Assembly: GCF_000359745.1 (NCBI RefSeq)
Contig: NZ_AQHN01000055.1
Span: 124,001-188,000, forward strand
Source of the DNA: Rhizobium freirei PRF 81
GTDB taxonomy: Bacteria > Pseudomonadota > Alphaproteobacteria > Rhizobiales > Rhizobiaceae
Direction: 5' to 3'
DNA length: 64,000 nt
Shown one piece after another: positions 1 to 64,000 of this stretch. The notes below the pieces were generated by a model. The model did not search any database. It was not told the origin of the DNA and saw only the letters and a program-made list of their open reading frames with translations. Made by a program: the position numbers and the translations under genes. Position 1 is the stretch's first letter, and the number at the start of each line of letters is the position of its first letter.

Positions 1-1235
<1,235 letters not shown>

Positions 1236-1252
1236 CGCTGAGATAAGGCGCG

Positions 1253-2926
1253 TCAGCCGTTGCCCGAGAGCAAACGCTTGGCAGCCGCCCTCGCCTCTTC
1301 GGTCACCGAAGCGCCTGCAAGCATGCGGGCGATTTCCTCGGTGCGGTCCTTCGGCTCCATCGTCGCAACGCGCGTGGAAATCTTTTCCGAGCCATCCGCG
1401 ACCGGTCCCTTGGAGATCAGCAGATGCGTCGCGGCGCGCGCAGCGACCTGCGGCGCATGGGTGACGGAAAGCACCTGCACACGATCGGACAGGCGCTTCA
1501 GCCGCTGGCCGATCGCATCGGCGACAGCGCCGCCGACGCCGGTGTCGATTTCGTCGAAGACGAGTGTCGGCGCCGAGCCGCGATCGGCGAGCGCTACTTT
1601 CAGCGCGAGCAGGAAGCGCGACAGCTCGCCACCGGATGCAACCTTGGTGATCGGACCTGGACGCGTGCCCGGATTGGTCTGAACATGGAACTCGACGACA
1701 TCGATGCCATCAGCCGTACCGGCTTCGGGATCGCTGGTGATCTCCACCATGAAACGCGCCCGCTCGAGCTTCAGTGCCGGCAATTCCGCCATGACGGCGG
1801 CGGCAAGGGCTTCTCCCGCGTGATGGCGCTTTTCCGAGAGGCTGCGCGCTGCAACATCATATTCCGCCTTTGCGGCCGCCAGCTCGGCATCCAGGCGGGC
1901 CAGCTTTTCTTCGCCAGCATCGACATCGGCAAGATCGGAAACCATGCGCTCGGCGAGAGCCGGAAGCTCGCTGACCGGCACCGAATATTTGCGCGACGCT
2001 GCGCGCAGCGCAAATAGCCGCTCCTCGACCCGCTCAAGTTCGCGCGGATCGTATTCCGTCTTGCGCAGCGCGGTCTCTACTTCCATCTGTGCATTGGAGA
2101 GCTGGTCGAGAGCCGCGTCGAGCAGCGCCACGGTATCCTCCAGCAAGCCCGGCGCCTCATGGCTCTTGCGCTCGAGCCGGCGGACCAGCGAAGCTATATG
2201 CGGCACGGGCGAGGCATTGCCGTTCAGGAATTCCGAAGCCTCGGCGATATCGCCGGCGATGCGCTCGGCCTTCATCATCCGCGAGCGCTTTTCGGCCAGC
2301 TCGTCCTCTTCGCCGTCCTGCGGCGACAGCTTCTCCAGCTCTTCGACGGAAGCGCGCAGATAGTCGGCCTCGCGGGCCGCCCTTTCCACCTGCTCCCTGT
2401 GCTTCTTCAAGGTGCGCTCGTTATCGCGCCATGTCCTGTAAAGCCTGCCGACCCCTTGCGCCTCTTCCACAAGACCGGCGAAAGCATCGAGCAGCATGCG
2501 ATGCGCATCCGTATCGACAAGCGCGCGGTCGTCGTGCTGCCCGTGAATTTCGACGAGAAGCTGCCCGATCTGACGCATGAGCTGAACGCTGAGCGCCTGA
2601 TCGTTGACAAAGGCCTTGGTGCGGCCATCGGCCGATTGGACACGGCGGAAGATGAGATCGCCGTCGTCATCGATACCGTTTTCGCGCAGAAGCTTGCGGG
2701 CGGGATGTTGCGTGCCGACGTCGAAAACCGCCGTCACCTGGCCGCGGTCCTCGCCGTGACGCACGAGCCCGCCATCGCCGCGCCCGCCAAGGGCCAGCGA
2801 CAGGCTGTCAAGCAGGATGGATTTGCCCGCACCCGTCTCGCCGGTCAGCACAGAAAGTCCGGACTCGAAGGCAAGATCCAGCCGCTCGATCAGAACGATA
2901 TCGCGGATCGAAAGCTGGATCAGCAT
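1253..2926 (-). CDS. recN: DNA repair protein RecN
   Basis: This 557-residue SMC-like ATPase acts in double-strand-break repair and is of normal length for RecN. The Walker A motif GETGAGKS is at residues 29-36. A long coiled-coil-forming centre follows, rich in Glu, Leu and Arg. The ABC signature SGGELSRF is near 431, and the Walker B motif TLVFDEIDTGVGG starts near 454. The start ATG at 2926 gives MLIQLSIRDIVLIERL, the usual RecN beginning. It lies 12 bases after the bamD stop, so the two are probably co-transcribed. No clear SOS box was identified by eye. Confidence 0.96.
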   Translation of the reverse strand: MLIQLSIRDIVLIERLDLAFESGLSVLTGETGAGKSILLDSLSLALGGRGDGGLVRHGEDRGQVTAVFDVGTQHPARKLLRENGIDDDGDLIFRRVQSADGRTKAFVNDQALSVQLMRQIGQLLVEIHGQHDDRALVDTDAHRMLLDAFAGLVEEAQGVGRLYRTWRDNERTLKKHREQVERAAREADYLRASVEELEKLSPQDGEEDELAEKRSRMMKAERIAGDIAEASEFLNGNASPVPHIASLVRRLERKSHEAPGLLEDTVALLDAALDQLSNAQMEVETALRKTEYDPRELERVEERLFALRAASRKYSVPVSELPALAERMVSDLADVDAGEEKLARLDAELAAAKAEYDVAARSLSEKRHHAGEALAAAVMAELPALKLERARFMVEITSDPEAGTADGIDVVEFHVQTNPGTRPGPITKVASGGELSRFLLALKVALADRGSAPTLVFDEIDTGVGGAVADAIGQRLKRLSDRVQVLSVTHAPQVAARAATHLLISKGPVADGSEKISTRVATMEPKDRTEEIARMLAGASVTEEARAAAKRLLSGNG

Positions 2927-2938
2927 CTGCGCTCAATC

Positions 2939-3784
2939 TCACGTCCCAAGAAGAAGTTTCTTGCCCGCTCTGGAAATCCAAGAACCGGAGTTTTCGCTCG
3001 GCTCCACGCCACCCTTCTTCAGCAGCGCATAGGAATCCTTATACCAGCGGCTGTCCGGATAGTTATGGCCGAGAACGGCCGCTGCCGTCTGGGCCTCAGG
3101 CAAGATGCCCATCGCGTAATAGGCCTCGACCAGACGCGCCAAAGCTTCCTCGATCTGGTTGGTCGTCGGATACTTCTCAACGACGATGCGGAAGCGGGAG
3201 ATGGCGGCAAGATAGTCCTTGCGCTCAAGATAGTAGCGTCCGACCTGCATTTCCTTGCCGGCGAGCTGGTCACGGGCAAAGCGGATCTTCTCCTGTGCGT
3301 CGCTGACATATTGCGACTTCGGATAGTTGGTGACCAGCTTGCCCATCGCCTCCATCGTCTGCTGCGCCGCACGCTGGTCCTGCGTGACGTCGACGATCTG
3401 CTTGGCATAGGACGAACCGACCAGATACTGGACGTAATCGGCATCTTCAGAGGCCGGATACTGCCGCAGGTAGCTGTTGCCTGTCTGTACGGCGTCGTCG
3501 TAGCGACCCGTACGGAACTTCACGAAGGTGCTCATCACCATCGCCTTGCGCGCCCATTCGGAGAAGGGCTGCTGCTGGTTGATGGCGTCGAACTTCTTGC
3601 CGGCCTCGGTCATGTTGCCAGCCTTGATGTTGGCAAGGCCCTGATTGTAGAGCAATTCCGGCGGATCGGTATCGACACCGAGCTTGGTGATGTCGATATC
3701 CTTCTTCGTATTACAACCGGTCACCACAGCACTGGTACCAGCCAGGAGAAGCGATACGAGCAAAGCCCGTGCTGCGATATTCAT
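2939..3784 (-). CDS. bamD: Outer-membrane assembly lipoprotein BamD
   Basis: BamD is an outer-membrane lipoprotein that works with BamA to insert beta-barrel proteins. The predicted 281-residue product starts MNIAARALLVSLLLAG and has a lipobox ending VVTGC, with Cys24 as the lipidation site. TPR-like repeats follow: LLYNQGLANIKAGNMTEA, an internal region around YVQYLVGSSYAK, and a third around YYLERKDYLAAI. An upstream in-frame ATG at 3808 would add eight residues. The shorter form is preferred because it gives a compact lipoprotein signal. The gene follows lpxC after a 310-base gap and precedes recN, an order common in rhizobia. Confidence 0.92.
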   Translation of the reverse strand: MNIAARALLVSLLLAGTSAVVTGCNTKKDIDITKLGVDTDPPELLYNQGLANIKAGNMTEAGKKFDAINQQQPFSEWARKAMVMSTFVKFRTGRYDDAVQTGNSYLRQYPASEDADYVQYLVGSSYAKQIVDVTQDQRAAQQTMEAMGKLVTNYPKSQYVSDAQEKIRFARDQLAGKEMQVGRYYLERKDYLAAISRFRIVVEKYPTTNQIEEALARLVEAYYAMGILPEAQTAAAVLGHNYPDSRWYKDSYALLKKGGVEPSENSGSWISRAGKKLLLGT

Positions 3785-4094
3785 GCTTTCAGACCTTGCA
3801 AAACTCATCGGATCACTGTCCCACTAGCCGTCGTTGCAGAGACGGCGTTCTCTCGCTGGCGTTTCTAGCCGCAAAAACACCATCAGGGCAACGCATTGAT
3901 GATGCATTAACGCATTTTTGTGGCAAAGACCGGATTCCGCAGGCTTTAATCACTGTTTTAACAGGGAATTTCTTTGCCGGTCTGACTGACTTTCATGTCT
4001 TGCTCCGACCAAAGACTAAGCTTGTGAGTCTCCTGTCAAAAAAAGAGCCGCTCCTCATCGGAGCGGCACTCTATTTCATCACGATTGCGAAAGA
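3785..4094. other. Intergenic region between lpxC and bamD
   Basis: This 310-base region has no credible gene. It contains the lpxC terminator at 4038-4071 and, nearer bamD, a direct repeat AACGCATT at 3890-3897 and 3909-3916 (19-base period). The AT-rich stretch suggests bamD has its own promoter, but no convincing -35/-10 pair was picked out. Confidence 0.5.
4038..4071 (-). terminator. Rho-independent terminator of lpxC
   Basis: The stem GCCGCTCC (4047-4054) pairs with GGAGCGGC (4060-4067) across a 5-base loop. On the minus strand it is followed by a run of seven T residues (A-run at 4038-4044 on the plus strand). It begins 24 bases after the lpxC stop. Confidence 0.85.
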
Positions 4095-5051
4095 TCACGC
4101 CGACCAGGGCGCGAATTCCGGGGCATTCACCGGAACGAAATCGCGGCTGTGGGCACGCTGACGCTGTGCCGAGGATTCGACCACGTCATAAGCACTCGGA
4201 TCGCTCAGCAGCGCCTTCAGAGCATTCGCGTTCATCCGATGGCCGCCGCGATAGGAGCGGTAGTGGCCGATGAACTGCGCGCCCGCAAGCGCGAGATCTC
4301 CAACGGCATCGAGCGTCTTGTGACGAACGAACTCATCCTTGGCGTAACGCAGGCCCTCGACGTTGATAACCGTGTTGTCGTCGGAGATGACGACGGAATT
4401 CTCAAGCGACGAACCCAGCGCGTGGCCCGAAGCCCACAGGCGTTCGACATCGCGCATGAAGCCGAAGGTGCGGGCGCGCGACAGTTCGGTCTTGAAGGTC
4501 GCGGCGGTCAGGTCGCCTTCCCATTTCTGGCGGCCGATCAGCGGGCATTCGAAATCGATCTCGACCTCGAATCGCGTGCCGTCATACGGGCGAAACTCGC
4601 ACCAGGAGCCGCCAGCCTCGATACGGACGGGCTTGGTGACGCGGATATAGCGGCGCTTGGCGCTGAGCGAGACGATGCCGACCTGCTCGATGGCTTCGAT
4701 GAAGGGATAGGAGCTGCCGTCCATGATCGGCATTTCGGAGCCGGTGACTTCCACGACGACGTTATCGAGGCCGACCGCGTAGATCGCAGCCATGACATGC
4801 TCGACCGTCGCAACGGAGCGCGCCGGAGAAAAGCCGAGAACCGTGCAGAGATCCGTATTGCCGACCTGCGAGGAAACGGCGCGCAGCTCGGTCACATCGC
4901 CATTGCCATGCAGGCGCTGGAAAACGACACCGGTGCCTGCCTCAGCGGGATAGAACGTAATCGACACATTGGCGCCGGAATGAACGCCGATACCCGAAAG
5001 TGTCACAGGGTTTGCAATCGTGGTCTGAAAACCTAGCAATCCAATTGCCAT
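4095..5051 (-). CDS. lpxC: UDP-3-O-acyl-N-acetylglucosamine deacetylase LpxC
   Basis: LpxC is the zinc-dependent deacetylase that makes the first committed step of lipid A synthesis in the cytoplasm. The 318-residue product starts MAIGLLGFQTTIANPV. Zinc-binding and catalytic motifs are visible: TVEHVMAAIYA (His near the family H79 position) and HKTLDAVGDLALAG (His/Asp zinc ligands). The substrate loop VTGSEMPIMDGSS is present. The in-frame codons upstream of 5051 are not conserved LpxC sequence, so ATG at 5051 was chosen. It follows ftsZ after 329 bases and has its own terminator, as in other rhizobial dcw regions. Confidence 0.97.
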   Translation of the reverse strand: MAIGLLGFQTTIANPVTLSGIGVHSGANVSITFYPAEAGTGVVFQRLHGNGDVTELRAVSSQVGNTDLCTVLGFSPARSVATVEHVMAAIYAVGLDNVVVEVTGSEMPIMDGSSYPFIEAIEQVGIVSLSAKRRYIRVTKPVRIEAGGSWCEFRPYDGTRFEVEIDFECPLIGRQKWEGDLTAATFKTELSRARTFGFMRDVERLWASGHALGSSLENSVVISDDNTVINVEGLRYAKDEFVRHKTLDAVGDLALAGAQFIGHYRSYRGGHRMNANALKALLSDPSAYDVVESSAQRQRAHSRDFVPVNAPEFAPWSA

Positions 5052-5380
5052 ATAATTCTGCCTTCGTCTGTCTGATCCATGCCGGGTGGCCATCTTCGGA
5101 CGCTTACCCTTCTCGCCGGCTCAGTCTGTTAACTATCCCGCTCCGTCACATGAGTTTGTTGTCAAATGTGATTCCGCAGGCTTGCTTGGTATCTACATAC
5201 GCGCCGGGGCATCGCATTCCAAATCACTGTTTCTTTCGCATTGTTACGAAAGCAGCCTATTGAATTTGTTTGATAATCTCGGATGTAGCAGCAAGTCTAA
5301 AATAGGGAAATCCGGAGCCTTGCGACCCCGGATTTCGTCAAGATGGTTAGCAACCTATTAAAAGGTCGTTCAGCATCAAG
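5052..5380. other. Intergenic region between ftsZ and lpxC
   Basis: This 329-base region has no credible gene. The ftsZ-proximal end carries a terminator hairpin (5307-5336). The remainder is AT-rich, with a TTGACA-like element on the minus strand at 5160-5165 but no well-placed -10 box. It probably holds the lpxC promoter. Confidence 0.5.
5307..5336 (-). terminator. Probable terminator after ftsZ
   Basis: GAAATCCGG (5307-5315) pairs with CCGGATTTC (5328-5336). Reading on the minus strand, the stem is followed by CCTATTTTAG, a modest T-rich tail. It lies 45 bases after the ftsZ stop and would separate the division genes from lpxC. Confidence 0.65.
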
Positions 5381-7117
5381 TCAGTTCGACTGGCGGCGCA
5401 GGAAGGCCGGAATCTCGAGCTGATCGTCTTCATGGCTCGCCATGCGTGCCTGCGGAGCCTGACGACCCTGGTCGTCGAGGTTGCCGCGACGCGGAGCGTA
5501 GAGGCTGGCTTCCGGCGACGGTGCACGGCGCTGCGGCGCTGCGTTCGTCGGGGCCATCATGTCATCGAAGGCCGGATCTTCTTCGCGGCGGCCGAGCGAA
5601 TTGGTGATTCGCTTCAGCAGACCCATCGGTCCACGCTCTTCAGTGGCCTGGGGGGCTGCCGGCTGGGCGCGGTGTTCCATTTCGGCCTTAACGACCGGCG
5701 GGAAATCCTCGACCTTCGGCATGCGGACCTGTTCAGGAGCCTGGCGGATGATCGGCTGCTGATGCATGACAGGCGCCTGCTGCTGGGGCTGCGGCTGAAC
5801 CGGAGCCTGACGGACCGGCTGAGCCTCGGGAGCTGCTGCGAAGATACGGCTCTGCGGACGGAAGTTATCTTCCGGCGCTGCGGCCTGCGGCATTACCGGC
5901 TGCTGCTGCACATGAGCCTGACGGCCCATCTGGAATTCCAGTTCGCGCTCGAGATCGGCCTCAGCCGCACGAATGGTCTGGGCAACCGGGTCCACAGTAC
6001 GAGGAGCCGGAGCGGCAGCCTGTGCGATTGGGGCCTGCGCGACATGGGCAGGCTGAGCTGCGGCCGCTACCGGAGCGGCGGCCGCGGAAGGACGCATAGC
6101 CGGCTTCGCGGCCGGACGGAATTCCATGCCTCGGTCGGCAGCTTCGTTCATCGCGCGATCGATGCCGGTTGCGACGACGGAAACGCGGATGATGCCCTCA
6201 AGCGATTCGTCGAAGGTGGCGCCGAGGATGATGTTGGCGTCAGGATCGACTTCTTCGCGGATGCGGGTTGCGGCTTCGTCGACTTCGAACAGGGTGAGGT
6301 CGCGACCGCCGGTGATCGAGATCAGCAGGCCCTGAGCGCCCTTCATCGAGGTTTCGTCGAGCAGCGGGTTGGCAATGGCGGCTTCGGCAGCCTGCATTGC
6401 ACGGCCCTGGCCCGAAGCCTCGCCTGTACCCATCATGGCGCGGCCCATTTCGCGCATGACCGAACGGACGTCGGCGAAGTCGAGGTTGATGAGACCTTCC
6501 TTCACCATCAGGTCGGTGATGCAGGCAACGCCCGAATAAAGGACCTGGTCGGCCATCGAGAACGCGTCGGCGAAAGTCGTCTTGTCGTTTGCGATGCGGA
6601 AGAGGTTCTGGTTCGGAATGACGATCAGCGTGTCGACCGACTTCTGCAGTTCCTGGATGCCCATTTCGGCGAGACGCATACGGCGGCCGCCTTCGAAGTG
6701 GAACGGCTTGGTCACGACGCCGACGGTCAGGATGCCCTTGTTGCGAGCGGCCTGTGCGACGACCGGTGCGGCACCCGTACCCGTGCCACCGCCCATGCCG
6801 GCGGTAACGAAACACATATGCGTGCCATTGAGGTGGTCGATGATTTCATCGATGCACTCTTCAGCGGCTGCACGGCCGACTTCCGGCTGCGAACCGGCGC
6901 CGAGGCCTTCCGTGACGTTGACGCCGAGCTGGATGATCCGCTCCGCCTTCGTCATGGTCAGCGCCTGCGCATCCGTGTTGGCGACGACGAAATCGACGCC
7001 CTGCAAGCCTGCCGTGATCATGTTGTTGACGGCATTGCCGCCACCGCCACCAACACCGAACACGGTGATTCGCGGCTTAAGCTCGGTGATATCTGGCTTA
7101 TGCAGCTTGATAGTCAT
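5381..7117 (-). CDS. ftsZ: Cell division GTPase FtsZ (long-linker form)
   Basis: FtsZ is the tubulin-like GTPase that forms the division ring. The product is 578 residues, much longer than E. coli FtsZ (about 383). The N-terminal GTPase has [11 protein letters not shown] (24-33), the tubulin signature GGGTGTGA (109-116) and the T7 loop NLDFADV (211-217). From about residue 320 to 560 there is a Pro/Gln/Ala-rich, probably disordered linker. The conserved C-terminal peptide [12 protein letters not shown] ends the protein and would bind FtsA. The long linker is typical of rhizobial FtsZ. The gene lies 103 bases after ftsA, room for a separate promoter. Confidence 0.98.
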
Positions 7118-7220
7118 TGTACCCGTTCCTTCTCTTTATGGCCGCATCGCCACGCCGGCCAATTCACTCGATTTCACTTGCCTGACGCTTACCCGGAGAA
7201 ACGATCTCCGGATCAGGCAC

Positions 7221-8552
7221 TCAAAAACTCTCTTTCAACCATTGGCCGACACGGCCGATCCGGCTGTTGTTACCCCCAAGCGACGAGAGCAGACCGCTAC
7301 TCGGCGCATGTGTTTCCATGTCTGCGACCTGCGGATAAATCATCAGGCCGACCGCCGTCGAAAAAGCCGGCCCCTTGGCTGCCGTCGGCAGACCGGACAC
7401 GCCCATCGGACGACCGATGCGGACATTGCGGGCAAGGACCCGGCGCGCCACATCAGGCAGACCGGTCAGCTGGCTGGCGCCGCCCGTCAGGACGACACGC
7501 TTGCCGACGATCGGGCTGAAGCCCGAACGCTGGATGCGATCGCGAATGAGTTCGAGGGTTTCCTCGATACGAGCCTTGACGATGCGCGACACGAGCGCCT
7601 TCGGCACCTGCGTCGGCTGGTCACGCTCATCTTCGCCGATCGGCGGGATGGAAATCAGTTCGCGCTCTTCCGAGGAGTTGGCGAGCGCGGAGGCATGGAC
7701 GACCTTCAGACGCTCCGCATCCTCGATGCGGGTGGACAGGCCGCGAGCAAGGTCCGTGGTGACGTGATGGCCGCCAAGACTGACGGCATCGGTATGCACC
7801 AGCTTACCTTCGGCAAAGACAGAGATCGTCGTCGTGCCGCCGCCCATGTCGATCGCAGCGCAGCCAAGCTCGACTTCGTCGTCGACGAGAGCGGCAAGGC
7901 CGCTTGCATAGGGTGTCGCCACCATGCCTTCGACCGAAAGATGCGCACGGTTGATGCAGAGTTCGAGGTTGCGAAGCGCTGCGCGCTCGGCAGTTACCAC
8001 ATGCATGTCGACGCCGAGAGCGTCGCCGAACATCGCCAGTGGATCGCGGATGCCGCGCTCGCCGTCGAGCGAGTAGCCCGTCGCCAGCGAATGCAGCACG
8101 GCACGCTCCTGGCGGACCGACTGCTGGCAGGCGGCAGCCAATACCTTTTTCAGATCGTTGGCTTCGACTTCCTGCCCGCCCAGGTCGATGGTCGCGGTGT
8201 AGATGTCGCTGCCGAGGCGACCAGCCGAGACATTGACGATCAGGCTGTCGACCGTGAGGCCGGCCATGCGCTCGGCGGCGTCGACGGAGAGCCGAACAAC
8301 GCCTTCCAGCGCATCGAGGTCGGCGATGACGCCGGTCTTGATACCGCGGGAGCGTTGATGACCGATGCCGATGATCTCGATGTTATGCGTGCGGTTCGGC
8401 AGAACCTGGCTCTCTTCGCGCGGCGTCAGACGGCCGATCATGCAAACGACTTTCGTCGAGCCGATATCGAGAACCGAGACGATGTGCGACCGCTTGGAAG
8501 ATAGCGGCTTCAACCGCGGCAGGCCGAAATGGGACGAACCGAATAAGCTCAT
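7221..8552 (-). CDS. ftsA: Cell division protein FtsA
   Basis: FtsA is the actin-like ATPase that tethers FtsZ to the inner membrane. The 443-residue product has the phosphate 1 motif VLDIGSTKVVCMIGRL near residue 27, the phosphate 2 motif AIDMGGGTTTISVF in the middle, and the adenosine motif VVLTGGASQLTGLPDVA towards the end. The C-terminal GRVGQWLKESF is the amphipathic membrane-targeting helix expected of FtsA. Its ATG overlaps the ftsQ stop (ATGA at 8549-8552), which indicates coupled translation. Confidence 0.97.
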   Translation of the reverse strand: MSLFGSSHFGLPRLKPLSSKRSHIVSVLDIGSTKVVCMIGRLTPREESQVLPNRTHNIEIIGIGHQRSRGIKTGVIADLDALEGVVRLSVDAAERMAGLTVDSLIVNVSAGRLGSDIYTATIDLGGQEVEANDLKKVLAAACQQSVRQERAVLHSLATGYSLDGERGIRDPLAMFGDALGVDMHVVTAERAALRNLELCINRAHLSVEGMVATPYASGLAALVDDEVELGCAAIDMGGGTTTISVFAEGKLVHTDAVSLGGHHVTTDLARGLSTRIEDAERLKVVHASALANSSEERELISIPPIGEDERDQPTQVPKALVSRIVKARIEETLELIRDRIQRSGFSPIVGKRVVLTGGASQLTGLPDVARRVLARNVRIGRPMGVSGLPTAAKGPAFSTAVGLMIYPQVADMETHAPSSGLLSSLGGNNSRIGRVGQWLKESF

Positions 8553-9481
8553 GTATCCTGCCCTGCTTTCTTCAAAGCCTTGTTTCTTGCATCGACCGCG
8601 GCCTGGCGTCGAAGCGTTGCGTCCGGGGTTAATTCTATTGCGGTACGATCTGCGAGACGAAGATCCACGGCAGCGATGTCGCGCTGCAGAAGGTTCTGGT
8701 CCTTGTCGAGCTTGGTAAGCCGTGCCAGCGCGCCATCGATATTATCTTCCGGCAGCCTGACGATCACGCCATTGTCCAGGTACAAATCCCAGCGACGGCC
8801 GGCGACACGGACGAATGCCTTTACCTGAGCATGAATATCAGGCCACTTGGCAAACGCCTCCTCGACAGAAGCCGCCGAGGCCTCCGCATCACGCCCGACG
8901 AAGAGCGGCAGCTTGGCAAACTTGTTGTCGCGCAGCGGCGCAATCACGCTGCCGTCTTTCTGGATCAGCGAAAGCTCAGCGCCGTGCTGCCAGATGGCAT
9001 AGGCCTTGCGCTCTTTCAGCTTCACCTCGACGGTCCTCGGATAAACCTTGCGAACCTCGACATTCTCAACCCAGGGCAGATTGGCAATCTTCTGGCGGGC
9101 AGCATCCGCATTGAGGGCCACGAGCGAGGTCGTACCATCGAGACCGAGCAGTTGCAGGATTTCGATTTCGGATGTCTCGTCGTTGCCGGAGACCTTCACG
9201 TCCTCGATTGCAAACCCGGCAGCCGACGTTGTCGCCTCCGCAACCACCTGACCGTGACCGCCGACGGACATGCCATAGAGGCCGGTTACAGCAAAGAGCA
9301 TGACAGTCGCAACCGTGCCGGTGTGAGCAGGGATGTTGATGCGGCCCGAACCGAGGCTGACCAGGAAGCGAACGGCGCGACGCAGCGGGCGCGGCAGAAC
9401 GAACGCATCCTCAACGTCGTCGATGGCGAGCGGGACGCGATGATGGGACCGCCTCATATTTTTGACCGTCAGCGCAAACAA
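8549..9481 (-). CDS. ftsQ: Cell division protein FtsQ
   Basis: FtsQ is a bitopic inner-membrane protein of the divisome that links FtsB/FtsL to the early ring. The product has a basic cytoplasmic N-terminus ([16 protein letters not shown]), one membrane segment around [20 protein letters not shown], and a POTRA domain beginning near [17 protein letters not shown] beta-rich region with [16 protein letters not shown] follows, as in FtsQ. The start is uncertain. A TTG at 9481 sits seven bases after a GGAGG within the end of ddlB and is preferred. A GTG at 9502 (317 residues) and an ATG at 9457 are alternatives. Confidence 0.9.
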
Positions 9482-10395
9482 GACGCGTCCTCCACCATCC
9501 ACCGGAGAAATTCACCAAACGAGTAGCCGGCATGAGCGGCCATTTCGGGCACCAGCGAGGTAGGAGTCATGCCGGGCTGAGTGTTGATCTCCAGCCAGAC
9601 AAGTTCACCCTCTTCGGAAAAGCGATCATCGAAACGGAAGTCAGATCGACTGACGCCGCGGCAGCCGATAGCTTCATGCGCCCTTAACGATAATGTTTGT
9701 ATCTTTTGGTAAAGATTCGGTGAAATTTCCGCCGGAAGGACATGTTTTGATCCGCCTTTGGCATACTTGGCGTCGTAGTCGTAGAAGCTGTGGCCGAGCG
9801 GTACGATCTCGGTAACACCCAGAACCTTGCCTCCCATGACGCCACAGGTCAGCTCACGGCCATGAATATAGCGCTCGACCAGCACCTCATCGCCATAACG
9901 CCATTCCGAAGACGTTACGATTTGCGGCGGATGCGCCTGATCTTCCTTAACAATCACGACACCGAAGCTCGACCCTTCGCGCACCGGCTTGACAACATAA
10001 GGCGGCTTCATCGGATGCTCGCCGACGATGCGGAAACGATCCATGACGCGCGAAGCTGCAACAGGAATGCCAGCCGCAGCCGCAACCGTCTTTGCGCGAG
10101 CCTTATCCATCGCAAGCGCCGAGGCGAGCACGCCGGAATGGGTATAGGGAAGCTGCAGATACTCGAGGATACCCTGGATGGTGCCGTCTTCGCCGAAAGG
10201 CCCATGCAGCGCATTGAAGACGACATCGGGCTTCAACTCGGCCAAACGGCTGGCGACATCATGATCGACGTCGACACAAGTAACCTGAAAGCCTTCGGCT
10301 TCGAGGGCATCGGCGCATGCCTTTCCCGAGGAAAGGCTGACAGGCCTTTCCGAGGAAAATCCGCCCAAAAGGACAGCCACATGCTTGGCACCCAT
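9469..10395 (-). CDS. ddlB: D-alanine--D-alanine ligase
   Basis: This ATP-grasp ligase makes D-Ala-D-Ala for the peptidoglycan stem. The 308-residue product starts [20 protein letters not shown], the typical Ddl opening with its glycine-rich loop. [33 protein letters not shown] and the C-terminal metal-binding [18 protein letters not shown] are diagnostic. A GTG at 10413 would add six residues, but the ATG at 10395 has a G-rich site just upstream. Its end overlaps the ftsQ start by 13 bases. In this genome ddlB is separated from murB by an inserted aqpZ/MFS pair, so it must have its own promoter. Confidence 0.96.
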
Positions 10396-10697
10396 CAATA
10401 CCCCCGACCTCACGGTCTCTGCTCTGCTTTTGCCGGGCCTCGCCTAACAGCGATTCTCGCCCCGCTTTCAATAGGTCGATTAGAACGACATTAAGGTTAA
10501 TGAAGCGTTTACTTTCGTTAACTTTCAGCCGCTCTGCCGATGTCCGAATGGTTCGAATCAAACCGATCTAAAGAATTCTGCCATTAGATTCAGAGAGTTG
10601 CTACTTTTGAAATCGCTACATTTAGATTTTTCAAACAAAGAGGCCCGCATCGAAGGATCCGATGCGGGCCTGAAAGCCTTAAAAAGGCACGATGATT
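10396..10697. other. Intergenic region between aqpZ and ddlB
   Basis: This 302-base region has no gene. The aqpZ terminator (10641-10671) lies at one end. The other end is the ddlB leader and should hold the ddlB-ftsQA promoter. A near-palindrome CATTAAGGTTAATG is centred near 10495. No confident promoter boxes were assigned. Confidence 0.5.
10641..10671 (-). terminator. Terminator of aqpZ
   Basis: A perfect 12-bp stem, AGGCCCGCATCG (10641-10652) with CGATGCGGGCCT (10660-10671), is closed by a 7-base loop. On the minus strand it continues into a T-rich CTTTGTTTG. It starts 27 bases after the aqpZ stop and isolates aqpZ from ddlB. Confidence 0.85.
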
Positions 10698-11384
10698 TTA
10701 CTCGCTATCGTCGACCAATTTCCAGACGAGTCCCCCCAACGCACCCCCAACGATCGGTGCGAGCCAGAACAGCCAAAGCTGCTGCAGCGCCCAGCCGCCG
10801 ACGAACAGGGCCTGACCTGTCGAGCGGGCGGGATTGACCGAGGTGTTGGTGATCGGGATGGAGATCAGGTGGATCAGCGTCAGCGCCAAGCCGATGGCGA
10901 TCGGCGCGAAGCCGGCAGGCACTTTGCCGCTCGTCGATCCGAGAATCACGACGAGGAAGAACAAAGTCAGCACGATTTCGGCCACAAGAGCCGACACCAT
11001 GGAGTAGCCACCGGGAGAATGCTCGCCATAACCGTTCGCGGCAAAGCCGCCGAGCTGAAAGTCAGCCTTGCCGCTGGCGATCAGATAAAGCACGGCTGCA
11101 GCGACAATGGCGCCGACAACCTGTGCGACGATATAGGGAATGAGCTGCCTACCGGGAAAACGGCCAGCCACAGTCAGACCGACCGACACGGCTGGATTGA
11201 AATGCCCACCCGATATGCCGCCAACGGCAAAGGCCATGGTCAGCACAGTCAGACCGAACGCGAAAGCGACACCAAGAAAACCGATACCGAGGCTCGGAAA
11301 TGCCGCTGCGAAGATCGCGCTGCCGCAGCCGCCGAATACGAGCCAGAATGTTCCAAGAAACTCAGCTATGAGCTTTTTCTGCAT
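10698..11384 (-). CDS. aqpZ: Aquaporin Z
   Basis: This is an inner-membrane water channel of the MIP family. The 228-residue product starts [19 protein letters not shown], the typical AqpZ first helix. Both pore motifs are present: [11 protein letters not shown] and the second [11 protein letters not shown], whose NPARS form is the water-selective type. The C-terminus [15 protein letters not shown] is also AqpZ-like. The ATG at 11384 has AAAGGGGAAA upstream as ribosome site. It is divergent from the MFS gene and sits in the middle of what is normally the contiguous murB-ddlB part of the dcw cluster. Confidence 0.95.
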
Positions 11385-11639
11385 GAAATATTTCCCCTTT
11401 GCCCTCAACCGCAGCGAAAATCAGCCATTTATGAAAAGATTCCGGGAAGGCCTCGCCGGAAACACGCCCACGCTGTGACAGACACTCGCCCAGTTGCTCG
11501 CGAATCAACAATTGCGGCTAAATAATAGCATGCAACCAATGATTTCTTGCGTAGTCGGCGTTTGCGTTGAACAAAAATTAGGCTAAGGACAGATTCTGTC
11601 CGCTAAGTACCCCTTAGAATAGTCCAAAATGGTGGGAAC

Positions 11640-12971
11640 ATGACTGACGCGATATCTCCTTTATCGCCGACTCCCTCGTCATCGAACAACGCTGTTGCCA
11701 ATTCCCCGGCGCGTGTTCTGATCGCGAGCCTTATCGGCACAACGATCGAATTCTTCGATTTCTACGTTTATGCGACGGCGGCGGTTATCGTCTTTCCGAA
11801 GCTGTTCTTCCCTGCAAGCGATCCGACATCTGCAACGCTGCAGTCCTTCGCAACCTTTTCCATCGCCTTCTTCGCCCGTCCGATCGGCGCGATGATCTTC
11901 GGTCATTTCGGTGACCGTATCGGCCGCAAGGCGACGCTCGTCGCAGCCTTGATGACCATGGGCCTCTCGACCGTGGTGATCGGCCTGCTGCCGACCTATG
12001 CGTCGATAGGCGTCCTCGCACCGATATTGCTGGCACTTTGCCGCCTCGGCCAAGGTCTTGGTCTCGGCGGCGAATGGGGCGGCGCAGTGCTGCTCGCCAC
12101 GGAAAATGCTCCGGAAGGCAAGCGCAGCTGGTACGCGATGTTCCCGCAACTCGGCGCTCCCATCGGCTTCATCTTGTCCGCCGGCCTTTTCCTCATTCTG
12201 CGCGAAAGCATGGCCGATGCGGACTTCCTCGACTATGGTTGGCGCGTCCCGTTCCTGATCAGCATCGTGCTTGTCGTCGTCGGCCTCTATGTCCGTCTGA
12301 AGATTACGGAAACCCCGGAATTCCAGCGCGCCATCGAGAAAGAAGAACGGGTTTCCGTTCCGATCGCGGTCATCTTCCGCTCGCATCTGCGCAGCCTCAT
12401 CCTCGGCACCATCATCGCGGTTGCGACCTTCGTGCTGTTCTACTTGATGACGGCCTTTACGCTGAGCTGGGGCACCAGGCCTCCGGGCAACGGTCCGCTG
12501 CCGACAGGTCTTGGCTATTCGCAGGGCCAGTTCCTCGTCGTTCAGCTTGTCGGCGTCGTCTTTTTCGGCCTGACCATTCCGCTCTCCGGCCTGTTGTCGG
12601 ACCGTTATTCGCGCCGTCTGGTTCTAATCCTGACGACGGTCGCCATCCTCATCTTCGGCCTGTTCTACTCGTCGCTGCTGACCGCCGGCCTTGCCGGCGC
12701 CTTCATCTGCTCGATCATCGGCCTGGCGTTGATGGGATTCACTTACGGTCCGATCGGCGCCGCGCTGGCTGCGCCCTTCCCGACCACCGTGCGCTATACC
12801 GGTGCCTCGATGACCTTCAACCTCGGCGGCATCGTCGGCGCGTCACTGGCTCCCTATATCGCCACATGGCTCGCAACCACCTATGGCCTCGTCTATGTCG
12901 GCTACTATCTAGCCGCAGCCGCCCTGCTCTCGCTGATCGGCATCCTGCTCTCGGGCAATGACGAAGTCTGA
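11640..12971 (+). CDS. MFS transporter, metabolite:H+ symporter (MHS) family
   Basis: The 443-residue protein has about 12 predicted membrane segments and is of MHS length (ShiA/ProP/KgtP relatives). IGTTIEFFDFYVYATAA opens helix 1. GHFGDRIGRKATLV is the classical MFS loop 2-3 motif, and LGLGGEWGGAVLLATENAP the MHS hallmark in helix 5. A second-half loop motif LLSDRYSRRL is present. The substrate cannot be told from sequence; family members carry organic acids, shikimate or osmolytes. It is transcribed opposite to the surrounding dcw genes and ends in a bidirectional terminator shared with murB. Confidence 0.88.
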   Translation: MTDAISPLSPTPSSSNNAVANSPARVLIASLIGTTIEFFDFYVYATAAVIVFPKLFFPASDPTSATLQSFATFSIAFFARPIGAMIFGHFGDRIGRKATLVAALMTMGLSTVVIGLLPTYASIGVLAPILLALCRLGQGLGLGGEWGGAVLLATENAPEGKRSWYAMFPQLGAPIGFILSAGLFLILRESMADADFLDYGWRVPFLISIVLVVVGLYVRLKITETPEFQRAIEKEERVSVPIAVIFRSHLRSLILGTIIAVATFVLFYLMTAFTLSWGTRPPGNGPLPTGLGYSQGQFLVVQLVGVVFFGLTIPLSGLLSDRYSRRLVLILTTVAILIFGLFYSSLLTAGLAGAFICSIIGLALMGFTYGPIGAALAAPFPTTVRYTGASMTFNLGGIVGASLAPYIATWLATTYGLVYVGYYLAAAALLSLIGILLSGNDEV

Positions 12972-12992
12972 GGATTTTAGCATAACCAATTG

Positions 12993-13021
12993 AAAAGGCC
13001 GGGTTTTCACCCGGCCTTTTT
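12993..13021. terminator. Bidirectional terminator between MFS gene and murB
   Basis: AAAAGGCCGGG (12993-13003) pairs with CCCGGCCTTTT (13010-13020), flanked by A-run and T-run, so it can stop transcription from both sides. It lies between the convergent MFS gene and murB and closes the murB end of the inserted islet. Confidence 0.88.
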
Positions 13022-13063
13022 CTTGAATCATTTTATGAAGTTCGAGCCGATCGCGGCACCGAC

Positions 13064-14038
13064 CTATTCGGTCGTGACACCCTGGAACGGGCGCACTTCG
13101 CGGCCGGGCATGAAATGGCCGAGGCGCTTGATTTCCCATTCCAGCTTGACGCCGGAATTCTCGAAAACCTCGCGACGCACCTGTTCGCCGAGATATTCCA
13201 GGTCGTAGCCCGTCGCCTGCTCCATGTTGATCATGAAGTTGCAATGCAGCGACGACATCTGCGCACCGCCGATGACAAGACCGCGGCACCCGGCTTCGTC
13301 GATCAGCTTCCAGGCGGAAAGACCCTCGGGGTTTTTGAAGGTCGACCCACCGGTCTTCTCACGAATGGGTTGAACCGTCTCGCGGTGGGCGCGCACGGCG
13401 TCCATCTCGGCGCGGATCTTGGCGCGGTCTTCGGGATAGCCCTCGAAAAGGACATGCGTGAAGATCAAGTCCTCGGATGCATCCGAGTGCCGATAGCTGT
13501 AGCCCATCTCTGCGTTGGTCAGGACGTGCTTCTCACCCTTTCGGTCGATCGCATGCACTTCGACAACGCGTTCGCGGGTTTCAGCGCCATTGGCGCCGGC
13601 ATTCATGCGCGCGGCGCCGCCGATGCTGCCTGGAATGCCGTAGAAGAAATGGAAACCGCCGATGCTGTTGTCCATCGCCATGGCCGCGACATGCTTGTCC
13701 GGGCAGATGGCGCCGGCCAGAATGCGGTTCTCGCCGGCAAGCTCGACGGCGCCGAAGCCTTTGGCCGAAAGCCTGAGAACGACACCCGGGATGCCACCAT
13801 CGCGCACCAATATGTTCGATCCGACGCCGACCACGGTCAGCGGCACCTCTTCCGGCAGGATCTTCAAAAACGCGATCAGGTCGTCCGTGTCGTGCGGCTG
13901 GAACATCAGCTCCGCCAATCCGCCGGCCCGGAACCACGTGACGCGATCCATCGGCGCGTCCGGCGTGAGCCGTCCCCTGATATCCTTTACGCTGTCGCCG
14001 AGCGACGCCAGAAGCTTTTCCCCATTAACCTGTTTCAT
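13064..14038 (-). CDS. murB: UDP-N-acetylenolpyruvoylglucosamine reductase MurB
   Basis: MurB is the FAD-dependent reductase that makes UDP-MurNAc in the cytoplasm. The 324-residue product has the FAD motif [20 protein letters not shown] near residues 70-90, [18 protein letters not shown], and the segment [13 protein letters not shown] with the catalytic serine. The C-terminal part [16 protein letters not shown] is typical. Its ATG overlaps the murC stop by four bases (ATGA), so the two are translationally coupled. Transcription from the mraZ end stops after murB at a strong terminator. Confidence 0.97.
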
Positions 14039-15450
14039 GCGGACTTACCCGAGAGGCCTTCCAATTCCTTTGGCAATGCAGCTGCCCAATATGTGATGCT
14101 GCCAGCCCCCAACAAAACCACAAAATCACCCGGTTGCGCAATCTCCGCAACCATGGCGGCAAGATCTTCCTGTGACGAGAGGTAGCGCGCGTCGCGATGC
14201 CCGCCTGCCTTGATGCGCGACACCAGCGTCTGCGAATCCGCACCTTCGATAGGGTCTTCACCAGCGGCATAGACCGGCGCCAGGAAGATGCTGTCGGCAT
14301 CGTTGAAGCAGGCGGCAAATTCTTCGAAAAGGCTCGACAGACGCGTGTAGCGATGCGGCTGATGCACGGCAATGACGCGGCCGTTGCAGGCTTCTCGCGC
14401 AGCCTTCAGCACGGCCTTGATCTCGACCGGGTGATGACCATAATCGTCGAAAACCTTCACGCCGTTCCATTCGCCGGTCAGCGTGAAGCGCCGCTTGACG
14501 CCGCCGAAGGAGGCCAGCCCCTTGGCGATCGCCTCGTTGGAAATGCCGAGCCGGTTGGCAACGGCAACCGCCGCCGTCGCATTGGAGATATTGTGGCGTC
14601 CGGGCATCGGCATCACGAGATCCTTGATATGGATCACCTTGCCAGTACGGCGCCTGCGAATTTCGACATCGAACAGCGACCGCGTGCCCTCGACGCGCAC
14701 ATTCATGAAGCGCACGTCTGCCTGCGGGTTCTCGCCATATGTGATGACCTTGCGGTCCTCGATACGGCCCACGAGCGCCTGCACTTCCGGATGGTCGATG
14801 CACATGACGCCGAAGCCGTAGAACGGCACGTTCTCGACGAACTGCCGGAAGGCGGCGCGGACGGCATCGAAATTGCCGTAGTGGTCCAGATGCTCCGGAT
14901 CGATATTGGTAACGACAGCGACGTCGGCCGGCAGCTTCAGGAAGGTGCCGTCGGATTCGTCGGCCTCGACCACCATCCACTCACCCGCGCCCATGCGCGC
15001 ATTGGTGCCATAGGCATTGATGATGCCGCCATTGATGACGGTGGGATCAAGCCCGCCGGCTTCCAGAAGCGTCGCAACCAGCGATGTCGTCGTCGTCTTG
15101 CCGTGCGTACCGCCGATGGCGATCGCATTTCTGAAGCGCATGAGTTCGGCGAGCATTTCGGCACGACGCACCACCGGCAGCAGCTTCTCGCGCGCAGCAA
15201 TGAGTTCCGGGTTGCTCTTCTTGATGGCAGTGGAAACAACCACGACTTCCGCGTCGCCGAGATTCTCCGCCTTGTGACCGATATGGACCGGAATGCCCTT
15301 GTCGCGCAGCCGTTGTACGTTGGCGCTTTCCGACTGGTCGGATCCCTGCACGCGATGGCCGAGGTTATGCAACACCTCGGCGATCCCGCTCATCCCGATG
15401 CCACCGATACCGATAAAATGCACAAGGCCGATTGCCTTCGGCAGCTTCAT
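14035..15450 (-). CDS. murC: UDP-N-acetylmuramate--L-alanine ligase MurC
   Basis: MurC adds L-Ala to UDP-MurNAc. The 471-residue protein begins [20 protein letters not shown], the nucleotide-binding opening of MurC. The Mur ligase P-loop [18 protein letters not shown] is near residue 110. [21 protein letters not shown] and [18 protein letters not shown] (the MurC-specific C-terminal motif) are both present. Four-base overlaps link it to murG upstream and murB downstream. Confidence 0.97.
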
Positions 15451-16568
15451 ACGCCTGCCCCCTTGAATTGCTGAATTGAACGTCCCCCGGCAATAGCCTC
15501 AACCATGTCGGCAAGCAAGTTAGCCGCATCCGGCTTGCCGGCCTGCTTGGCTGCCGCCGCCATCTTGGCGAGCTTTTCCGGCATGGTCATGGAACCGCGC
15601 AGGATCGTGGAAAGCTTCTCCGGCGTCAGCTCCGATTGCGCGATGACCTTGACACCGCCGGTTGCCGCAAGCGCCGCTGCATTGGCCGCCTGATCGTGAT
15701 CGAGCGCATGTGGATAGGGCACCAGGATCGCCGGACGGCCGATGACCGCCAGTTCAGATACCGTGGAAGCGCCGGAACGGCAAAGAACCAGATGCGCCGC
15801 GCCGATGCGCTCGGCCATGTCGGTGAAGAACGGCGCGACGTCGGCGCCCATCTCCAGCTTTCTGGTGCAGCTGTTGACTGTCTCCATATCCTCCGGGCGC
15901 ACCTGCTGCGTGATCCGCAGCCGCCTGCGCAGCGGCTCTTCCAGCAGGCTGATGGCCGTAGGAACCGCCTTCGAGAAATACTGTGCGCCCTGGCTGCCGC
16001 CGAACACCACGAGATTGAACGGTGCATCCGGAACGGAAGGCACGTAGGGCCGCTTGGCCGCTTCGATGACGGCTGGACGCACGGGATTGCCCGTCGTGAC
16101 CGTCTTCTCCGCAAATGCGCCGTCTTCGGACAGGAAACCGCCCGCAATCGCCCGCACCCGCGTTGCCAGCATCTTGTTGGCGCGGCCCATGACGGCATTC
16201 TGCTCATGCAGCATCGAAGGCACGCCCATGCGCGTCGCTGCAAGCAGCGGCGGAACTGTCGGGTAGCCGCCGAAACCGACGACGCAGACGGGCTTGATTC
16301 TCTGGATCAGCCTGCGTGCGGCGCGCATACCCGTCCACAGCTTCCACAGGGCGCCTGCAACCTTCAACGGGTTCTTCGAACCGATCGTTGCCGACGGCAC
16401 CACATGGATTTCGTCGGCCGGAAATTTGCCGGCATAGCGTTCGGCGCGGCTGTCGGTGACGAGGTGCACGGAATATCCGCGCTCCTTCAGCTTATAGGCC
16501 AGCGCTTCGGCCGGAAATACGTGGCCGCCGGTTCCGCCGGCGGCAAGAAGGACAATGCCTTTACTCAT
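15447..16568 (-). CDS. murG: MurG, lipid I GlcNAc transferase
   Basis: MurG is the peripheral inner-membrane GT28 enzyme that adds GlcNAc to lipid I to form lipid II. The 373-residue protein has the first G-loop [16 protein letters not shown], then [14 protein letters not shown] and [14 protein letters not shown]. In the second Rossmann domain [16 protein letters not shown] and [26 protein letters not shown] match the UDP-GlcNAc site. ATG at 16568 has GGGAG upstream. It overlaps murC by four bases. A 171-base gap without gene separates it from ftsW. Confidence 0.97.
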
Positions 16569-16739
16569 AATTTTCGCTCCCGCGAAGACCCCATTACTCG
16601 GGGCATCTCCCTGATATAGGAAGTCGCCACGACCGCGTCATCAGCGCGGACCAAGCCTCCCTCATAGACCGGCGCCTGTGCAAAAGCGACCGGAGAATGA
16701 ACGGGAAGTATGGGGTGGAGTAAGGGCAAGTCCACGATA

Positions 16740-17894
16740 TTACTCCGCCGGCAATCCATGCGTTACACGGAACATGCTGCGATCCTGCGCACGCTTTTCC
16801 GGACGATGACGCGTCAGAGCCAGAATGAACCCTGCGGTCACGCAGATTGCGGTCATCGACGAACCGCCGTAGGAAATCAGCGGCAGAGTCATGCCCTTGG
16901 CCGGCAGCAGCTGCAGGTTCACGCCGATGTTGATGATCGACTGAATGCCGATCTGCAGCACCAGGCCGGCAACCGCGAAACGGTTGAAGTCGTTCTTCTC
17001 CCTGTAGGCATGCGACAGGCCGCGCAGCACAAGGAAGGCGAAGATGCAGACGAGCACCATGCAGAAGATCACGCCGAATTCTTCGGCGGCCACCGAGAAG
17101 ATGAAGTCGGTATGGGCATCCGGGATGATGCGCTTGACGACGCCCTCGCCGGGACCGACGCCGAACCAGTTGCCATGGACGATCGCCTGTTTGGCGGTAT
17201 CGACCTGGAAGGTGTCGCCCTCGCCGGTCATGAACTTATTCACACGTTGCGCCACGTGATCGAAGACGTAATAGGCAGCGACGAAGCCACCGGCGCCGAA
17301 GCCGCCAAGCACGATGATCCAGAGCCAGGGCATGCCGGCCATGAAGAACATGCCGCCCCAGACGGCCGTCGTCAGGATCGTCTGCCCAAGGTCCGGCTGA
17401 GCGACGAGCAGCGCGACGACGATGCCGAAGAGAATGATGGCGAAGAGATTGCCGGGAATTTCCGGCTGGCGCGCATGCTCGGCAAACAGCCAGGCGCAGA
17501 CGACGACGAAAGCCGGCTTCATGAATTCCGAAGGCTGGATCGACAGCGCCGCGATATTGACCCAGCGCCGCGAGCCCTTGACCTCGATCCCGAAAAACAG
17601 TGCGAAAAGCATCATCGCCAGCGAAACGATCAGCAGAATGACCGCCGTGCGCCGTACCTGACGGGGCGTCATGAAGGAAATGCCGATCATCGCCGCGATC
17701 GCCGGGATCAGGAACAGGGCATGGCGCTTGACGAAGTGGAATGGCTCGAGCCCGATGCGCTCCGCCACCGCAGGAGACGCGGCGAAGGAGAGCATGAAAC
17801 CGATGCCGATCAACAGGATGAAAAGGGCAAGGAATACACGGTCGATGGTCCAGAACCATTCGGCCAAGGCCCCACGTTCAACGCGGCTTACCAT
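16740..17894 (-). CDS. ftsW: FtsW, septal lipid II glycosyltransferase (SEDS family)
   Basis: FtsW is the polytopic SEDS protein that polymerises septal glycan together with FtsI. The 384-residue protein has about ten predicted membrane segments. SEDS features seen are RRWVNIAALSIQPSEFMKPAFVVV, DLGQTILTTAVWGGMFFMAG and the C-terminal LPAKGMTLPLISYGGSSM. The ATG at 17894 lies one base after the murD stop. Length and position between murD and murG are standard for the family. Confidence 0.96.
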   Translation of the reverse strand: MVSRVERGALAEWFWTIDRVFLALFILLIGIGFMLSFAASPAVAERIGLEPFHFVKRHALFLIPAIAAMIGISFMTPRQVRRTAVILLIVSLAMMLFALFFGIEVKGSRRWVNIAALSIQPSEFMKPAFVVVCAWLFAEHARQPEIPGNLFAIILFGIVVALLVAQPDLGQTILTTAVWGGMFFMAGMPWLWIIVLGGFGAGGFVAAYYVFDHVAQRVNKFMTGEGDTFQVDTAKQAIVHGNWFGVGPGEGVVKRIIPDAHTDFIFSVAAEEFGVIFCMVLVCIFAFLVLRGLSHAYREKNDFNRFAVAGLVLQIGIQSIINIGVNLQLLPAKGMTLPLISYGGSSMTAICVTAGFILALTRHRPEKRAQDRSMFRVTHGLPAE

Positions 17895-17895
17895 A

Positions 17896-19308
17896 TTATT
17901 TGCCTCCAGTTGCTGAACCGATCAGCATGGTGACGCCCTCGATCGCAGCGACATGGCTGACGAACGCGTCACCCCTGACCTCGAAATTCTTATACTGATC
18001 GAAACTTGCGCAAGCCGGTGACAACATTACCGCCACAGACGGATGCTCGTCCCCGTCCGCGTCCGCGGCCGCATGCGCGACGGCTCGCTCCAGCGTGCCG
18101 GATATCTCGTATGGCACTTGCTCGCCGAGCGTCGCCGCAAAGGCCGGCGCCGCCTCGCCGATCAGATAGGCTTTGGTTATGCGCGGAAAGAGCGGCGCCA
18201 GGGTCGCAATGCCACCCTCTTTCGGCAGCCCCCCGGCAATCCAGTAGATATTCTCGTAGCTCGAAAGCGCCGGCGCCGCCGCATCCGCATTGGTCGCCTT
18301 GGAGTCGTTAATGAAAACGACGCGGTCGCGCCGCCCGACCGGCTGCATACGGTGCTTGAGGCCGGGGAAGGATTTCAATCCGGCCCGAATTTCATCGGCA
18401 GAAACGCCGACCGAAAGGCACGCCGCAATCGCTGCCGCGGCATTCTGCGCATTGTGACCGCCACGCAAGGTCTGAATGCCATCCAGATCGGCGATCTTGC
18501 TCGCTGCACCGTTCGATGCCTGCATGATACGGCTGCCCTCGGCATAAAGACCGTCCGCCAATGCATGCCGGCGCGAAATCCGTGTCACCTTGGAGCCCGC
18601 CCGCTCGACGCGATCGGCGATCAAGGAGGAGTGAATGTCATCGATACCAACGATGGCAACGCGGCTGCCCGCCACCAACCGCTCCTTGATATCGGCATAA
18701 TGCTGCATGGTGCCGTGACGATCGAGATGGTCGGGCGTCAGGTTCAGCAAAATGCCCGCTGAAGGATCGAGCGTCGGCGCAAGATCGATCTGGTAGGAAG
18801 AGCATTCGACGACGTAGAAGCGGCCGGCCTTCGGCGGATCGAGCGTCAGGATCGCCGTGCCGATATTGCCGCCGAGCTGTGTATCGCGACCGCTCGATTG
18901 CAGGATATGCGCAATCAGCGCCGTTGTGGTCGACTTGCCGTTGGTGCCGGTGATGGCGATGAATGGGCAGTCCGGCACATGGGCTCGCCGCTCGCGCACG
19001 AAGAGCTCGACATCGCCGATGATCTCAACACCTGCGGCATGTGCGAGATCGACCGTCCAGTGCGGCTTCGGATGCGTCAGCGGTACGCCTGGCGACAAGA
19101 CGAAGACCGACAGGGCATTCCAGTCGATCGTCCTGAGATCTGCGACGGGAATGCCCTCGGCCGCCGCCTTGCCCACGCTGTCGGGATTATCGTCCCACGC
19201 CGTGACCTCAGCGCCGCCGGCGACAAGCGCACGCGCCGTCGCAAAGCCCGAACCGCCAAGACCGAAGAGTGCGACCCGTTTTCCTTTCAGCGTGGTGACA
19301 GGGATCAT
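17896..19308 (-). CDS. murD: UDP-N-acetylmuramoylalanine--D-glutamate ligase MurD
   Basis: MurD adds D-Glu to UDP-MurNAc-L-Ala. The 470-residue product starts [21 protein letters not shown]. The Mur ligase P-loop [20 protein letters not shown] is near residue 118. [32 protein letters not shown] is the MurD central signature, and [20 protein letters not shown] the C-terminal one. The start lies seven bases after the mraY stop, and the next gene, ftsW, begins one base after its own stop. Confidence 0.97.
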
Positions 19309-19315
19309 CGGAGCC

Positions 19316-20437
19316 TCAACGCAGCTTCAGGGTGGAGAGGCCGATCATCGCCAGAATGACGGCGACGATCCAGAAACGCACGACCACCTGGCTTTCCGTC
19401 CAGCCCTTCTTCTCGAAGTGATGGTGGATAGGCGCCATCAGGAAGACTCGGCGCTTGGTCATCTTGAAGAAACCGACCTGGATGATGACCGAAAGCGCTT
19501 CGACGACGAAAAGGCCGCCGATGATCGCCATGACGATCTCGTGCTTGGTGGCAACGGCTACCGAGCCGATCATGCCGCCCAGCGCCAAGGAACCGGTATC
19601 TCCCATGAAGATTGCAGCCGGCGGCGCATTGAACCAGAGGAAGCCGAGGCCGGCGCCGATGACAGCACCGAGAACGACGGCCAATTCGCCCGTGCCCGGC
19701 ACGAAATTGATCGCGAGGTAGTCGGCGAAGACGAAGTTGCCGGCGAGATAGGCGATGACGCCGAAAGAGGCAGCCGCGATCATGACCGGCACGATGGCAA
19801 GCCCGTCAAGACCGTCTGTCAGGTTGACGGCATTGCCGGCAGCGACGATGACGAAGGCGCCGAAGAATACGAAGAACATGCCGAGATTGAGCAGCAGGTT
19901 CTTGAAGAAGGGAAAGGCGACCGACGAGCCAAAAGTTGAGCCGGCGGGACCGGACGACAGCGCCGTGGTCATCATGAAGTACACGGCGATGGCCGCAATA
20001 ACGAACTCGATGCCCAGGCGCGCGCGACCGGAGAAGCCCTTGTCGCTCTGCTTCGTCACTTTGAGATAATCATCATAGAAGCCGATGGCGCCGAACCCTA
20101 GCGTGACGAGCAGCGTGGCGACCACATAGACATTGGCCAGATCCGCCCACAGCAGCGACGACACGACGATGCCGGCCAAAATCATCAGGCCGCCCATGGT
20201 CGGCGTGCCGGCTTTCTTGAAGTGTGTCTGCGGACCGTCCGCGCGAATCGGCTGACCCTTGCCCTGACGCACGCGCAGAGAAGAGATGATTCGCGGTCCG
20301 AAAAGGAAAACGATCAACGCTGACGTGAACAAAGCGCCGCCGGTACGGAACGTGATGTATCTGAACAGATTGAGGAATCTGAAATGTGTACTGAAAAATT
20401 GAATATGGTCCGACAGTTCGGCTAGCCAGATCAGCAT
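19316..20437 (-). CDS. mraY: Phospho-MurNAc-pentapeptide transferase MraY
   Basis: MraY is the polytopic inner-membrane enzyme that transfers phospho-MurNAc-pentapeptide to undecaprenyl phosphate (lipid I). The 373-residue protein begins [20 protein letters not shown]. Catalytic motifs are visible: [47 protein letters not shown] and [12 protein letters not shown]. The tail loop [17 protein letters not shown] is the HHH motif. About ten membrane helices are predicted by eye. It sits between murF and murD as usual. Confidence 0.97.
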
Positions 20438-20448
20438 AAGAGCCCTTT

Positions 20449-21909
20449 CTAAAGCCCCTGATGGGTGCGGGTGCCCGTGTCGGAAAATGCGGGAAACTTG
20501 TCAAGCAAGCCCGCCACGATCTTTCCAAACCCCATTCCCAGTGACGATTTCACCATCAACACGTCGCCTGGGGCGACGGAGTTGAGCGCGAATTCCGAGA
20601 GTTCCTCCGTCGTCTCTCGATATTCGACATGAACGCTTTCCGGCAGCTCATCCCTCAAAGCCGCCATCTCCAGACCCGCCAGCCAGACATGCTCGATACC
20701 GGCAGCGAGAAGCGGTCCGGCAAGATTTGCATGCACTTGCTGGGCATAATCCCCCATTTCCAACATGTCGCCGAGCACGGCGATCCGCCTGCCCGTCCGA
20801 CCGCCGATACCCGCATTCGGCAATGTCGTCGCCAGCAGCGCGACAGCCGCGCGCATGGATGCGGGATTGGCATTGTAGCTTTCGTCGATCAGCGTGAAGT
20901 AGCCGTTGCCGATCGCACGCTTGTGGCGCTGCCCCCTGCCCTTTTCCGGCTGCAGGTCGGCTAGCGCTGCGACGGCCTGGTCGAGATCCGCCTCGACGAT
21001 CATGACGGCGCCGAGCACGGCAAGCGCGTTTTCGGCGATATGACGACCCGGCGCACCGATCGCCACCTCCAAGGTCTCGCCGCCAATGGTCAGCCAGAGG
21101 GTCGAGTTCTCTTCCGAAGCGTTGAATTCGGCAAGGCGCACATCGGCTTTGGCGTGCTGGCCGAAGCTATGGATGTGCTCGATGCCGGCGACCGTCGCCG
21201 CTTGCTCCAGCATCTCGAACTGGTCATTGTCGTGGTTGAGGATGGCATGCCCGCCCGGCACAACGCCGTCGAAAATCTCGGCCTTGGCGGCGGCGATTTC
21301 CCCGATGCTGCTGAAATTGCCGAGATGCGCCGGCGCGATCGTCGTGATGATGGCTACATCCGGCCGCACCATCTTTACGAGCGGCCTGATCTCCTCGGGA
21401 TGGTTCATGCCGATTTCGAAAACGCCGAAATCCGTATCTTCGGGCATGCGTGCGAGAGTGAGCGGCACGCCCCAATGATTGTTGAAGGAGGCAACGGAGG
21501 CATGCACCTTGCCCGATGGCGAGAGCGCCCGGCGCAGCATCTCTTTCGTGGTCGTCTTGCCGACCGAGCCGGTGACGGCGATGATCTTGGCTTGCGTGCG
21601 CTGACGAGCCGCGACACCCAGCCGCGCCAAGGCCGCCAACACGTCATCTACGACGACCTTCGGCACGGTCAGGCTGCCCATTGCAGGCAGACGCGCCTCG
21701 CTGATGACGATAAAGGCGGCGCCATTCGCCATGGCGACATTGGCGTAGTCGTGACCATCGACACGATCGCCCTTGATGGCGAAAAAGGCCTCGCCCGGCT
21801 TGATGGAACGACTGTCTATGGAAATGCCCGTAATGCCGGCAGGCAGCGATCCGACGAAGCGGCCCGAGATTGCAGCGATCAGATCCTCAGTTGTCCATAG
21901 CCAGCTCAA
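20449..21909 (-). CDS. murF: MurF, UDP-MurNAc-tripeptide--D-Ala-D-Ala ligase
   Basis: MurF adds the D-Ala-D-Ala dipeptide made by Ddl. The 486-residue product starts [15 protein letters not shown] after the start codon. The codon at 21909 is TTG, and it overlaps the murE stop in TTGA. No in-frame ATG exists nearby, so TTG is the likely real start. The P-loop [18 protein letters not shown] is near residue 113. [18 protein letters not shown] and [16 protein letters not shown] are MurF signatures. It ends 11 bases before mraY. Confidence 0.96.
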
Positions 21910-23369
21910 GACTTCAATTCCTCCAATGCTTTGCGCAGTTCGGCATGATCGGAGAAAGGCAGCGTCACGCCGCCGATCGTCTGCCCTTCCTCATGCCCCT
22001 TGCCGGCGACGATCAGCGTGTCGCCGGATTTCAGCATGCCGACGCCCTTGCGGATCGCTTCGGCGCGATCGCCGACTTCCGTGGCGCAGGCTGCCGCGGC
22101 CATGATTTCCGCGCGAATAGTCGCCGGATCTTCGGAACGCGGATTGTCATCGGTCACGACGACCACATCGGCGAGACGGCAGGCGATTTCGCCCATGATC
22201 GGACGCTTGCCGCGATCGCGGTCGCCACCGCAGCCGAAGACGACGATGACGCGGCCCGTCGTAAACGGCCGCACCGAATTCAGGACATTTTCCAGCGCGT
22301 CCGGCTTGTGCGCGTAGTCGACATAGGCAAGCGCGCCATCATGGGTATGCCCCACGAGTTCGAGGCGGCCGGATGCGCCGACGAGCTTCTCCAGTGCCGC
22401 CATCGCAACCGGCACCGCAACGCCGGTCGAAATGGCAAGGCCCGCCGCGACAAGCGCGTTCGCGACCTGGAAATCACCGGCCAGCGGGATATGGATTTCG
22501 AAAATCTCATCGTCGACATGAACTTCGGCGATCTGCTTGTGGCGGAAATGCTCGACGCGCTTCAGCTTGAGGAAATCGCCCTTGCGTCCCACCGTGCGCA
22601 CATCTTGCCCGGCGGCGCGAGCTGCAGCGATCGCCTGCTCCGACCAGGCATCATCGGCAAAAATTACCGCCGGCGCACCCTTCGGCAGCAGATCCTTGAA
22701 CAGCCGCATCTTGGCGGCCATGTAGTCCTCGACCGTCGGATGGTAGTCCATGTGGTCGCGACCGAGATTGGTAAAGGCGGCAGCGGCGAGCTTGACGCCA
22801 TCGAGCCGGAATTGATCGAGGCCGTGGCTGGAGGCCTCCATCGCCGCATGGGTGACGCCTTCGTCGGCAAGTTCGGCAAGCAGCGCGTGCAGCGACGCCG
22901 GATCCGGCGTCGTCAACGAGCCATAATCGTTGCGGGTCGGCGAAACCACGCCAGTCGTGCCGATCATCGCGGCCGGGTGACCGGCAAAGGCCCAGATCTG
23001 CCGGGTGAAGGACGCGACGGACGTCTTGCCTGCGGTGCCGGTCACAGCAACCATGGTCTCCGGCTGACGTCCGGAGAAACGGGAGGCGGCAATCGCAAGA
23101 AACCGGCGCGGCTCGGATACCCGCAGCACAGGCACGCCGTTGGCGGTGGCCCCGGGGCCTGCAACGATGACGGAGGCTCCGCGTGAAACGGCATCGGCAA
23201 TGAAGCTTGCACCATCAGCCTTCGTTCCGGCAACGGCAACAAAGGCCATGCCCGGCGCTACCTGTCGGCTATCGGCACAAATCCCTGTTATCTCGAGATC
23301 GCCAACCGCTCCGTCAATCTGTGTGTTGAGTTCCGGAAATCCATCTCCGGCAATATCCCGCAGTTTCAT
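21906..23369 (-). CDS. murE: MurE, UDP-MurNAc-dipeptide--meso-DAP ligase
   Basis: MurE adds the third amino acid of the stem. The 487-residue product starts [15 protein letters not shown]. The P-loop [18 protein letters not shown] is present near residue 110, and the diagnostic meso-diaminopimelate motif DDNPRSEDP near residue 410 indicates a DAP-type wall. A GTG at 23432 would add 21 residues that do not look like MurE, so the ATG at 23369 was chosen. That leaves 65 bases between the ftsI stop and murE. The stop overlaps the murF start by four bases. Confidence 0.96.
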
Positions 23370-23434
23370 CGAATGTACTTTTCGCTCTTGATCAATCCAC
23401 CCTCTCGCGAATCGACCCGTGTATTCTTTCACGC

Positions 23435-25189
23435 TTAATAAGACGCCAGCAAGGCCGAGTTATCTTTTCCAAAGCTGGGTTGTACTCCGAGGATGGGCGC
23501 AGCCCTGGCGATGATGTCGCGGGCGATCGGCAACGCCGTAAAGGCCGAGATCGTGCCGCCGCCGCGCTCGCCGCTCTTCGGCTCGTCGATGAAGGTCATG
23601 ACCATATATTGCGGATTGTCGATCGGGAACGCCGCCAGGAAGCTGTTGAAGTTCAGCGTATGCGAATAGCGCCCGTTGACGACCTTGTCGGCCGTGCCGG
23701 TCTTGCTGCCGACATTATAGCCGGGAACGCGGGCGTTGCGGCCGGAGCCACGAGTGCCGTTAAATTCGAGCAGGTAACGAACGTCGTCACTGGTGCTCTT
23801 CTTGACCACCATCTTTGCTATCGCATCGGCTTGGTCACGCGTGCGCGGCAGGAAGGTCGGCTCGATCAGCTTGCCACCATTGACCAAGGCTGCCGCCGCA
23901 ACCGCGGTCTGCAATGGCGTAGTCGAGACGCCGTGGCCGAAGGAAATGGTAATCGAGTTGATCTTCTTCCAGACGCGAGGCTGGCTCGGCGCCTTCACCT
24001 CCGGCAACTCGGTATCCATCTTGTTGAGCAGGCCCAGGCGCGTCACAAATTCCTTGTGCGCGTCGATCCCGACGAGATCGGCGATCTTCGCCGTACCGAT
24101 GTTGGAAGAATACTGGAAGATTTCAGGAACGCTCAGCACGCGGCGCTGGCCATGGAAGTCGTGAATGGTGAAGCCGCCGATGCGGATCGGATTCGTCGCA
24201 TCGAAGGCATCGCGCAGGCTGATCTTGCCGGAATCGAGCGCCATCGCCATCGTGAAGGTCTTGAAGGTCGATCCCATTTCGAACGTGCCGTTCGTCATGC
24301 GATTGAGCCATCCCTCGCTGGCGCCTTCGTTCGGATAATTCGGATCGAAGTCGGGAGCCGAGGCCATGCCCAGCACCTCGCCTGTGTGCACGTCGATCAC
24401 TGCCGCGCCGGCACCCTTCGCCTGGAAGTTCTTGACGGCGTTGACGACCGCGTCGCGGACAATGCCCTGCACACGCAGATCGATCGAAAGCTTCACCGGC
24501 TGCAGCGGCTGGTCATTGGTCATGCCGGCGGCTGCCAGATCGGCGAGGCCCTGATTGTCGATATATTTCTCCATCCCGGCAACGCCGCGATTGTCGATAT
24601 TGACGTAGCCGAGAATATGCGGCGCGGTCGTGCCGCCTGGATAGAAACGGCGCTTCTCCGGGCGAAAGCCGATGCCGGGGATGCCGAGCGCCAGGATCTG
24701 GCTCTGCTGCTTCGGCGTCAGCTGCCGGCGCAGCCAGGCAAAATGCGAGTTTTTGGCAGCAAGCTTCCTGTAAGTGGATTTCGCATCGAGATCCGGCAGG
24801 ACCTTGCGCAGCTCTTCGACCGCTTCATCGGGATCGATGATCTTGTTCGGCTCGGCAAACAGAGAGACGGTACGGATGTCGGTCGCCAGCAGAGCGCCAT
24901 TGCGGTCGACGATATCCGGGCGCGAGGCCATCAGGCGATCCGGCGGCAGAATGCTGGAGGTGGTGTCTGGCGGCGTCATGGCGAACTGTGCGAGCCGGCC
25001 GCCGATCACGCAATAGATAGCAATGAAGCTACCCACCAGCAAAACAACGCGGCTTTTGGCCTGATTGGCCTTGCGCTTGCGCGCTCCTTCGAACCGCGAA
25101 CGGGAAAAACCATCGCTCGGTCGATTGTTGCCGTCGGTGGAGAAATGCGCCTTGCTCTTCAAGACCATGATGCGAGAAAGGAAAGACAT
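23435..25189 (-). CDS. ftsI: FtsI (PBP3), septal peptidoglycan transpeptidase
   Basis: FtsI is the class B penicillin-binding protein that cross-links septal murein. The 584-residue product has a basic cytoplasmic N-terminus and one membrane segment around residues 46-66. The pedestal domain includes [15 protein letters not shown]. The transpeptidase domain has the catalytic serine motif S307TFK310, the SSN motif in [10 protein letters not shown] near 360, and KTG in [10 protein letters not shown] near 490. [13 protein letters not shown] is also typical. Its ATG shares one base with the end of ftsL. Confidence 0.97.
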
Positions 25190-25713
25190 TATTCGGCCAC
25201 CGATCCCGTTGCGATGTTATCGATTTCCGGTTTCTTGCGCTTGACCAAGGCGGGCGCCTTGGACCGCGGCGCCGGAGCGGACGCGACGTCGGCGATGGCC
25301 TTCCTGATCAGCGCGTCGGTCGTATCGCCATTCTTGGAGGCGGCGGCGGCATTCCCCTTGGAGCCGGCCGGCTTGCCGCCCTTGCCGCTATCCTTCGCAT
25401 CCGCCACGATCGGCGGCGGCACCTGCGAGCGCAGCATCGGCAGCTCGCTCGGCTGAACGATGGACGTCGAAAGGGTCGGCTGCAGCTGAAGCTCTTTGCT
25501 GTAATTGTTGACCAGACGCTCAAGGCGGTTCGGCTGTGAGACCAGGGCCCAGTCGGCCTTGAGGAGTTCGATCGTGTCTTTCTCGAGCTTGATATCGGCC
25601 TCGAGACGGCGAACCTCTTCCAGCTTCAGCTCGGCTCGGTGCTTGATCGTATAGGTCACGCTGGCCATCGCCGTCATGACGCCAATCAGCACGATGTCAA
25701 AAGTCTTCAGCAT
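25189..25713 (-). CDS. ftsL: Cell division protein FtsL
   Basis: FtsL is a small bitopic divisome protein that links FtsQ/FtsB to FtsW/FtsI. The 174-residue product starts MLKTFDIVLIGVMTAMASV, a single membrane segment. A heptad-like coiled coil (LKLEEVRRLEADIKLEKDTIELLK) follows, and then LVSQPNRLERLVNNYSKELQLQP, the conserved alphaproteobacterial FtsL core. The C-terminal 90 residues are Pro/Ala/Lys-rich and probably disordered. The start has a strong GGAGGTTGAT site directly upstream, and it lies one base after the rsmH stop. Confidence 0.92.
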   Translation of the reverse strand: MLKTFDIVLIGVMTAMASVTYTIKHRAELKLEEVRRLEADIKLEKDTIELLKADWALVSQPNRLERLVNNYSKELQLQPTLSTSIVQPSELPMLRSQVPPPIVADAKDSGKGGKPAGSKGNAAAASKNGDTTDALIRKAIADVASAPAPRSKAPALVKRKKPEIDNIATGSVAE

Positions 25714-25714
25714 A

Positions 25715-26740
25715 TCAACCTCCGAGCTTTCCGAGACTGGCGAGATTGGGCAGATCGAAGATCGAGAGATCGGCGGCTTCGGCGGGTGCCGTCGTGCGAA
25801 GGCCCGCGCGCAATTTGGCCGAGCGCGCCCGCGGATTGGCTTCCGCCTCAGCATCGCTGGCCGAAACCATCGACTTACCGATGGGATCGAAGGTTGCCGC
25901 CCGCTCATGCACCATCGGCATATGACGGGATCCGGCAGCGCGACCGGAGCGATCGGCAAAGAACTTTTTGACGATCCGGTCCTCCAGGGAATGGAAGGTT
26001 ACGACGACAAGGCGCCCACCCGGCTTGAGCGCGCGCTCGGCGGCAAACAGCGCCTGCGCCAGCTCGCCGAGTTCGTCGTTGACGAAGATGCGCAATGCCT
26101 GGAAGACGCGCGTGGCAGGATGGATCTTGTCCTTGGCCTTTCGCGGCGTCACGATCTCGATCAGGCCGGCAAGATCGCGAGTGGTCACGAAGGGAGCCTC
26201 GGCACGCCGCTTTTCGATGGCATGCGCAATCCGCGGCGCCTGCTTTTCCTCTCCCAGGAAGGCGAAGATCCGAATGAGATCCGCCAGCTTGGCGCGATTG
26301 ACGACATCGGCGGCCGACACGCCGCTTGTCGACATGCGCATGTCCAGCGGGCCGTTCTTGTTGAAGGAAAAACCGCGCTCCGCCTCATCGATCTGCATGG
26401 AGGAGACGCCAATATCGAGCACGACGCCATCGAGGCCTTCGACGGGCGCATGATCGGAGAGCTGAGAGAACTGCGACTGAATGAGCTTGAGCCGCCCCCC
26501 ATGAGCCGCAACCATCGCCTGCCCGGCCGAAATCGCCGTCGGATCGCGATCGAGCGCGATCACATCGGCACCAGCAGCCAGAATGGCCGAAGTATAGCCG
26601 CCAGCGCCGAACGTTCCGTCGAGAATGATTTTTCCAGCCGCAGGAGCCAGCGCCTCGAGCACTTCGGAAAGGAGAACCGGAATGTGACGAATCGGTCCGC
26701 CACCGGCATCAGAAGAACTTCCGCCTGAATTCGCCGCCAT
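25715..26740 (-). CDS. rsmH: RsmH (MraW), 16S rRNA m4C1402 methyltransferase
   Basis: RsmH methylates N4 of C1402 in 16S rRNA using S-adenosylmethionine. The 341-residue product starts [30 protein letters not shown] and the SAM motif [14 protein letters not shown] follow near residues 40-50. Further family motifs are [30 protein letters not shown] and [16 protein letters not shown]. The reading frame is open further upstream through mraZ, but that part is out of frame with mraZ and not RsmH-like, so ATG at 26740 was chosen. It lies 14 bases after mraZ. Confidence 0.96.
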
Positions 26741-26754
26741 TCCGCTTCCCCGCT

Positions 26755-27195
26755 CTATTCCGAGCGCCTGCCCGCCAGCCTGCGCTCCTCTCGTGCCTGC
26801 GCCTGCAAAGCCAGAAAGGCCTCCGGTCGCCACAGTTGAAAATGATCCGCCCGACCGACAAAGGTCACTTCGCCTGAAATTCCGGTGAAGTCGCGGATGA
26901 AATCCGTGACCATCAGCCGCCCTTCCGCGTCGAGCTTCATGAAGACCCCGCCCCCATGAATGAGGAGCGACATCTGGTTCGCCGCCGGCGAAAAAGGATC
27001 GTCCGCCGCAATCTGCCGCTCGAAGCGATCGAGCAGATCGAGACCGCCGACGCTGATCGCCGGAAACACAAAATCCTGGAAGCAATACAGTTCCTGGATA
27101 TTGCGCTCGGCCAGCACGGAACGAAACGCCGCCGGCACGGAGACCCGCCCCTTGGCATCGATCCGGTTGGTCGCATTTGACAGGAAGCGGCTCAT
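26755..27195 (-). CDS. mraZ: MraZ, transcriptional regulator of the dcw cluster
   Basis: MraZ is an AbrB-fold DNA-binding protein encoded at the head of dcw clusters. It represses its own operon in E. coli. The 146-residue product starts [20 protein letters not shown], and the first SpoVT/AbrB-like repeat contains [14 protein letters not shown]. The second repeat contains [17 protein letters not shown]. Both DxxGR motifs expected of MraZ are present. Codons before 27195 are open but not conserved. Four evenly spaced TGGG repeats lie 177 bases upstream of the start and are the likely binding site. Confidence 0.95.
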
Positions 27196-27371
27196 GACGC
27201 GGAACACCCGTCCCCCATGATCCACGAGCAATCACACACTCGCAGACACAGTCAAAATCGGACACAGCTTCGCAAACCGAAGGAGCAGACACCCCTTCCA
27301 CACCCCCAGAACGGGAGCATTCATGGCCTTGCGATGATTGGGCTCTGATTTGCCCGTATGCAGTGTTCGTT

Positions 27372-27405
27372 TGGGATACCATGGGACCATATGGGCGTCA
27401 ATGGG
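27372..27405 (-). promoter_or_regulatory. Candidate MraZ operator overlapping the dcw promoter
   Basis: Four TGGG tetramers occur on the plus strand at 27372, 27382, 27392 and 27402, exactly 10 bp apart. On the minus strand (the mraZ direction) the same stretch contains TTGACG (27396-27401), a 17-base spacer and TATCCC (27373-27378), a plausible sigma-70 type promoter. E. coli MraZ is known to bind TGGGN repeats with 5-base spacers upstream of mraZ. The match in period and location supports autoregulation here. Confidence 0.75.
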
Positions 27406-27457
27406 ATGAAGCCACGTCAGCCATGGCAACAGCTCGAATATTCATAAGCCGTTAAGT

Positions 27458-27472
27458 TTAACGAAAGGTTAG
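27458..27472. promoter_or_regulatory. Possible CtrA-type site upstream of mraZ
   Basis: TTAA-N7-TTAG matches seven of the eight fixed bases of the CtrA consensus TTAA-N7-TTAA. It lies about 60 bases upstream of the predicted -35. Such a match can occur by chance in an AT-rich spacer. Confidence 0.3.
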
Positions 27473-27594
27473 GATCACCTTCAGCGGGCGCCCCGAAACG
27501 GATTGTTTTCACAGGCGAAAACTCTCGCCCGCAACAATGGAAACCCCCGGAAAATCAGGGTATCCGAAGGCTCCCGAAACCGTTTTGAGGGAGT

Positions 27595-27625
27595 GAAAAG
27601 CGCCCTTGCGGAAGGGGGGCGTTGA
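27595..27625 (-). terminator. Possible rnpB terminator
   Basis: Just downstream of the RNase P RNA 3' end, the minus strand reads CGCCCCCCTT-CCGC-AAGGGCG then CTTTTC. This forms an imperfect stem with a bulge followed by a short T-run. Confidence 0.5.
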
Positions 27626-27628
27626 TTT

Positions 27629-28026
27629 GCCAGTTGGCCTGTAAGCCGGGTTCTGTATGGCTCCGGCCGAGGCCGGAACGTGGCAGCCATTCATCTGGGA
27701 CGGCGCTTGCGCGACGCCTCTTGCAACCCACCCGGATGACCGGCCCGGAAACAGGCTGGAGCGCTTGCGCGCTCCGCGTCATCCCTATTCGGTTTTGCTC
27801 CCGGTGGGGTTTTCCGTGCCGTCGCTGTTTCCAGAGACGCGGTGGGCTCTTACCCCACCCTTTCACCCTTACCCGGTCGCAAGACCGGGCGGTTTGCTTT
27901 CTGTGGCACTTTCCCTGAGGTTGCCCTCGCCGGACGTTATCCGGCACCGTGTTTCCGTGGAGCCCGGACTTTCCTCACCCCATCGCCTTTCGGCATTGAT
28001 GAAGCGCGGCTGCCCGGCCAACTGGC
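27629..28026 (-). ncRNA. rnpB: RNase P RNA (M1 RNA)
   Basis: This is the catalytic RNA of RNase P, which matures tRNA 5' ends. On the minus strand the transcript carries the universally conserved GAGGAAAGTCCGGGCTCC near its 5' end. It also has GAGGGCAACCTCAGGG, then CCACAGAAAGCAAACCGCC, then GGGTAAGGGTGAAA. The 3' end has ACAGAACCCGGCTTAC. The ends GCCAGTTGGCC (28026-28016) and GGCCAACTGGC (27639-27629) pair to form helix P1, which sets the boundaries at about 398 nucleotides. It is a bacterial A-type RNA and sits next to mraZ. Confidence 0.96.
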
Positions 28027-28092
28027 ACTGGCTCATTAACCGAGACTTCAGGCAATTGCCACCGAAATATGCGGCTTTGCCCCGGCCTTATG

Positions 28093-29286
28093 TCAGCTGC
28101 GGAAATACGCTGAGAAATCCGTGCTGTAGCCTTCGTCCTTGATTCGACCTGCGAGCAGAAGCTCGGCTCCCAGCCGACCGATCTCATCGGAGCTCTTGGC
28201 AGCCATGCCGCAACCGCCCGTCAGAACCGCCACACGCCGCGAGGACGTATATCCGATCATGGGATAGCCTGATGGCGAATAGGAGACGACGCACGAATTG
28301 GTGAAAGACGGCACCCGCTTCACGCCGGGAACGAGATCATGGAATATCCGCACCAGATGTTCGCGCGCCTTGTCGCGACCGGCGGTCCGGAACCAGGCCC
28401 GCAACTCCGCCTCGGTCTCGAACTGAAGATCGTCCGGATCACCACCGATCTTGATGTAATACTTGCCGTCCGGATAACGGATCGGCGGCAGCATGTAGAT
28501 GCTGTCGACATCATCGGGCTTCACCGATATCAGCGACGGCATGCCAGAAAGGGCTTCGGCCTCGGTTTCGCTGACCTCGAAGAAAGTGACCGTGCGGCCA
28601 TAAACCTTCATCTCAACGGGTCGCGGCAAGAGATTCTCCGCAATGGAAAAACCGCCGGCCGCCAGCAGCACTTTTTCGGCGCTGAAAGTCTCGCCCTCGG
28701 CGGTCGTGACAACGGCGAGGCCGTCCGCGCCGCGGATCGACAGAGCAGTCTGCTTGATCACCCTCGCGCCGGCCTCTTCCGCCAGCTGCGACTGCGCCTT
28801 TACCAGCCGGCGCGGGCTGATATGGCCTGCACCTTGCGGTTCAAACACGCCTTCGCTTCCCGATGCAAAGGAGAAGAAGGGAAACTTCGCCTTGAGCCCT
28901 GCATCATCGAGGATATCGGTCCGAACGCCGAGCCGCTCGGCTGCTTCGACGACATCGCCGACGTAAGTGGTTTCGCTTCCCCGCTTCGGGCCGGTGACGA
29001 GGCAGCCAACGGGCGCATAGAACTGGATGCCGCTATCCCGTTCGATTTCCGCATAGCGGCTGATCGAACGATTTGCGAGGCGTGCCCAATCCTGGTCCGG
29101 ATCGATCGTCCGCGTAATGCGGCCCTCGTCATAGTGGCTGCCGAAGACGCCCTCATGGCTGTTGCGATTCTCCGGTTCATCAGGCCCGATGACGGCAATG
29201 CCGTCCGTTTGCCTGGCGAGATGACGGGCGGCAGCCGCCCCCATCATACCGCGCCCAACGACGATGAACCTGAAATCCGCTACCAT
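28093..29286 (-). CDS. FAD-dependent oxidoreductase, DAO / sarcosine oxidase-like
   Basis: The 397-residue protein is a soluble flavoenzyme of the D-amino-acid-oxidase fold, closest in look to monomeric sarcosine or N-methyl amino acid oxidases. The dinucleotide-binding motif is VVGRGMMGAAAARHLA near residues 9-24. FEPQGAGHISPRRLVKA is the usual middle motif before the substrate domain. YSPSGYPMIGYTSSRRVAVLTGGCGMAAKSS is the C-terminal FAD-contact region. The usual covalent-flavin cysteine pattern cannot be checked by eye. Neighbours give no substrate clue. It may be single-gene transcribed. Confidence 0.8.
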   Translation of the reverse strand: MVADFRFIVVGRGMMGAAAARHLARQTDGIAVIGPDEPENRNSHEGVFGSHYDEGRITRTIDPDQDWARLANRSISRYAEIERDSGIQFYAPVGCLVTGPKRGSETTYVGDVVEAAERLGVRTDILDDAGLKAKFPFFSFASGSEGVFEPQGAGHISPRRLVKAQSQLAEEAGARVIKQTALSIRGADGLAVVTTAEGETFSAEKVLLAAGGFSIAENLLPRPVEMKVYGRTVTFFEVSETEAEALSGMPSLISVKPDDVDSIYMLPPIRYPDGKYYIKIGGDPDDLQFETEAELRAWFRTAGRDKAREHLVRIFHDLVPGVKRVPSFTNSCVVSYSPSGYPMIGYTSSRRVAVLTGGCGMAAKSSDEIGRLGAELLLAGRIKDEGYSTDFSAYFRS

Positions 29287-29363
29287 GCTACGACCCTCGC
29301 AAATGATGGTCGTTCGATAACACGGAAAACGATTCCGCCCTACCCGTTACCTGAAGCATGGCG

Positions 29364-29921
29364 TCAGTTCAGAAGCGCCAAGACCTTGCCGCAATACCGC
29401 TTCGAAACCGGGTTCATGCGCGTGGCACCATGACCGGCATTGTATTTGAGGATGGTGTTGCAGGTTGGGCCACCGCCGAGGTTCTGCGCCATGGCTAGAT
29501 ATTTCATGCCGAACTTGATGTTCGTCTCGGGATCGTAGAGCCCCTTGGCACGACCCGAATAGCCCATCAGCCGGGCCGTTGCCGGCTTGATCTGCATCAG
29601 GCCGATTTCTCCGGCGCTTCCGTGCGTTTTTGGATTGAAGTTGCTTTCGATCTGAATGACGGCCTTCGCCAGATCGACCGACACGCCGTTCTGCTTGGCA
29701 TATTTGGTAATCAGCACGGAGTAGCGATTTTGCCGGACGAAGGAATCTTCGGCGCTACGCATTTCGGCTGGAACATTGGGCGTTGGAAAGCCGGTGGTGC
29801 GGCTGACGGTCTTGAGGGGGACCGTTCGCTGTTTTGCATCACGCTGTCCCGCAAAGGCACAATTATACCCCGCCAGCAGCATGCCCAGGCACGCTGCAGC
29901 CGCAACAATCAAATTTTTCAT
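29364..29921 (-). CDS. Small secreted SLT-type lytic transglycosylase
   Basis: The 185-residue protein has a signal-like N-terminus (MKNLIVAAAACLGMLLAGYN) and a single SLT (GH23) domain. The catalytic glutamate is E92 in AVIQIESNFNPKTHGSAGEIG. The second motif LMQIKPATARLMGY and the third LKYNAGHGATR are also present. It would cleave the glycan strand in the periplasm with formation of 1,6-anhydro-MurNAc. The frame is open to 30041, but the signal peptide supports ATG at 29921. Small SLT proteins of this kind are also used by secretion systems, but no such system is nearby. Confidence 0.85.
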   Translation of the reverse strand: MKNLIVAAAACLGMLLAGYNCAFAGQRDAKQRTVPLKTVSRTTGFPTPNVPAEMRSAEDSFVRQNRYSVLITKYAKQNGVSVDLAKAVIQIESNFNPKTHGSAGEIGLMQIKPATARLMGYSGRAKGLYDPETNIKFGMKYLAMAQNLGGGPTCNTILKYNAGHGATRMNPVSKRYCGKVLALLN

Positions 29922-30186
29922 GTAGTCTTTTGTCTCCAGGCGCGGGACTGCGGACAGCCACAAGCCATCCGTCCGGTTGGAGGCAAAAAAAGCCACCGGA
30001 GTGCACAGTCCCCATTTGTCGTCTACGGCCGCGCGACACACAAACCAGACGGCGCGGCCGCCGTTCAGCGAGCGCCGTTAGACCAATGTAATGCGGAGAT
30101 AATAGGGAAAAGCTGTGGCATAGCAGCGAGTTACGTGCTTTATGGACTATAGCCGGCTATGGATATCGCCGCCGGCAACCGCGCCC

Positions 30187-30948
30187 TTATGAAAAGCGAG
30201 GCAATGCGGACAGAAGACGATGGAGCGTATCGATCGTGGAAAAATCGGCGATGCCGTCGACGCGCTCGGGGCGAAAATGGCGCTGGAAAGTCTCGACGTC
30301 GCCCTTCAGCTTCTCCGAAAATTCGCCTGTGATTTCAGTTCCATATCCATAGAGCGAGAGCATGGACTGCAAGGCCTCTATCGGCTGCCCAACATCGCCC
30401 TTCTGGAAGAAGCGCCCGCCGGTAATGGCAGCCGGCTCAACCCAGTGCCCGACACCCGCCGCAGCAAGCCGCGCCCAGGGGAATTTTTCACCCGGATCGA
30501 CCTTGCGCACGGGGGCTACATCGGAGTGCCCAAGCACCCGTTCCGGCGCGATTGCCCAGCGTTGGCCGCAATCGCGACACAGTTCGATCACCGCTTCGAT
30601 CTGCGCATCAGGAAATTCAGGCAATCCGCCGGGATGGCCGGCATTGGCTATTTCAATGCCGATCGACCGTGAGTTGATGTCTGTGTCGCCATGCCACGAA
30701 CTCTTGCCCGCATGCCAGGCGCGCCGCTCCTCGGGAACGAGCTGGACGATGCGTCCGTCCTCGAAAACGAAGTAGTGGCTCGACACCTGGCTCTCCGGCC
30801 GACAGAGCCAATCGAGCGCTCCTTCTGCCGTGCCCATGCCCGTATAGTGCAGAAGGATGATGTCAGGCCGACGCCCATCCCGTCGTTCGCCATGGTTCGG
30901 CGACGGCTGCACGCTCGCGCGTGCGAAATCGGCCTTAAATGCATTCAT
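30187..30948 (-). CDS. N-acetylmuramoyl-L-alanine amidase, AmpD-like with PG-binding domain
   Basis: The 253-residue protein has an amidase_2 domain with the zinc ligands H34 (ILLHYTG), H141 (LGHSDVAP) and D151 (KVDPGEKFPW), plus H79 in AWHAG. The C-terminal 80 residues form a PG_binding_1-like domain (IEALQSMLSLYGYGTEITGEF). No signal peptide is seen, so like AmpD it may recycle anhydro-muropeptides in the cytoplasm. The C-terminal extension is typical of the AmiD-like or alphaproteobacterial forms. Its ATG overlaps the stop of the J-domain gene by four bases. Confidence 0.88.
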   Translation of the reverse strand: MNAFKADFARASVQPSPNHGERRDGRRPDIILLHYTGMGTAEGALDWLCRPESQVSSHYFVFEDGRIVQLVPEERRAWHAGKSSWHGDTDINSRSIGIEIANAGHPGGLPEFPDAQIEAVIELCRDCGQRWAIAPERVLGHSDVAPVRKVDPGEKFPWARLAAAGVGHWVEPAAITGGRFFQKGDVGQPIEALQSMLSLYGYGTEITGEFSEKLKGDVETFQRHFRPERVDGIADFSTIDTLHRLLSALPRFS

Positions 30949-31655
30949 GCTGCGCGGCGTTCTTTCTCGATCTCGGCATAAGCCGCATTCAAAGCTGCCA
31001 TGCGCTCATTGGCAATGGCATGGAACTCTTCCGGCACGCCGCGCGATACGAGGCGATCCGGATGATTCTCATAAACGAGACCATGGTAGCGGCGGCGGAT
31101 GGTCGTAAAATCATCCTGTCGCGAAACACCCAGCACCTTGTAGGGATCGCGGCCACCGGCGCTCACATGCCGCGCCATGATCTGATCGAACCGCTCCTCG
31201 CTCATATGGAATATCTGGGCGACGTGCTGCAGGAAATCCATTTCCTTTTCATGGATCAGACCGTCCGCCTTGGCGATATGGAATAGGCCGTCGAGCACGT
31301 CTTCCAGTACAGGGCAATTCTTGGTGCAGGTCTCGCAAAGCGTCGACAGCCGCTCCGCATAGGCTTCATAGCCCGCTACGTCCTGTCGTGCCAGATTATA
31401 AAGACGGGCGACATTCTTGGCCTGGTCCGGCGGAAATTCGAAAATCTCACGAAACGCGTTGACCTCGTTTTCGGTCACAATGCCGTCGGCCTTCGCCATC
31501 TTGGCGGAAAGCGCGATGATCGCGACGGAAAAGGCCACCTTGCGGCGGGTCTCCGGATCGCCCTCGAACACGGTACGAATGGCCTCGACCACCGCCGACA
31601 GGGCATTGCCAGCGGTGCTACCAATAGCATTCAGCAATTTTTCCCAAAACGACAT
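30945..31655 (-). CDS. TerB / J-domain protein, DjlA-like
   Basis: The 236-residue protein has a TerB-like helical domain (residues about 35-160, with CETCTKNCP in the middle) and a C-terminal J domain containing the HPD tripeptide at 198-200 (YENHPDRLV). The first 25 residues are weakly hydrophobic. The combination matches DjlA-type co-chaperones that stimulate DnaK. The J domain is truncated on its C-terminal side compared with DnaJ, as usual in this family. It forms a two-gene operon with the downstream AmpD-like amidase. Confidence 0.85.
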   Translation of the reverse strand: MSFWEKLLNAIGSTAGNALSAVVEAIRTVFEGDPETRRKVAFSVAIIALSAKMAKADGIVTENEVNAFREIFEFPPDQAKNVARLYNLARQDVAGYEAYAERLSTLCETCTKNCPVLEDVLDGLFHIAKADGLIHEKEMDFLQHVAQIFHMSEERFDQIMARHVSAGGRDPYKVLGVSRQDDFTTIRRRYHGLVYENHPDRLVSRGVPEEFHAIANERMAALNAAYAEIEKERRAA

Positions 31656-31944
31656 AAGCGGTTCCGCAGGCCCTCATAAACTATGGAACACCTTGACCAA
31701 ATAATGCCCGCCATTGCAAGCCGTCCATTCGTCGCACAGCCGAAAACACTTTTCACAATTTGGTAATGATGACGTGTATCCGGCTTGCCTCTGCGGCCGA
31801 GCGCGAACACAGCCCGACCGAGCCTTGGTGGCGGAACAAACCGCGGATTTCTTAAATTCTTTACTTTACAGCCATGCCCGCCTGTCGCATCCATTCCGTC
31901 GGTAACCATCGAAATGAAGCAGCTTGACTGCAAGGAGGATCTCC

Positions 31945-33156
31945 ATGGCCAAACAGAAAGTCGCAATGCTCACAGCCGGCGGATTGGCGCCCTGCCTTTC
32001 TTCCGCGGTTGGCGGGCTGATCCAGCGCTATACCGACGTGGCGCCGGAGATCGACATCATTGCCTATCGTTCTGGCTACCAGGGAGTTTTGCTGGCTGAC
32101 AGCATCGGGGTGACGCCGGCCATGCGCGAGCGCGCCCACCTTCTGCACCGCTACGGCGGCTCGCCGATCGGCAACAGCCGCGTCAAGCTCACCAATGCCG
32201 CCGACTGCGTGAAGCGCGGCCTGGTCAAGGAAGGCGAAAACCCGCTGCGCGTCGCAGCCGAACGCCTCGCAGCCGATGGCATCACCATTCTTCACACGAT
32301 CGGCGGTGACGACACCAATACGACCGCGGCCGATCTCGCCGCCTATCTTGGCGCCAACGGCTATGACCTGACCGTCGTCGGCCTGCCGAAAACGGTCGAC
32401 AACGACGTCGTGCCGATCCGCCAGTCTCTCGGCGCCTGGACGGCAGCCGAAGTCGGCGCGGATTTCTTCGACAATGTCAGCAACGAACAGACGGCCGCGC
32501 CGCGCACTCTGGTCATCCATGAGGTCATGGGTCGCCACTGTGGCTGGCTGACGGCGGCGACCGCCCGCGCCTATATCCAGAAGACCAGCGCCAACGAATA
32601 TGTCGAAGGCTTCATGATGAATGCCGCGATGAAAAGCATCGACGGCCTCTATCTGCCGGAAATGGCCTTCAATATCGAGGCAGAAGGCGAGCGCCTGCGG
32701 AAAATCATGGAGAAGACCGGCCAGGTGACGCTGTTCGTATCGGAAGGTGCGGCCCTCGACGCCATCGTCTCCGAGCGCGAAGCCGCCGGCGAAACCATCA
32801 AGCGCGACGCCTTCGGCCATGTGAAGATCGACACCATCAATGTCGGCGGCTGGTTCCAGAAGCAGTTTGCCTCGATCATCGGCGCCGAGCGCTCCATGGT
32901 GCAGAAATCAGGTTATTTCGCCCGCTCAGCACCGGCAAACGGCGATGATCTCCGCCTGATCCAGGGTATGGTCGACCTCGCAGTCGAAAGCGCCCTCAAC
33001 AAGGTGTCCGGCGTCACCGGCCATGATGAAGGCCAGGGCGGCAAGCTGCGCGTCATCGAATTCCCCCGGATCAAGGGCGGAAAGGCATTCGATATCTCGG
33101 CACCCTGGTTCGCCGAGGTGATGGATCGCATCGGGCAGAAATACACACAAGCCTGA
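31945..33156 (+). CDS. pfp: Pyrophosphate-dependent 6-phosphofructokinase
   Basis: The 403-residue protein belongs to the phosphofructokinase family and interconverts fructose-6-phosphate and fructose-1,6-bisphosphate. The motif TIGGDDTNT (residues 119-126) has the GGDD form typical of pyrophosphate-dependent enzymes rather than the GGDG of ATP enzymes. PKTVDNDV (148-155) gives the catalytic lysine-aspartate segment. MGRHCGWLTAATA is the F6P site. ATG at 31945 has a strong AAGGAGG site; the open frame before it is not conserved. It is divergent from the djlA-like operon and followed by three tandem dyads. Confidence 0.93.
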   Translation: MAKQKVAMLTAGGLAPCLSSAVGGLIQRYTDVAPEIDIIAYRSGYQGVLLADSIGVTPAMRERAHLLHRYGGSPIGNSRVKLTNAADCVKRGLVKEGENPLRVAAERLAADGITILHTIGGDDTNTTAADLAAYLGANGYDLTVVGLPKTVDNDVVPIRQSLGAWTAAEVGADFFDNVSNEQTAAPRTLVIHEVMGRHCGWLTAATARAYIQKTSANEYVEGFMMNAAMKSIDGLYLPEMAFNIEAEGERLRKIMEKTGQVTLFVSEGAALDAIVSEREAAGETIKRDAFGHVKIDTINVGGWFQKQFASIIGAERSMVQKSGYFARSAPANGDDLRLIQGMVDLAVESALNKVSGVTGHDEGQGGKLRVIEFPRIKGGKAFDISAPWFAEVMDRIGQKYTQA

Positions 33157-33217
33157 TTGATCCGCGATCAATCGGACTGATCTGTGGTCAACCGGATTGA
33201 CGGATCGTCAATCCGGT
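33155..33217. repeat. Three tandem 20-bp palindromic units after pfp
   Basis: Unit 1 GATTGATCCGCGATCAATCG (33155-33174) has perfect 8-bp arms. Unit 2 GACTGATCTGTGGTCAACCG (33175-33194) matches unit 1 at 15 of 20 positions. Unit 3 starts at 33195, and its extended dyad ACCGGATTGACG / CGTCAATCCGGT (33191-33202 / 33206-33217) is a perfect 12-bp stem. The last hairpin may end pfp transcription, but no strong T-run follows. Unit 1 includes the pfp stop codon region. Confidence 0.7.
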
Positions 33218-33256
33218 GTCTTTGCTGGCGGCGAAAAAGGAATAGGGGAGGATTCC

Positions 33257-33892
33257 ATGTCCATCGAAACCTGGCTCGCTTTCGCCGCCGCATCCTGCAT
33301 TATGCTGGCCATACCGGGGCCGACCATTCTCCTTGTCATCTCATACGCGCTTGGCCATGGCCGCAAAACAGCGCTGGCGACCGTCACCGGCGTCACGCTC
33401 GGCGACTTCACGGCAATGACCGCTTCTCTGGCCGGCCTGGGCGCCCTCCTCGCCGCTTCGGCGAGCTTGTTCACGATTCTTAAGCTGATCGGCGCAGCCT
33501 ATCTCATCTTCCTTGGAATCAAGCTCTGGCGAGCCCCGATCGTGACCGGCCCGATGGGAGATAATGACAACCTTCCCGAGGAAAAACCGTTAAAGATTAT
33601 GTTGCACGCCTATGTTGTAACGGCGCTTAACCCGAAGAGCATCGTCTTCTTCATCGCTTTCGTGCCGCAATTCCTCGACATGTCGAAGCCATTTCTTCAG
33701 CAAACGCTTATTTTGGAGGCAACTTTCCTCACTCTGGCGGCATTGAATTCGCTGATTTACGTCTTTGTCGCCGACATGGCGCGCGGCTTTATCCGCAAGG
33801 CAAGCGTGCAACGCGCCGTCAACCGAACCGGCGGAACCCTGTTGATTGCAGCCGGCGCAGTGACCGCGGGATACCGCCGAATGGCGGCTTGA
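33257..33892 (+). CDS. LysE/RhtB-family amino acid exporter
   Basis: The 211-residue inner-membrane protein has about six predicted helices. MSIETWLAFAAASCIMLAIPGPTILLVIS is the typical first helix with its PGP motif, followed by GRKTALATVTGVTLGD and KLIGAAYLIFLGIKLWR. The second half contains NPKSIVFFIAFVPQF. These are standard RhtB/LysE features. The family exports amino acids such as homoserine, threonine or lysine; the actual substrate is unknown. The ATG at 33257 has GGGGAGGA upstream. Confidence 0.88.
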   Translation: MSIETWLAFAAASCIMLAIPGPTILLVISYALGHGRKTALATVTGVTLGDFTAMTASLAGLGALLAASASLFTILKLIGAAYLIFLGIKLWRAPIVTGPMGDNDNLPEEKPLKIMLHAYVVTALNPKSIVFFIAFVPQFLDMSKPFLQQTLILEATFLTLAALNSLIYVFVADMARGFIRKASVQRAVNRTGGTLLIAAGAVTAGYRRMAA

Positions 33893-34027
33893 CGCCGTCC
33901 AGGGTTGCGGCGCGATCACGGATAGGTTAATGGGGATTCATAATTTTATCGATCCTGTGACCGAATTGTGAGGTCCTGTGACCGATTTGCATCGCAAATT
34001 AGGTTTGGTTTTTTCGAAAGTGACAGA

Positions 34028-35173
34028 ATGGTAGCGATCGGATTTCCCAGCCTGAAGCGCAGCGTTGCCTTATCGGCAATGATGTGCGGCGCTCTCGCCG
34101 GGTGTGCAAGCACTCAGCAGCAGCAGACGTCTCAGGCAGAACTCCCGTCGGCACACACCAACGTGCCGCATCCGAATACGACCCCGACCGCAACTGGCGC
34201 CGCCGCGCCCGCAGGCGGCGTAGCAATGGCAGCAGTAGCACCGGGTTTCATCGGGCCGCAGCTGCCGCAACAGGTGGCAATGACAAAATCCGGCCGCGTT
34301 GCCGCCGGCACGGTCAACCAGCAGCAGATCGATGCCGCACAGTCCCGCTTCAGCCAGCCGACGGCAGCAGCGGCGAACGCTGCAAATGGGGCAAGCGTTG
34401 CCATCGCCGCCGCGACGGGCGCGCCTGCGGCCAATACGACGGCCGCGGCTGCCTATGCCGCCTCCGATGTGCCGCTCGTTCCTTCCGTCGTTGCAATTCC
34501 GATGCCGAACCCGGCGCGTCCTGGCGATGCTGCGATGATGCCGGTTTCCGGCCCCGTCGCGCAGGCGGAACCGACGATCCCGATGACGTCGGACGTGGCT
34601 GCCATCCAGGTCGCCGTGCCGACCCCGAGGCCAGATCCGGCTGCGCAAACCGAAGTTGCCTTCGCAACGCCGGCGCAGATCGGTGCTTTGCGCTATACCG
34701 ATAACCGCGCGCACTACGACTTCAACTTCGACAGCACCGGGCCGACTGTCGTGCCGGCCGTCATGACCACTCAGAATTATGATTCCGACGCTCCCGCAGA
34801 GCAAAAGGGCTACGTCTCGAAGCTGATCCAGAAATACGCCAAGCTTTACGAGATCCCGGAATCACTGATCCATCGCGTCGTTCACCGCGAAAGCCGCTAT
34901 AATCCGAAGGCCTACAACCGGGCGGGCTATTTCGGCCTGATGCAGATCAAATACAATACGGCCAAGTCGATGGGCTATGAAGGCCCGCCGTCCGGTCTGC
35001 TCGATGCCGAAACCAACATCAAATATGCCGCCAAATATCTGCGCGGCGCGTGGATGACGGCGGATAGCAAGGCTCAGAACAAGGAAGCCAACGCCGTCCA
35101 GCTCTACGCCCGTGGCTATTACTATGATGCCAAGCGCAAGGGTCTGTCGGACGTCGCCAACGGCAATTACTGA
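34028..35173 (+). CDS. Lipoprotein lytic transglycosylase with long Ala/Pro-rich linker
   Basis: The 381-residue protein starts MVAIGFPSLKRSVALS and has a lipobox ending ALAGC at Cys26, so it is probably a lipoprotein. Residues 30-250 are low-complexity Ala/Pro/Thr-rich and likely a periplasmic spacer. The C-terminal SLT domain has the catalytic E288 in VVHRESRYNPKAYNRAGYFG, then LMQIKYNTAKSMGY and ETNIKYAAKYLRGAW. The frame is open from 33968, but the first 20 residues lack signal features. It is followed by a bidirectional terminator shared with the convergent serine hydrolase gene. Confidence 0.85.
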   Translation: MVAIGFPSLKRSVALSAMMCGALAGCASTQQQQTSQAELPSAHTNVPHPNTTPTATGAAAPAGGVAMAAVAPGFIGPQLPQQVAMTKSGRVAAGTVNQQQIDAAQSRFSQPTAAAANAANGASVAIAAATGAPAANTTAAAAYAASDVPLVPSVVAIPMPNPARPGDAAMMPVSGPVAQAEPTIPMTSDVAAIQVAVPTPRPDPAAQTEVAFATPAQIGALRYTDNRAHYDFNFDSTGPTVVPAVMTTQNYDSDAPAEQKGYVSKLIQKYAKLYEIPESLIHRVVHRESRYNPKAYNRAGYFGLMQIKYNTAKSMGYEGPPSGLLDAETNIKYAAKYLRGAWMTADSKAQNKEANAVQLYARGYYYDAKRKGLSDVANGNY

Positions 35174-35197
35174 TACTGATTTCAGCGAAACATTTTG

Positions 35198-35224
35198 AAA
35201 GCCGGCTAGTTTGTGGCCGGCTTT
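35198..35224. terminator. Bidirectional terminator
   Basis: AAAGCCGGC (35198-35206) pairs with GCCGGCTTT (35216-35224) across a 9-base loop, between two convergent genes. The stop codon of the serine hydrolase lies at the edge of the stem. Confidence 0.75.
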
Positions 35225-36594
35225 ATCACATCCATGATCCGTTTCACCAGGATTTGCGGCCGATAGCCGGCCCAGGATGGTGTCAGCCCCATGCGAACCA
35301 CGACCAGATTGGCTGAAGGAACGATAGCGACGATCTGGCCATCGTGGCCGCTCAGCCAGAACGTATCCGCCGGCAAGCCGAACTGCGCATTCGAGCCGCC
35401 AGGGCCTGCGAGCCAGGCCTGAACCTGTGAGTAGACGCCTTCGGACGCCGTCGTCGGCGTGCGCATGGCGCCCACGAAGCCCTCCGGCAACAGACGGCTC
35501 CCCTTCCAGACGCCATCCTGAAGCAGAAACTGCCCGAAGCGCGCCCAATCGCGCGCGTTGGCATAGAGATACGAGCTGCCGACATAGGTTCCGCGCTCAT
35601 CGGCTTCGAAAACCGCGCTATGCATGCCGAGCGGCCCGAAAAGCGCCTCGCGGGGATAGGATATCGCAGCGCTCAGGTTCGGAAGCCGGTTCATCCAGAG
35701 CCGCGAAAGCAATATCCCCGTGCCGCTCGAATAGCTGAAACGTTCTCCAGGCGCTGCCACCTGACGCGCGTTAGCGGCAATATTCGTCGTATCCGGATCA
35801 AGATAGAGCATGCGGGTCACATCGGAAACGCTGCCGTAGGACTCGTTGAAGGCAAGGCCGCTCTCCATGGCAAGAAGATCGCTGAGCTTGATCTCCTTGC
35901 GCGCATCGGCGCCCCATTGCGGAAGCAGGTTTTTGTCATCGAACGACATGCGGCCAGCCAGCATGAGGCGGCCGATGATGGCGGCATTGACTGTCTTGGT
36001 CATGGACCAGCCGATCAGCGGAGTAGCCTTGCTGAAGCCGTCACCATAGGCTTCGGCGACGATATGCCCATCCTTCACCACGACGACGGTACGCATGGCC
36101 GGGCCAGCCAGATCGGGATTCGCCACGATATTGGCAAGCTTGGTGCCCTCCTCGCCCTCAGCGAGATTGACGGTATCCCCATCCGGCCAAAGCGCATCGT
36201 TCTTCGGAGACTTGAGCTTGTTCAGGAAGACGGCACTGCGCGCGGCCTGCAGATCGCCATCCGGCACCGTCGTGCAGCCGAGCGCCCCGCGATACAGAGC
36301 ATAGTTCGGCGCGAACATCCCGAGGAAACGCGCCCTGACCACGCCCTCGTCCCGATCGACAGAAACCTGAATGAGCTTCAGCGCTGGATTTCCGGGAGCC
36401 TGTACATCGTCAGCCAGCACCTGGGCTGGGTCCCGCTTGGCGACGAATGTGTTCGAGCAGACAATCTTGGCGGCATAGCCATCGCCGACCTTCAGCAGTT
36501 CCGGCGGCGAAACGGAAAGCCACACGGCTCCAACTGCGACAATGATCAGCAGCAAAACAACAAGTGCCACGATCACTCTCGAAATCAAACGCAT
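35206..36594 (-). CDS. Membrane-anchored serine hydrolase, class C beta-lactamase fold
   Basis: The 462-residue protein has an N-terminal membrane anchor (about 5-27, RVIVALVVLLLIIVAVGAVW) and a beta-lactamase/transpeptidase-like domain. The catalytic motif is S197MTK200 in LIGWSMTKTVNAA. The later RFSYSSGTGILLSRL provides the Tyr motif (YSS), and GHDGQIVAIVPSANLVVVRMG resembles the C-terminal HxG region. The set resembles 6-aminohexanoate-dimer hydrolase/esterase relatives (EstB type) more than true beta-lactamases. The start at 36594 has GGAGGG upstream. Substrate unknown. Confidence 0.83.
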   Translation of the reverse strand: MRLISRVIVALVVLLLIIVAVGAVWLSVSPPELLKVGDGYAAKIVCSNTFVAKRDPAQVLADDVQAPGNPALKLIQVSVDRDEGVVRARFLGMFAPNYALYRGALGCTTVPDGDLQAARSAVFLNKLKSPKNDALWPDGDTVNLAEGEEGTKLANIVANPDLAGPAMRTVVVVKDGHIVAEAYGDGFSKATPLIGWSMTKTVNAAIIGRLMLAGRMSFDDKNLLPQWGADARKEIKLSDLLAMESGLAFNESYGSVSDVTRMLYLDPDTTNIAANARQVAAPGERFSYSSGTGILLSRLWMNRLPNLSAAISYPREALFGPLGMHSAVFEADERGTYVGSSYLYANARDWARFGQFLLQDGVWKGSRLLPEGFVGAMRTPTTASEGVYSQVQAWLAGPGGSNAQFGLPADTFWLSGHDGQIVAIVPSANLVVVRMGLTPSWAGYRPQILVKRIMDVIKPATN

Positions 36595-36712
36595 GTCACA
36601 TACCCTCCAGAAGGTAGGCGGAGACAATCAGGAAACGGTGCAAGAAGAAAGCCCCATCGCCATCTGGGTTCCTGAAATATGTGCAACAGCGCATTTCCGC
36701 CGGATATTCCAA

Positions 36713-36732
36713 CAGTCTGCGTCATCAGACTG
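36713..36732. promoter_or_regulatory. Perfect dyad upstream of btaA, possible Pho-box overlap
   Basis: CAGTCTG-CGTCAT-CAGACTG is a perfect 7-bp inverted repeat with a 6-base centre, 54 bases before the btaA ATG. An overlapping GCGTCAT-CAGA-CTGTAGC (36719-36736) matches about 9 of 14 fixed bases of the rhizobial Pho box (CTGTCAT-N4-CTGTCAT). Since DGTS synthesis is PhoB-controlled in Sinorhizobium, a PhoB site is plausible, but the match is weak. Confidence 0.35.
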
Positions 36733-36785
36733 TAGCATTGCCGGGTTACACGCCCAGAACCTTAAAAAACGGTAACAAGACTCAG

Positions 36786-38033
36786 ATGACGGAATTCGCC
36801 CCGGATGCCGGTCTCCAGAAGAACCGGAAACTCAAGGACGCTCTGCTGCAGCATAAGGCACTCTCCAAGGCGGGCCTCTCCGAGCGCCTCTTCGGGATGC
36901 TCTTTTCCGGCCTCGTCTACCCGCAGATCTGGGAGGATCCGGATGTCGACATGCAGGCGATGGAGCTTCAGCCGCATCACCGCATCGTCACCATCGGCTC
37001 CGGCGGCTGCAACATGCTCGCCTACCTCTCCCAGAGCCCAGCCTCGATCGATGTCGTCGATCTCAACCGTCATCACATCGCGCTGAACAAGCTGAAGCTC
37101 GCAGCCTTCCGGCTGCTACCCGGCCATTCCGATCTGGTGCGCTTCTTTGCGACGCCGGATGCTGCCTCAAACAGCCAGGCCTACGACCTGCACATCGCGC
37201 CACGACTGGATGCAGCCACCGCTTCCTATTGGGATGGCCGCGATCTTTACGGCCGCCGCCGCGTTACGGTCTTCAACCGCAACATCTACAAGACCGGCCT
37301 GCTCGGCCGCTTCATCGGCGCAGCCCATGTGCTCGCGCGCCTGCATGGCGTCCGGCTCGCCAAGATGACGGAAGCCCGCACGCTGCGCGAACAGCGTCAG
37401 TTCTTCGAAAACGAAATCGCTCCGATCTTCGATCGGCGGGCGGTTCGCTGGCTGCTCGGCCGCAAGAGCTCGCTCTTCGGTCTCGGCATCCCGCCGCAGC
37501 AATATGACGAACTTGCAAGCCTTGCCGGCGACGATTCCATCTCGGCCGTACTCAAGCACCGCCTGGAAAAGCTCGCCTGTCATTTTCCGATGCGCGACAA
37601 TTATTTTGCGTGGCAGGCCTTCGCGCGCCGCTATGCAGGTCAGCATCAGGGCCCGCTGCCCACCTATCTGAAGCCCGAGCATTATGCCGCAATCCGCGCC
37701 AATGCCGATCGCGTCGACGTGCACCACGCCAACTTCACCGAGCTTCTTGCCTCGAAGCCGGCCGCCTCTCGCGACCGCTACATCCTGCTCGATGCGCAGG
37801 ATTGGATGACCGACGAGCAGCTCAACAGCCTCTGGGCGGAAATTACCCGCACGGCGCGCGAAGGCGCCCGCGTCATCTTCCGCACGGCAGCCGAAAAGAG
37901 CATCATCGAAGGCCGTCTTTCTCCGGCAATCCGCGATCAGTGGGTCTATTTCGAAGAGCGTTCGCAAGAGCTTAATGCGCTCGACCGTTCTGCCATCTAC
38001 GGCGGCTTCCATATCTACGGGAAAAAAGCGTGA
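36786..38033 (+). CDS. btaA: BtaA, S-adenosylmethionine:diacylglycerol 3-amino-3-carboxypropyltransferase
   Basis: BtaA makes the first step of the phosphorus-free betaine lipid DGTS by moving the aminocarboxypropyl group of SAM to diacylglycerol. The 415-residue product contains the segment KNRKLKDALLQHKALSKAGL, then GLVYPQIWEDPDVDMQAMEL. The SAM-binding-like stretch RIVTIGSGGCNMLAYL with SIDVVDLNRHHIALNKLKLAA follows. These match rhizobial BtaA as I know it. No strong ribosome site precedes ATG 36786, but codons before it are not conserved. The stop overlaps btaB. Expression under phosphate starvation is known for the family. Confidence 0.93.
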   Translation: MTEFAPDAGLQKNRKLKDALLQHKALSKAGLSERLFGMLFSGLVYPQIWEDPDVDMQAMELQPHHRIVTIGSGGCNMLAYLSQSPASIDVVDLNRHHIALNKLKLAAFRLLPGHSDLVRFFATPDAASNSQAYDLHIAPRLDAATASYWDGRDLYGRRRVTVFNRNIYKTGLLGRFIGAAHVLARLHGVRLAKMTEARTLREQRQFFENEIAPIFDRRAVRWLLGRKSSLFGLGIPPQQYDELASLAGDDSISAVLKHRLEKLACHFPMRDNYFAWQAFARRYAGQHQGPLPTYLKPEHYAAIRANADRVDVHHANFTELLASKPAASRDRYILLDAQDWMTDEQLNSLWAEITRTAREGARVIFRTAAEKSIIEGRLSPAIRDQWVYFEERSQELNALDRSAIYGGFHIYGKKA

Positions 38034-38701
38034 GCCAGGCGGATACCGGCATAGAGACCAGTTCCAAAAACCATGCCAGGCTGATGGACGGCATCTACCG
38101 TTATCAGCGTCATATCTACGATCTGACCCGCAAGTATTACCTCTTCGGACGCGACCGCACGATAGCGCACCTCAACGTGCCCGTCGGCGGCTCGCTGCTC
38201 GAAGTCGGTTGCGGCACAGGGCGCAACATGCTGCTGGCCTATCGGACCTTCCCTTCCGCAAGGCTCTATGGCCTGGACATCTCGCAGGAGATGCTGATTT
38301 CCGCGCGCCGGAATTTTCGCGGCCTGAAGCAGATGCCGGATTTTCGCGTCGCCGACGCCACCGCCTTTTCATCCGCCGACTTCAATGTCGATGGTTTCGA
38401 CCGCGTGATGGTTTCCTACGCGTTGTCGATGATCCCCGACTGGAAAAACGCTATCGATGCGTCGCTCGATGCCGTCGCGCCCGGCGGTGAACTCCACATC
38501 GTCGATTTCGGCCAGCAGGAAGGCTTGCCGGGCTGGTTCCAGGCCCTTCTCAAGGGGTGGCTGAGGAAATTTCACGTCACCCCGCGTGCCGATCTCCTCA
38601 CCGTGCTGGAGGAAAAGGCGCAGGCGCGCGGCATGTCTCTCAAGACCGAAAAGATCGGGCGGGGTTATGCCTGGCGAGCCGTGGTCGCCAAGCAAGCTTG
38701 A
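38030..38701 (+). CDS. btaB: BtaB, DGTS N-methyltransferase
   Basis: BtaB trimethylates diacylglyceryl homoserine with SAM to give DGTS. The 223-residue class I methyltransferase has the SAM motif LLEVGCGTGRNML at residues 57-69. YGLDISQEMLISARRN is motif II, and FDRVMVSYALSMIPDW and APGGELHIVDFG follow. The start is GTG at 38030, overlapping the btaA stop in GTGA. The pair forms an operon. The small size and immediate coupling to btaA support the assignment over other methyltransferases. Confidence 0.93.
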   Translation: MSQADTGIETSSKNHARLMDGIYRYQRHIYDLTRKYYLFGRDRTIAHLNVPVGGSLLEVGCGTGRNMLLAYRTFPSARLYGLDISQEMLISARRNFRGLKQMPDFRVADATAFSSADFNVDGFDRVMVSYALSMIPDWKNAIDASLDAVAPGGELHIVDFGQQEGLPGWFQALLKGWLRKFHVTPRADLLTVLEEKAQARGMSLKTEKIGRGYAWRAVVAKQA

Positions 38702-38915
38702 GCAACGGCTGCTTTTAGCGCTAAATCGCAGGCCGGAAGCTATCAAGCATAAGAATTTGCTTGAAGATAACGCATTTTTTACGTTGATATGGTGAATAAA
38801 GTGGCAAGACCAGCTGGCAACAGTATGGTCTGCCGCTCTTTCGGATTCTCGGGGACCATATTACGGAAGCCAAGTCTTGGGGCAGCAAGATCACTCGCGC
38901 CATAACAGGATACCC

Positions 38916-39707
38916 ATGCGCCGGCTTCTGGCATGCCTACTGCCGCTCGCCCTTTTCTTGAATGGCTGCACGACGGGCTATGACGCCCTTTCGACAACGT
39001 CCCTACCTAAAACCAGGTTCAGCGATACCAAGCCGCAGGATTTCGGTCGCGATCATCCGGAACGCCACCCCATCCACGGCATCGATATCTCCAAATGGCA
39101 GGGCGATATCGATTGGAAAACCGTCAAGGGCTCCGGCGTTGCCTTCGTCTTCATCAAGGCGACGGAAGGCAAGGACCGGATCGACCCGCGCTTCACCGAA
39201 TATTGGAATGAAGCGAGCGCCGCAGGACTTCTGCATGCGCCCTATCATTTCTTCTATTTCTGCTCCACCGCCGACGAACAGGCCGATTGGTTTATCCGCA
39301 ACGTGCCGAAGGATGCCACGGCGCTTCCACCTGTCGTCGACGTCGAATGGAACCCCGGCTCCCCGACCTGCAAGACCAGACCGGACCCCGAAACGGTGCG
39401 AACGGAAATCAAGCGGTTCATGGATCGCCTCCAAGCCTATTATGGCAAGCGCCCGATCATCTACACATCGGTCGATTTCCACCGGCAGAACCTTGTCGGC
39501 TACTTCAAGGACTATCACTTCTGGGTTCGCTCGGTCGCAAAACATCCCAAAGAGATTTACGCGGACCGCAGCTGGGCTTTCTGGCAATATACCTCAACAG
39601 GTATCATTCCCGGCATCAAGGGCCCGACGGATATCAATGTCTTTGCCGGTTCCGAGCAAAATTGGCACAGCTGGGTGGCTGCAGTACAGAAGCAAGGAAA
39701 TTCTTGA
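38916..39707 (+). CDS. GH25 lysozyme-like lipoprotein
   Basis: The 263-residue protein begins MRRLLACLLPLALFLNGC with a lipobox at Cys18. A GH25 (1,4-beta-N-acetylmuramidase) domain follows: HGIDISKWQGDIDW with D57, AFVFIKATEGKD, and the catalytic pair in PPVVDVEWNPG (D142, E144). The tail SWAFWQYTSTGIIPGIKG is the usual end of the barrel. It would cleave murein glycan strands at the cell envelope. The 214-base gap to btaB holds no visible gene and no clear terminator. Confidence 0.9.
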   Translation: MRRLLACLLPLALFLNGCTTGYDALSTTSLPKTRFSDTKPQDFGRDHPERHPIHGIDISKWQGDIDWKTVKGSGVAFVFIKATEGKDRIDPRFTEYWNEASAAGLLHAPYHFFYFCSTADEQADWFIRNVPKDATALPPVVDVEWNPGSPTCKTRPDPETVRTEIKRFMDRLQAYYGKRPIIYTSVDFHRQNLVGYFKDYHFWVRSVAKHPKEIYADRSWAFWQYTSTGIIPGIKGPTDINVFAGSEQNWHSWVAAVQKQGNS

Positions 39708-39786
39708 GACTGACGCCACTTCTCTCTTGCTAATGTCACAATCTTCTGTGAAAGCGACCCTATTCTATCACTAGAGAGGATCGCTC

Positions 39787-41031
39787 ATGGACCGTGACAC
39801 CATTCGACGCAGCGCGCTCGCGTTGATCTTCGCTTCAGCCATGGCCGGCTCTGCGATCGCTCAGAGTGCGGCTCCGGCAGCAGTGCCGCCCGCAAGTAGC
39901 GCCGCCACGCCGAAGCCAGCCTGCGGTGGTGATCTCGCTGCCTTCCTGGCCGGCGTGAAAGCCGAAGCGATTGCCGATGGTGCCGACGCCGCGTCCGCCG
40001 ACAAGACGCTGGCCGGCGCGCAGATCGACCAGAAAGTTCTCGCCATGGACCGCAGCCAGGGCGTGTTCCGCCAGACCTTCCTCGAATTTTCGCAGCGCAC
40101 CGTCAGCCAGGGCCGCCTCGATATCGGCCGCCAGAAGATGAAGCAGTATGCCGACGTCTTCGCCAAGGCTGAAAAGGACTATGGCGTTCCTCCCGGCGTC
40201 ATCACCGCCTTCTGGGCCATGGAAACCGACTTCGGCGCCGTTCAGGGCAATTTCAACACCCGCAACGCCCTAGTCACCCTCGCCCACGATTGCCGCCGGC
40301 CGGAATTTTTCCGCCCGCGCCTGATTGCGCTGATCGAATTGGTACAGCGCGGCGATGTCGACCCGGCAACCACCACGGGGGCATGGGCCGGCGAAATCGG
40401 CCAGACGCAGATGCTGCCGCCCGACATCATTGCCTACGGCACCGATGGCGATGGCGACGGCCACGTCAACCTGAAGACCAGCGCGCCCGACGTCATTCTG
40501 ACCACGGCGAGATTCCTCCAGCATCTCGGCTTCATGCGCGGCCAGCCCTGGTTGCAGGAGGTGTCGGTACCCGACAATCTGCCGTGGGAGAAATCCGGCA
40601 TCGGCGGGCCGCTCACGGCTGGCGACTGGTTCAAGCTTGGCGTCAAGCCACGTGATGGCGATACGAATTTCGCGTCGCTGCCGGCCGCCCTCATCCTGCC
40701 GCAAGGCCGCAAGGGCCCGGCTTTCCTGACCTATCCAAACTACAACGCCTATCTCGGATGGAACCAGTCGTTCATCTACACGACCTCGGCGGCCTATTTC
40801 GCCACGCGCTTCGCCGGCGCCGCTCCCTACAACAAGGGTACGCCCGAGCCGGGCCTGAACGATGTCGACATGAAGGCGCTTCAGACGAAGCTCGTGGCGC
40901 GCGGCTACGATGTCGGCAAGATCGACGGCATTCTCGGCTCCGGCACGCGTGTCGCGATCCAGAAGGAACAGTTCCGCCTGGGCATGCCGGCCGATGGCTG
41001 GGCGACTTCGGCGCTGCTCAACGCTCTCTGA
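39787..41031 (+). CDS. Lytic murein transglycosylase, MltB-like, with PG-binding domain
   Basis: The 414-residue exported protein starts with a signal peptide (SALALIFASAMAGSAIAQ, cleavage after about residue 26). The SLT_2/GH103 domain carries the catalytic E146 in ITAFWAMETDFGAVQGNF. GEIGQTQMLPPDIIAYG and DVILTTARFLQHLGF are GH103 motifs. The C-terminal PG_binding_1 domain (about 355-412) contains LQTKLVARGYDVGKIDGILG. It is a periplasmic murein-cleaving enzyme. It follows the GH25 gene by 79 bases and ends in a strong terminator. Confidence 0.93.
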   Translation: MDRDTIRRSALALIFASAMAGSAIAQSAAPAAVPPASSAATPKPACGGDLAAFLAGVKAEAIADGADAASADKTLAGAQIDQKVLAMDRSQGVFRQTFLEFSQRTVSQGRLDIGRQKMKQYADVFAKAEKDYGVPPGVITAFWAMETDFGAVQGNFNTRNALVTLAHDCRRPEFFRPRLIALIELVQRGDVDPATTTGAWAGEIGQTQMLPPDIIAYGTDGDGDGHVNLKTSAPDVILTTARFLQHLGFMRGQPWLQEVSVPDNLPWEKSGIGGPLTAGDWFKLGVKPRDGDTNFASLPAALILPQGRKGPAFLTYPNYNAYLGWNQSFIYTTSAAYFATRFAGAAPYNKGTPEPGLNDVDMKALQTKLVARGYDVGKIDGILGSGTRVAIQKEQFRLGMPADGWATSALLNAL

Positions 41032-41056
41032 GAGCCCTTCCATATTCTGATCGAAG

Positions 41057-41081
41057 AGGCGGCCGGCGGGCCGCCTTTTTT
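41057..41081 (+). terminator. Terminator after the MltB-like gene
   Basis: AGGCGGCC (41057-41064), loop GGCG, and GGCCGCCT (41069-41076) are followed by a six-base T-run. It lies 25 bases after the stop codon. Confidence 0.9.
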
Positions 41082-41195
41082 GTTGCACGCATCCCATCAG
41101 GTTGCTTGCCGCTGCCGATTCCGCCCGCCGATGCAGAAAACGGGTGGAGGCGCCCCCTCTCCTAACATAGACATGCCTGAACGGGAGGAATGGCG

Positions 41196-42116
41196 ATGAC
41201 CAACGATAATCGAATGAATGCACTCACCTGGGGCCTGCTACTACTGCTCGGGCTTATCTGGGGCGGCTCGTTCTTTTTTGCCCGCATTGCCGTTCACCAC
41301 GTGCCGCCCTTCACCCTGGTCCTCCTGAGATTGTCACTGGCAGCTGCGGCCCTGCATATCTATCTCGCCGGCCGCTTCGGTATCTATCAGGCGATAAGGA
41401 GCTACTGGCCGCAATTTCTGCTGCTGGGCCTGATCAACAATGCCGTGCCCCACACTTTAATCTTCTTCGGTCAAACGCAGATGGGTGCCGGGCTCGCCTC
41501 TATCCTCAATGCCACGACGCCGATCTGGACGGTCCTGATCGGCAATCAATTGACGACCGATGAGCGTCTGACTTCGGCCAAGCTCGCGGGCTGCCTCACC
41601 GGGCTGATCGGCACGGTTGTCCTGCTGGCTCCCAGCCTGAGCAATAGTGGCTCGGTGCCCTTCTGGGCGCTGCTGCTACCGATCCTCGCGGCGATCTCCT
41701 ATGGGTTTGCGGCAATCTACGCAAAGCGCTTCAAGGGTATTGCGCCGCCAGTGGTCGCTGCCGGTCAATTGACGGGCTCTTCGCTCATCATGTTGCCGTT
41801 CGCCCTGATCATGGACCAGCCCTGGACCCTTGCGATACCACCGGCATCGGCAATCGCAGCCATTCTCGGCCTGGCTCTGCTGTCGACAGCCTTCGCCTAT
41901 ATTCTCTATTTTCGCATTATGGCGCTTGCCGGCGCCACGAACGCCTCACTCGTCACGCTGCTGGTGCCGCCGAGCGCCATGCTGCTGGGCTTCCTTTTTC
42001 TTGGCGAACGCCTCGGCTTCTCCGAGATTGCCGGCATGATGCTCATTGCCGCCGGCCTGCTTATTCTTGATGGGCGGGCCTACGCCTGGCTAAGGCGCGG
42101 CGGCGCCCATGCCTGA
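41196..42116 (+). CDS. EamA/DMT-family permease
   Basis: The 306-residue inner-membrane protein has ten predicted helices in two EamA repeats. The first contains LLLLLGLIWGGSFFFARIAV, and the second begins near SVPFWALLLPILAAISYGFAAIYAKRF. Family features such as GLASILNATTPIWTVLIG and the closing LGFLFLGERLGFSEIAGMML are present. The ATG at 41196 sits seven bases after GGGAGG. An ATG at 41190 is too close to that site. Substrate unknown; relatives export amino acids and metabolites. Confidence 0.88.
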   Translation: MTNDNRMNALTWGLLLLLGLIWGGSFFFARIAVHHVPPFTLVLLRLSLAAAALHIYLAGRFGIYQAIRSYWPQFLLLGLINNAVPHTLIFFGQTQMGAGLASILNATTPIWTVLIGNQLTTDERLTSAKLAGCLTGLIGTVVLLAPSLSNSGSVPFWALLLPILAAISYGFAAIYAKRFKGIAPPVVAAGQLTGSSLIMLPFALIMDQPWTLAIPPASAIAAILGLALLSTAFAYILYFRIMALAGATNASLVTLLVPPSAMLLGFLFLGERLGFSEIAGMMLIAAGLLILDGRAYAWLRRGGAHA

Positions 42117-42352
42117 CGTGCCCCCCGCCATGACCGTTACCGACGTCATTTCCTGCCGAAAACAGACGGCCTGGTAACATTTATTCATAATCCGTTATAG
42201 AGCTCATCGGCAGAAATTACCGCATAAAATCAACAGCCTGTGGCGAAATCGCGATTCGTAGGATCAACCGCGTGCCGCATCGCAGCAACGAATTCCCTTT
42301 CCAAGCGACACATTTTGGACATAAAACTTACCGGCTGACTGAGGAGGAAGAC

Positions 42353-42430
42353 ATGGGATTGACGCGATCCATCAACGTCCTAGTGGTCGGTGCGGCCTTT
42401 GCCTTTGTCGTGACGATGCTCTTCATCTGA
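42353..42430 (+). CDS. 25-residue single-helix membrane peptide
   Basis: A complete short gene reads ATG GGA TTG to TGA and encodes 25 residues: MGLTRSINVLVVGA then AFAFVVTMLFI. A strong GAGGAGGA ribosome site lies five bases upstream. Residues 8-25 form one uninterrupted hydrophobic segment after a short N-terminal part with one Arg. A perfect 14-bp-stem terminator follows 62 bases after the stop. This combination makes translation credible even though the product is tiny. I do not know a function. It stands alone between a DMT permease and metF. Confidence 0.65.
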   Translation: MGLTRSINVLVVGAAFAFVVTMLFI

Positions 42431-42492
42431 CGACTTCGGCAAGCTCGCAAACGATCGAACTCCGAAAGCTAACAAAACACCGATTCCATTGG

Positions 42493-42527
42493 AAAAGCGC
42501 ATATCCGAAATGGATATGCGCTTTTTT
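42493..42527. terminator. Strong bidirectional terminator
   Basis: AAAAGCGCATATCC (42493-42506) pairs perfectly with GGATATGCGCTTTT (42512-42525) across a 5-base loop and runs into T residues. It serves the small peptide gene on the plus strand. On the minus strand it lies 27 bases after the metF stop. Confidence 0.92.
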
Positions 42528-42553
42528 ATTAGCAGCCGCGGTGCACCTAAGCC

Positions 42554-43456
42554 TTACGCGGCAGCGCCGGCGCGCGCCTCCGCCTTGCGCTGAATACCCA
42601 GCCGTTCAAGAACGGCGGAAACGAGCGGCGAGCGGTTCATCGTGTAGAGATGGAATTCATGAATGCCGCGGCGGACCAGGTCCTCGATCTGCTCGGCAGC
42701 GACCTCGGCGGCGACCCTGGCACGTTCCTCTGCGTGATCATCAGTGCCCTCGAAACGCTCATCCAGCCAGGACGGAATATTGGTGCCGCAGGCACCGGCA
42801 AAACGCTTCAGCTGCGTCAGATTCTGGATGGGCATGATCCCCGGCACGATCGGGATCTTGATACCAGCGGCGCGGACGCGATCATGATAGCGCTCGAAAG
42901 CATCATTATCGAAGAAGAACTGTGTCAAAGCCCGATCGGCGCCATTATCGGCCTTGCGCTTCAGCATATCGATATCGGCTGCGGTATCGCGGCTTTCCGG
43001 ATGCTTTTCCGGATAGGCCGATACGGAAATATCGAAGTCGCCGCGCTCGCGCAGAGCAGCCACCAGTTCGGCCGCATTGGCGTAACCGCCCGGATGCGGC
43101 TGGTAAGCGGAGCCAACGCCGCCCGGAGGATCGCCGCGCAGAGCGACGAAACGGCGAACGCCAGCGGCAAGAAACTCATCGATCACCCGGTGCGTATCCT
43201 CGCGCGTCGCGCCGACGCAGGTCAGATGCGATGCAGTGGTGAACGGCGTCTCATGGATCATCTTGCGTACGGCGGAAAGCGTCGGCGCCTTGGTCGAGCC
43301 GCCTGCTCCATAGGTGACCGAGACGAATTCGGGATCCCATTCGGTGAGGTCCGCAACCGTGTTCCACAGCTGCTGTTCGGCCTCCTCCGATTTCGGCGGA
43401 AAGAACTCGAAGGATATGCGGATGCCGCCCTGGGCGTTTTCCGAATTCGAAGACAT
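42554..43456 (-). CDS. metF: Methylenetetrahydrofolate reductase MetF
   Basis: MetF is the FAD enzyme that reduces 5,10-methylene-THF to 5-methyl-THF for methionine synthesis. The 300-residue product starts MSSNSENAQGGIRISFEFFPPKS, with the family FEFFPPK motif. FVSVTYGAGGS, HLTCVGATREDT, RFVALRGDPP and FFFDNDAFERYHDRVRAAGI are all MetF segments. ATG at 43456 lies one base after the ArsR-methyltransferase stop and has GGGAGAG upstream. The regulator-metF operon is common in rhizobia. Confidence 0.96.
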   Translation of the reverse strand: MSSNSENAQGGIRISFEFFPPKSEEAEQQLWNTVADLTEWDPEFVSVTYGAGGSTKAPTLSAVRKMIHETPFTTASHLTCVGATREDTHRVIDEFLAAGVRRFVALRGDPPGGVGSAYQPHPGGYANAAELVAALRERGDFDISVSAYPEKHPESRDTAADIDMLKRKADNGADRALTQFFFDNDAFERYHDRVRAAGIKIPIVPGIMPIQNLTQLKRFAGACGTNIPSWLDERFEGTDDHAEERARVAAEVAAEQIEDLVRRGIHEFHLYTMNRSPLVSAVLERLGIQRKAEARAGAAA

Positions 43457-43457
43457 A

Positions 43458-44483
43458 TCAAACTCTCCCGGCAAGAATGGGGGACGACTGGCGGTCCTGC
43501 TCTGCTGCCATCAGCAGCCGCGGGTCCCGCGCCAGCCAGATCGTGACTGTCAGCGCCTGACCGCCTTCTTTCCCTGAATGAAGATCCTGCACCTGCTCGA
43601 CATCGAGCCCCGCCAATTTCAGCCAATCCGATATGGTCTGATGCGAGAAGCCGAGACGCAGATGCGCATGTTCGTCACGCAAATACTCAAGCCCGTGCGG
43701 CGCCAGATCGATGATCACAAGCCGGCCGCCGGGCCGCAGCATTCGCGCGGCTTCAGCAACGGCGATCTCCGGCTGATCGAGAAAATGCAGCACCTGGTGG
43801 ATGGCGATCAGATCGAAATCCTGTTGCTCGAGCGGCAGGTTGAAAATGTCGCCATGGCGCACCGAAGCGGCCGTGATGTTGGAGCGGTCGAGATTGGCCC
43901 GCGCGACGGCAAGCATGTCACGGCTGGCATCGATGCCGACTGCACGCCGATAATGCCCTGCCAACAGCTGCAGCATCCGGCCGGTGCCGGTGCCGAGATC
44001 GAGAAACGAATCGATCGGCTGCGGGCCGATAAGTTCAATCAAAGCCTTGTCGACATCTTCGTCGGCAACATGCAGGCGGCGCAACTCGTCCCACTCGGCG
44101 GCATTGCGGCTGAAATAGGCCTGCGCACGCTCGGAACGGATGCGCTTCACGGCAGCGAGCCGCTCCCCGTCACGCAACAGAACGGCATCCTTCTCGGCTG
44201 TGTGGCGCAGAAGGGTGCGGGCAAGCGTGACCGCCTTGCCTTCCTGCTTCAAGCGGAAATAGGCCCAGGCGCCCTCCTGGTAACGATCAATCAGGCCGGC
44301 TTCGCCAAGCAGCTTCAGATGCCGCGAGATGCGGGGCTGCGACTGGCCGAGAATTTCGGTAAGATCGGTGACGGTCAGGTCGCCGGCGGCAAGCAGTGCG
44401 AGGAGACGCAGCCGCGTCGGCTCGCCGACCGCCTTCAGCACGTCCACAACCTCATCCAAGCCGAGTTTCACCAGATCCGTCAT
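43458..44483 (-). CDS. ArsR-type regulator fused to a SAM-dependent methyltransferase domain
   Basis: The 341-residue protein has an N-terminal ArsR winged helix (about 10-90; VGEPTRLRLLALLAAGDLTV, then the recognition region QSQPRISRHLKLLGEAGLI). A class I methyltransferase domain follows (about 135-320) with FLDLGTGTGRMLQLL, AVGIDASRDMLAVARANL and LRPGGRLVIIDLAPHG. No metal-binding ELCV-type motif typical of ArsR sensors is seen, so the fused domain is the likely sensor (SAM or SAH). The arrangement resembles SahR-type regulators of methionine metabolism. ATG 44483 is preferred; ATG 44501 lies inside the operator palindrome. Confidence 0.85.
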   Translation of the reverse strand: MTDLVKLGLDEVVDVLKAVGEPTRLRLLALLAAGDLTVTDLTEILGQSQPRISRHLKLLGEAGLIDRYQEGAWAYFRLKQEGKAVTLARTLLRHTAEKDAVLLRDGERLAAVKRIRSERAQAYFSRNAAEWDELRRLHVADEDVDKALIELIGPQPIDSFLDLGTGTGRMLQLLAGHYRRAVGIDASRDMLAVARANLDRSNITAASVRHGDIFNLPLEQQDFDLIAIHQVLHFLDQPEIAVAEAARMLRPGGRLVIIDLAPHGLEYLRDEHAHLRLGFSHQTISDWLKLAGLDVEQVQDLHSGKEGGQALTVTIWLARDPRLLMAAEQDRQSSPILAGRV

Positions 44484-44498
44484 TCGATGCCCAATCAA

Positions 44499-44520
44499 CA
44501 TATAAAGATATCTTTATGTG
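44499..44520. promoter_or_regulatory. Operator-like palindrome upstream of the ArsR-methyltransferase gene
   Basis: The 16-bp perfect palindrome ATAAAGATATCTTTAT (44502-44517) extends to 20 matching bases of 22 (44499-44520). It lies 16 bases upstream of the regulator ATG and is well placed to bind the dimeric ArsR domain and control the regulator-metF operon. Confidence 0.75.
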
Positions 44521-44628
44521 ATTTGAGCGCGATCTGCAAGAGCCAATCGCTCGCGACGCTAATTCGACGTCGGAAATCTTTTAGTTTCTGACGAAAACGG
44601 AATATCCGGATACTCGGATGGGCAAACA

Positions 44629-44653
44629 AAAACCCCGAACAAGCCGGGGTTTT
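44629..44653 (-). terminator. Terminator of ettA
   Basis: AAAACCCCG (44629-44637) pairs with CGGGGTTTT (44645-44653). On the minus strand the stem is followed by TTTGTTTG. It lies 21 bases after the ettA stop. Confidence 0.88.
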
Positions 44654-44673
44654 CGAACTGCAAAACCGAGAGG

Positions 44674-46323
44674 TTAGCGCGTAAGCCGCTTGTGCGCCTG
44701 GCTGCCCGGATTGAGGGCATCGGGGCCGAGACGGCGGATCTTGTCCTGCTCGTAATCCTCGAAGTTGCCTTCGAACCATTCGACATGGCCTTCGCCTTCA
44801 AAGGCTAGGATATGCGTGGCCAGACGGTCGAGGAACATGCGATCATGGCTAATGATGATGGCGCAGCCGGCGAAGTTTTCGAGCGCGCTTTCCAGCGCTC
44901 CCAGCGTTTCCGTATCAAGGTCGTTTGTGGGTTCGTCGAGCAGAAGCACGTTGCCGCCAGCCTTCAGCATCTTGGCCAGGTGGACACGGTTGCGCTGACC
45001 GCCGGAGAGATTGCCAACCTTCTGCTGCTGGTCACCGCCCTTGAAGTTAAAGGCGCCGCAATAGGCGCGCGAGTTCATGTCGAACTTGCCGAGCTTGATG
45101 ATTTCGGCGCCGCCGGAGATTTCCTCCCACACGGTTTTATTGCCGTCAAGCGCATCTCGGCTCTGGTCGACATAGCTGAGATGCACCGTCTCGCCGATGC
45201 GGACCGAGCCGGAATCCGGCTTTTCCTGCCCCGTGATCATCTTGAACAGGGTCGTCTTGCCGGCGCCGTTCGGGCCGATGATGCCGACGATGCCGCCCGG
45301 CGGCAGCTTGATCGACAGATCGTTGATCAGCGTGCGGCCTTCGAAGCCCTTGGTGATGCCCTCCATCTCGATCACCACCTGGCCGAGACGCTCGCTGACC
45401 GGAATGATGATCTGCGCGTCACCGGGACGCTGATTCTCGGCAGCATCGACCAGCTGTTCGTAAGCGTTGATACGCGCCTTGGACTTGGCTTGACGGGCCT
45501 TGGGGCTGGAGGCGATCCATTCCTGTTCGCGGCTGATTGCCTTCTGACGGCCAGCTTCTTCGCGGGCTTCCTGCTGCATGCGCTTGGCCTTGGCCCGCAG
45601 ATAGGCGGAATAGTTGCCTTCGTAGGGAATGCCACGGCCGCGGTCGAGTTCGAGAATCCAGCCGGTAACATTGTCGAGGAAGTAGCGATCGTGGGTGATC
45701 ATCATCACGGCACCCGGATAGTCGCGCAGGTGCTTTTCCAGCCAGGCGATGGTCTCGGCGTCGAGATGGTTGGTCGGTTCGTCGAGCAGTAGCAGGTCCG
45801 GCTGAGAGAGAAGCAGGCGGCAAAGCGCGATACGGCGGCGCTCGCCGCCGGAAAGGCTGGTGACTTCGGCATCGCGCGGCGGGCAGCACAATGCTTCCAT
45901 CGCCATCTCGACCTGACTTTCCAGATCCCAGAGATTCTGGCTGTCGATGATGTCCTGAAGCTTGGCGCCCTCTTCCGCCGTCTCGTCGGAATAGTTCATC
46001 ATCAATTCGTTGTAGCGATTGAGGATTTCGGTTTTCTTGGCAACGCCTTCCATGACGTTTTCGAAAACCGTCTTGTTGGGATCGAGCTGGGGCTCCTGCG
46101 CCAGATACCCGATGGTGGCGCCTTCGGCCAGCCAGGCTTCGCCGGTATATTCCTTGTCGAGGCCGGCCATGATGCGCAGCACCGTCGACTTACCAGCGCC
46201 GTTCGGGCCGAGAATACCGATCTTGGCGTCAGGATAGAAGGAGAGATGGATATTCTCGAGGATCTTCTTGGCGCCATAGGACTTATTCAGTCCGGCCATA
46301 TGATAAATAAACTGACGTGCCAT
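44674..46323 (-). CDS. ettA: EttA, ABC-F translational throttle ATPase
   Basis: EttA is a cytoplasmic ABC-F protein that binds the ribosomal E site and gates entry into elongation according to energy state. The 549-residue product has two ABC domains. The first has Walker A GPNGAGKST (39-47), LSGGERRRIALCRLLL and LLLDEPTNHLDAET. The second has GPNGAGKTTLFKMI, LSGGQRNRVHLAKML and LLLDEPTNDLDTET. Between them is a charged linker (YLRAKAKRMQQEAREEAGRQ), and domain 1 has the EttA arm region. No membrane domain is present. The start MARQFIYHMAGLNKSYG is typical. Confidence 0.95.
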   Translation of the reverse strand: MARQFIYHMAGLNKSYGAKKILENIHLSFYPDAKIGILGPNGAGKSTVLRIMAGLDKEYTGEAWLAEGATIGYLAQEPQLDPNKTVFENVMEGVAKKTEILNRYNELMMNYSDETAEEGAKLQDIIDSQNLWDLESQVEMAMEALCCPPRDAEVTSLSGGERRRIALCRLLLSQPDLLLLDEPTNHLDAETIAWLEKHLRDYPGAVMMITHDRYFLDNVTGWILELDRGRGIPYEGNYSAYLRAKAKRMQQEAREEAGRQKAISREQEWIASSPKARQAKSKARINAYEQLVDAAENQRPGDAQIIIPVSERLGQVVIEMEGITKGFEGRTLINDLSIKLPPGGIVGIIGPNGAGKTTLFKMITGQEKPDSGSVRIGETVHLSYVDQSRDALDGNKTVWEEISGGAEIIKLGKFDMNSRAYCGAFNFKGGDQQQKVGNLSGGQRNRVHLAKMLKAGGNVLLLDEPTNDLDTETLGALESALENFAGCAIIISHDRMFLDRLATHILAFEGEGHVEWFEGNFEDYEQDKIRRLGPDALNPGSQAHKRLTR

Positions 46324-46449
46324 AGCTTGGGTCACTCCACAGGCGGATAACATTGCGAATTGTGCCGCTATGTAGGCGAAACCCGGCCCTCGGGCAACGG
46401 CGAAACCTTGTCCGAGGGCATTTATCCGCGTCGTAAAAGCCGGAATAGC

Positions 46450-47196
46450 TTAGAAACCGGCCGCATCCACCACGCCGCGATCGCAGCCGAACGATGTGCT
46501 GCCAGCGCCCTGGATCAGCTTTGCAAGCCGCGGCTCGCTGCCCTGCTGCGGATCGATCGCGTCTTCAGACAAGCCGATCGTCAGTTCAGAGATCATCCTG
46601 ACGTTACCGACCTTGCGGCAGCTCATCTTGATACGCGCATTGGCATCCTCGCCGAAGCTCTGGTCGAACGCGGCCTTGATGCTTTCCGCATCCAGCTCCT
46701 TGCCGATGTTCTTGGCGAAAAGATCGCGCACGGCAGATGTATTGAGCTCGGCGATCAGGCCGGCAGCAATGGAAAAATATTGGTCGGCGCTGAGCTTCGT
46801 GCAGGTGCCGTGCTTGATCCATTCATGCCGTTCCAGGCCGGATTGTGTGCCCGGCATGACCTTATCCAGCTTCGCCTTGACGTCCTGCGACAGCTGTACC
46901 GCCGGCAGATCCTTCCAGTCGCGGCCGCGATCCGCCTGCTTCAAGTCATCTGAAATATCGCAATATTCCTGCCGCATCGGCCAGAGACCATGCAGCGAGA
47001 AATTCGTGGCGTCATAATTGCCCGAAGACTGGTTCCGGCATTCCGCCTTCTTCTGGTTCGCCGCGCAAAATGCCGGCTCCCAGCTTGCCGCCAGGATGAA
47101 GCGCGTGCGCCCCCGGCTGTGTTCCTGCGCTGCCGCGCTCGCGACTGTCCCGATAGAAAGGAGCACAACCGCAAATACCCGAAGCAAATGCTTCAT
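46450..47196 (-). CDS. Secreted ribonuclease T2 family protein
   Basis: The 248-residue protein starts with a signal peptide (MKHLLRVFAVVLLSIGTVASAAAQ). Both RNase T2 catalytic segments are visible: CAS I in FSLHGLWPM (H69) and CAS II in RHEWIKHGTC (H124, E125, K128, H129). Six cysteines could form disulfides. It would degrade RNA in the periplasm or outside the cell to 3'-nucleotides, giving phosphate and nucleosides. E. coli RNase I is the known relative. It is divergent from the lipase-like gene. Confidence 0.93.
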   Translation of the reverse strand: MKHLLRVFAVVLLSIGTVASAAAQEHSRGRTRFILAASWEPAFCAANQKKAECRNQSSGNYDATNFSLHGLWPMRQEYCDISDDLKQADRGRDWKDLPAVQLSQDVKAKLDKVMPGTQSGLERHEWIKHGTCTKLSADQYFSIAAGLIAELNTSAVRDLFAKNIGKELDAESIKAAFDQSFGEDANARIKMSCRKVGNVRMISELTIGLSEDAIDPQQGSEPRLAKLIQGAGSTSFGCDRGVVDAAGF

Positions 47197-47360
47197 TCCA
47201 CGCCTCCAATTAGAACATTATGAGAACAAATAAGCAGTTTGGCCGAGAGTATGCAACCCTGAATCACAGGACACGAGAAGATTTATTTCTGTGGGCTTCG
47301 ATCCCTATCCATTGCAATCTGCCGGCAGATAAACTCCTGTCGAAATAGGAGGAACCATGC

Positions 47361-48293
47361 ATGTTCGCCGAGACGCAACGCCTGGACAGTCCAACGGGCG
47401 CGAGGATCGCCTATCATCACGCGCCGGCATCCGGTGAGGCGCACGGCATCCTCCTGATCTCCCACGGCCTTGCCGAACATTCGCGCCGCTATGAGGCTTT
47501 TGCGCAGGCCATGGCCTCGCGCGGCTTTCATGTCTACGCACATGATCACCGCGGCCATGGCGAAACGGTCGCCGCCGATGCCCCGGCCGGCCGTTTCGCG
47601 CGCAGAGACGGCGTCGATCAGGTCATTGCCGACGTTCTGGCCATGCGCGAGCTTGCCGCTGCGGCCCATCCCGGCCTGCCGATCATCCTGTTCGGCCACT
47701 CGATGGGCGGCTTGATCAGCCTCAACACTGCCGTCACGCATCCGGAGAAGTTCGATGCCGTCACGGTCTGGAATTCCAATTTCAATCCAGGCATTGCCGG
47801 CCGTGCCGCCCAGCTCATCCTGAAGACGGAGCGCATGCTCAAGGGCTCGGACGTGCCAAGCGCGCCGCTGCCGAAGCTGACCTTCAGCGCATGGGGAAAA
47901 TCCATCCCAAACCACCGCACTGAGTTCGATTGGCTGTCGCGCGTGCCCGAGCAGGTTGATAAGTACATCGCCGACCCTCTCTGCGGTTTCGATGCCTCCG
48001 TCTCGCTGTGGCTGGATGTATTCGAGCTGAGTTTTCGCGCACCGCAAAAAGCCTATCTCGATCGGTTGAAGCGCGACATGCCGATCCATCTTGTCGGAGG
48101 CGGCAGGGATCCGGCGACGGACAATGGAAAGGCGATTTCCTGGCTGTCAAACCATTTGAAGCGCGCAGGCTTCTCGCGTGTTACGACCACTATCCATCCA
48201 GATATGCGGCACGAAACACTGAACGAGATCGGAGCCGATCAAGTCATATCAGACTTTGCCGACTGGTGCAGAAAAATAGTGATAAAGAATTGA
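47361..48293 (+). CDS. Alpha/beta hydrolase, monoacylglycerol lipase / lysophospholipase-like
   Basis: The 310-residue protein belongs to the hydrolase_4 (PldB/MGL) group. SHGLAEHSRRYEAFAQAM provides the oxyanion HG motif, and YAHDHRGHGET follows. The nucleophile is S114 in LFGHSMGGLI. The acid is expected near HLVGGGRDPATDNG and the catalytic His in TIHPDMRHETLNE. No signal peptide is seen, so it is cytosolic or peripheral. AGGAGG precedes ATG 47361. An overlapping ATG at 47357 is out of frame. Substrate (monoacylglycerol or lysolipid) is an inference from the family. Confidence 0.87.
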   Translation: MFAETQRLDSPTGARIAYHHAPASGEAHGILLISHGLAEHSRRYEAFAQAMASRGFHVYAHDHRGHGETVAADAPAGRFARRDGVDQVIADVLAMRELAAAAHPGLPIILFGHSMGGLISLNTAVTHPEKFDAVTVWNSNFNPGIAGRAAQLILKTERMLKGSDVPSAPLPKLTFSAWGKSIPNHRTEFDWLSRVPEQVDKYIADPLCGFDASVSLWLDVFELSFRAPQKAYLDRLKRDMPIHLVGGGRDPATDNGKAISWLSNHLKRAGFSRVTTTIHPDMRHETLNEIGADQVISDFADWCRKIVIKN

Positions 48294-48312
48294 TATTAAA
48301 AGGAATACCCCA

Positions 48313-49272
48313 ATGAATGCGAACGGCGGCTCCTCGCTGCGGTTGCCGCAGTCGGAGCTGACTTTCGGCCTAGCGATGATGTTCATCTCCGTCATCTTCT
48401 CGCCGATCATCGATATCTTCTCCAAGCTTGCGGCAGCCACCGTCCCGCCGGCCGAGGTCACGGCCGCACGCTTCATCCTGCAAGCGCTTTTTGCCCTGCC
48501 GATCATGGCCATGCGGGGACAATGGGGCGTCTGGTCATGGCGTCGCAGCGGCGTGCATGCCATCCGTGCCGGTGTACTGACGCTATCCATGGTCTCGTTC
48601 GTGACCACCCTGCAAGTCATGGAAGTCGCCGATGCCATTGCCATCTTTTTCGTCGAGCCGATCATCCTGACCGTCCTCAGCAGCATCTTCCTGAAGGAGA
48701 CCATCGGCTGGCGGCGCTACACCGCCTGCGCGGTGGGCTTCTTCGGCGCAATGCTGATCATCCAGCCGAGCTTTCAGGAAGTTGGTTTCGTTGCTTTGCT
48801 GCCTGTCGTCACCGCGTTCTGCATCGCAGTCTATGTGATGATCACGCGAGTCGTCTCCCATAGCGAGGACGCGTCTTCGATGCAGTTCCAGACCGGCATA
48901 TGGGGCGTCGTTTTCAGCCTGATCCTGCTTGCCTTAGGCCGGGCGACCGGAATTGCGATCCTCGGTTCGGTCGTCCCGGACCCGACAGCCACGCTCTACC
49001 TGCTCGGCGTCGGCGTCAGCGCGGCCATCACAGGTATTCTTACAGTATATGCCTATCGCGCCGCGCCGGCCTCGATGCTGGCGCCATTACAATATTTCGA
49101 GATCGTCTCGGCAACGATCTTCGGATGGCTTGTCTTCGACAATTTTCCGGATGCCATCAAATGGCTCGGCATCCTCATCATTATCGGCTCCGGGCTCTAC
49201 ATTCTCTGGCGCGAGCGGCGCTTTGCATCCAAGCCGGTATCCGATACATCTGAAACAGCATTCACGCCATAA
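48313..49272 (+). CDS. EamA/DMT-family permease
   Basis: The 319-residue inner-membrane protein has ten predicted helices. Features are LAMMFISVIFSPIIDIFSKL, VEPIILTVLSSIFLKETIGW, and the second-repeat region AAPASMLAPLQYFEIVSATIFGWLVFDNFP. It starts 19 bases after the lipase-like gene and is followed 18 bases later by the CoA-transferase gene, so the three to four genes are probably co-transcribed. Substrate unknown. If the operon is a catabolic or export unit, this would be the membrane step. Confidence 0.87.
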   Translation: MNANGGSSLRLPQSELTFGLAMMFISVIFSPIIDIFSKLAAATVPPAEVTAARFILQALFALPIMAMRGQWGVWSWRRSGVHAIRAGVLTLSMVSFVTTLQVMEVADAIAIFFVEPIILTVLSSIFLKETIGWRRYTACAVGFFGAMLIIQPSFQEVGFVALLPVVTAFCIAVYVMITRVVSHSEDASSMQFQTGIWGVVFSLILLALGRATGIAILGSVVPDPTATLYLLGVGVSAAITGILTVYAYRAAPASMLAPLQYFEIVSATIFGWLVFDNFPDAIKWLGILIIIGSGLYILWRERRFASKPVSDTSETAFTP

Positions 49273-49290
49273 GCGGGAGAGCGGATCGAC

Positions 49291-50493
49291 ATGACAGACC
49301 AAAAGACCAAGAAACCTCCGCTTTCCGGTATTCGCGTCATCGAGCTCGCCCGCGTGCTGGCCGGTCCGTGGGCCGGGCAAATGCTGGCCGATCTCGGCGC
49401 CGACGTCATCAAGGTAGAAAATCCCGACGGCGGCGACGACACGCGCCAATGGGGACCGCCCTTCGTCGAAGGCAAGGACGGCGAGAACCTCTCGGCCGCC
49501 TACTATCACTCGGCCAACCGCGGCAAGCGCTCCGTCGCTGCCGATCTCAAGACCGAGGAAGGACAAGAACTGGTGCGCCGGCTGGTGAAGACCGCCGACG
49601 TGGTGATCGAGAACTTCAAGCTCGGCGGCCTTGTCAAATACGGGCTGGATTACGAGAGCCTGAGAAAAATCAATCCCCGCCTCGTCTATTGCTCCATCAC
49701 AGGCTTCGGGCAGACTGGCCCCTATGCCGGCCTTGCGGGCTATGATTACATCGTCCAGGGCATGTCCGGTTTCATGTCGATCACCGGTGAGCCGGACGGC
49801 CAGCCGGTGAAGGCAGGCGTTGCGATCGCCGATATCTTCACGGGCATCTATGCCGTCTCGGCGATCGAAGCGGCGCTGATCCACGCCCTAAAGTCTGGCG
49901 AAGGCCAGCTTGTCGATATGGCGCTGCTGGATGTGCAATCCGCCGTGCTTGCCAACCAGAACATGAACTATCTGATCTCGGGCAAGCCGCCCGTGCGGCT
50001 TGGCAACGCCCATCCCAATATCTCGCCTTACGAGGTCGTTCCGACCGGAGACGGCTATCTCATTCTGGCCGTCGGCAATGACGGGCAGTTCCGCCGCCTC
50101 TGCACCATTCTCGGCCTCGATACCTACGCCGACGACGAGCGCTATTCCACCAACAAGGCCCGCGTCGCCCACCGCCACGAGGTCCGGGCATTCATATCGG
50201 CAAAAACGTTGACGTGGAACAAGGCTGATCTGTTGAAGGCCTGCGAGGACAATGCCGTTCCGGCCGGTGCCATCAATACGATCGAGGATATGTTCGCCGA
50301 CCCGCAGATCAAAGCCCGCGGCCTGCGCATCGATCTCGAAGACGCCGCCGGCACCATGATCCCGAGCGTTCGCACGCCGATCGTCTTGTCGGAGACACCG
50401 TTGACTTATACGCGGCCAAGTCCGCGCCTTGGGGAGCATCAGGAGGAGGTTCTCGCCGAATTGGCGGAACTGGAGGGAAAGGCGAAGATATGA
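49291..50493 (+). CDS. Class III (CaiB/BaiF) CoA-transferase
   Basis: The 400-residue protein is a CoA-transferase of the formyl-CoA transferase fold. Family segments are GIRVIELARVLAGPWAGQMLADLGADVIKVE, NRGKRSVAADLKTEEGQEL, SITGFGQTGPYAGLAGYD and GQLVDMALLDVQSAVLANQ, the last carrying a conserved aspartate. VGNDGQFRRLC and HPNISPYEVVPTGDGY follow. It would move CoA between organic acids in the cytosol. Its stop overlaps the next gene, a ThDP enzyme, by four bases. The acid substrate is not evident. Confidence 0.92.
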   Translation: MTDQKTKKPPLSGIRVIELARVLAGPWAGQMLADLGADVIKVENPDGGDDTRQWGPPFVEGKDGENLSAAYYHSANRGKRSVAADLKTEEGQELVRRLVKTADVVIENFKLGGLVKYGLDYESLRKINPRLVYCSITGFGQTGPYAGLAGYDYIVQGMSGFMSITGEPDGQPVKAGVAIADIFTGIYAVSAIEAALIHALKSGEGQLVDMALLDVQSAVLANQNMNYLISGKPPVRLGNAHPNISPYEVVPTGDGYLILAVGNDGQFRRLCTILGLDTYADDERYSTNKARVAHRHEVRAFISAKTLTWNKADLLKACEDNAVPAGAINTIEDMFADPQIKARGLRIDLEDAAGTMIPSVRTPIVLSETPLTYTRPSPRLGEHQEEVLAELAELEGKAKI

Positions 50494-52148
50494 AACGAAC
50501 GGGCGGCCAACTCATCGTCGAGGCTTTGAAGGCAAATGGCGTCAAGCGCATTTCCTGCGTGCCGGGCGAGAGCTTTCTTGCGGTGCTCGATGCGCTGCAC
50601 GACAGCGACATCAATGTACTCGTCTGCCGTCAGGAGGGTGGTGCTGCGATGATGGCGGATGCCTGGGGCCGGCTGACCGGCGAGCCGGGTATCTGCATGG
50701 TGACCCGCGGCCCCGGAGCCACCAACGCATCGGCCGGCCTGCACATTGCCCGGCAGGACTCGATCCCGATGATCCTGTTCATCGGCCAGGTCCAGCGCGA
50801 TGCCCGCGAGCGCGAGGCGTTCCAGGAGGTGGAATTCCGCCGGGCACTGACCGAATACGCGAAATGGGTCGGCGAGATCGACGATGCTGCCCGCATCCCG
50901 GAGTTCGTCACCCGCGCGTTCGCGGTCGCGACATCGGGACGTCCCGGCCCCGTCGTGCTGACGCTGCCGGAAGACATGCTGCGCGACGAAGTCGAAGCGC
51001 CGGAAGCCAAGCCCTATACGCCTGTCGCCGCTCACCCCGGTCGCAGCGAGCTTGCCGATCTTCAGCGGCGCCTCGCTGCCGCAGAGCGCCCGATGATCAT
51101 TCTGGGAGGCACACGCTGGAATGACGAAGCCGTTGCCGGCATCCGGCAATTCGCAGAGCGCTTCAACCTACCCGTCGGCTGCTCCTTCCGCCGACAGATG
51201 CTGTTCGACCATCTGCACCCGAGCTATGCGGGCGACGTCGGCATCGGCATCAACCCGGCGCTGGCAAAGGAAATCAAGGAATCCGATCTGCTGATCCTGC
51301 TCGGCGGTCGCCTCTCCGAGATGCCTTCCTCCGGCTATACGCTGGTCGATATCCCCTACCCGCGCCAGCAGCTCGTCCATGTCTATCCCGATCCGTCGGA
51401 GCTGGGCCGCGTCTATCGTCCGGATCTGGCGATCTGTGCCAGCCCCACCGATTTCGTCGCCGCCCTTGCTGGTCTGGAGGCTCCGGGCAAAGCCCGTTGG
51501 GCAGAGCGGACCGAGCGCATGCACGCGGCCTATCTCGCCTGGTCAACGACGCCGGAGAAAAGCCCTGGCTCGGTTCACATGGGTCGCATCATGGATTGGA
51601 TCGAAGCCAATACGGCGGCCGATACGATCTTCACCAACGGTGCCGGCAATTACGCGACGTGGCTGCACCGCTTCCACCGTTTTCGCCGCTTCGAAACCCA
51701 GGCAGCGCCGGCTTCGGGATCAATGGGGTATGGCCTGCCGGCAGCAGTTGCCGCCAAGCAGCTGTTTCCGGAACGGGAAGTCATCTGCTTTGCCGGCGAC
51801 GGCTGCTTCATGATGCACGGGCAGGAATTCGCAACCGCCGTCCAATACGGCCTGCCGCTCATCACGCTGGTCATCAACAACGGCATGTACGGCACCATCC
51901 GCATGCATCAGGAGCGGGATTATCCCGGCCGCGTCAGCGGCACCGGGCTGAACAATCCCGATTTCGCTGCACTTGCCCGCGCCTATGGCGGTCACGGCGA
52001 GACGGTAAATGCGACGGAAGAATTCGCCCCGGCCTTCGAGCGAGCCCGCGCCAGCGGCAAACCGGCGATCATCGAAATCGCGCTCGATCCGGAAGCTATC
52101 ACGCCGTCGCGCACCCTGACGGAAATCGCCCAAACGAAAGGCCGGTGA
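50490..52148 (+). CDS. Thiamine diphosphate-dependent enzyme, acetolactate-synthase-like
   Basis: The 552-residue protein has the three-domain ThDP fold of acetolactate synthases and related decarboxylases. The cofactor-activating glutamate is E49 in VCRQEGGAAMMADAWGRL. VTRGPGATNASAGLHIA is near 72. ATSGRPGPVVLTLPEDML resembles ALS. The ThDP/Mg motif runs from G436DG438 to N463N464. It is probably not a true IlvB: no ilvH-like gene is nearby, and its partner is a CoA-transferase. It might act on a 2-oxo acid or an acyl-CoA. Oxalyl-CoA decarboxylase was considered and disfavoured. Confidence 0.85.
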   Translation: MKRTGGQLIVEALKANGVKRISCVPGESFLAVLDALHDSDINVLVCRQEGGAAMMADAWGRLTGEPGICMVTRGPGATNASAGLHIARQDSIPMILFIGQVQRDAREREAFQEVEFRRALTEYAKWVGEIDDAARIPEFVTRAFAVATSGRPGPVVLTLPEDMLRDEVEAPEAKPYTPVAAHPGRSELADLQRRLAAAERPMIILGGTRWNDEAVAGIRQFAERFNLPVGCSFRRQMLFDHLHPSYAGDVGIGINPALAKEIKESDLLILLGGRLSEMPSSGYTLVDIPYPRQQLVHVYPDPSELGRVYRPDLAICASPTDFVAALAGLEAPGKARWAERTERMHAAYLAWSTTPEKSPGSVHMGRIMDWIEANTAADTIFTNGAGNYATWLHRFHRFRRFETQAAPASGSMGYGLPAAVAAKQLFPEREVICFAGDGCFMMHGQEFATAVQYGLPLITLVINNGMYGTIRMHQERDYPGRVSGTGLNNPDFAALARAYGGHGETVNATEEFAPAFERARASGKPAIIEIALDPEAITPSRTLTEIAQTKGR

Positions 52149-52167
52149 GCGCAAGCTCCCCGGCCTT
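52138..52167. terminator. Hairpin at the end of the ThDP enzyme gene
   Basis: AAGGCCGG (52138-52145) pairs with CCGGCCTT (52160-52167) and encloses the stop codon. No long T-run follows, so termination is weak or shared with the convergent ridA. Confidence 0.4.
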
Positions 52168-52188
52168 CCAAACACATAGTGCGCTGAC

Positions 52189-52533
52189 TTAGTCAAGCGC
52201 GGCGGTCACGATGAACTCGACCTTGTACTTCGGCGCTGCGAGCTTGGCTTCGCTGGTGGCGCGAGCAGGCGTGTTTGCCGGATCGACCCAGGCTTCCCAG
52301 GCAGCGTTCATTTCTGCGAAGTCGGAAATGTCGGAGAGATAGATGAGCGTCTGGAGGACCTTCGACTTGTTGGTGCCGGCTGCTGCGAGCAGGCGGTCAA
52401 CTTCAGCCAGTGCCGACTTGCACTGATCCGTAACGCTTGCGCCTTCGCCGACCTGGCCTGCGAGGTAAACGGTGTTGCCGTGGATGACAGCGCCGCTCAT
52501 GCGGGCGCCAACGTCGATACGCTTGATGCTCAT
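52189..52533 (-). CDS. RidA/YjgF family protein
   Basis: The 114-residue protein starts MSIKRIDVGARMSGAVIHGN. VYLAGQVGEGASVTDQCKSAL and DISDFAEMNAAWEAWVDPANTPARATSEAKL are RidA-family segments, the latter including the conserved PARATSEA stretch with the substrate-contact arginine. Such proteins hydrolyse reactive enamine/imine intermediates released by PLP enzymes. A short AGGAG site precedes the ATG. It lies downstream of the TIGR01244 gene on the same strand (100-base gap). A partner enzyme is not evident. Confidence 0.9.
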   Translation of the reverse strand: MSIKRIDVGARMSGAVIHGNTVYLAGQVGEGASVTDQCKSALAEVDRLLAAAGTNKSKVLQTLIYLSDISDFAEMNAAWEAWVDPANTPARATSEAKLAAPKYKVEFIVTAALD

Positions 52534-52633
52534 GGTTTTCTCCTGATGTTGTTTTTCGACAGGTGAACAGGGCGCGGCACTTAGCCTGCCCTGCAATCTC
52601 GATGGCCGGGAAAGCCCGTTCAGCCGCGCCAGT

Positions 52634-52972
52634 TTAGCCGCGAATATGCTGCGTCTTCTGATAGATCGCTGTCGAGCGTGCGCCCGACCGGCAATAGCCG
52701 AGCATCGGCCGCGGAAACTCGTCGAGCGCATCGACCATGCCGCGCACGGCTTCTTCCGTCACACCCATCGGGCCGACGGGCACATGGGTGATCTCAAGGC
52801 CGAGCTCCTTGGCGCGTGCCTCGATTGCTCCGAACGGCGTCTGATCCGGGCTTTCGCCGTCCGGGCGATGGCAAACGATGGACTTGAAACCCATGGCCTT
52901 GATCTGGTCGAGATCCTCTACGCTGATCTGGCCGGATACCGAGTACTCATCGTCGATCGGGCGGATATCCAT
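52634..52972 (-). CDS. TIGR01244/DUF442 family phosphatase-like protein
   Basis: The 112-residue protein has a PTP/rhodanese-like fold. It starts MDIRPIDDEYSVSGQIS, contains SIVCHRPDGESPDQTPF, and carries a CX5R-type loop, CRSGARS, near residue 94. This pattern matches the TIGR01244 (Blh-like, DUF442) proteins, which are described as sulfur-metabolism or phosphatase-like. The catalytic cysteine and arginine are both present. Actual substrate is unknown. Confidence 0.85.
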   Translation of the reverse strand: MDIRPIDDEYSVSGQISVEDLDQIKAMGFKSIVCHRPDGESPDQTPFGAIEARAKELGLEITHVPVGPMGVTEEAVRGMVDALDEFPRPMLGYCRSGARSTAIYQKTQHIRG

Positions 52973-53044
52973 GGTTCATGTCCTCTCTAAAACCGTGGCC
53001 TTGATCTACGCCGCCCCGGATCAAGCGTCAACCGCCGCACGCGC

Positions 53045-53884
53045 TCAAACGAAGGCAAAGTTGAGCGCAAAACTACGGGATTCGCCAGGCTGGAGAATAT
53101 TGAATTCGCCCGCCTCCTCAAGCTCAGCGCGCGAAACCCAGCGGTGCGAAACGGGCTCGATACCGAACACATGCGCCGGCGCGCGCTGATTGCGCCAGAC
53201 CTGCAGGAAAGGCAGCGTATCCGTGCCGAAACGCACCCTCAAAGACTTGCCGCCGATCGCCGCGATCGGACCGAGACTGATTTCTGCCCAGTCCTCTCCC
53301 TTATCTTCTGCCGGCACACAGAAAATGTCGCCACCCTCCTCGCCGAACGTCCAGGGAAAACCGCCATTCTCAAGCATCTGCCCGGTGAGACGCGTGCCGC
53401 TGTCGAACCACTTCCCCCCGATATTCATGTGGTACATGAGGAAGACCGGCATCGCCTCGACACTCGTATTGACGACACGATCGGCAAGCGAGACCTCGCC
53501 GCTCGCGCCATCGATACGCCAATGGCGCTCCAGTCTCGCCGTTCGCCCCTCGGCGGTGACGATGTCGATATCGGCACGGCATTCCGCATTGCCATTTTCG
53601 AATTTGGTCCAAAGAATTTTGGCCGGATGAGAGGAAAATGAGCCGTGCAGCGGATAGCGCCTTCCCTCGAATGCGCCCGTCATCGGCTGCGGATGACGGA
53701 TATGATCCGGACCGCAAGTGAAGAGGAAGCCCTCCAGAGAGTGGTCGATGCGCGGGTCCCCATCATCTGGAATGGCACGCCCGGGAGCGAGGTTGTTTCC
53801 ATCGACGACGCAGGTGCCGATATCCAGAACGGAGGTTTCATCCAGCGCCAGCTTAGGCCCTTTGGCTGCGGCAAAATCCATCAT
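53045..53884 (-). CDS. DUF4432 / aldose-1-epimerase-like protein
   Basis: The 279-residue protein starts MMDFAAAKGPKLALDETS. It looks like an epimerase-fold DUF4432 protein: YPLHGSFSSHPAKILW, IDGASGEVSLADRVVNTS, PVFLMYHMNIGGKW and a final HVFGIEPVSHRW. The conserved His and Glu in the epimerase-like cleft (LHGSF, YHMN, GIEP) are seen. Two ATGs (53884 and 53881) are adjacent; GGGAGG lies upstream. It is divergent from the L,D-transpeptidase gene. It probably binds a sugar, but the substrate is unknown and its neighbours give no hint. Confidence 0.75.
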   Translation of the reverse strand: MMDFAAAKGPKLALDETSVLDIGTCVVDGNNLAPGRAIPDDGDPRIDHSLEGFLFTCGPDHIRHPQPMTGAFEGRRYPLHGSFSSHPAKILWTKFENGNAECRADIDIVTAEGRTARLERHWRIDGASGEVSLADRVVNTSVEAMPVFLMYHMNIGGKWFDSGTRLTGQMLENGGFPWTFGEEGGDIFCVPAEDKGEDWAEISLGPIAAIGGKSLRVRFGTDTLPFLQVWRNQRAPAHVFGIEPVSHRWVSRAELEEAGEFNILQPGESRSFALNFAFV

Positions 53885-54100
53885 TCTCCGAAATCCTCCC
53901 AGACAGGCTCCGCGCATGGGCGCCGTCCCACAATAGAGCGCGGCGCAAATAAACGGTGATTTACCTTACCGATTGTTAACTCGAACCCTTGATCACACAA
54001 ATTTTTATATTTTATTCAGCATGATAATCTAAATTTCCATACTGGCGTCAAAATTGCCATGTGTGTGTCAGCCGAACGACTATCCGAGGATTCGACAGAC

Positions 54101-55540
54101 GTGAACCGGTTCGTAAAATTGAGTTTTGTCTTGGCAATGACTGCCACGATGTCCGCGCTCGCGCTGAGCAACGCGCAGGCACAATATTATCGTGGCGGAA
54201 ACGGCAATACGGTTCTAGTCACACCCGACGGGCGAATTCTCGAGCAGTACCCCGATGGGGGCGGATATTCCATGGCGAGAGACGGACGCGGCCGCCGCGT
54301 TCTCGTCGACGCCTATGGCAATATCGTTGCGACGGAAATGAGGGCGAGCACCTATTATCCCAAAGCACCGGCCCGCGATGCCTATAACGATAATGGATAC
54401 GGCAATGGCGGCCGCTATGGCGACACGCAGCTTTCCAACAATGGCGGCTATCGCGACTATCGCCAGTATCGCACCGACGGCTACGGTCAGCAGGATCAGG
54501 ATATCGTAACCGGCGGCATTCCGCGTGATGGCGATATTCTGCGCCAGCCGCTCGACGACCAGCCAATGCCGGGCAAAAGCCCAAACCAGATGAATTCGAC
54601 CGGCAACGACTATGCCTCGATCGACCCGCAGCAGGGCACGCCGGATATCATCCGCAAGCCGCAGCAGGCGGATCCAGTCATCACGCTCAAGGGCAAGTCG
54701 AAAATGGAAATCACCGCGCTTGAGGTCTTCCTCGCGCGGCAGGGTATTTCCCCAGGCGCCATCGACGGCCGCATGGGCGCAAACGTCACCAAGGCGATCT
54801 ATGCCTATCAGCAGATGACCGGCCAGACGCTCGATCCGAACAATACCGACGCGATCCTCGAACAGCTGCGCATGTCCGGCGGCATGCCAATCATCAATTA
54901 TACGATCACCGCAGCCGACGCGGCTGGCCCCTATGTCGCCTCGATCCCCGAAGACTACGCGGCGAAGTCCCAGATGCCGTCGCTCGGCTATACGTCGACC
55001 ACGGAAATGCTGGCGGAGCGCTTTCATATGGATGAAGGCTACCTGAAGGCACTCAATCCGGGCGTCGATTTCACTGTACCTGGCAACACCATCAAGGTCG
55101 TCAATACCGGCCCCAGCAAGACCGGCGCGGTCGCCAAGATCCTTGCGGATAAAGGGCGCAAGCAGGTTTTCGCCTATGATGCCAACGGCACGCTGATCGC
55201 CGCTTACCCGGCCAGTATCGGCTCTGCCGACACGCCTTCGCCGTCCGGCACGGTCACAGTCGAGCGCGTCGCCTTCAATCCAGGCTACACATACAATCCA
55301 AAAATCAACTTCCAGCAAGCCGGAAACGACAAGGTTCTCAACATCCCACCCGGTCCGAACGGTCCGGTTGGAACAGTGTGGATGGCCCTGTCAAAGCCAA
55401 CCTACGGTATCCACGGTACGCCTGACCCTTCCAGAATCGGCAAGACGCAGAGCCATGGCTGCGTGCGTCTCACAAACTGGGATGCGACGGAGCTGGCAAA
55501 GATGGTCAAGCCCGGCGTGGTCGTGGAATTCGTCGACTGA
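54101..55540 (+). CDS. L,D-transpeptidase with PG-binding and LysM-like domains
   Basis: The 479-residue exported protein would make 3-3 cross-links in murein. After a signal peptide (KLSFVLAMTATMSALALSNAQAQ) come a low-complexity Tyr/Gly/Asp region (about 30-150), a PG_binding_1-like segment (EVFLARQGISPGAIDGRMG, near 215-235), a LysM-like segment (MLAERFHMDEGYLKALNPG, near 305-325) and a C-terminal YkuD domain. The catalytic motif is HGTPDP followed by SHGCVRLTNWD, whose Cys is the nucleophile. The start is uncertain: GTG 54101 gives a compact signal and a GAGGA upstream, while ATG 54059 would add 14 residues. Confidence 0.88.
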   Translation: MNRFVKLSFVLAMTATMSALALSNAQAQYYRGGNGNTVLVTPDGRILEQYPDGGGYSMARDGRGRRVLVDAYGNIVATEMRASTYYPKAPARDAYNDNGYGNGGRYGDTQLSNNGGYRDYRQYRTDGYGQQDQDIVTGGIPRDGDILRQPLDDQPMPGKSPNQMNSTGNDYASIDPQQGTPDIIRKPQQADPVITLKGKSKMEITALEVFLARQGISPGAIDGRMGANVTKAIYAYQQMTGQTLDPNNTDAILEQLRMSGGMPIINYTITAADAAGPYVASIPEDYAAKSQMPSLGYTSTTEMLAERFHMDEGYLKALNPGVDFTVPGNTIKVVNTGPSKTGAVAKILADKGRKQVFAYDANGTLIAAYPASIGSADTPSPSGTVTVERVAFNPGYTYNPKINFQQAGNDKVLNIPPGPNGPVGTVWMALSKPTYGIHGTPDPSRIGKTQSHGCVRLTNWDATELAKMVKPGVVVEFVD

Positions 55541-55563
55541 TCGCCAGACACGGCTGAACAAAG

Positions 55564-55593
55564 AAGCCGCCGGGCTCACCCGGCGGCTTTTTT
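55564..55593. terminator. Terminator after the L,D-transpeptidase gene
   Basis: AAGCCGCCGGG (55564-55574), a 4-base loop and CCCGGCGGCTT (55579-55589) are followed by T residues to 55593. It separates this gene from the convergent alcohol dehydrogenase gene. Confidence 0.9.
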
Positions 55594-55657
55594 GTTGTCC
55601 TGAAGTGCTCGACGCACCGCAACTTTCGTCCGGCGCGTCGAGATGTTCCGCAATGCC

Positions 55658-56806
55658 TCAGAAGCAGTCGCGGAAAAGAGCCTTCGTGTTTTCCAGCGTC
55701 ATCGGCACCGGATTGCCACCGGCGCTCGGGTCTTCGATTGCCATGGCAGAAAGCTCGTCGATGCGGTCGGGCGTGATGCCCATGGCCGATAGGCTTTCCG
55801 GAACGCCGAGTTCAGCACGCAGCTGCAGCACGTAGTCATAGAAGCCGTCGAAGCCGCCGGCGATGCCGAGGTAGGCTGCCGCGCGGGCGATCTTCTCCTC
55901 GATGGCCTTGCGGTTGAAGCGCAGGACCGCCGGCATGACAACGGCATTGGTCATGCCATGATGCGTGTTGTAGACAGCGCCGATCGGGTGTGACAGCGCA
56001 TGGATGGCACCAAGGCCCTTCTGGAAGGCGACCGCACCCATCGCGGCAGCGCTCATCATGTTGGCGCGAGCTTCGAGATCCGTTCCCTCGCGATAGGCCC
56101 GCGGCAGGAATTCCTTGACCAGACGCATGCCTTCCAGCGCGATGCCGGCCGACATCGGATGGTAGAACGGCGAGGAATAGGCTTCCAGGCAATGGGCAAA
56201 CGCGTCCATGCCCGTACCCGCCGTGATGACCTTCGGCATGCCGACAGTCAGTTCCGGATCGGCGATGACGACGCCCGGCAGGAACTTCGGGTGGAAGATG
56301 ATCTTCTTCACATGCGTCGCGGAATTGGTGATAACGCTGGCGCGGCCGACTTCAGAACCGGTGCCTGCCGTAGTCGGCACGGCGACGATCGGTGCGATCC
56401 CTTCGAGATTGGCGCGGGTCCACCAGTCACCAATATCTTCGAAATCCCAAACCGGCCGGGTCTGGCCAGCCATGAAGGCGACGCACTTGCCGAGATCGAG
56501 GCCGGAGCCGCCGCCGAAGGCGACGACGCCGTCGTGACCGCCATCCTTGAATGCCTTCACGCCGGCTTCAAGATTCTTCTCGTTCGGGTTCGGATCGACA
56601 TCGGCAAAGATTGCTCGACCGAGACCTGCATCCTCCAGAATGTCGAGGGCCGTCTTGGTGATCGCCATAGACGCAAGTCCCCGGTCAGTGACCAGGAGAG
56701 GCTTCTTCATGCCCAGGCTCTTGCAGGCGTCCGCGAGTTCCTTGATACGGCCGCGGCCGAGCTTGAAGGCGTTCGGATAGCTCCAGTTGGCTGAGATGTT
56801 GCTCAT
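55658..56806 (-). CDS. Iron-containing alcohol dehydrogenase
   Basis: The 382-residue protein is a group III (Fe) alcohol dehydrogenase. The nucleotide motif is AFGGGSGLDLGK (GGGS 98-101), followed by VPTTAGTGSEVGRASVI. Metal ligands are D201 and H205 in TAGTGMDAFAHCLEAY, H269/H273 in GAIHALSHPIGA and H282/H283 in NTHHGMTNAV. It would oxidise a primary alcohol with NAD(P)+ or reduce an aldehyde. Its ATG overlaps the ALDH stop in ATGA, so the two steps are translationally coupled. The substrate may be a gamma-glutamylated amino alcohol (see findings); this is inference. Confidence 0.93.
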   Translation of the reverse strand: MSNISANWSYPNAFKLGRGRIKELADACKSLGMKKPLLVTDRGLASMAITKTALDILEDAGLGRAIFADVDPNPNEKNLEAGVKAFKDGGHDGVVAFGGGSGLDLGKCVAFMAGQTRPVWDFEDIGDWWTRANLEGIAPIVAVPTTAGTGSEVGRASVITNSATHVKKIIFHPKFLPGVVIADPELTVGMPKVITAGTGMDAFAHCLEAYSSPFYHPMSAGIALEGMRLVKEFLPRAYREGTDLEARANMMSAAAMGAVAFQKGLGAIHALSHPIGAVYNTHHGMTNAVVMPAVLRFNRKAIEEKIARAAAYLGIAGGFDGFYDYVLQLRAELGVPESLSAMGITPDRIDELSAMAIEDPSAGGNPVPMTLENTKALFRDCF

Positions 56807-58188
56807 GCTGTTACTTTCTTCAGGTGATAGGATTTCGGGCGCGTCAGATTGTGGAAGCCGATGACCGACAGCGAGCCGCCGCGGCCGGTTTCCTTGACGC
56901 CGGTCCAGCACAGTGCCGGATCGAGATAATCGGCGCGGTTCATGAAGACGGTGCCGGTTTCGATCTCGCGGCCGATCCGCGAGGCGCGCTCGACATCCTT
57001 CGTCCAGAGCGAAGCGGTCAGACCGTAGGGGCTGTCGTTCATGAGTTCCAGCGCCTCAGCATCGCTCTTCACCTTCATGATGCCGACGGCCGGGCCGAAG
57101 GTCTCTTCGCGCATGAAGGCCATGGAGTGATCGACATTGACGAGGATCTGCGGCGCAAGATAGGCGCCGCCATCATCGGCCGGGAACAGTTTGGGATCGA
57201 CCAGTGCTTTGGCGCCCTTGGCGACAGCATCGGCGATCTGCTCGCGCACGACCTTGGCAAAGCGCTTGTGCGCCATGGGCCCAAGCGACGTCTCAGGATC
57301 CAGCGGATTGCCGAGCTTGTAGTTCGAAACCCATGCGACGGATTTCTCGACGAAAGCGTCGTACAGGGATTCATGCACGTAGATGCGCTCGATACCGCAG
57401 CAGCACTGCCCGGAATTGAAGGTGGCGCCATCCATCAGCGTGTCGACGGCGGCGTCGAGATCTGCGTCCTCCATGACATAGCCCGGATCCTTGCCGCCGA
57501 GCTCCAGCCCGAGGCTGGTAAAGGTGCCGGCAGCGGCACGCTCGATCGACCGGCCGCCTTCGACAGAACCGGTGAAATTGACGAAGTTGAAGCTGCCGGC
57601 GGCAATCAGCGCCGATGTCGTATCGTGGTCAAGGAAGACATTCTGGAAGACGTCGGCAGGAACACCCGCTTCGACAAAAGCCTGAACGAGCCGCTCGCCG
57701 ACGAGGAGCGTCTGGCTTGCGTGTTTGAGAATGACGGTATTGCCGGCCATTAGGGCCGGAGCAACCGTGTTGATCGCCGTCATATAAGGATAGTTCCAGG
57801 GAGCGATGACGAAGACGACGCCATGCGGTTCGCGCTCGATACGGCGGGCAAAATTGGCGCTGTCTTCCACGACCAGCGGCGCCATTGCATCGGCAGCGAT
57901 CGAGGCGACATAGTTCGAGCGCTCGTTGAAGCCGCGATATTCGCCGCCATACTTGATCGGGCGCCCCATCTGCCAGGCAAGCTCCGGCACGACTACATCG
58001 GCCATCTCGTTGAGCCGGGCGACACCCTTCAGCACGAGCTGGACACGATCTTCCAATGGGCGGCGCGCCCAATCCTTCTGCGCCTTGCGGGCGCGGGCCA
58101 CGACTTCCTTGGCGGCTTCCAGCGACAGCGCCGGACGCTCGGCATAAACCTCTCCGTTTACCGGTGAGACGCATTTGATCATCGTCAT
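56803..58188 (-). CDS. Aldehyde dehydrogenase
   Basis: The 461-residue NAD(P)+-dependent ALDH has the oxyanion Asn in APWNYPYM (N132), the general base E229 in LGLELGGKDPGY and the nucleophile region NSGQCCCGIERIYV, where C263 aligns with the catalytic cysteine and C262 and C264 flank it. ETFGPAVGIMKV near 390 and the tail GRGGSLSVIGFHNLTRPKSYHLKK are family features. ATG 58188 (MTMIKCVSPVNGE) was chosen. The stop overlaps the Fe-ADH start by four bases. It lies 153 bases downstream of the GS-like gene. Confidence 0.93.
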   Translation of the reverse strand: MTMIKCVSPVNGEVYAERPALSLEAAKEVVARARKAQKDWARRPLEDRVQLVLKGVARLNEMADVVVPELAWQMGRPIKYGGEYRGFNERSNYVASIAADAMAPLVVEDSANFARRIEREPHGVVFVIAPWNYPYMTAINTVAPALMAGNTVILKHASQTLLVGERLVQAFVEAGVPADVFQNVFLDHDTTSALIAAGSFNFVNFTGSVEGGRSIERAAAGTFTSLGLELGGKDPGYVMEDADLDAAVDTLMDGATFNSGQCCCGIERIYVHESLYDAFVEKSVAWVSNYKLGNPLDPETSLGPMAHKRFAKVVREQIADAVAKGAKALVDPKLFPADDGGAYLAPQILVNVDHSMAFMREETFGPAVGIMKVKSDAEALELMNDSPYGLTASLWTKDVERASRIGREIETGTVFMNRADYLDPALCWTGVKETGRGGSLSVIGFHNLTRPKSYHLKKVTA

Positions 58189-58341
58189 GATCGAATTCCT
58201 GTTTTCTTGGTCATCAAATTGATTGCCGGATGTTGCACAACCTGTGGCCGCATTCAAAGCGGAAATATCAGGCGAGCGGGCCATCCTGACGCCCTGCCCG
58301 ATCATGAAATGGAAATCGGACAGGGACAGCTTGCAAAAGCC

Positions 58342-59712
58342 TTACGCTCTTTCGAATCCGCGCGCCACTTCCCAATCGGTGATGCGACGATCATACTCTT
58401 CCTGCTCCCATTCGGCAGCGCGGGTATAGTGATCGATCACCTCGTCGCCGAAAGCCGCACGCAGCATTTTCGAATTGGTGAGGGCTTCGGTCGCGCCACG
58501 CAGCGTGCGCGGAATTTCTCGAACCTCGCGTGCGCCATAGGCGTCGCCGACAAAGGGCGCTTCCAGTTCGAGCTTATTCTCAATGCCGTCAATGCCTGCA
58601 GCGATCAGCGCCGCAAAGGCAAGATAGGGATTGAGGTCGGAGCCGCCGACGCGGCACTCGATACGGATGCTCTTCGTGTCAGCACCGCACAGGCGATAGC
58701 CGGCCGTGCGGTTGTCGGTGCTCCAGATCGCCTTGGTGGGAGCAAAAGTGCCAGCCACGAAGCGCTTGTAGGAATTGATATAAGGCGCCAGGAAATAGGT
58801 GATTTCGCTGGCATGCGTCAGAAGGCCGGCAACGTAGTGCCTCATCATCGGCGTCATGCCATGTTCTTTTTCCTTGTCGAAGAACAGCGGCGTCTTGCCA
58901 TCGGCGCTCCAGAGCGACTGATGGATATGGGATGAACTGCCGGCAGCGCTGTAATTCCATTTCGCCAGGAAGGTAATGGCCTTGCCCTTCGACCAGGCGA
59001 TCTCCTTGCAGCCGTTCTTGATGATGGCATGACGGTCGGCCATGGTCAGCGCGTCGGCGTAGCGGACGTTGATTTCCTCCTGGCCTGCAGAGGCCTCGCC
59101 CTTGGAGTTTTCGACCGGGATATCGGCGCCCTGCAAACCCTTGCGGATCGCGCGCATCACATCTTCTTCCTTGGTGGTTTGGAAGATGTGGTAATCCTCG
59201 TTGTATCCGCTGACGAGATTGAGGTTGCGATAGCCGGCTTCGCGGGCACTGTCGTAGCTCTGATCGAACAGAAAGAATTCGAGCTCCGAAGCCATATAGG
59301 CCTTCATGCCCATCGCCTCGAGGCGCTTGACCTGCTTCTTGAGGATAGCCCGCGGCGAATGCGCGACTTCCTCATGCGTGTGATGGTCGAGCACGTCGCA
59401 GAGGACCAGCGCCGTGCCTTCCAGCCACGGAATGCGGCGCAGCGTGGCAAGATCAGGCTTCATGGTATAGTCGCCATAGCCCTTCTCCCAGCTTGTCGAC
59501 TTGTAACCGGAGACGGTTTCCATCTCGATGTCGGTCGCCTGTAGATAGTTGCAGCTATGCGTTTCCTTCCAGGCGCTCTCGACGAAGAATTCTGCCTGGA
59601 AACGTTTGCCCATCAGGCGGCCCTGCATGTCCACCTGGCATGCCAGAACCGTATCGATGCGCCCTTCGGCCACATCCTTCCTGAGGTCGTCGAACGTATA
59701 GCTGCTGCTCAT
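58342..59712 (-). CDS. Glutamine-synthetase family ligase (gamma-glutamyl-amine synthetase type)
   Basis: The 456-residue protein has the glutamine synthetase fold, with metal ligands E143/E145 in MASELEFF, E206 and E213 in ENSKGEASAGQEEINV, and H262 in GSSSHIHQSLW. ATP/substrate motifs are NRTAGYRLCGADTKSIRIE and RVGGSDLNPYLAFAA. It lacks the adenylylation-tyrosine region expected of housekeeping GlnA and is embedded with catabolic genes, so it is likely a PuuA/IpuC/GlnA4-like enzyme joining glutamate to an amine or amino alcohol. This is inferred from family and context. It follows the permease by 129 bases. Confidence 0.9.
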   Translation of the reverse strand: MSSSYTFDDLRKDVAEGRIDTVLACQVDMQGRLMGKRFQAEFFVESAWKETHSCNYLQATDIEMETVSGYKSTSWEKGYGDYTMKPDLATLRRIPWLEGTALVLCDVLDHHTHEEVAHSPRAILKKQVKRLEAMGMKAYMASELEFFLFDQSYDSAREAGYRNLNLVSGYNEDYHIFQTTKEEDVMRAIRKGLQGADIPVENSKGEASAGQEEINVRYADALTMADRHAIIKNGCKEIAWSKGKAITFLAKWNYSAAGSSSHIHQSLWSADGKTPLFFDKEKEHGMTPMMRHYVAGLLTHASEITYFLAPYINSYKRFVAGTFAPTKAIWSTDNRTAGYRLCGADTKSIRIECRVGGSDLNPYLAFAALIAAGIDGIENKLELEAPFVGDAYGAREVREIPRTLRGATEALTNSKMLRAAFGDEVIDHYTRAAEWEQEEYDRRITDWEVARGFERA

Positions 59713-59797
59713 AATTTGGTCCGCCTGAAAAAATAACAGAGTGATCGGCCAGCGGCATTATCGTGGGCATTGCCCGAAGCCGCATGTCAGGTTGGAA

Positions 59798-59817
59798 GGG
59801 GCCGCAGCAACGGCCCC
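59798..59817 (-). terminator. Hairpin after the APC permease gene
   Basis: GGGGCCG pairs with CGGCCCC around 59798-59817, with a 6-base loop. On the minus strand only a short TTCC follows, so it may attenuate rather than end transcription towards the GS-like gene. Confidence 0.4.
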
Positions 59818-59841
59818 CGCCGGATTAGGGATGTGTGAGAA

Positions 59842-61413
59842 TCACACCTCGCCGACGGCTCTTTCGGCAGCGGCAATATCGGCCTGCCGCTTGGCGATCA
59901 CGTCGCCGATCGGTGGTCCCTGGAAGCGGCGATTTTCGAAGGCGAACCAAACGATCGCGGTCAGAACCAGGAAACCGATGGTGATGTAGAGCGCCCATTC
60001 GTTCGGCGGCTGCACGCCGATGATGAAGATGATCGCCATGGCGATGACCACCAGAACGGAGACCAGCTTATAGGTGCCGACGCCCATGTTCCACGGCCCC
60101 ATTTTCGGCCATTTCGCAGTTCCGATCGCCTTGATGCCGAGGACGATCGGCACCGTGAAGGAGAGGAAAAGGAAGATGACGGTGCACGACACGACGATGG
60201 TGTAGGCCGAAGAGCCGGCGATCGTGACGAGCGAAGCGCCCCAGACGAACAGGACTGAAAGAACCGCGCCCGTCCAGATGGCGATGGAAGGCGTGCGGAA
60301 TTTGGGGCTGACGCTGGCGAGCGATTTCGAGAACGGCAGGCCGCCGTCGCGCGAGAAAGCATAGATCATGCGCGATGCGGATGTGACGGTCGCAAGGCCA
60401 CACAGCAGCTGCGAGATGAAGATCGCAACATAGAGGATATTGGCGACGACAGGGTTGGTGATGCTGTTGATCGTCCAGAAGAAGACGTTCCAGCCCTGTT
60501 TCGATGCTTCATTCATGTCCGGGATGGCCAGCAGGAAGGCCAGCAGCATGATGTAGCCGAACAATGACGACCACCAGACCGAGGAGACCATGCCGCGCGG
60601 CACCGAGCTGGATGCCTTGACGGTCTCTTCGGACGTATGCGCCGAAGCGTCATATCCCGTGATCGTGTAGATCGGCAGCAGCAGGCCGAGAGCAAAGACG
60701 TACCAGATATTGTCCATCTTCGGCCAAACCGATGCATCACCCTCCGGCGTGCCGGAGTAGTTGGTGAATGTCCAGATGCGGCTGATGTCCCAGCTCTTGA
60801 CGCCGATCAGGCAGACGATGGTCAGCGCGATCGCTGCGGCAAAGATCAGATAGCCGGACATATCGGTCAGCTTGGCCGTCAGCTTGATGCCGAAATGATT
60901 GATCAGCGCCTGCAGGCCGGTGATGATAGCAACGAAGATGATCTGGTTCGCAAAACCGGCCGAAGTAGTGGTGTCGACGGCAATACCGAACCACGGGGCG
61001 ATGGAGCCGCTGAAAAAGCCCCAGGTGCCGACATTGATCGCACCAAGCACGGTGATGAGGCCAAGAAGATTGAGCCAAGCCGTCAGCCAGCCGGTGAAGC
61101 GGTTGCCGAGGATCGAGCCCCAGTGATAGAGGCCGCCGGCCGTTGGATAGGCCGAGGAAATCTGTGCCATCGAGAGCGCGAAAACACCCGAGATCAGGCA
61201 GCCGAGCGGCCAGCCGATACCGATTGCAGCACCGCCAGCGCCAGATGTCGCCTGTGCGAGCGAATTGATACCGCCGGATAGAATGCAGATGATGGAGAAG
61301 GAAATGGCGAAATTCGAGAATGAACTCATGCGCCGTTCCAGTTCCTGAGCATAGCCCATGGAGTGCAGGATATGAACATCCTGCTTTTTGTCTAACTCTG
61401 TGTAATCAGACAT
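59842..61413 (-). CDS. APC-superfamily amino acid / amine permease
   Basis: The 523-residue inner-membrane protein has about 12 predicted helices. It starts MSDYTELDKKQDVHILHSMG, then YAQELERRMSSFSNFAISFS and SGAGGAAIGIGWPLGCLISGV, the opening of the ACT/GABA-permease group. YPTAGGLYHWGSILGNR and ITGYDASAHTSEETVKASSSVPRG are group signatures. GGGGGA precedes ATG 61413. Its place between an amidohydrolase and a GS-like ligase suggests it imports the amine to be glutamylated. The substrate is not readable from sequence. Confidence 0.92.
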   Translation of the reverse strand: MSDYTELDKKQDVHILHSMGYAQELERRMSSFSNFAISFSIICILSGGINSLAQATSGAGGAAIGIGWPLGCLISGVFALSMAQISSAYPTAGGLYHWGSILGNRFTGWLTAWLNLLGLITVLGAINVGTWGFFSGSIAPWFGIAVDTTTSAGFANQIIFVAIITGLQALINHFGIKLTAKLTDMSGYLIFAAAIALTIVCLIGVKSWDISRIWTFTNYSGTPEGDASVWPKMDNIWYVFALGLLLPIYTITGYDASAHTSEETVKASSSVPRGMVSSVWWSSLFGYIMLLAFLLAIPDMNEASKQGWNVFFWTINSITNPVVANILYVAIFISQLLCGLATVTSASRMIYAFSRDGGLPFSKSLASVSPKFRTPSIAIWTGAVLSVLFVWGASLVTIAGSSAYTIVVSCTVIFLFLSFTVPIVLGIKAIGTAKWPKMGPWNMGVGTYKLVSVLVVIAMAIIFIIGVQPPNEWALYITIGFLVLTAIVWFAFENRRFQGPPIGDVIAKRQADIAAAERAVGEV

Positions 61414-61539
61414 GTCATTCCCCCTTAAGCCCGGTCGTCCGCGGGATTGCGGAGAACCATGTGTCACATGAGCCGCCGGCTTTTTGCCGTGCGGCTCGAT
61501 CGCAGTTGAACTGCTCCCCGGGGTCTTTTTCTTTTATGC

Positions 61540-62307
61540 TCAGGCTTCCAGACTGCTCTGGAGAAGCCTTGTCAGATAGTCAGCCATGACCCCTTGGCTA
61601 ACGTCATCTCCGATGAGATCGTTGCGGATCTCGATCATTACGTTGTGCAGACCGTTGGCGATCCCATGCAGCTTCAGCGTATGGGTGACACCATCTTCAG
61701 GCCCGTAAGGCTGATTGCGTTCGGTCCGATAGAATGGTGTCTGCGCTGCCCCGTCCAGCATGCGATCGGCCAGCCAATGGTCGTCGTCATGCAGAATGCC
61801 GAGCTCCACTGCCCTCGGCTTGCCGTTATAGATCGGCGTGAAACTGTGCATCGTCACGACCACGGTTTTTTGTCCGCGTGTCGCTCTCTCCTTCAGCAGA
61901 GCGCGGATGCGGTCATGAAACGGTATGTAAAGCCCCTCGGTGCGTGCCCGCCGATCCGCATCGCCCAGGCGCTGATTGCCGGGGATCGTATAGATCTCGC
62001 TCGTTTCCGGCATCGCTCCGGCGCTTTCCGGCGGCCGGTTGCAGTCATAAATCAGCCGGGAGAAGCGCTGGTAGATCAAGGTCGCATCGAGACTTGCCGA
62101 GATTTTGCTTGCAACCGCGAGTGCACCGGGATCCCAGGCGATATGGCTGGAAAGAGCTTCAGCGGAAAGCCCAAGATCACCAAAACGTTCGGGCAAAGCA
62201 CGGGAAGCATGCTCGCAGATGATGAAAACCGCGCTGCTGCCGTCTGGTCTCTCGACCGCGACGCAATCGCCGTCCGCCTTGGTCAAAATGCCTTGCTGTG
62301 CAAGCAT
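61540..62307 (-). CDS. N-formylglutamate amidohydrolase-like protein
   Basis: The 255-residue protein is of the N-formylglutamate amidohydrolase (HutG-type II) family. FIICEHASRALPERFGDLGL carries the metal-binding EH motif, and SSHIAWDPGALAVASKIS and RLIYDCNRPPES are typical. VVTMHSFTPIYNGKPRAVELGIL provides the second His motif, and NVMIEIRNDLI the end. True histidine-utilisation genes (hutH, hutU, hutI) are absent here. In this setting it may hydrolyse a gamma-glutamyl or N-acyl-glutamate amide made by the GS-like pathway. It lies 126 bases upstream of the permease and is divergent from the RpiR gene. Confidence 0.88.
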   Translation of the reverse strand: MLAQQGILTKADGDCVAVERPDGSSAVFIICEHASRALPERFGDLGLSAEALSSHIAWDPGALAVASKISASLDATLIYQRFSRLIYDCNRPPESAGAMPETSEIYTIPGNQRLGDADRRARTEGLYIPFHDRIRALLKERATRGQKTVVVTMHSFTPIYNGKPRAVELGILHDDDHWLADRMLDGAAQTPFYRTERNQPYGPEDGVTHTLKLHGIANGLHNVMIEIRNDLIGDDVSQGVMADYLTRLLQSSLEA

Positions 62308-62348
62308 CCGGGGCGCCCCATTGCCGATTAATAAAATCTTTATAAGAA

Positions 62349-62429
62349 AAGAATTCTTCAGCTTTTGGCCGCTGTCAACCGGAAACTGAAATTATTTCTT
62401 CATTTGTGACATTGACTCGAAATGTGACA
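62349..62429. promoter_or_regulatory. Dyads and direct repeats in the RpiR/amidohydrolase promoter region
   Basis: The 180-base divergent spacer contains a perfect AAGAATTCTT (62349-62358), a GAAAT-T-ATTTC dyad (62388-62398) and two TGTGACA copies with 18-base period (62405-62411 and 62423-62429). CTGTCACA, the reverse complement of TGTGACAG, occurs again at 63414-63421 before the solute-binding protein gene. These are candidate sites for the RpiR regulator. Confidence 0.45.
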
Positions 62430-62487
62430 GCGTTGTTATATCGTTGCAGGAGATCGGCATAAGACCGTCCCGGGGAGCAAAAATCGA

Positions 62488-63360
62488 TTGAGCAATGCGT
62501 CAAAGACAGTTTCTGACGTGATCAATGCCCGCTTCGACACGCTGACGCGGGCCGAAAAGCAGCTGGCTAAGAGCTTGCTGGACAACTATCCCGTTTCCGG
62601 GCTGGGCAGCATCACGACAGTCGCCGAGAATGCGCGCGTTTCGACGCCGACCGTCGCCCGAATGGTGCAGAAGCTCGGTTATAAGGGCTATCCCGACTTT
62701 CAGTCTCATCTCCATCAGGAGGTCGAGGCGACTATCTCCAACCCGCTGACAAAGCATGATCGTTGGGCGTCGAATGCGCCGGGCACGCATATTCTCAATC
62801 GCTTCGCAGATGCTATCATGAACAATCTGCGCCAAACGCTCGCTGATATCGACGCCGCGACATTCGATAGTGTGGCGGCCTTGCTGTCCGAGCGCAAACG
62901 CGGGCTCTATTTCGTCGGTGGCCGCATCACGGGCGCGCTTGCCGAATATTTCTTCACCCATATGCAGGTGATCCGCCCGAACACCACGCTGCTTTCCTCC
63001 AATTCCAGCACCTGGCCGCAATACGTCCTGAACATGAATCCGGGCGACCTGCTCGTGATCTTCGACATCCGACGCTACGAGCAGGAAATGGTCAATCTGG
63101 CCGCCGCCGCCCGTCGTCGCGGCGCGGAAATCATCGTCTTTACCGATCAATGGGCAACACCGGCTGCCAAGCACGCCAAGCACATCTTCCGCGTGCAAAT
63201 CGAGGCTCCGTCCGCCTGGGATTCATCGGTTGTCACACTTTTCATCGTCGAGGCCCTGATCGAAGCCGTGCAGAGCTTGACCTGGGACGAGACAAGCGAA
63301 CGCATGAAAACGCTAGAAGGTCTTTTCGAGCAGACAAAATTGTTCCGCAAACTGAGCTAG
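62488..63360 (+). CDS. MurR/RpiR-family regulator with SIS domain
   Basis: The 290-residue regulator has an N-terminal HTH_6 domain (about 1-77; LTRAEKQLAKSLLDNYPVSG, then NARVSTPTVARMVQKLGYKG) and a C-terminal SIS domain (about 120-260; RGLYFVGGRITGALAEYFFTH, GDLLVIFDIRRYEQEMVNL, AEIIVFTDQW). SIS domains usually sense phosphosugars, but RpiR proteins also govern amino acid and polyol operons. The start is TTG at 62488, with GGGGAG upstream and no near in-frame ATG. It lies between the minus-strand catabolic genes and the solute-binding protein gene, and it may control both. Confidence 0.92.
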   Translation: MSNASKTVSDVINARFDTLTRAEKQLAKSLLDNYPVSGLGSITTVAENARVSTPTVARMVQKLGYKGYPDFQSHLHQEVEATISNPLTKHDRWASNAPGTHILNRFADAIMNNLRQTLADIDAATFDSVAALLSERKRGLYFVGGRITGALAEYFFTHMQVIRPNTTLLSSNSSTWPQYVLNMNPGDLLVIFDIRRYEQEMVNLAAAARRRGAEIIVFTDQWATPAAKHAKHIFRVQIEAPSAWDSSVVTLFIVEALIEAVQSLTWDETSERMKTLEGLFEQTKLFRKLS

Positions 63361-63548
63361 AGGGAAGCAAAACTACAAAATTAGGTGAGACGGAGCGGTG
63401 TGAAATGCAGCAGCTGTCACACTTAACGATTAGAAGCGAAATCAACCGCGTTTAGCGCAAACGTAGCGCCTTGGAACCGTCACACAACCTTCATGCAACG
63501 TCATTAACAGCAACGCCAGACACTGAAAACCCAAAAGGAGGAAATGCA

Positions 63549-64000
63549 GTGATCTCGAAAATTCACCGTCTTCTGACCATCTCTACCGCGATGCTCGTCG
63601 CTTCGTCCGCCATCGCTGCCGCAGAGCCGAGCGCCGATCTGATCGCTGCCGCCAAGAAGGAAGGCACGCTGACCACGATCGCCCTGCCCCACAACTGGTG
63701 CGGTTATGGCGATCTGATCGCCGCGTTCAAGGCAAAGTACGGTATCGAAGTCAACGAGCTGAACCCGGATGCGGGTTCGGGCGATGAGGTCGAAGCAATC
63801 CGCGCCAACAAGGGCAACACCGGCCCTCAGGCTCCGGACGTGATCGACGTCGGCCTCTCCTTCGGCCCGACCGCCAAGAAGGAAGGCCTGCTGCAGCCTT
63901 ACAAGGTTTCCACCTGGGATTCGATCCCGGACAGCGCCAAGGATGCCGAAGGCTTCTGGTACGGCGACTACTACGGCGTTCTCTCCTTCGTCACCAACAA
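63549..64000 (+). CDS. ABC transporter substrate-binding protein (3' end cut by window edge)
   Basis: The visible 150 codons encode a signal peptide (ISKIHRLLTISTAMLVASSAIAAAEP) and the N-lobe of a periplasmic binding protein. DLIAAAKKEGTLTTIALP and NWCGYGDLIAAFKAKYG resemble the PotD/AfuA-like group that binds polyamines, iron(III) or aminophosphonates. The start is GTG at 63549, seven bases after AGGAGG. An ATG at 63544 opens only a two-codon frame (ATG CAG TGA) across the start. The permease and ATPase genes must lie beyond the window. Confidence 0.88.
   Translation, partial: MISKIHRLLTISTAMLVASSAIAAAEPSADLIAAAKKEGTLTTIALPHNWCGYGDLIAAFKAKYGIEVNELNPDAGSGDEVEAIRANKGNTGPQAPDVIDVGLSFGPTAKKEGLLQPYKVSTWDSIPDSAKDAEGFWYGDYYGVLSFVTN

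Follow-up and report, generated by a model that had tools for sequence, protein, structure and literature searches.

A probable rhizobial form of the ethanolamine gamma-glutamylation operon in Rhizobium freirei PRF 81, and exchange of its import gene among relatives

The window analysed here, a stretch of 64,000 nucleotides of the genome of Rhizobium freirei PRF 81, carries at positions 55658-62307 five minus-strand genes which, judged from sequence comparison, very probably represent the rhizobial version of an operon type already known, that for ethanolamine gamma-glutamylation (eto-type). The pathway has been published, and the extracts of PMC10132767 state it within the Rhizobiaceae as well, for Agrobacterium tumefaciens C58; our interpretation is thus not new. 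What is new here is mainly that the import gene has repeatedly been exchanged for unrelated ones around unchanged enzymes, and in the library searched, titles and abstract openings showed no report of such importer exchange or of the cluster in Rhizobium or Sinorhizobium.

The preliminary description of this DNA had listed five same-strand genes with their families, and the Pfam profile search found all of them on the minus strand with the expected domains. They encode an N-formylglutamate-amidohydrolase (FGase)-family protein of 255 amino acids (61540..62307; PF05013, FGase, 146.9 bits), an APC-superfamily permease of 523 amino acids (59842..61413; PF13520, AA_permease_2, 170.2 bits), a glutamine-synthetase (GS)-like ligase of 456 amino acids (58342..59712; PF00120, Gln-synt_C, 341 bits), an aldehyde dehydrogenase (ALDH) of 461 amino acids (56803..58188; PF00171, Aldedh, 410.1 bits) and an Fe-type alcohol dehydrogenase (Fe-ADH) of 382 amino acids (55658..56806; PF00465, 159.7 bits, with PF25137, 144.8 bits, at the C-terminus). 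The starts of the permease (61413), ALDH (58188) and Fe-ADH (56806) genes were set by eye. Both dehydrogenase genes lie immediately 3' of the ligase gene, and the ATGA overlap by which they had been described as coupled is read directly at 56806-56803. The remaining gaps in the row are 126, 129 and 153 bp, which makes internal promoters possible and counts against a single operon; the terminator scan listed no minus-strand terminators in these three gaps. A terminator-like hairpin of 11 pairs (9 G-C) with a T-rich tail follows the ADH gene on the minus strand (55564..55589), and since the scan of the entire stretch gave 5 sites against 7.0 in shuffles, it is the stem strength alone that speaks for it. 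The order and orientation SBP-permease, RpiR, FGase, GS, ALDH, ADH are kept in 79 of the best 80 of at least 587 confirmed loci, the exception (L009) lying on a contig of only 4.9 kb, which argues that the arrangement is not due to chance.

We infer that the APC permease would import ethanolamine and that the GS-like enzyme, as a putative ethanolamine gamma-glutamylase using ATP, would attach the amino group of ethanolamine to the gamma-carboxyl of glutamate. The Fe-ADH, as candidate gamma-glutamylethanolamide dehydrogenase, would then convert the alcohol to the aldehyde and the ALDH the aldehyde to gamma-glutamylglycine, which the FGase-family protein, a proposed gamma-glutamylglycine amidohydrolase (GGAH-like), may split into glycine and glutamate, the latter being recycled. 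The ethanolamine assignment of the preliminary description gains support from the GS tree, the replaced ammonia-site residues, the proteins found in the importer slot of relatives and the gene order given in the extracts on Phaeobacter sp. MED193.

The permease itself has TIGR00907 as top NCBIfam match, with 205.1 bits against a cut-off of 598.3, and no match at E <= 0.001 to TIGR00908, the ethanolamine permease, which weakens the ethanolamine reading. This reading is in turn supported by the relatives, where the slot is filled by an APC permease, by a TRAP transporter or by a protein resembling ethanolamine permease, or has no recognised occupant (73 APC, 4 TRAP and 3 ethanolamine-permease-like in the best 80 of at least 587 loci). 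The one TRAP binding protein examined (L025) matches 4UAB, which is Csal_0678 with ethanolamine bound (PMC12410723), over 330 residues (E 2.4e-161), and the slot permeases of L068 and L083 (two of three scanned) reach 374 and 364 bits with TIGR00908, slightly below its cut-off of 381.75. On the GS tree, a quick tree with SH-aLRT support only, for which 132 rows were thinned to 81 and loci with a GS frame not divisible by three were left out, the slot types interleave and require 18 changes, while the clustering of the ethanolamine-permease label is not significant (72 of 500 shuffles as low). The EtoVWX TRAP importer is absent from the window, the APC permease occupying its position, and because relatives that share the enzymes differ in importer type, we do not take EtoVWX as defining eto-type operons.

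The same enzymatic chemistry could serve another main substrate in the rhizobial version with the APC permease, such as a small amino alcohol or monoamine (3-aminopropanol, alaninol, serinol), but we consider this improbable. The slot permease, outside the ethanolamine-permease family, is the sole part without an ethanolamine-linked homologue, and the two dehydrogenases give matches to many broad families with scores under the cut-off, both of which are compatible with a different substrate. Against it stand the interleaving of slot types and the 85-89% identity of the ligase to those of seven relatives with a TRAP or ethanolamine-permease-like slot among the best 80 of at least 587 loci. Returning to ethanolamine, it is quite possible, though somewhat short of likely, that the enzymes form a fixed module in which an uncharacterised Rhizobiaceae APC family replaced the TRAP transporter as ethanolamine importer and was itself swapped by recombination in close relatives, with backup from an ABC importer dedicated to ethanolamine or to a head-group compound yielding it.

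The start of a linked ABC importer (binding protein, permeases, ATPase) lies at about 63549..64000 on the plus strand and the genes run past the end of the window. Its binding protein is linked in 79 of the best 80 of at least 587 loci and stands 3' of the ADH gene in L196, L198 and L201; within the Rhizobiaceae the linkage thus occurs in two arrangements. Among 150 genomes of the order, 29 have a homologue of the binding protein, GS-linked in 5 (own family) and unlinked in 24, of which 18 have a GS gene that is 60 kb or more distant or lies on a different contig, and 6 have no GS match. The ABC importer as a regular part of the pathway was dropped on this count. In 20 stretches around unlinked relatives, surveyed for frames of at least 150 amino acids filtered by third-position GC, every neighbour apart from ABC genes is present in two stretches at most. 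The structural model of the binding protein (mean pLDDT 75.9) is nearest to 5t1p, a putative binding protein of C. jejuni, and its scores with AEP-binding models are far too low, the highest being 80.4 bits where the cut-off is 310.

The closest solved structures to the ligase are 11zs and 5dm3 (E 2.3e-192 for the latter), and 5dm3 we take to be Csal_0679 of C. salexigens. A GS phylogeny had been proposed as a check, and in our tree, built without GlnA4 (SCO1613), the ligase branches apart from the GlnA, PuuA and IpuC groups, with several long branches whose placement the program flagged as unsure; L007 was left out, L006 is a 268-aa fragment and L068 has one unknown residue. The ligase lies in the same clade as those of TRAP-type clusters. 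According to the residue alignment it keeps the metal-, ATP- and glutamate-binding residues except N264, and D50, Y179, N264 and E327 of assimilatory GS correspond to S68, E172, A257 and F323, so that the ammonia-site residues are absent. The ethanolamine ligase GlnA4 likewise has Phe at the E327 position and has lost Y179, as given in the extracts of PMC6529630. Of 75 class and order loci, 28 showed no recognisable FGase gene next to the GS relative, some of these ending at contig edges, and the GS gene is thus also present in other contexts, which counts against the reading.

A polyamine pathway of the Puu type, with which the locus has a GS-like ligase, a permease and an ALDH in common, is very improbable, since the Pfam search found neither a PuuB-type oxidase nor a PuuD-type hydrolase among the five genes, and the ligase lies outside the PuuA group and scores 205.6 bits with GGputSyn (NF045547) against a cut-off of 650. 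Moreover, a separate GS gene lies on another contig of the same genome (C13), beside an oxidase which by eye looks PuuB-type.

The hydrolase has 2odf (Atu2144) as closest solved structure (E 4e-93), and H33, H55, D59, R84, D88, N90, R91, H154, R165 and E226 are among its residues that are at least 98% conserved in 131 rows. C263, C264 and E229 of the ALDH (142 rows) and D201, H205, H269 and H283 of the Fe-ADH (145 rows) are kept in at least 98% as well. HutG was ruled out as identity of the hydrolase, with 15.7 bits to TIGR02017 against a cut-off of 278.75. The plain family names of the parts might suggest an assimilatory or regulatory GS beside a step of N-formylglutamate (histidine) breakdown, the alcohol and aldehyde dehydrogenases being unrelated, but this is hardly credible given the replaced ammonia-site residues, a hydrolase that is not HutG and genes that stay together far outside the Rhizobiaceae.

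A divergent gene with a TTG start (62488..63360, plus strand) encodes a MurR/RpiR-family regulator (HTH_6 and SIS; PF01418, PF01380), and 79 of the best 80 of at least 587 loci have a homologue at this position. In the promoter region between it and the five genes are two operator-like 16-bp palindromes, TGAAGAAATAATTTCA at 62387..62402 (site 1) and TGAAGAATTCTTTTCT at 62345..62360 (site 2, 42 bp from site 1), both given as minus strand, through which the RpiR protein probably represses the operon. The divergent gene, the palindrome pair and the ABC importer had not been part of the preliminary description. The pattern occurs 41 times forward and 42 times reverse in the own genome, against 22 and 23 for the reversed control; at about twice the control, single genomic matches carry little weight. 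The gap between the RpiR and SBP genes has no such palindrome; among 79 gaps, 78 reach at best 9-11 of 16 and one reaches 13, within the shuffle range, and co-regulation of the ABC genes is thus unsupported. Promoter hexamers noticed by eye near the palindromes were not listed by the scan that gave the terminator-like hairpin, and we therefore claim no promoter there.

Of 121 sampled Rhizobiaceae genomes, 86 have a GS homologue with 60% identity or more. Among 150 genomes, GS and EutB occur together in 3 against about 16 expected, GS only in 69, EutB only in 30 and neither in 48. This anticorrelation, which favours the ethanolamine reading, is weaker after phylogenetic correction, with p 0.25 (not significant) at family level and a modest p 0.019 within families. 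The absence of eut genes, as noted earlier, was borne out for EutB, with no match across the whole own genome, and stands for that gene. Behind three plasmid copies of the locus come bhc genes, which serve glyoxylate/glycine carbon, and this fits glycine as a product.

Ethanolamine forms the head group of one of the main membrane lipids, and soil and root-associated bacteria should therefore often encounter it. The present reading would give a specific role to genes annotated merely as 'glutamine synthetase family protein' or 'N-formylglutamate amidohydrolase', for instance in S. meliloti. Two patterns can be put to the test, importer exchange around constant enzymes and the anticorrelation of GS with EutB, and they point to the uncharacterised APC family as candidate ethanolamine importer.

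It is useful to compare the locus with known systems. The Eut pathway (EutBC ammonia-lyase) acts on the same substrate with different enzymes. The Puu and Ipu pathways also have a GS-family amine ligase and an ALDH, but employ PuuB oxidase or P450 genes and amidotransferase-type hydrolases where the window has Fe-ADH and FGase. The ethanolamine pathway of C. salexigens and A. tumefaciens C58, reportedly treated by Vetting (2015, Biochemistry 54:909), has close homologues here in GS (5dm3) and FGase (2odf, Atu2144). Extracts of PMC6529630 describe for Streptomyces coelicolor GlnA4 ethanolamine glutamylation, an ALDH and an FGase-family hydrolase proposed as last step, all shared with the window, whereas its short-chain dehydrogenase, in the place of our Fe-ADH, and its regulator differ. 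In MED193 the operon comprises RpiR, GGAH, EtoVWX, ETAGA, GAADDH and GETADH, five proteins rise on phosphorylethanolamine and EtoX binds ethanolamine with a Kd of 7.9 uM, according to extracts of PMC10132767. The order regulator, hydrolase, importer, ligase, ALDH and ADH is that of the window, which differs in having an APC permease where MED193 has the EtoVWX TRAP transporter, and a linked ABC importer in addition. For sequence comparison Paracoccus PD1222 stood in for MED193; its annotated cluster follows the MED193 order gene by gene with a divergent RpiR, and its GS is 60.5% identical to that of the window.

The five genes of the minus-strand operon at 55658-62307 are all present in the window, and gene calls and Pfam place each in the family named in the preliminary description: an FGase-family hydrolase, an APC permease, a glutamine-synthetase-like ligase (GS), an aldehyde dehydrogenase (ALDH) and an iron-type alcohol dehydrogenase (ADH). 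Three start positions were corrected (APC 61413, ALDH 58188 and ADH 56806), and the ATGA overlap that couples ALDH to ADH was confirmed in the sequence. Immediately 3' of ADH lies a strong hairpin whose tail is T-rich, and no terminator-like site was found on the minus strand in the three intergenic gaps, in a scan whose sites over the whole stretch are no more numerous than in shuffles. An RpiR-family regulator is encoded on the opposite strand, 180 bp from the operon, and is followed by an ABC importer that extends past the window end. The window corresponds to C57:124001-188000 in our contig numbering of the 7.08 Mb genome, which has seven GS-family matches. The earlier reading of the operon as a gamma-glutamylation route for an ethanolamine-like substrate is supported by the residues of the GS, its position in the GS tree and the homologues found in the importer slot between FGase and GS.

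In alignment with E. coli GlnA, the window GS retains the metal ligands (E129, E131, E212, E220, H269 and E357), H271, the arginines examined and the tyrosine at the adenylylation position. GlnA D50, Y179, N264 and E327 are replaced by S68, E172, A257 and F323, those of D50 and Y179 being weaker as they depend on an unverified local alignment. PuuA and IpuC likewise have N264 replaced. GlnA4 is described as having Phe in place of E327, as lacking Y179 and as not conserving D50 (PMC6529630). In a 64-row tree, which has long branches, the window GS belongs to a supported clade of 31 together with annotated ligases of Paracoccus (TRAP) and Ruegeria clusters; E. coli GlnA and the GlnA of R. freirei, PuuA with two R. 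freirei paralogues, and two annotated IpuC proteins all fall outside this clade. The nearest solved structures are 11zs (E 4e-203) and 5dm3 (E 2.3e-192), the next following at E 1.4e-50; 11zs, the closest solved relative, has 12 chains.

The window GS is 98% identical to the proteins of Rhizobium miluonense and Rhizobium sp. ASV20. The close loci, i.e. the best 80 of 587 GS relatives, are labelled as Rhizobiaceae genera or 'Rhizobiales bacterium', and the order ABC binding protein (SBP) and permease, RpiR, FGase, GS, ALDH, ADH is kept in 79 of these 80, the exception (L009) being a contig stub. The ABC ATPase gene was also seen in 75 of the 79; in loci L025, L029, L048 and L061 a longer TRAP module probably displaces it beyond the stretch examined. 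GS matches were found in 86/121 genomes of the family (E <= 1e-150) and, at E <= 1e-90, in 72/150 of the order and 16/142 of the class. Among 75 stretches from class and order genomes, 47 have a recognisable FGase gene; in the other 28, of which some are truncated where the contig stops, none was recognised.

The absence of eut genes holds for ethanolamine ammonia-lyase (EutB), since PF06751 was not matched in the R. freirei genome. In the same 150 order genomes as the GS count, EutB occurs in 33, with both systems in 3, GS only in 69, EutB only in 30 and neither in 48 (Fisher one-sided p 1.3e-7). The corresponding counts are 5, 44, 15 and 25 by genus (n=89, p 0.0023), and 7, 27, 6 and 12 by family (n=52), which is not significant (p 0.25). 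When EutB was shuffled within families, a mean of 5.8 genomes had both, compared with 3 observed (p 0.019). GS and EutB are found in one and two genomes of genus g208, and in one and three genomes of genus g171. One system tends to stand in for the other, as expected of two routes for one substrate, in an anticorrelation that is partly phylogenetic and with a GS count that takes in matches outside complete operons.

The importer slot was classified in 132 rows (131 loci with FGase upstream of GS, and the window), and contains an APC permease in 80, a TRAP importer in 36, an ethanolamine-permease-like protein in 6 and nothing recognised in 10; for the best 80 of the 587 relatives the first three numbers are 73, 4 and 3. 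The TRAP binding protein of L025 matches solved chain 4UAB over 330 residues (E 2.4e-161), and 4UAB is described as an ethanolamine complex of the C. salexigens protein Csal_0678 (PMC12410723). TIGR00908 (ethanolamine permease) is the best family for the slot permeases of L068 and L083, at 374 and 364 bits with a cut-off of 381.75, in a scan covering these two of the three close loci of this type (the third is L049). On a Thermomicrobium plasmid, a GS relative (51%) lies two genes ahead of an annotated eat ethanolamine permease. The strongest in-silico case for the substrate is that varied importers, two of them with homologues tied to ethanolamine, accompany one enzyme set; judged by its position alone, the window's APC protein would transport ethanolamine. 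The four slot states require 18 changes on a quick 81-row GS tree (shuffled mean 36.8), with at least 7 for TRAP and at least 5 for APC on well-supported branches alone; they are clustered on the tree, yet far from single origins. Compared with L012 and L022 in 100-bp windows, identity stays at 74-95% until some 350 bp inside the APC gene, is 53-83% over the remainder of that gene and nearly all of the next gap, and is 90-92% within GS. This drop within the APC gene and recovery in GS indicate that the APC gene itself has been exchanged between the window and its near relatives.

The ABC binding protein is linked on the RpiR side in 79 of the best 80 of 587 loci, and in three genomes from a different genus of the family (L196, L198 and L201) it lies beyond ADH in the same orientation. 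These two linked arrangements suggest a functional tie between importer and operon. Against this, 24 other genomes carry the binding protein without linkage, and the palindromes found ahead of FGase are absent from the RpiR-SBP gaps of the close loci; relatives of the binding protein did not reveal its ligand. Just past the ABC genes, a lumazine-synthase gene is annotated in S. meliloti, and R. freirei has a frame resembling it, named by eye (L008:6288-6791, L218:484-957). The 16-bp palindromes match TGAAAAGATCTTTTCA at 12 or more of 16 positions in 79/79 FGase-RpiR gaps of the close loci (shuffles 5/200), a count not independent of the template, which was derived from these loci. Two such sites with a spacing of 42 bp are seen in the window, as in 9 of the 11 close loci for which sites were listed. 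A further 44 divergent gaps, including two close relatives (L158 and L218), reach 12/16 in 17 cases (shuffles 1/220), and in all such counts related sequences share sites by descent. The palindromes are good candidates for RpiR operators.

The window FGase was rejected as HutG by the HutG profile test. Among solved structures the nearest to it is 2odf ('hypothetical protein Atu2144'), which the cluster FGase of Agrobacterium sp. AGB01 (L083) matches at E 2.1e-115. Cleavage of gamma-glutamylglycine has been proposed for SCO1615 (PMC6529630) and for GGAH (PMC10132767), a proposal for which these accounts offer induction as support; the window FGase may cleave the same compound. RpiR and FGase-GS-ALDH-ADH genes without internal importer are found on plasmids of Aminobacter aminovorans, Aminobacter sp. 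NyZ550 and Paracoccus pantotrophus, the three plasmid matches listed at 79-81% identity. Directly after them come bhc genes, which belong to the beta-hydroxyaspartate pathway of glyoxylate use. The P. pantotrophus copy has an insertion element between RpiR and FGase, and its bhc annotation is limited to bhcB, C and D. The bhc genes fit a two-carbon amino acid as operon product. These three plasmids (L252, L264 and L265) are mobilizable or conjugative, and in pAA03 a set of genes for flavin-dependent oxidoreductase flanks the copy as well.

GS relatives were also seen beside other genes. In R. freirei a second FGase-like gene (36% identical) adjoins a divergent GS-like gene on the same strand (C69:96704-98535; L260, L262), and the two may form a further glutamylation pair with a different amine as substrate. 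A GS-like gene on C13 (L258:6595-9342) adjoins an apparent PuuB-type FAD oxidase, judged by eye, and the pair is perhaps the polyamine pathway of this genome. On C86 (L259:2304-9821) a GS-like ligase adjoins what we take, by eye, to be a sarcosine-oxidase-like protein and glutamate-synthase-like subunits, a set resembling that for N-methylglutamate (methylamine). The GS at L159:2540-10178, which shares 78-79% identity with that of the window, lies beside an elongation factor G paralogue; a 955-aa frame there joins ABC ATPase, short-chain dehydrogenase, dienelactone hydrolase and SnoaL-like domains, and FGase, ALDH and ADH were not recognised in this stretch. A GS of Paraburkholderia sabiae (61% identical; L151:1883-9362) is near genes for a 2-aminoethylphosphonate transaminase and a gamma-glutamyl-GABA hydrolase family protein, with neither ALDH nor ADH among the annotated genes of the stretch. 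In Streptomyces sp. NBC_01455 (L248:5959-10291) a related GS and a permease adjoin ATP-grasp RiPP genes (tgmABC).

For Phaeobacter MED193, RpiR, GGAH, EtoV, EtoW, EtoX, ETAGA, GAADDH and GETADH have been described, five of these proteins being raised by phosphorylethanolamine; EtoX is reported there to bind ethanolamine (Kd 7.9 uM), with phosphorylethanolamine, phosphocholine and glycerol phosphates given as not bound (PMC10132767). The same steps are given for S. coelicolor and C. salexigens (PMC9397018). For the Rhizobiaceae, PMC10132767 states that A. tumefaciens C58 has the pathway, citing Vetting 2015. In view of these accounts the pathway is already known, also in Rhizobiaceae, and the operon in the window is very probably an added member of the known ethanolamine pathway with a different importer.
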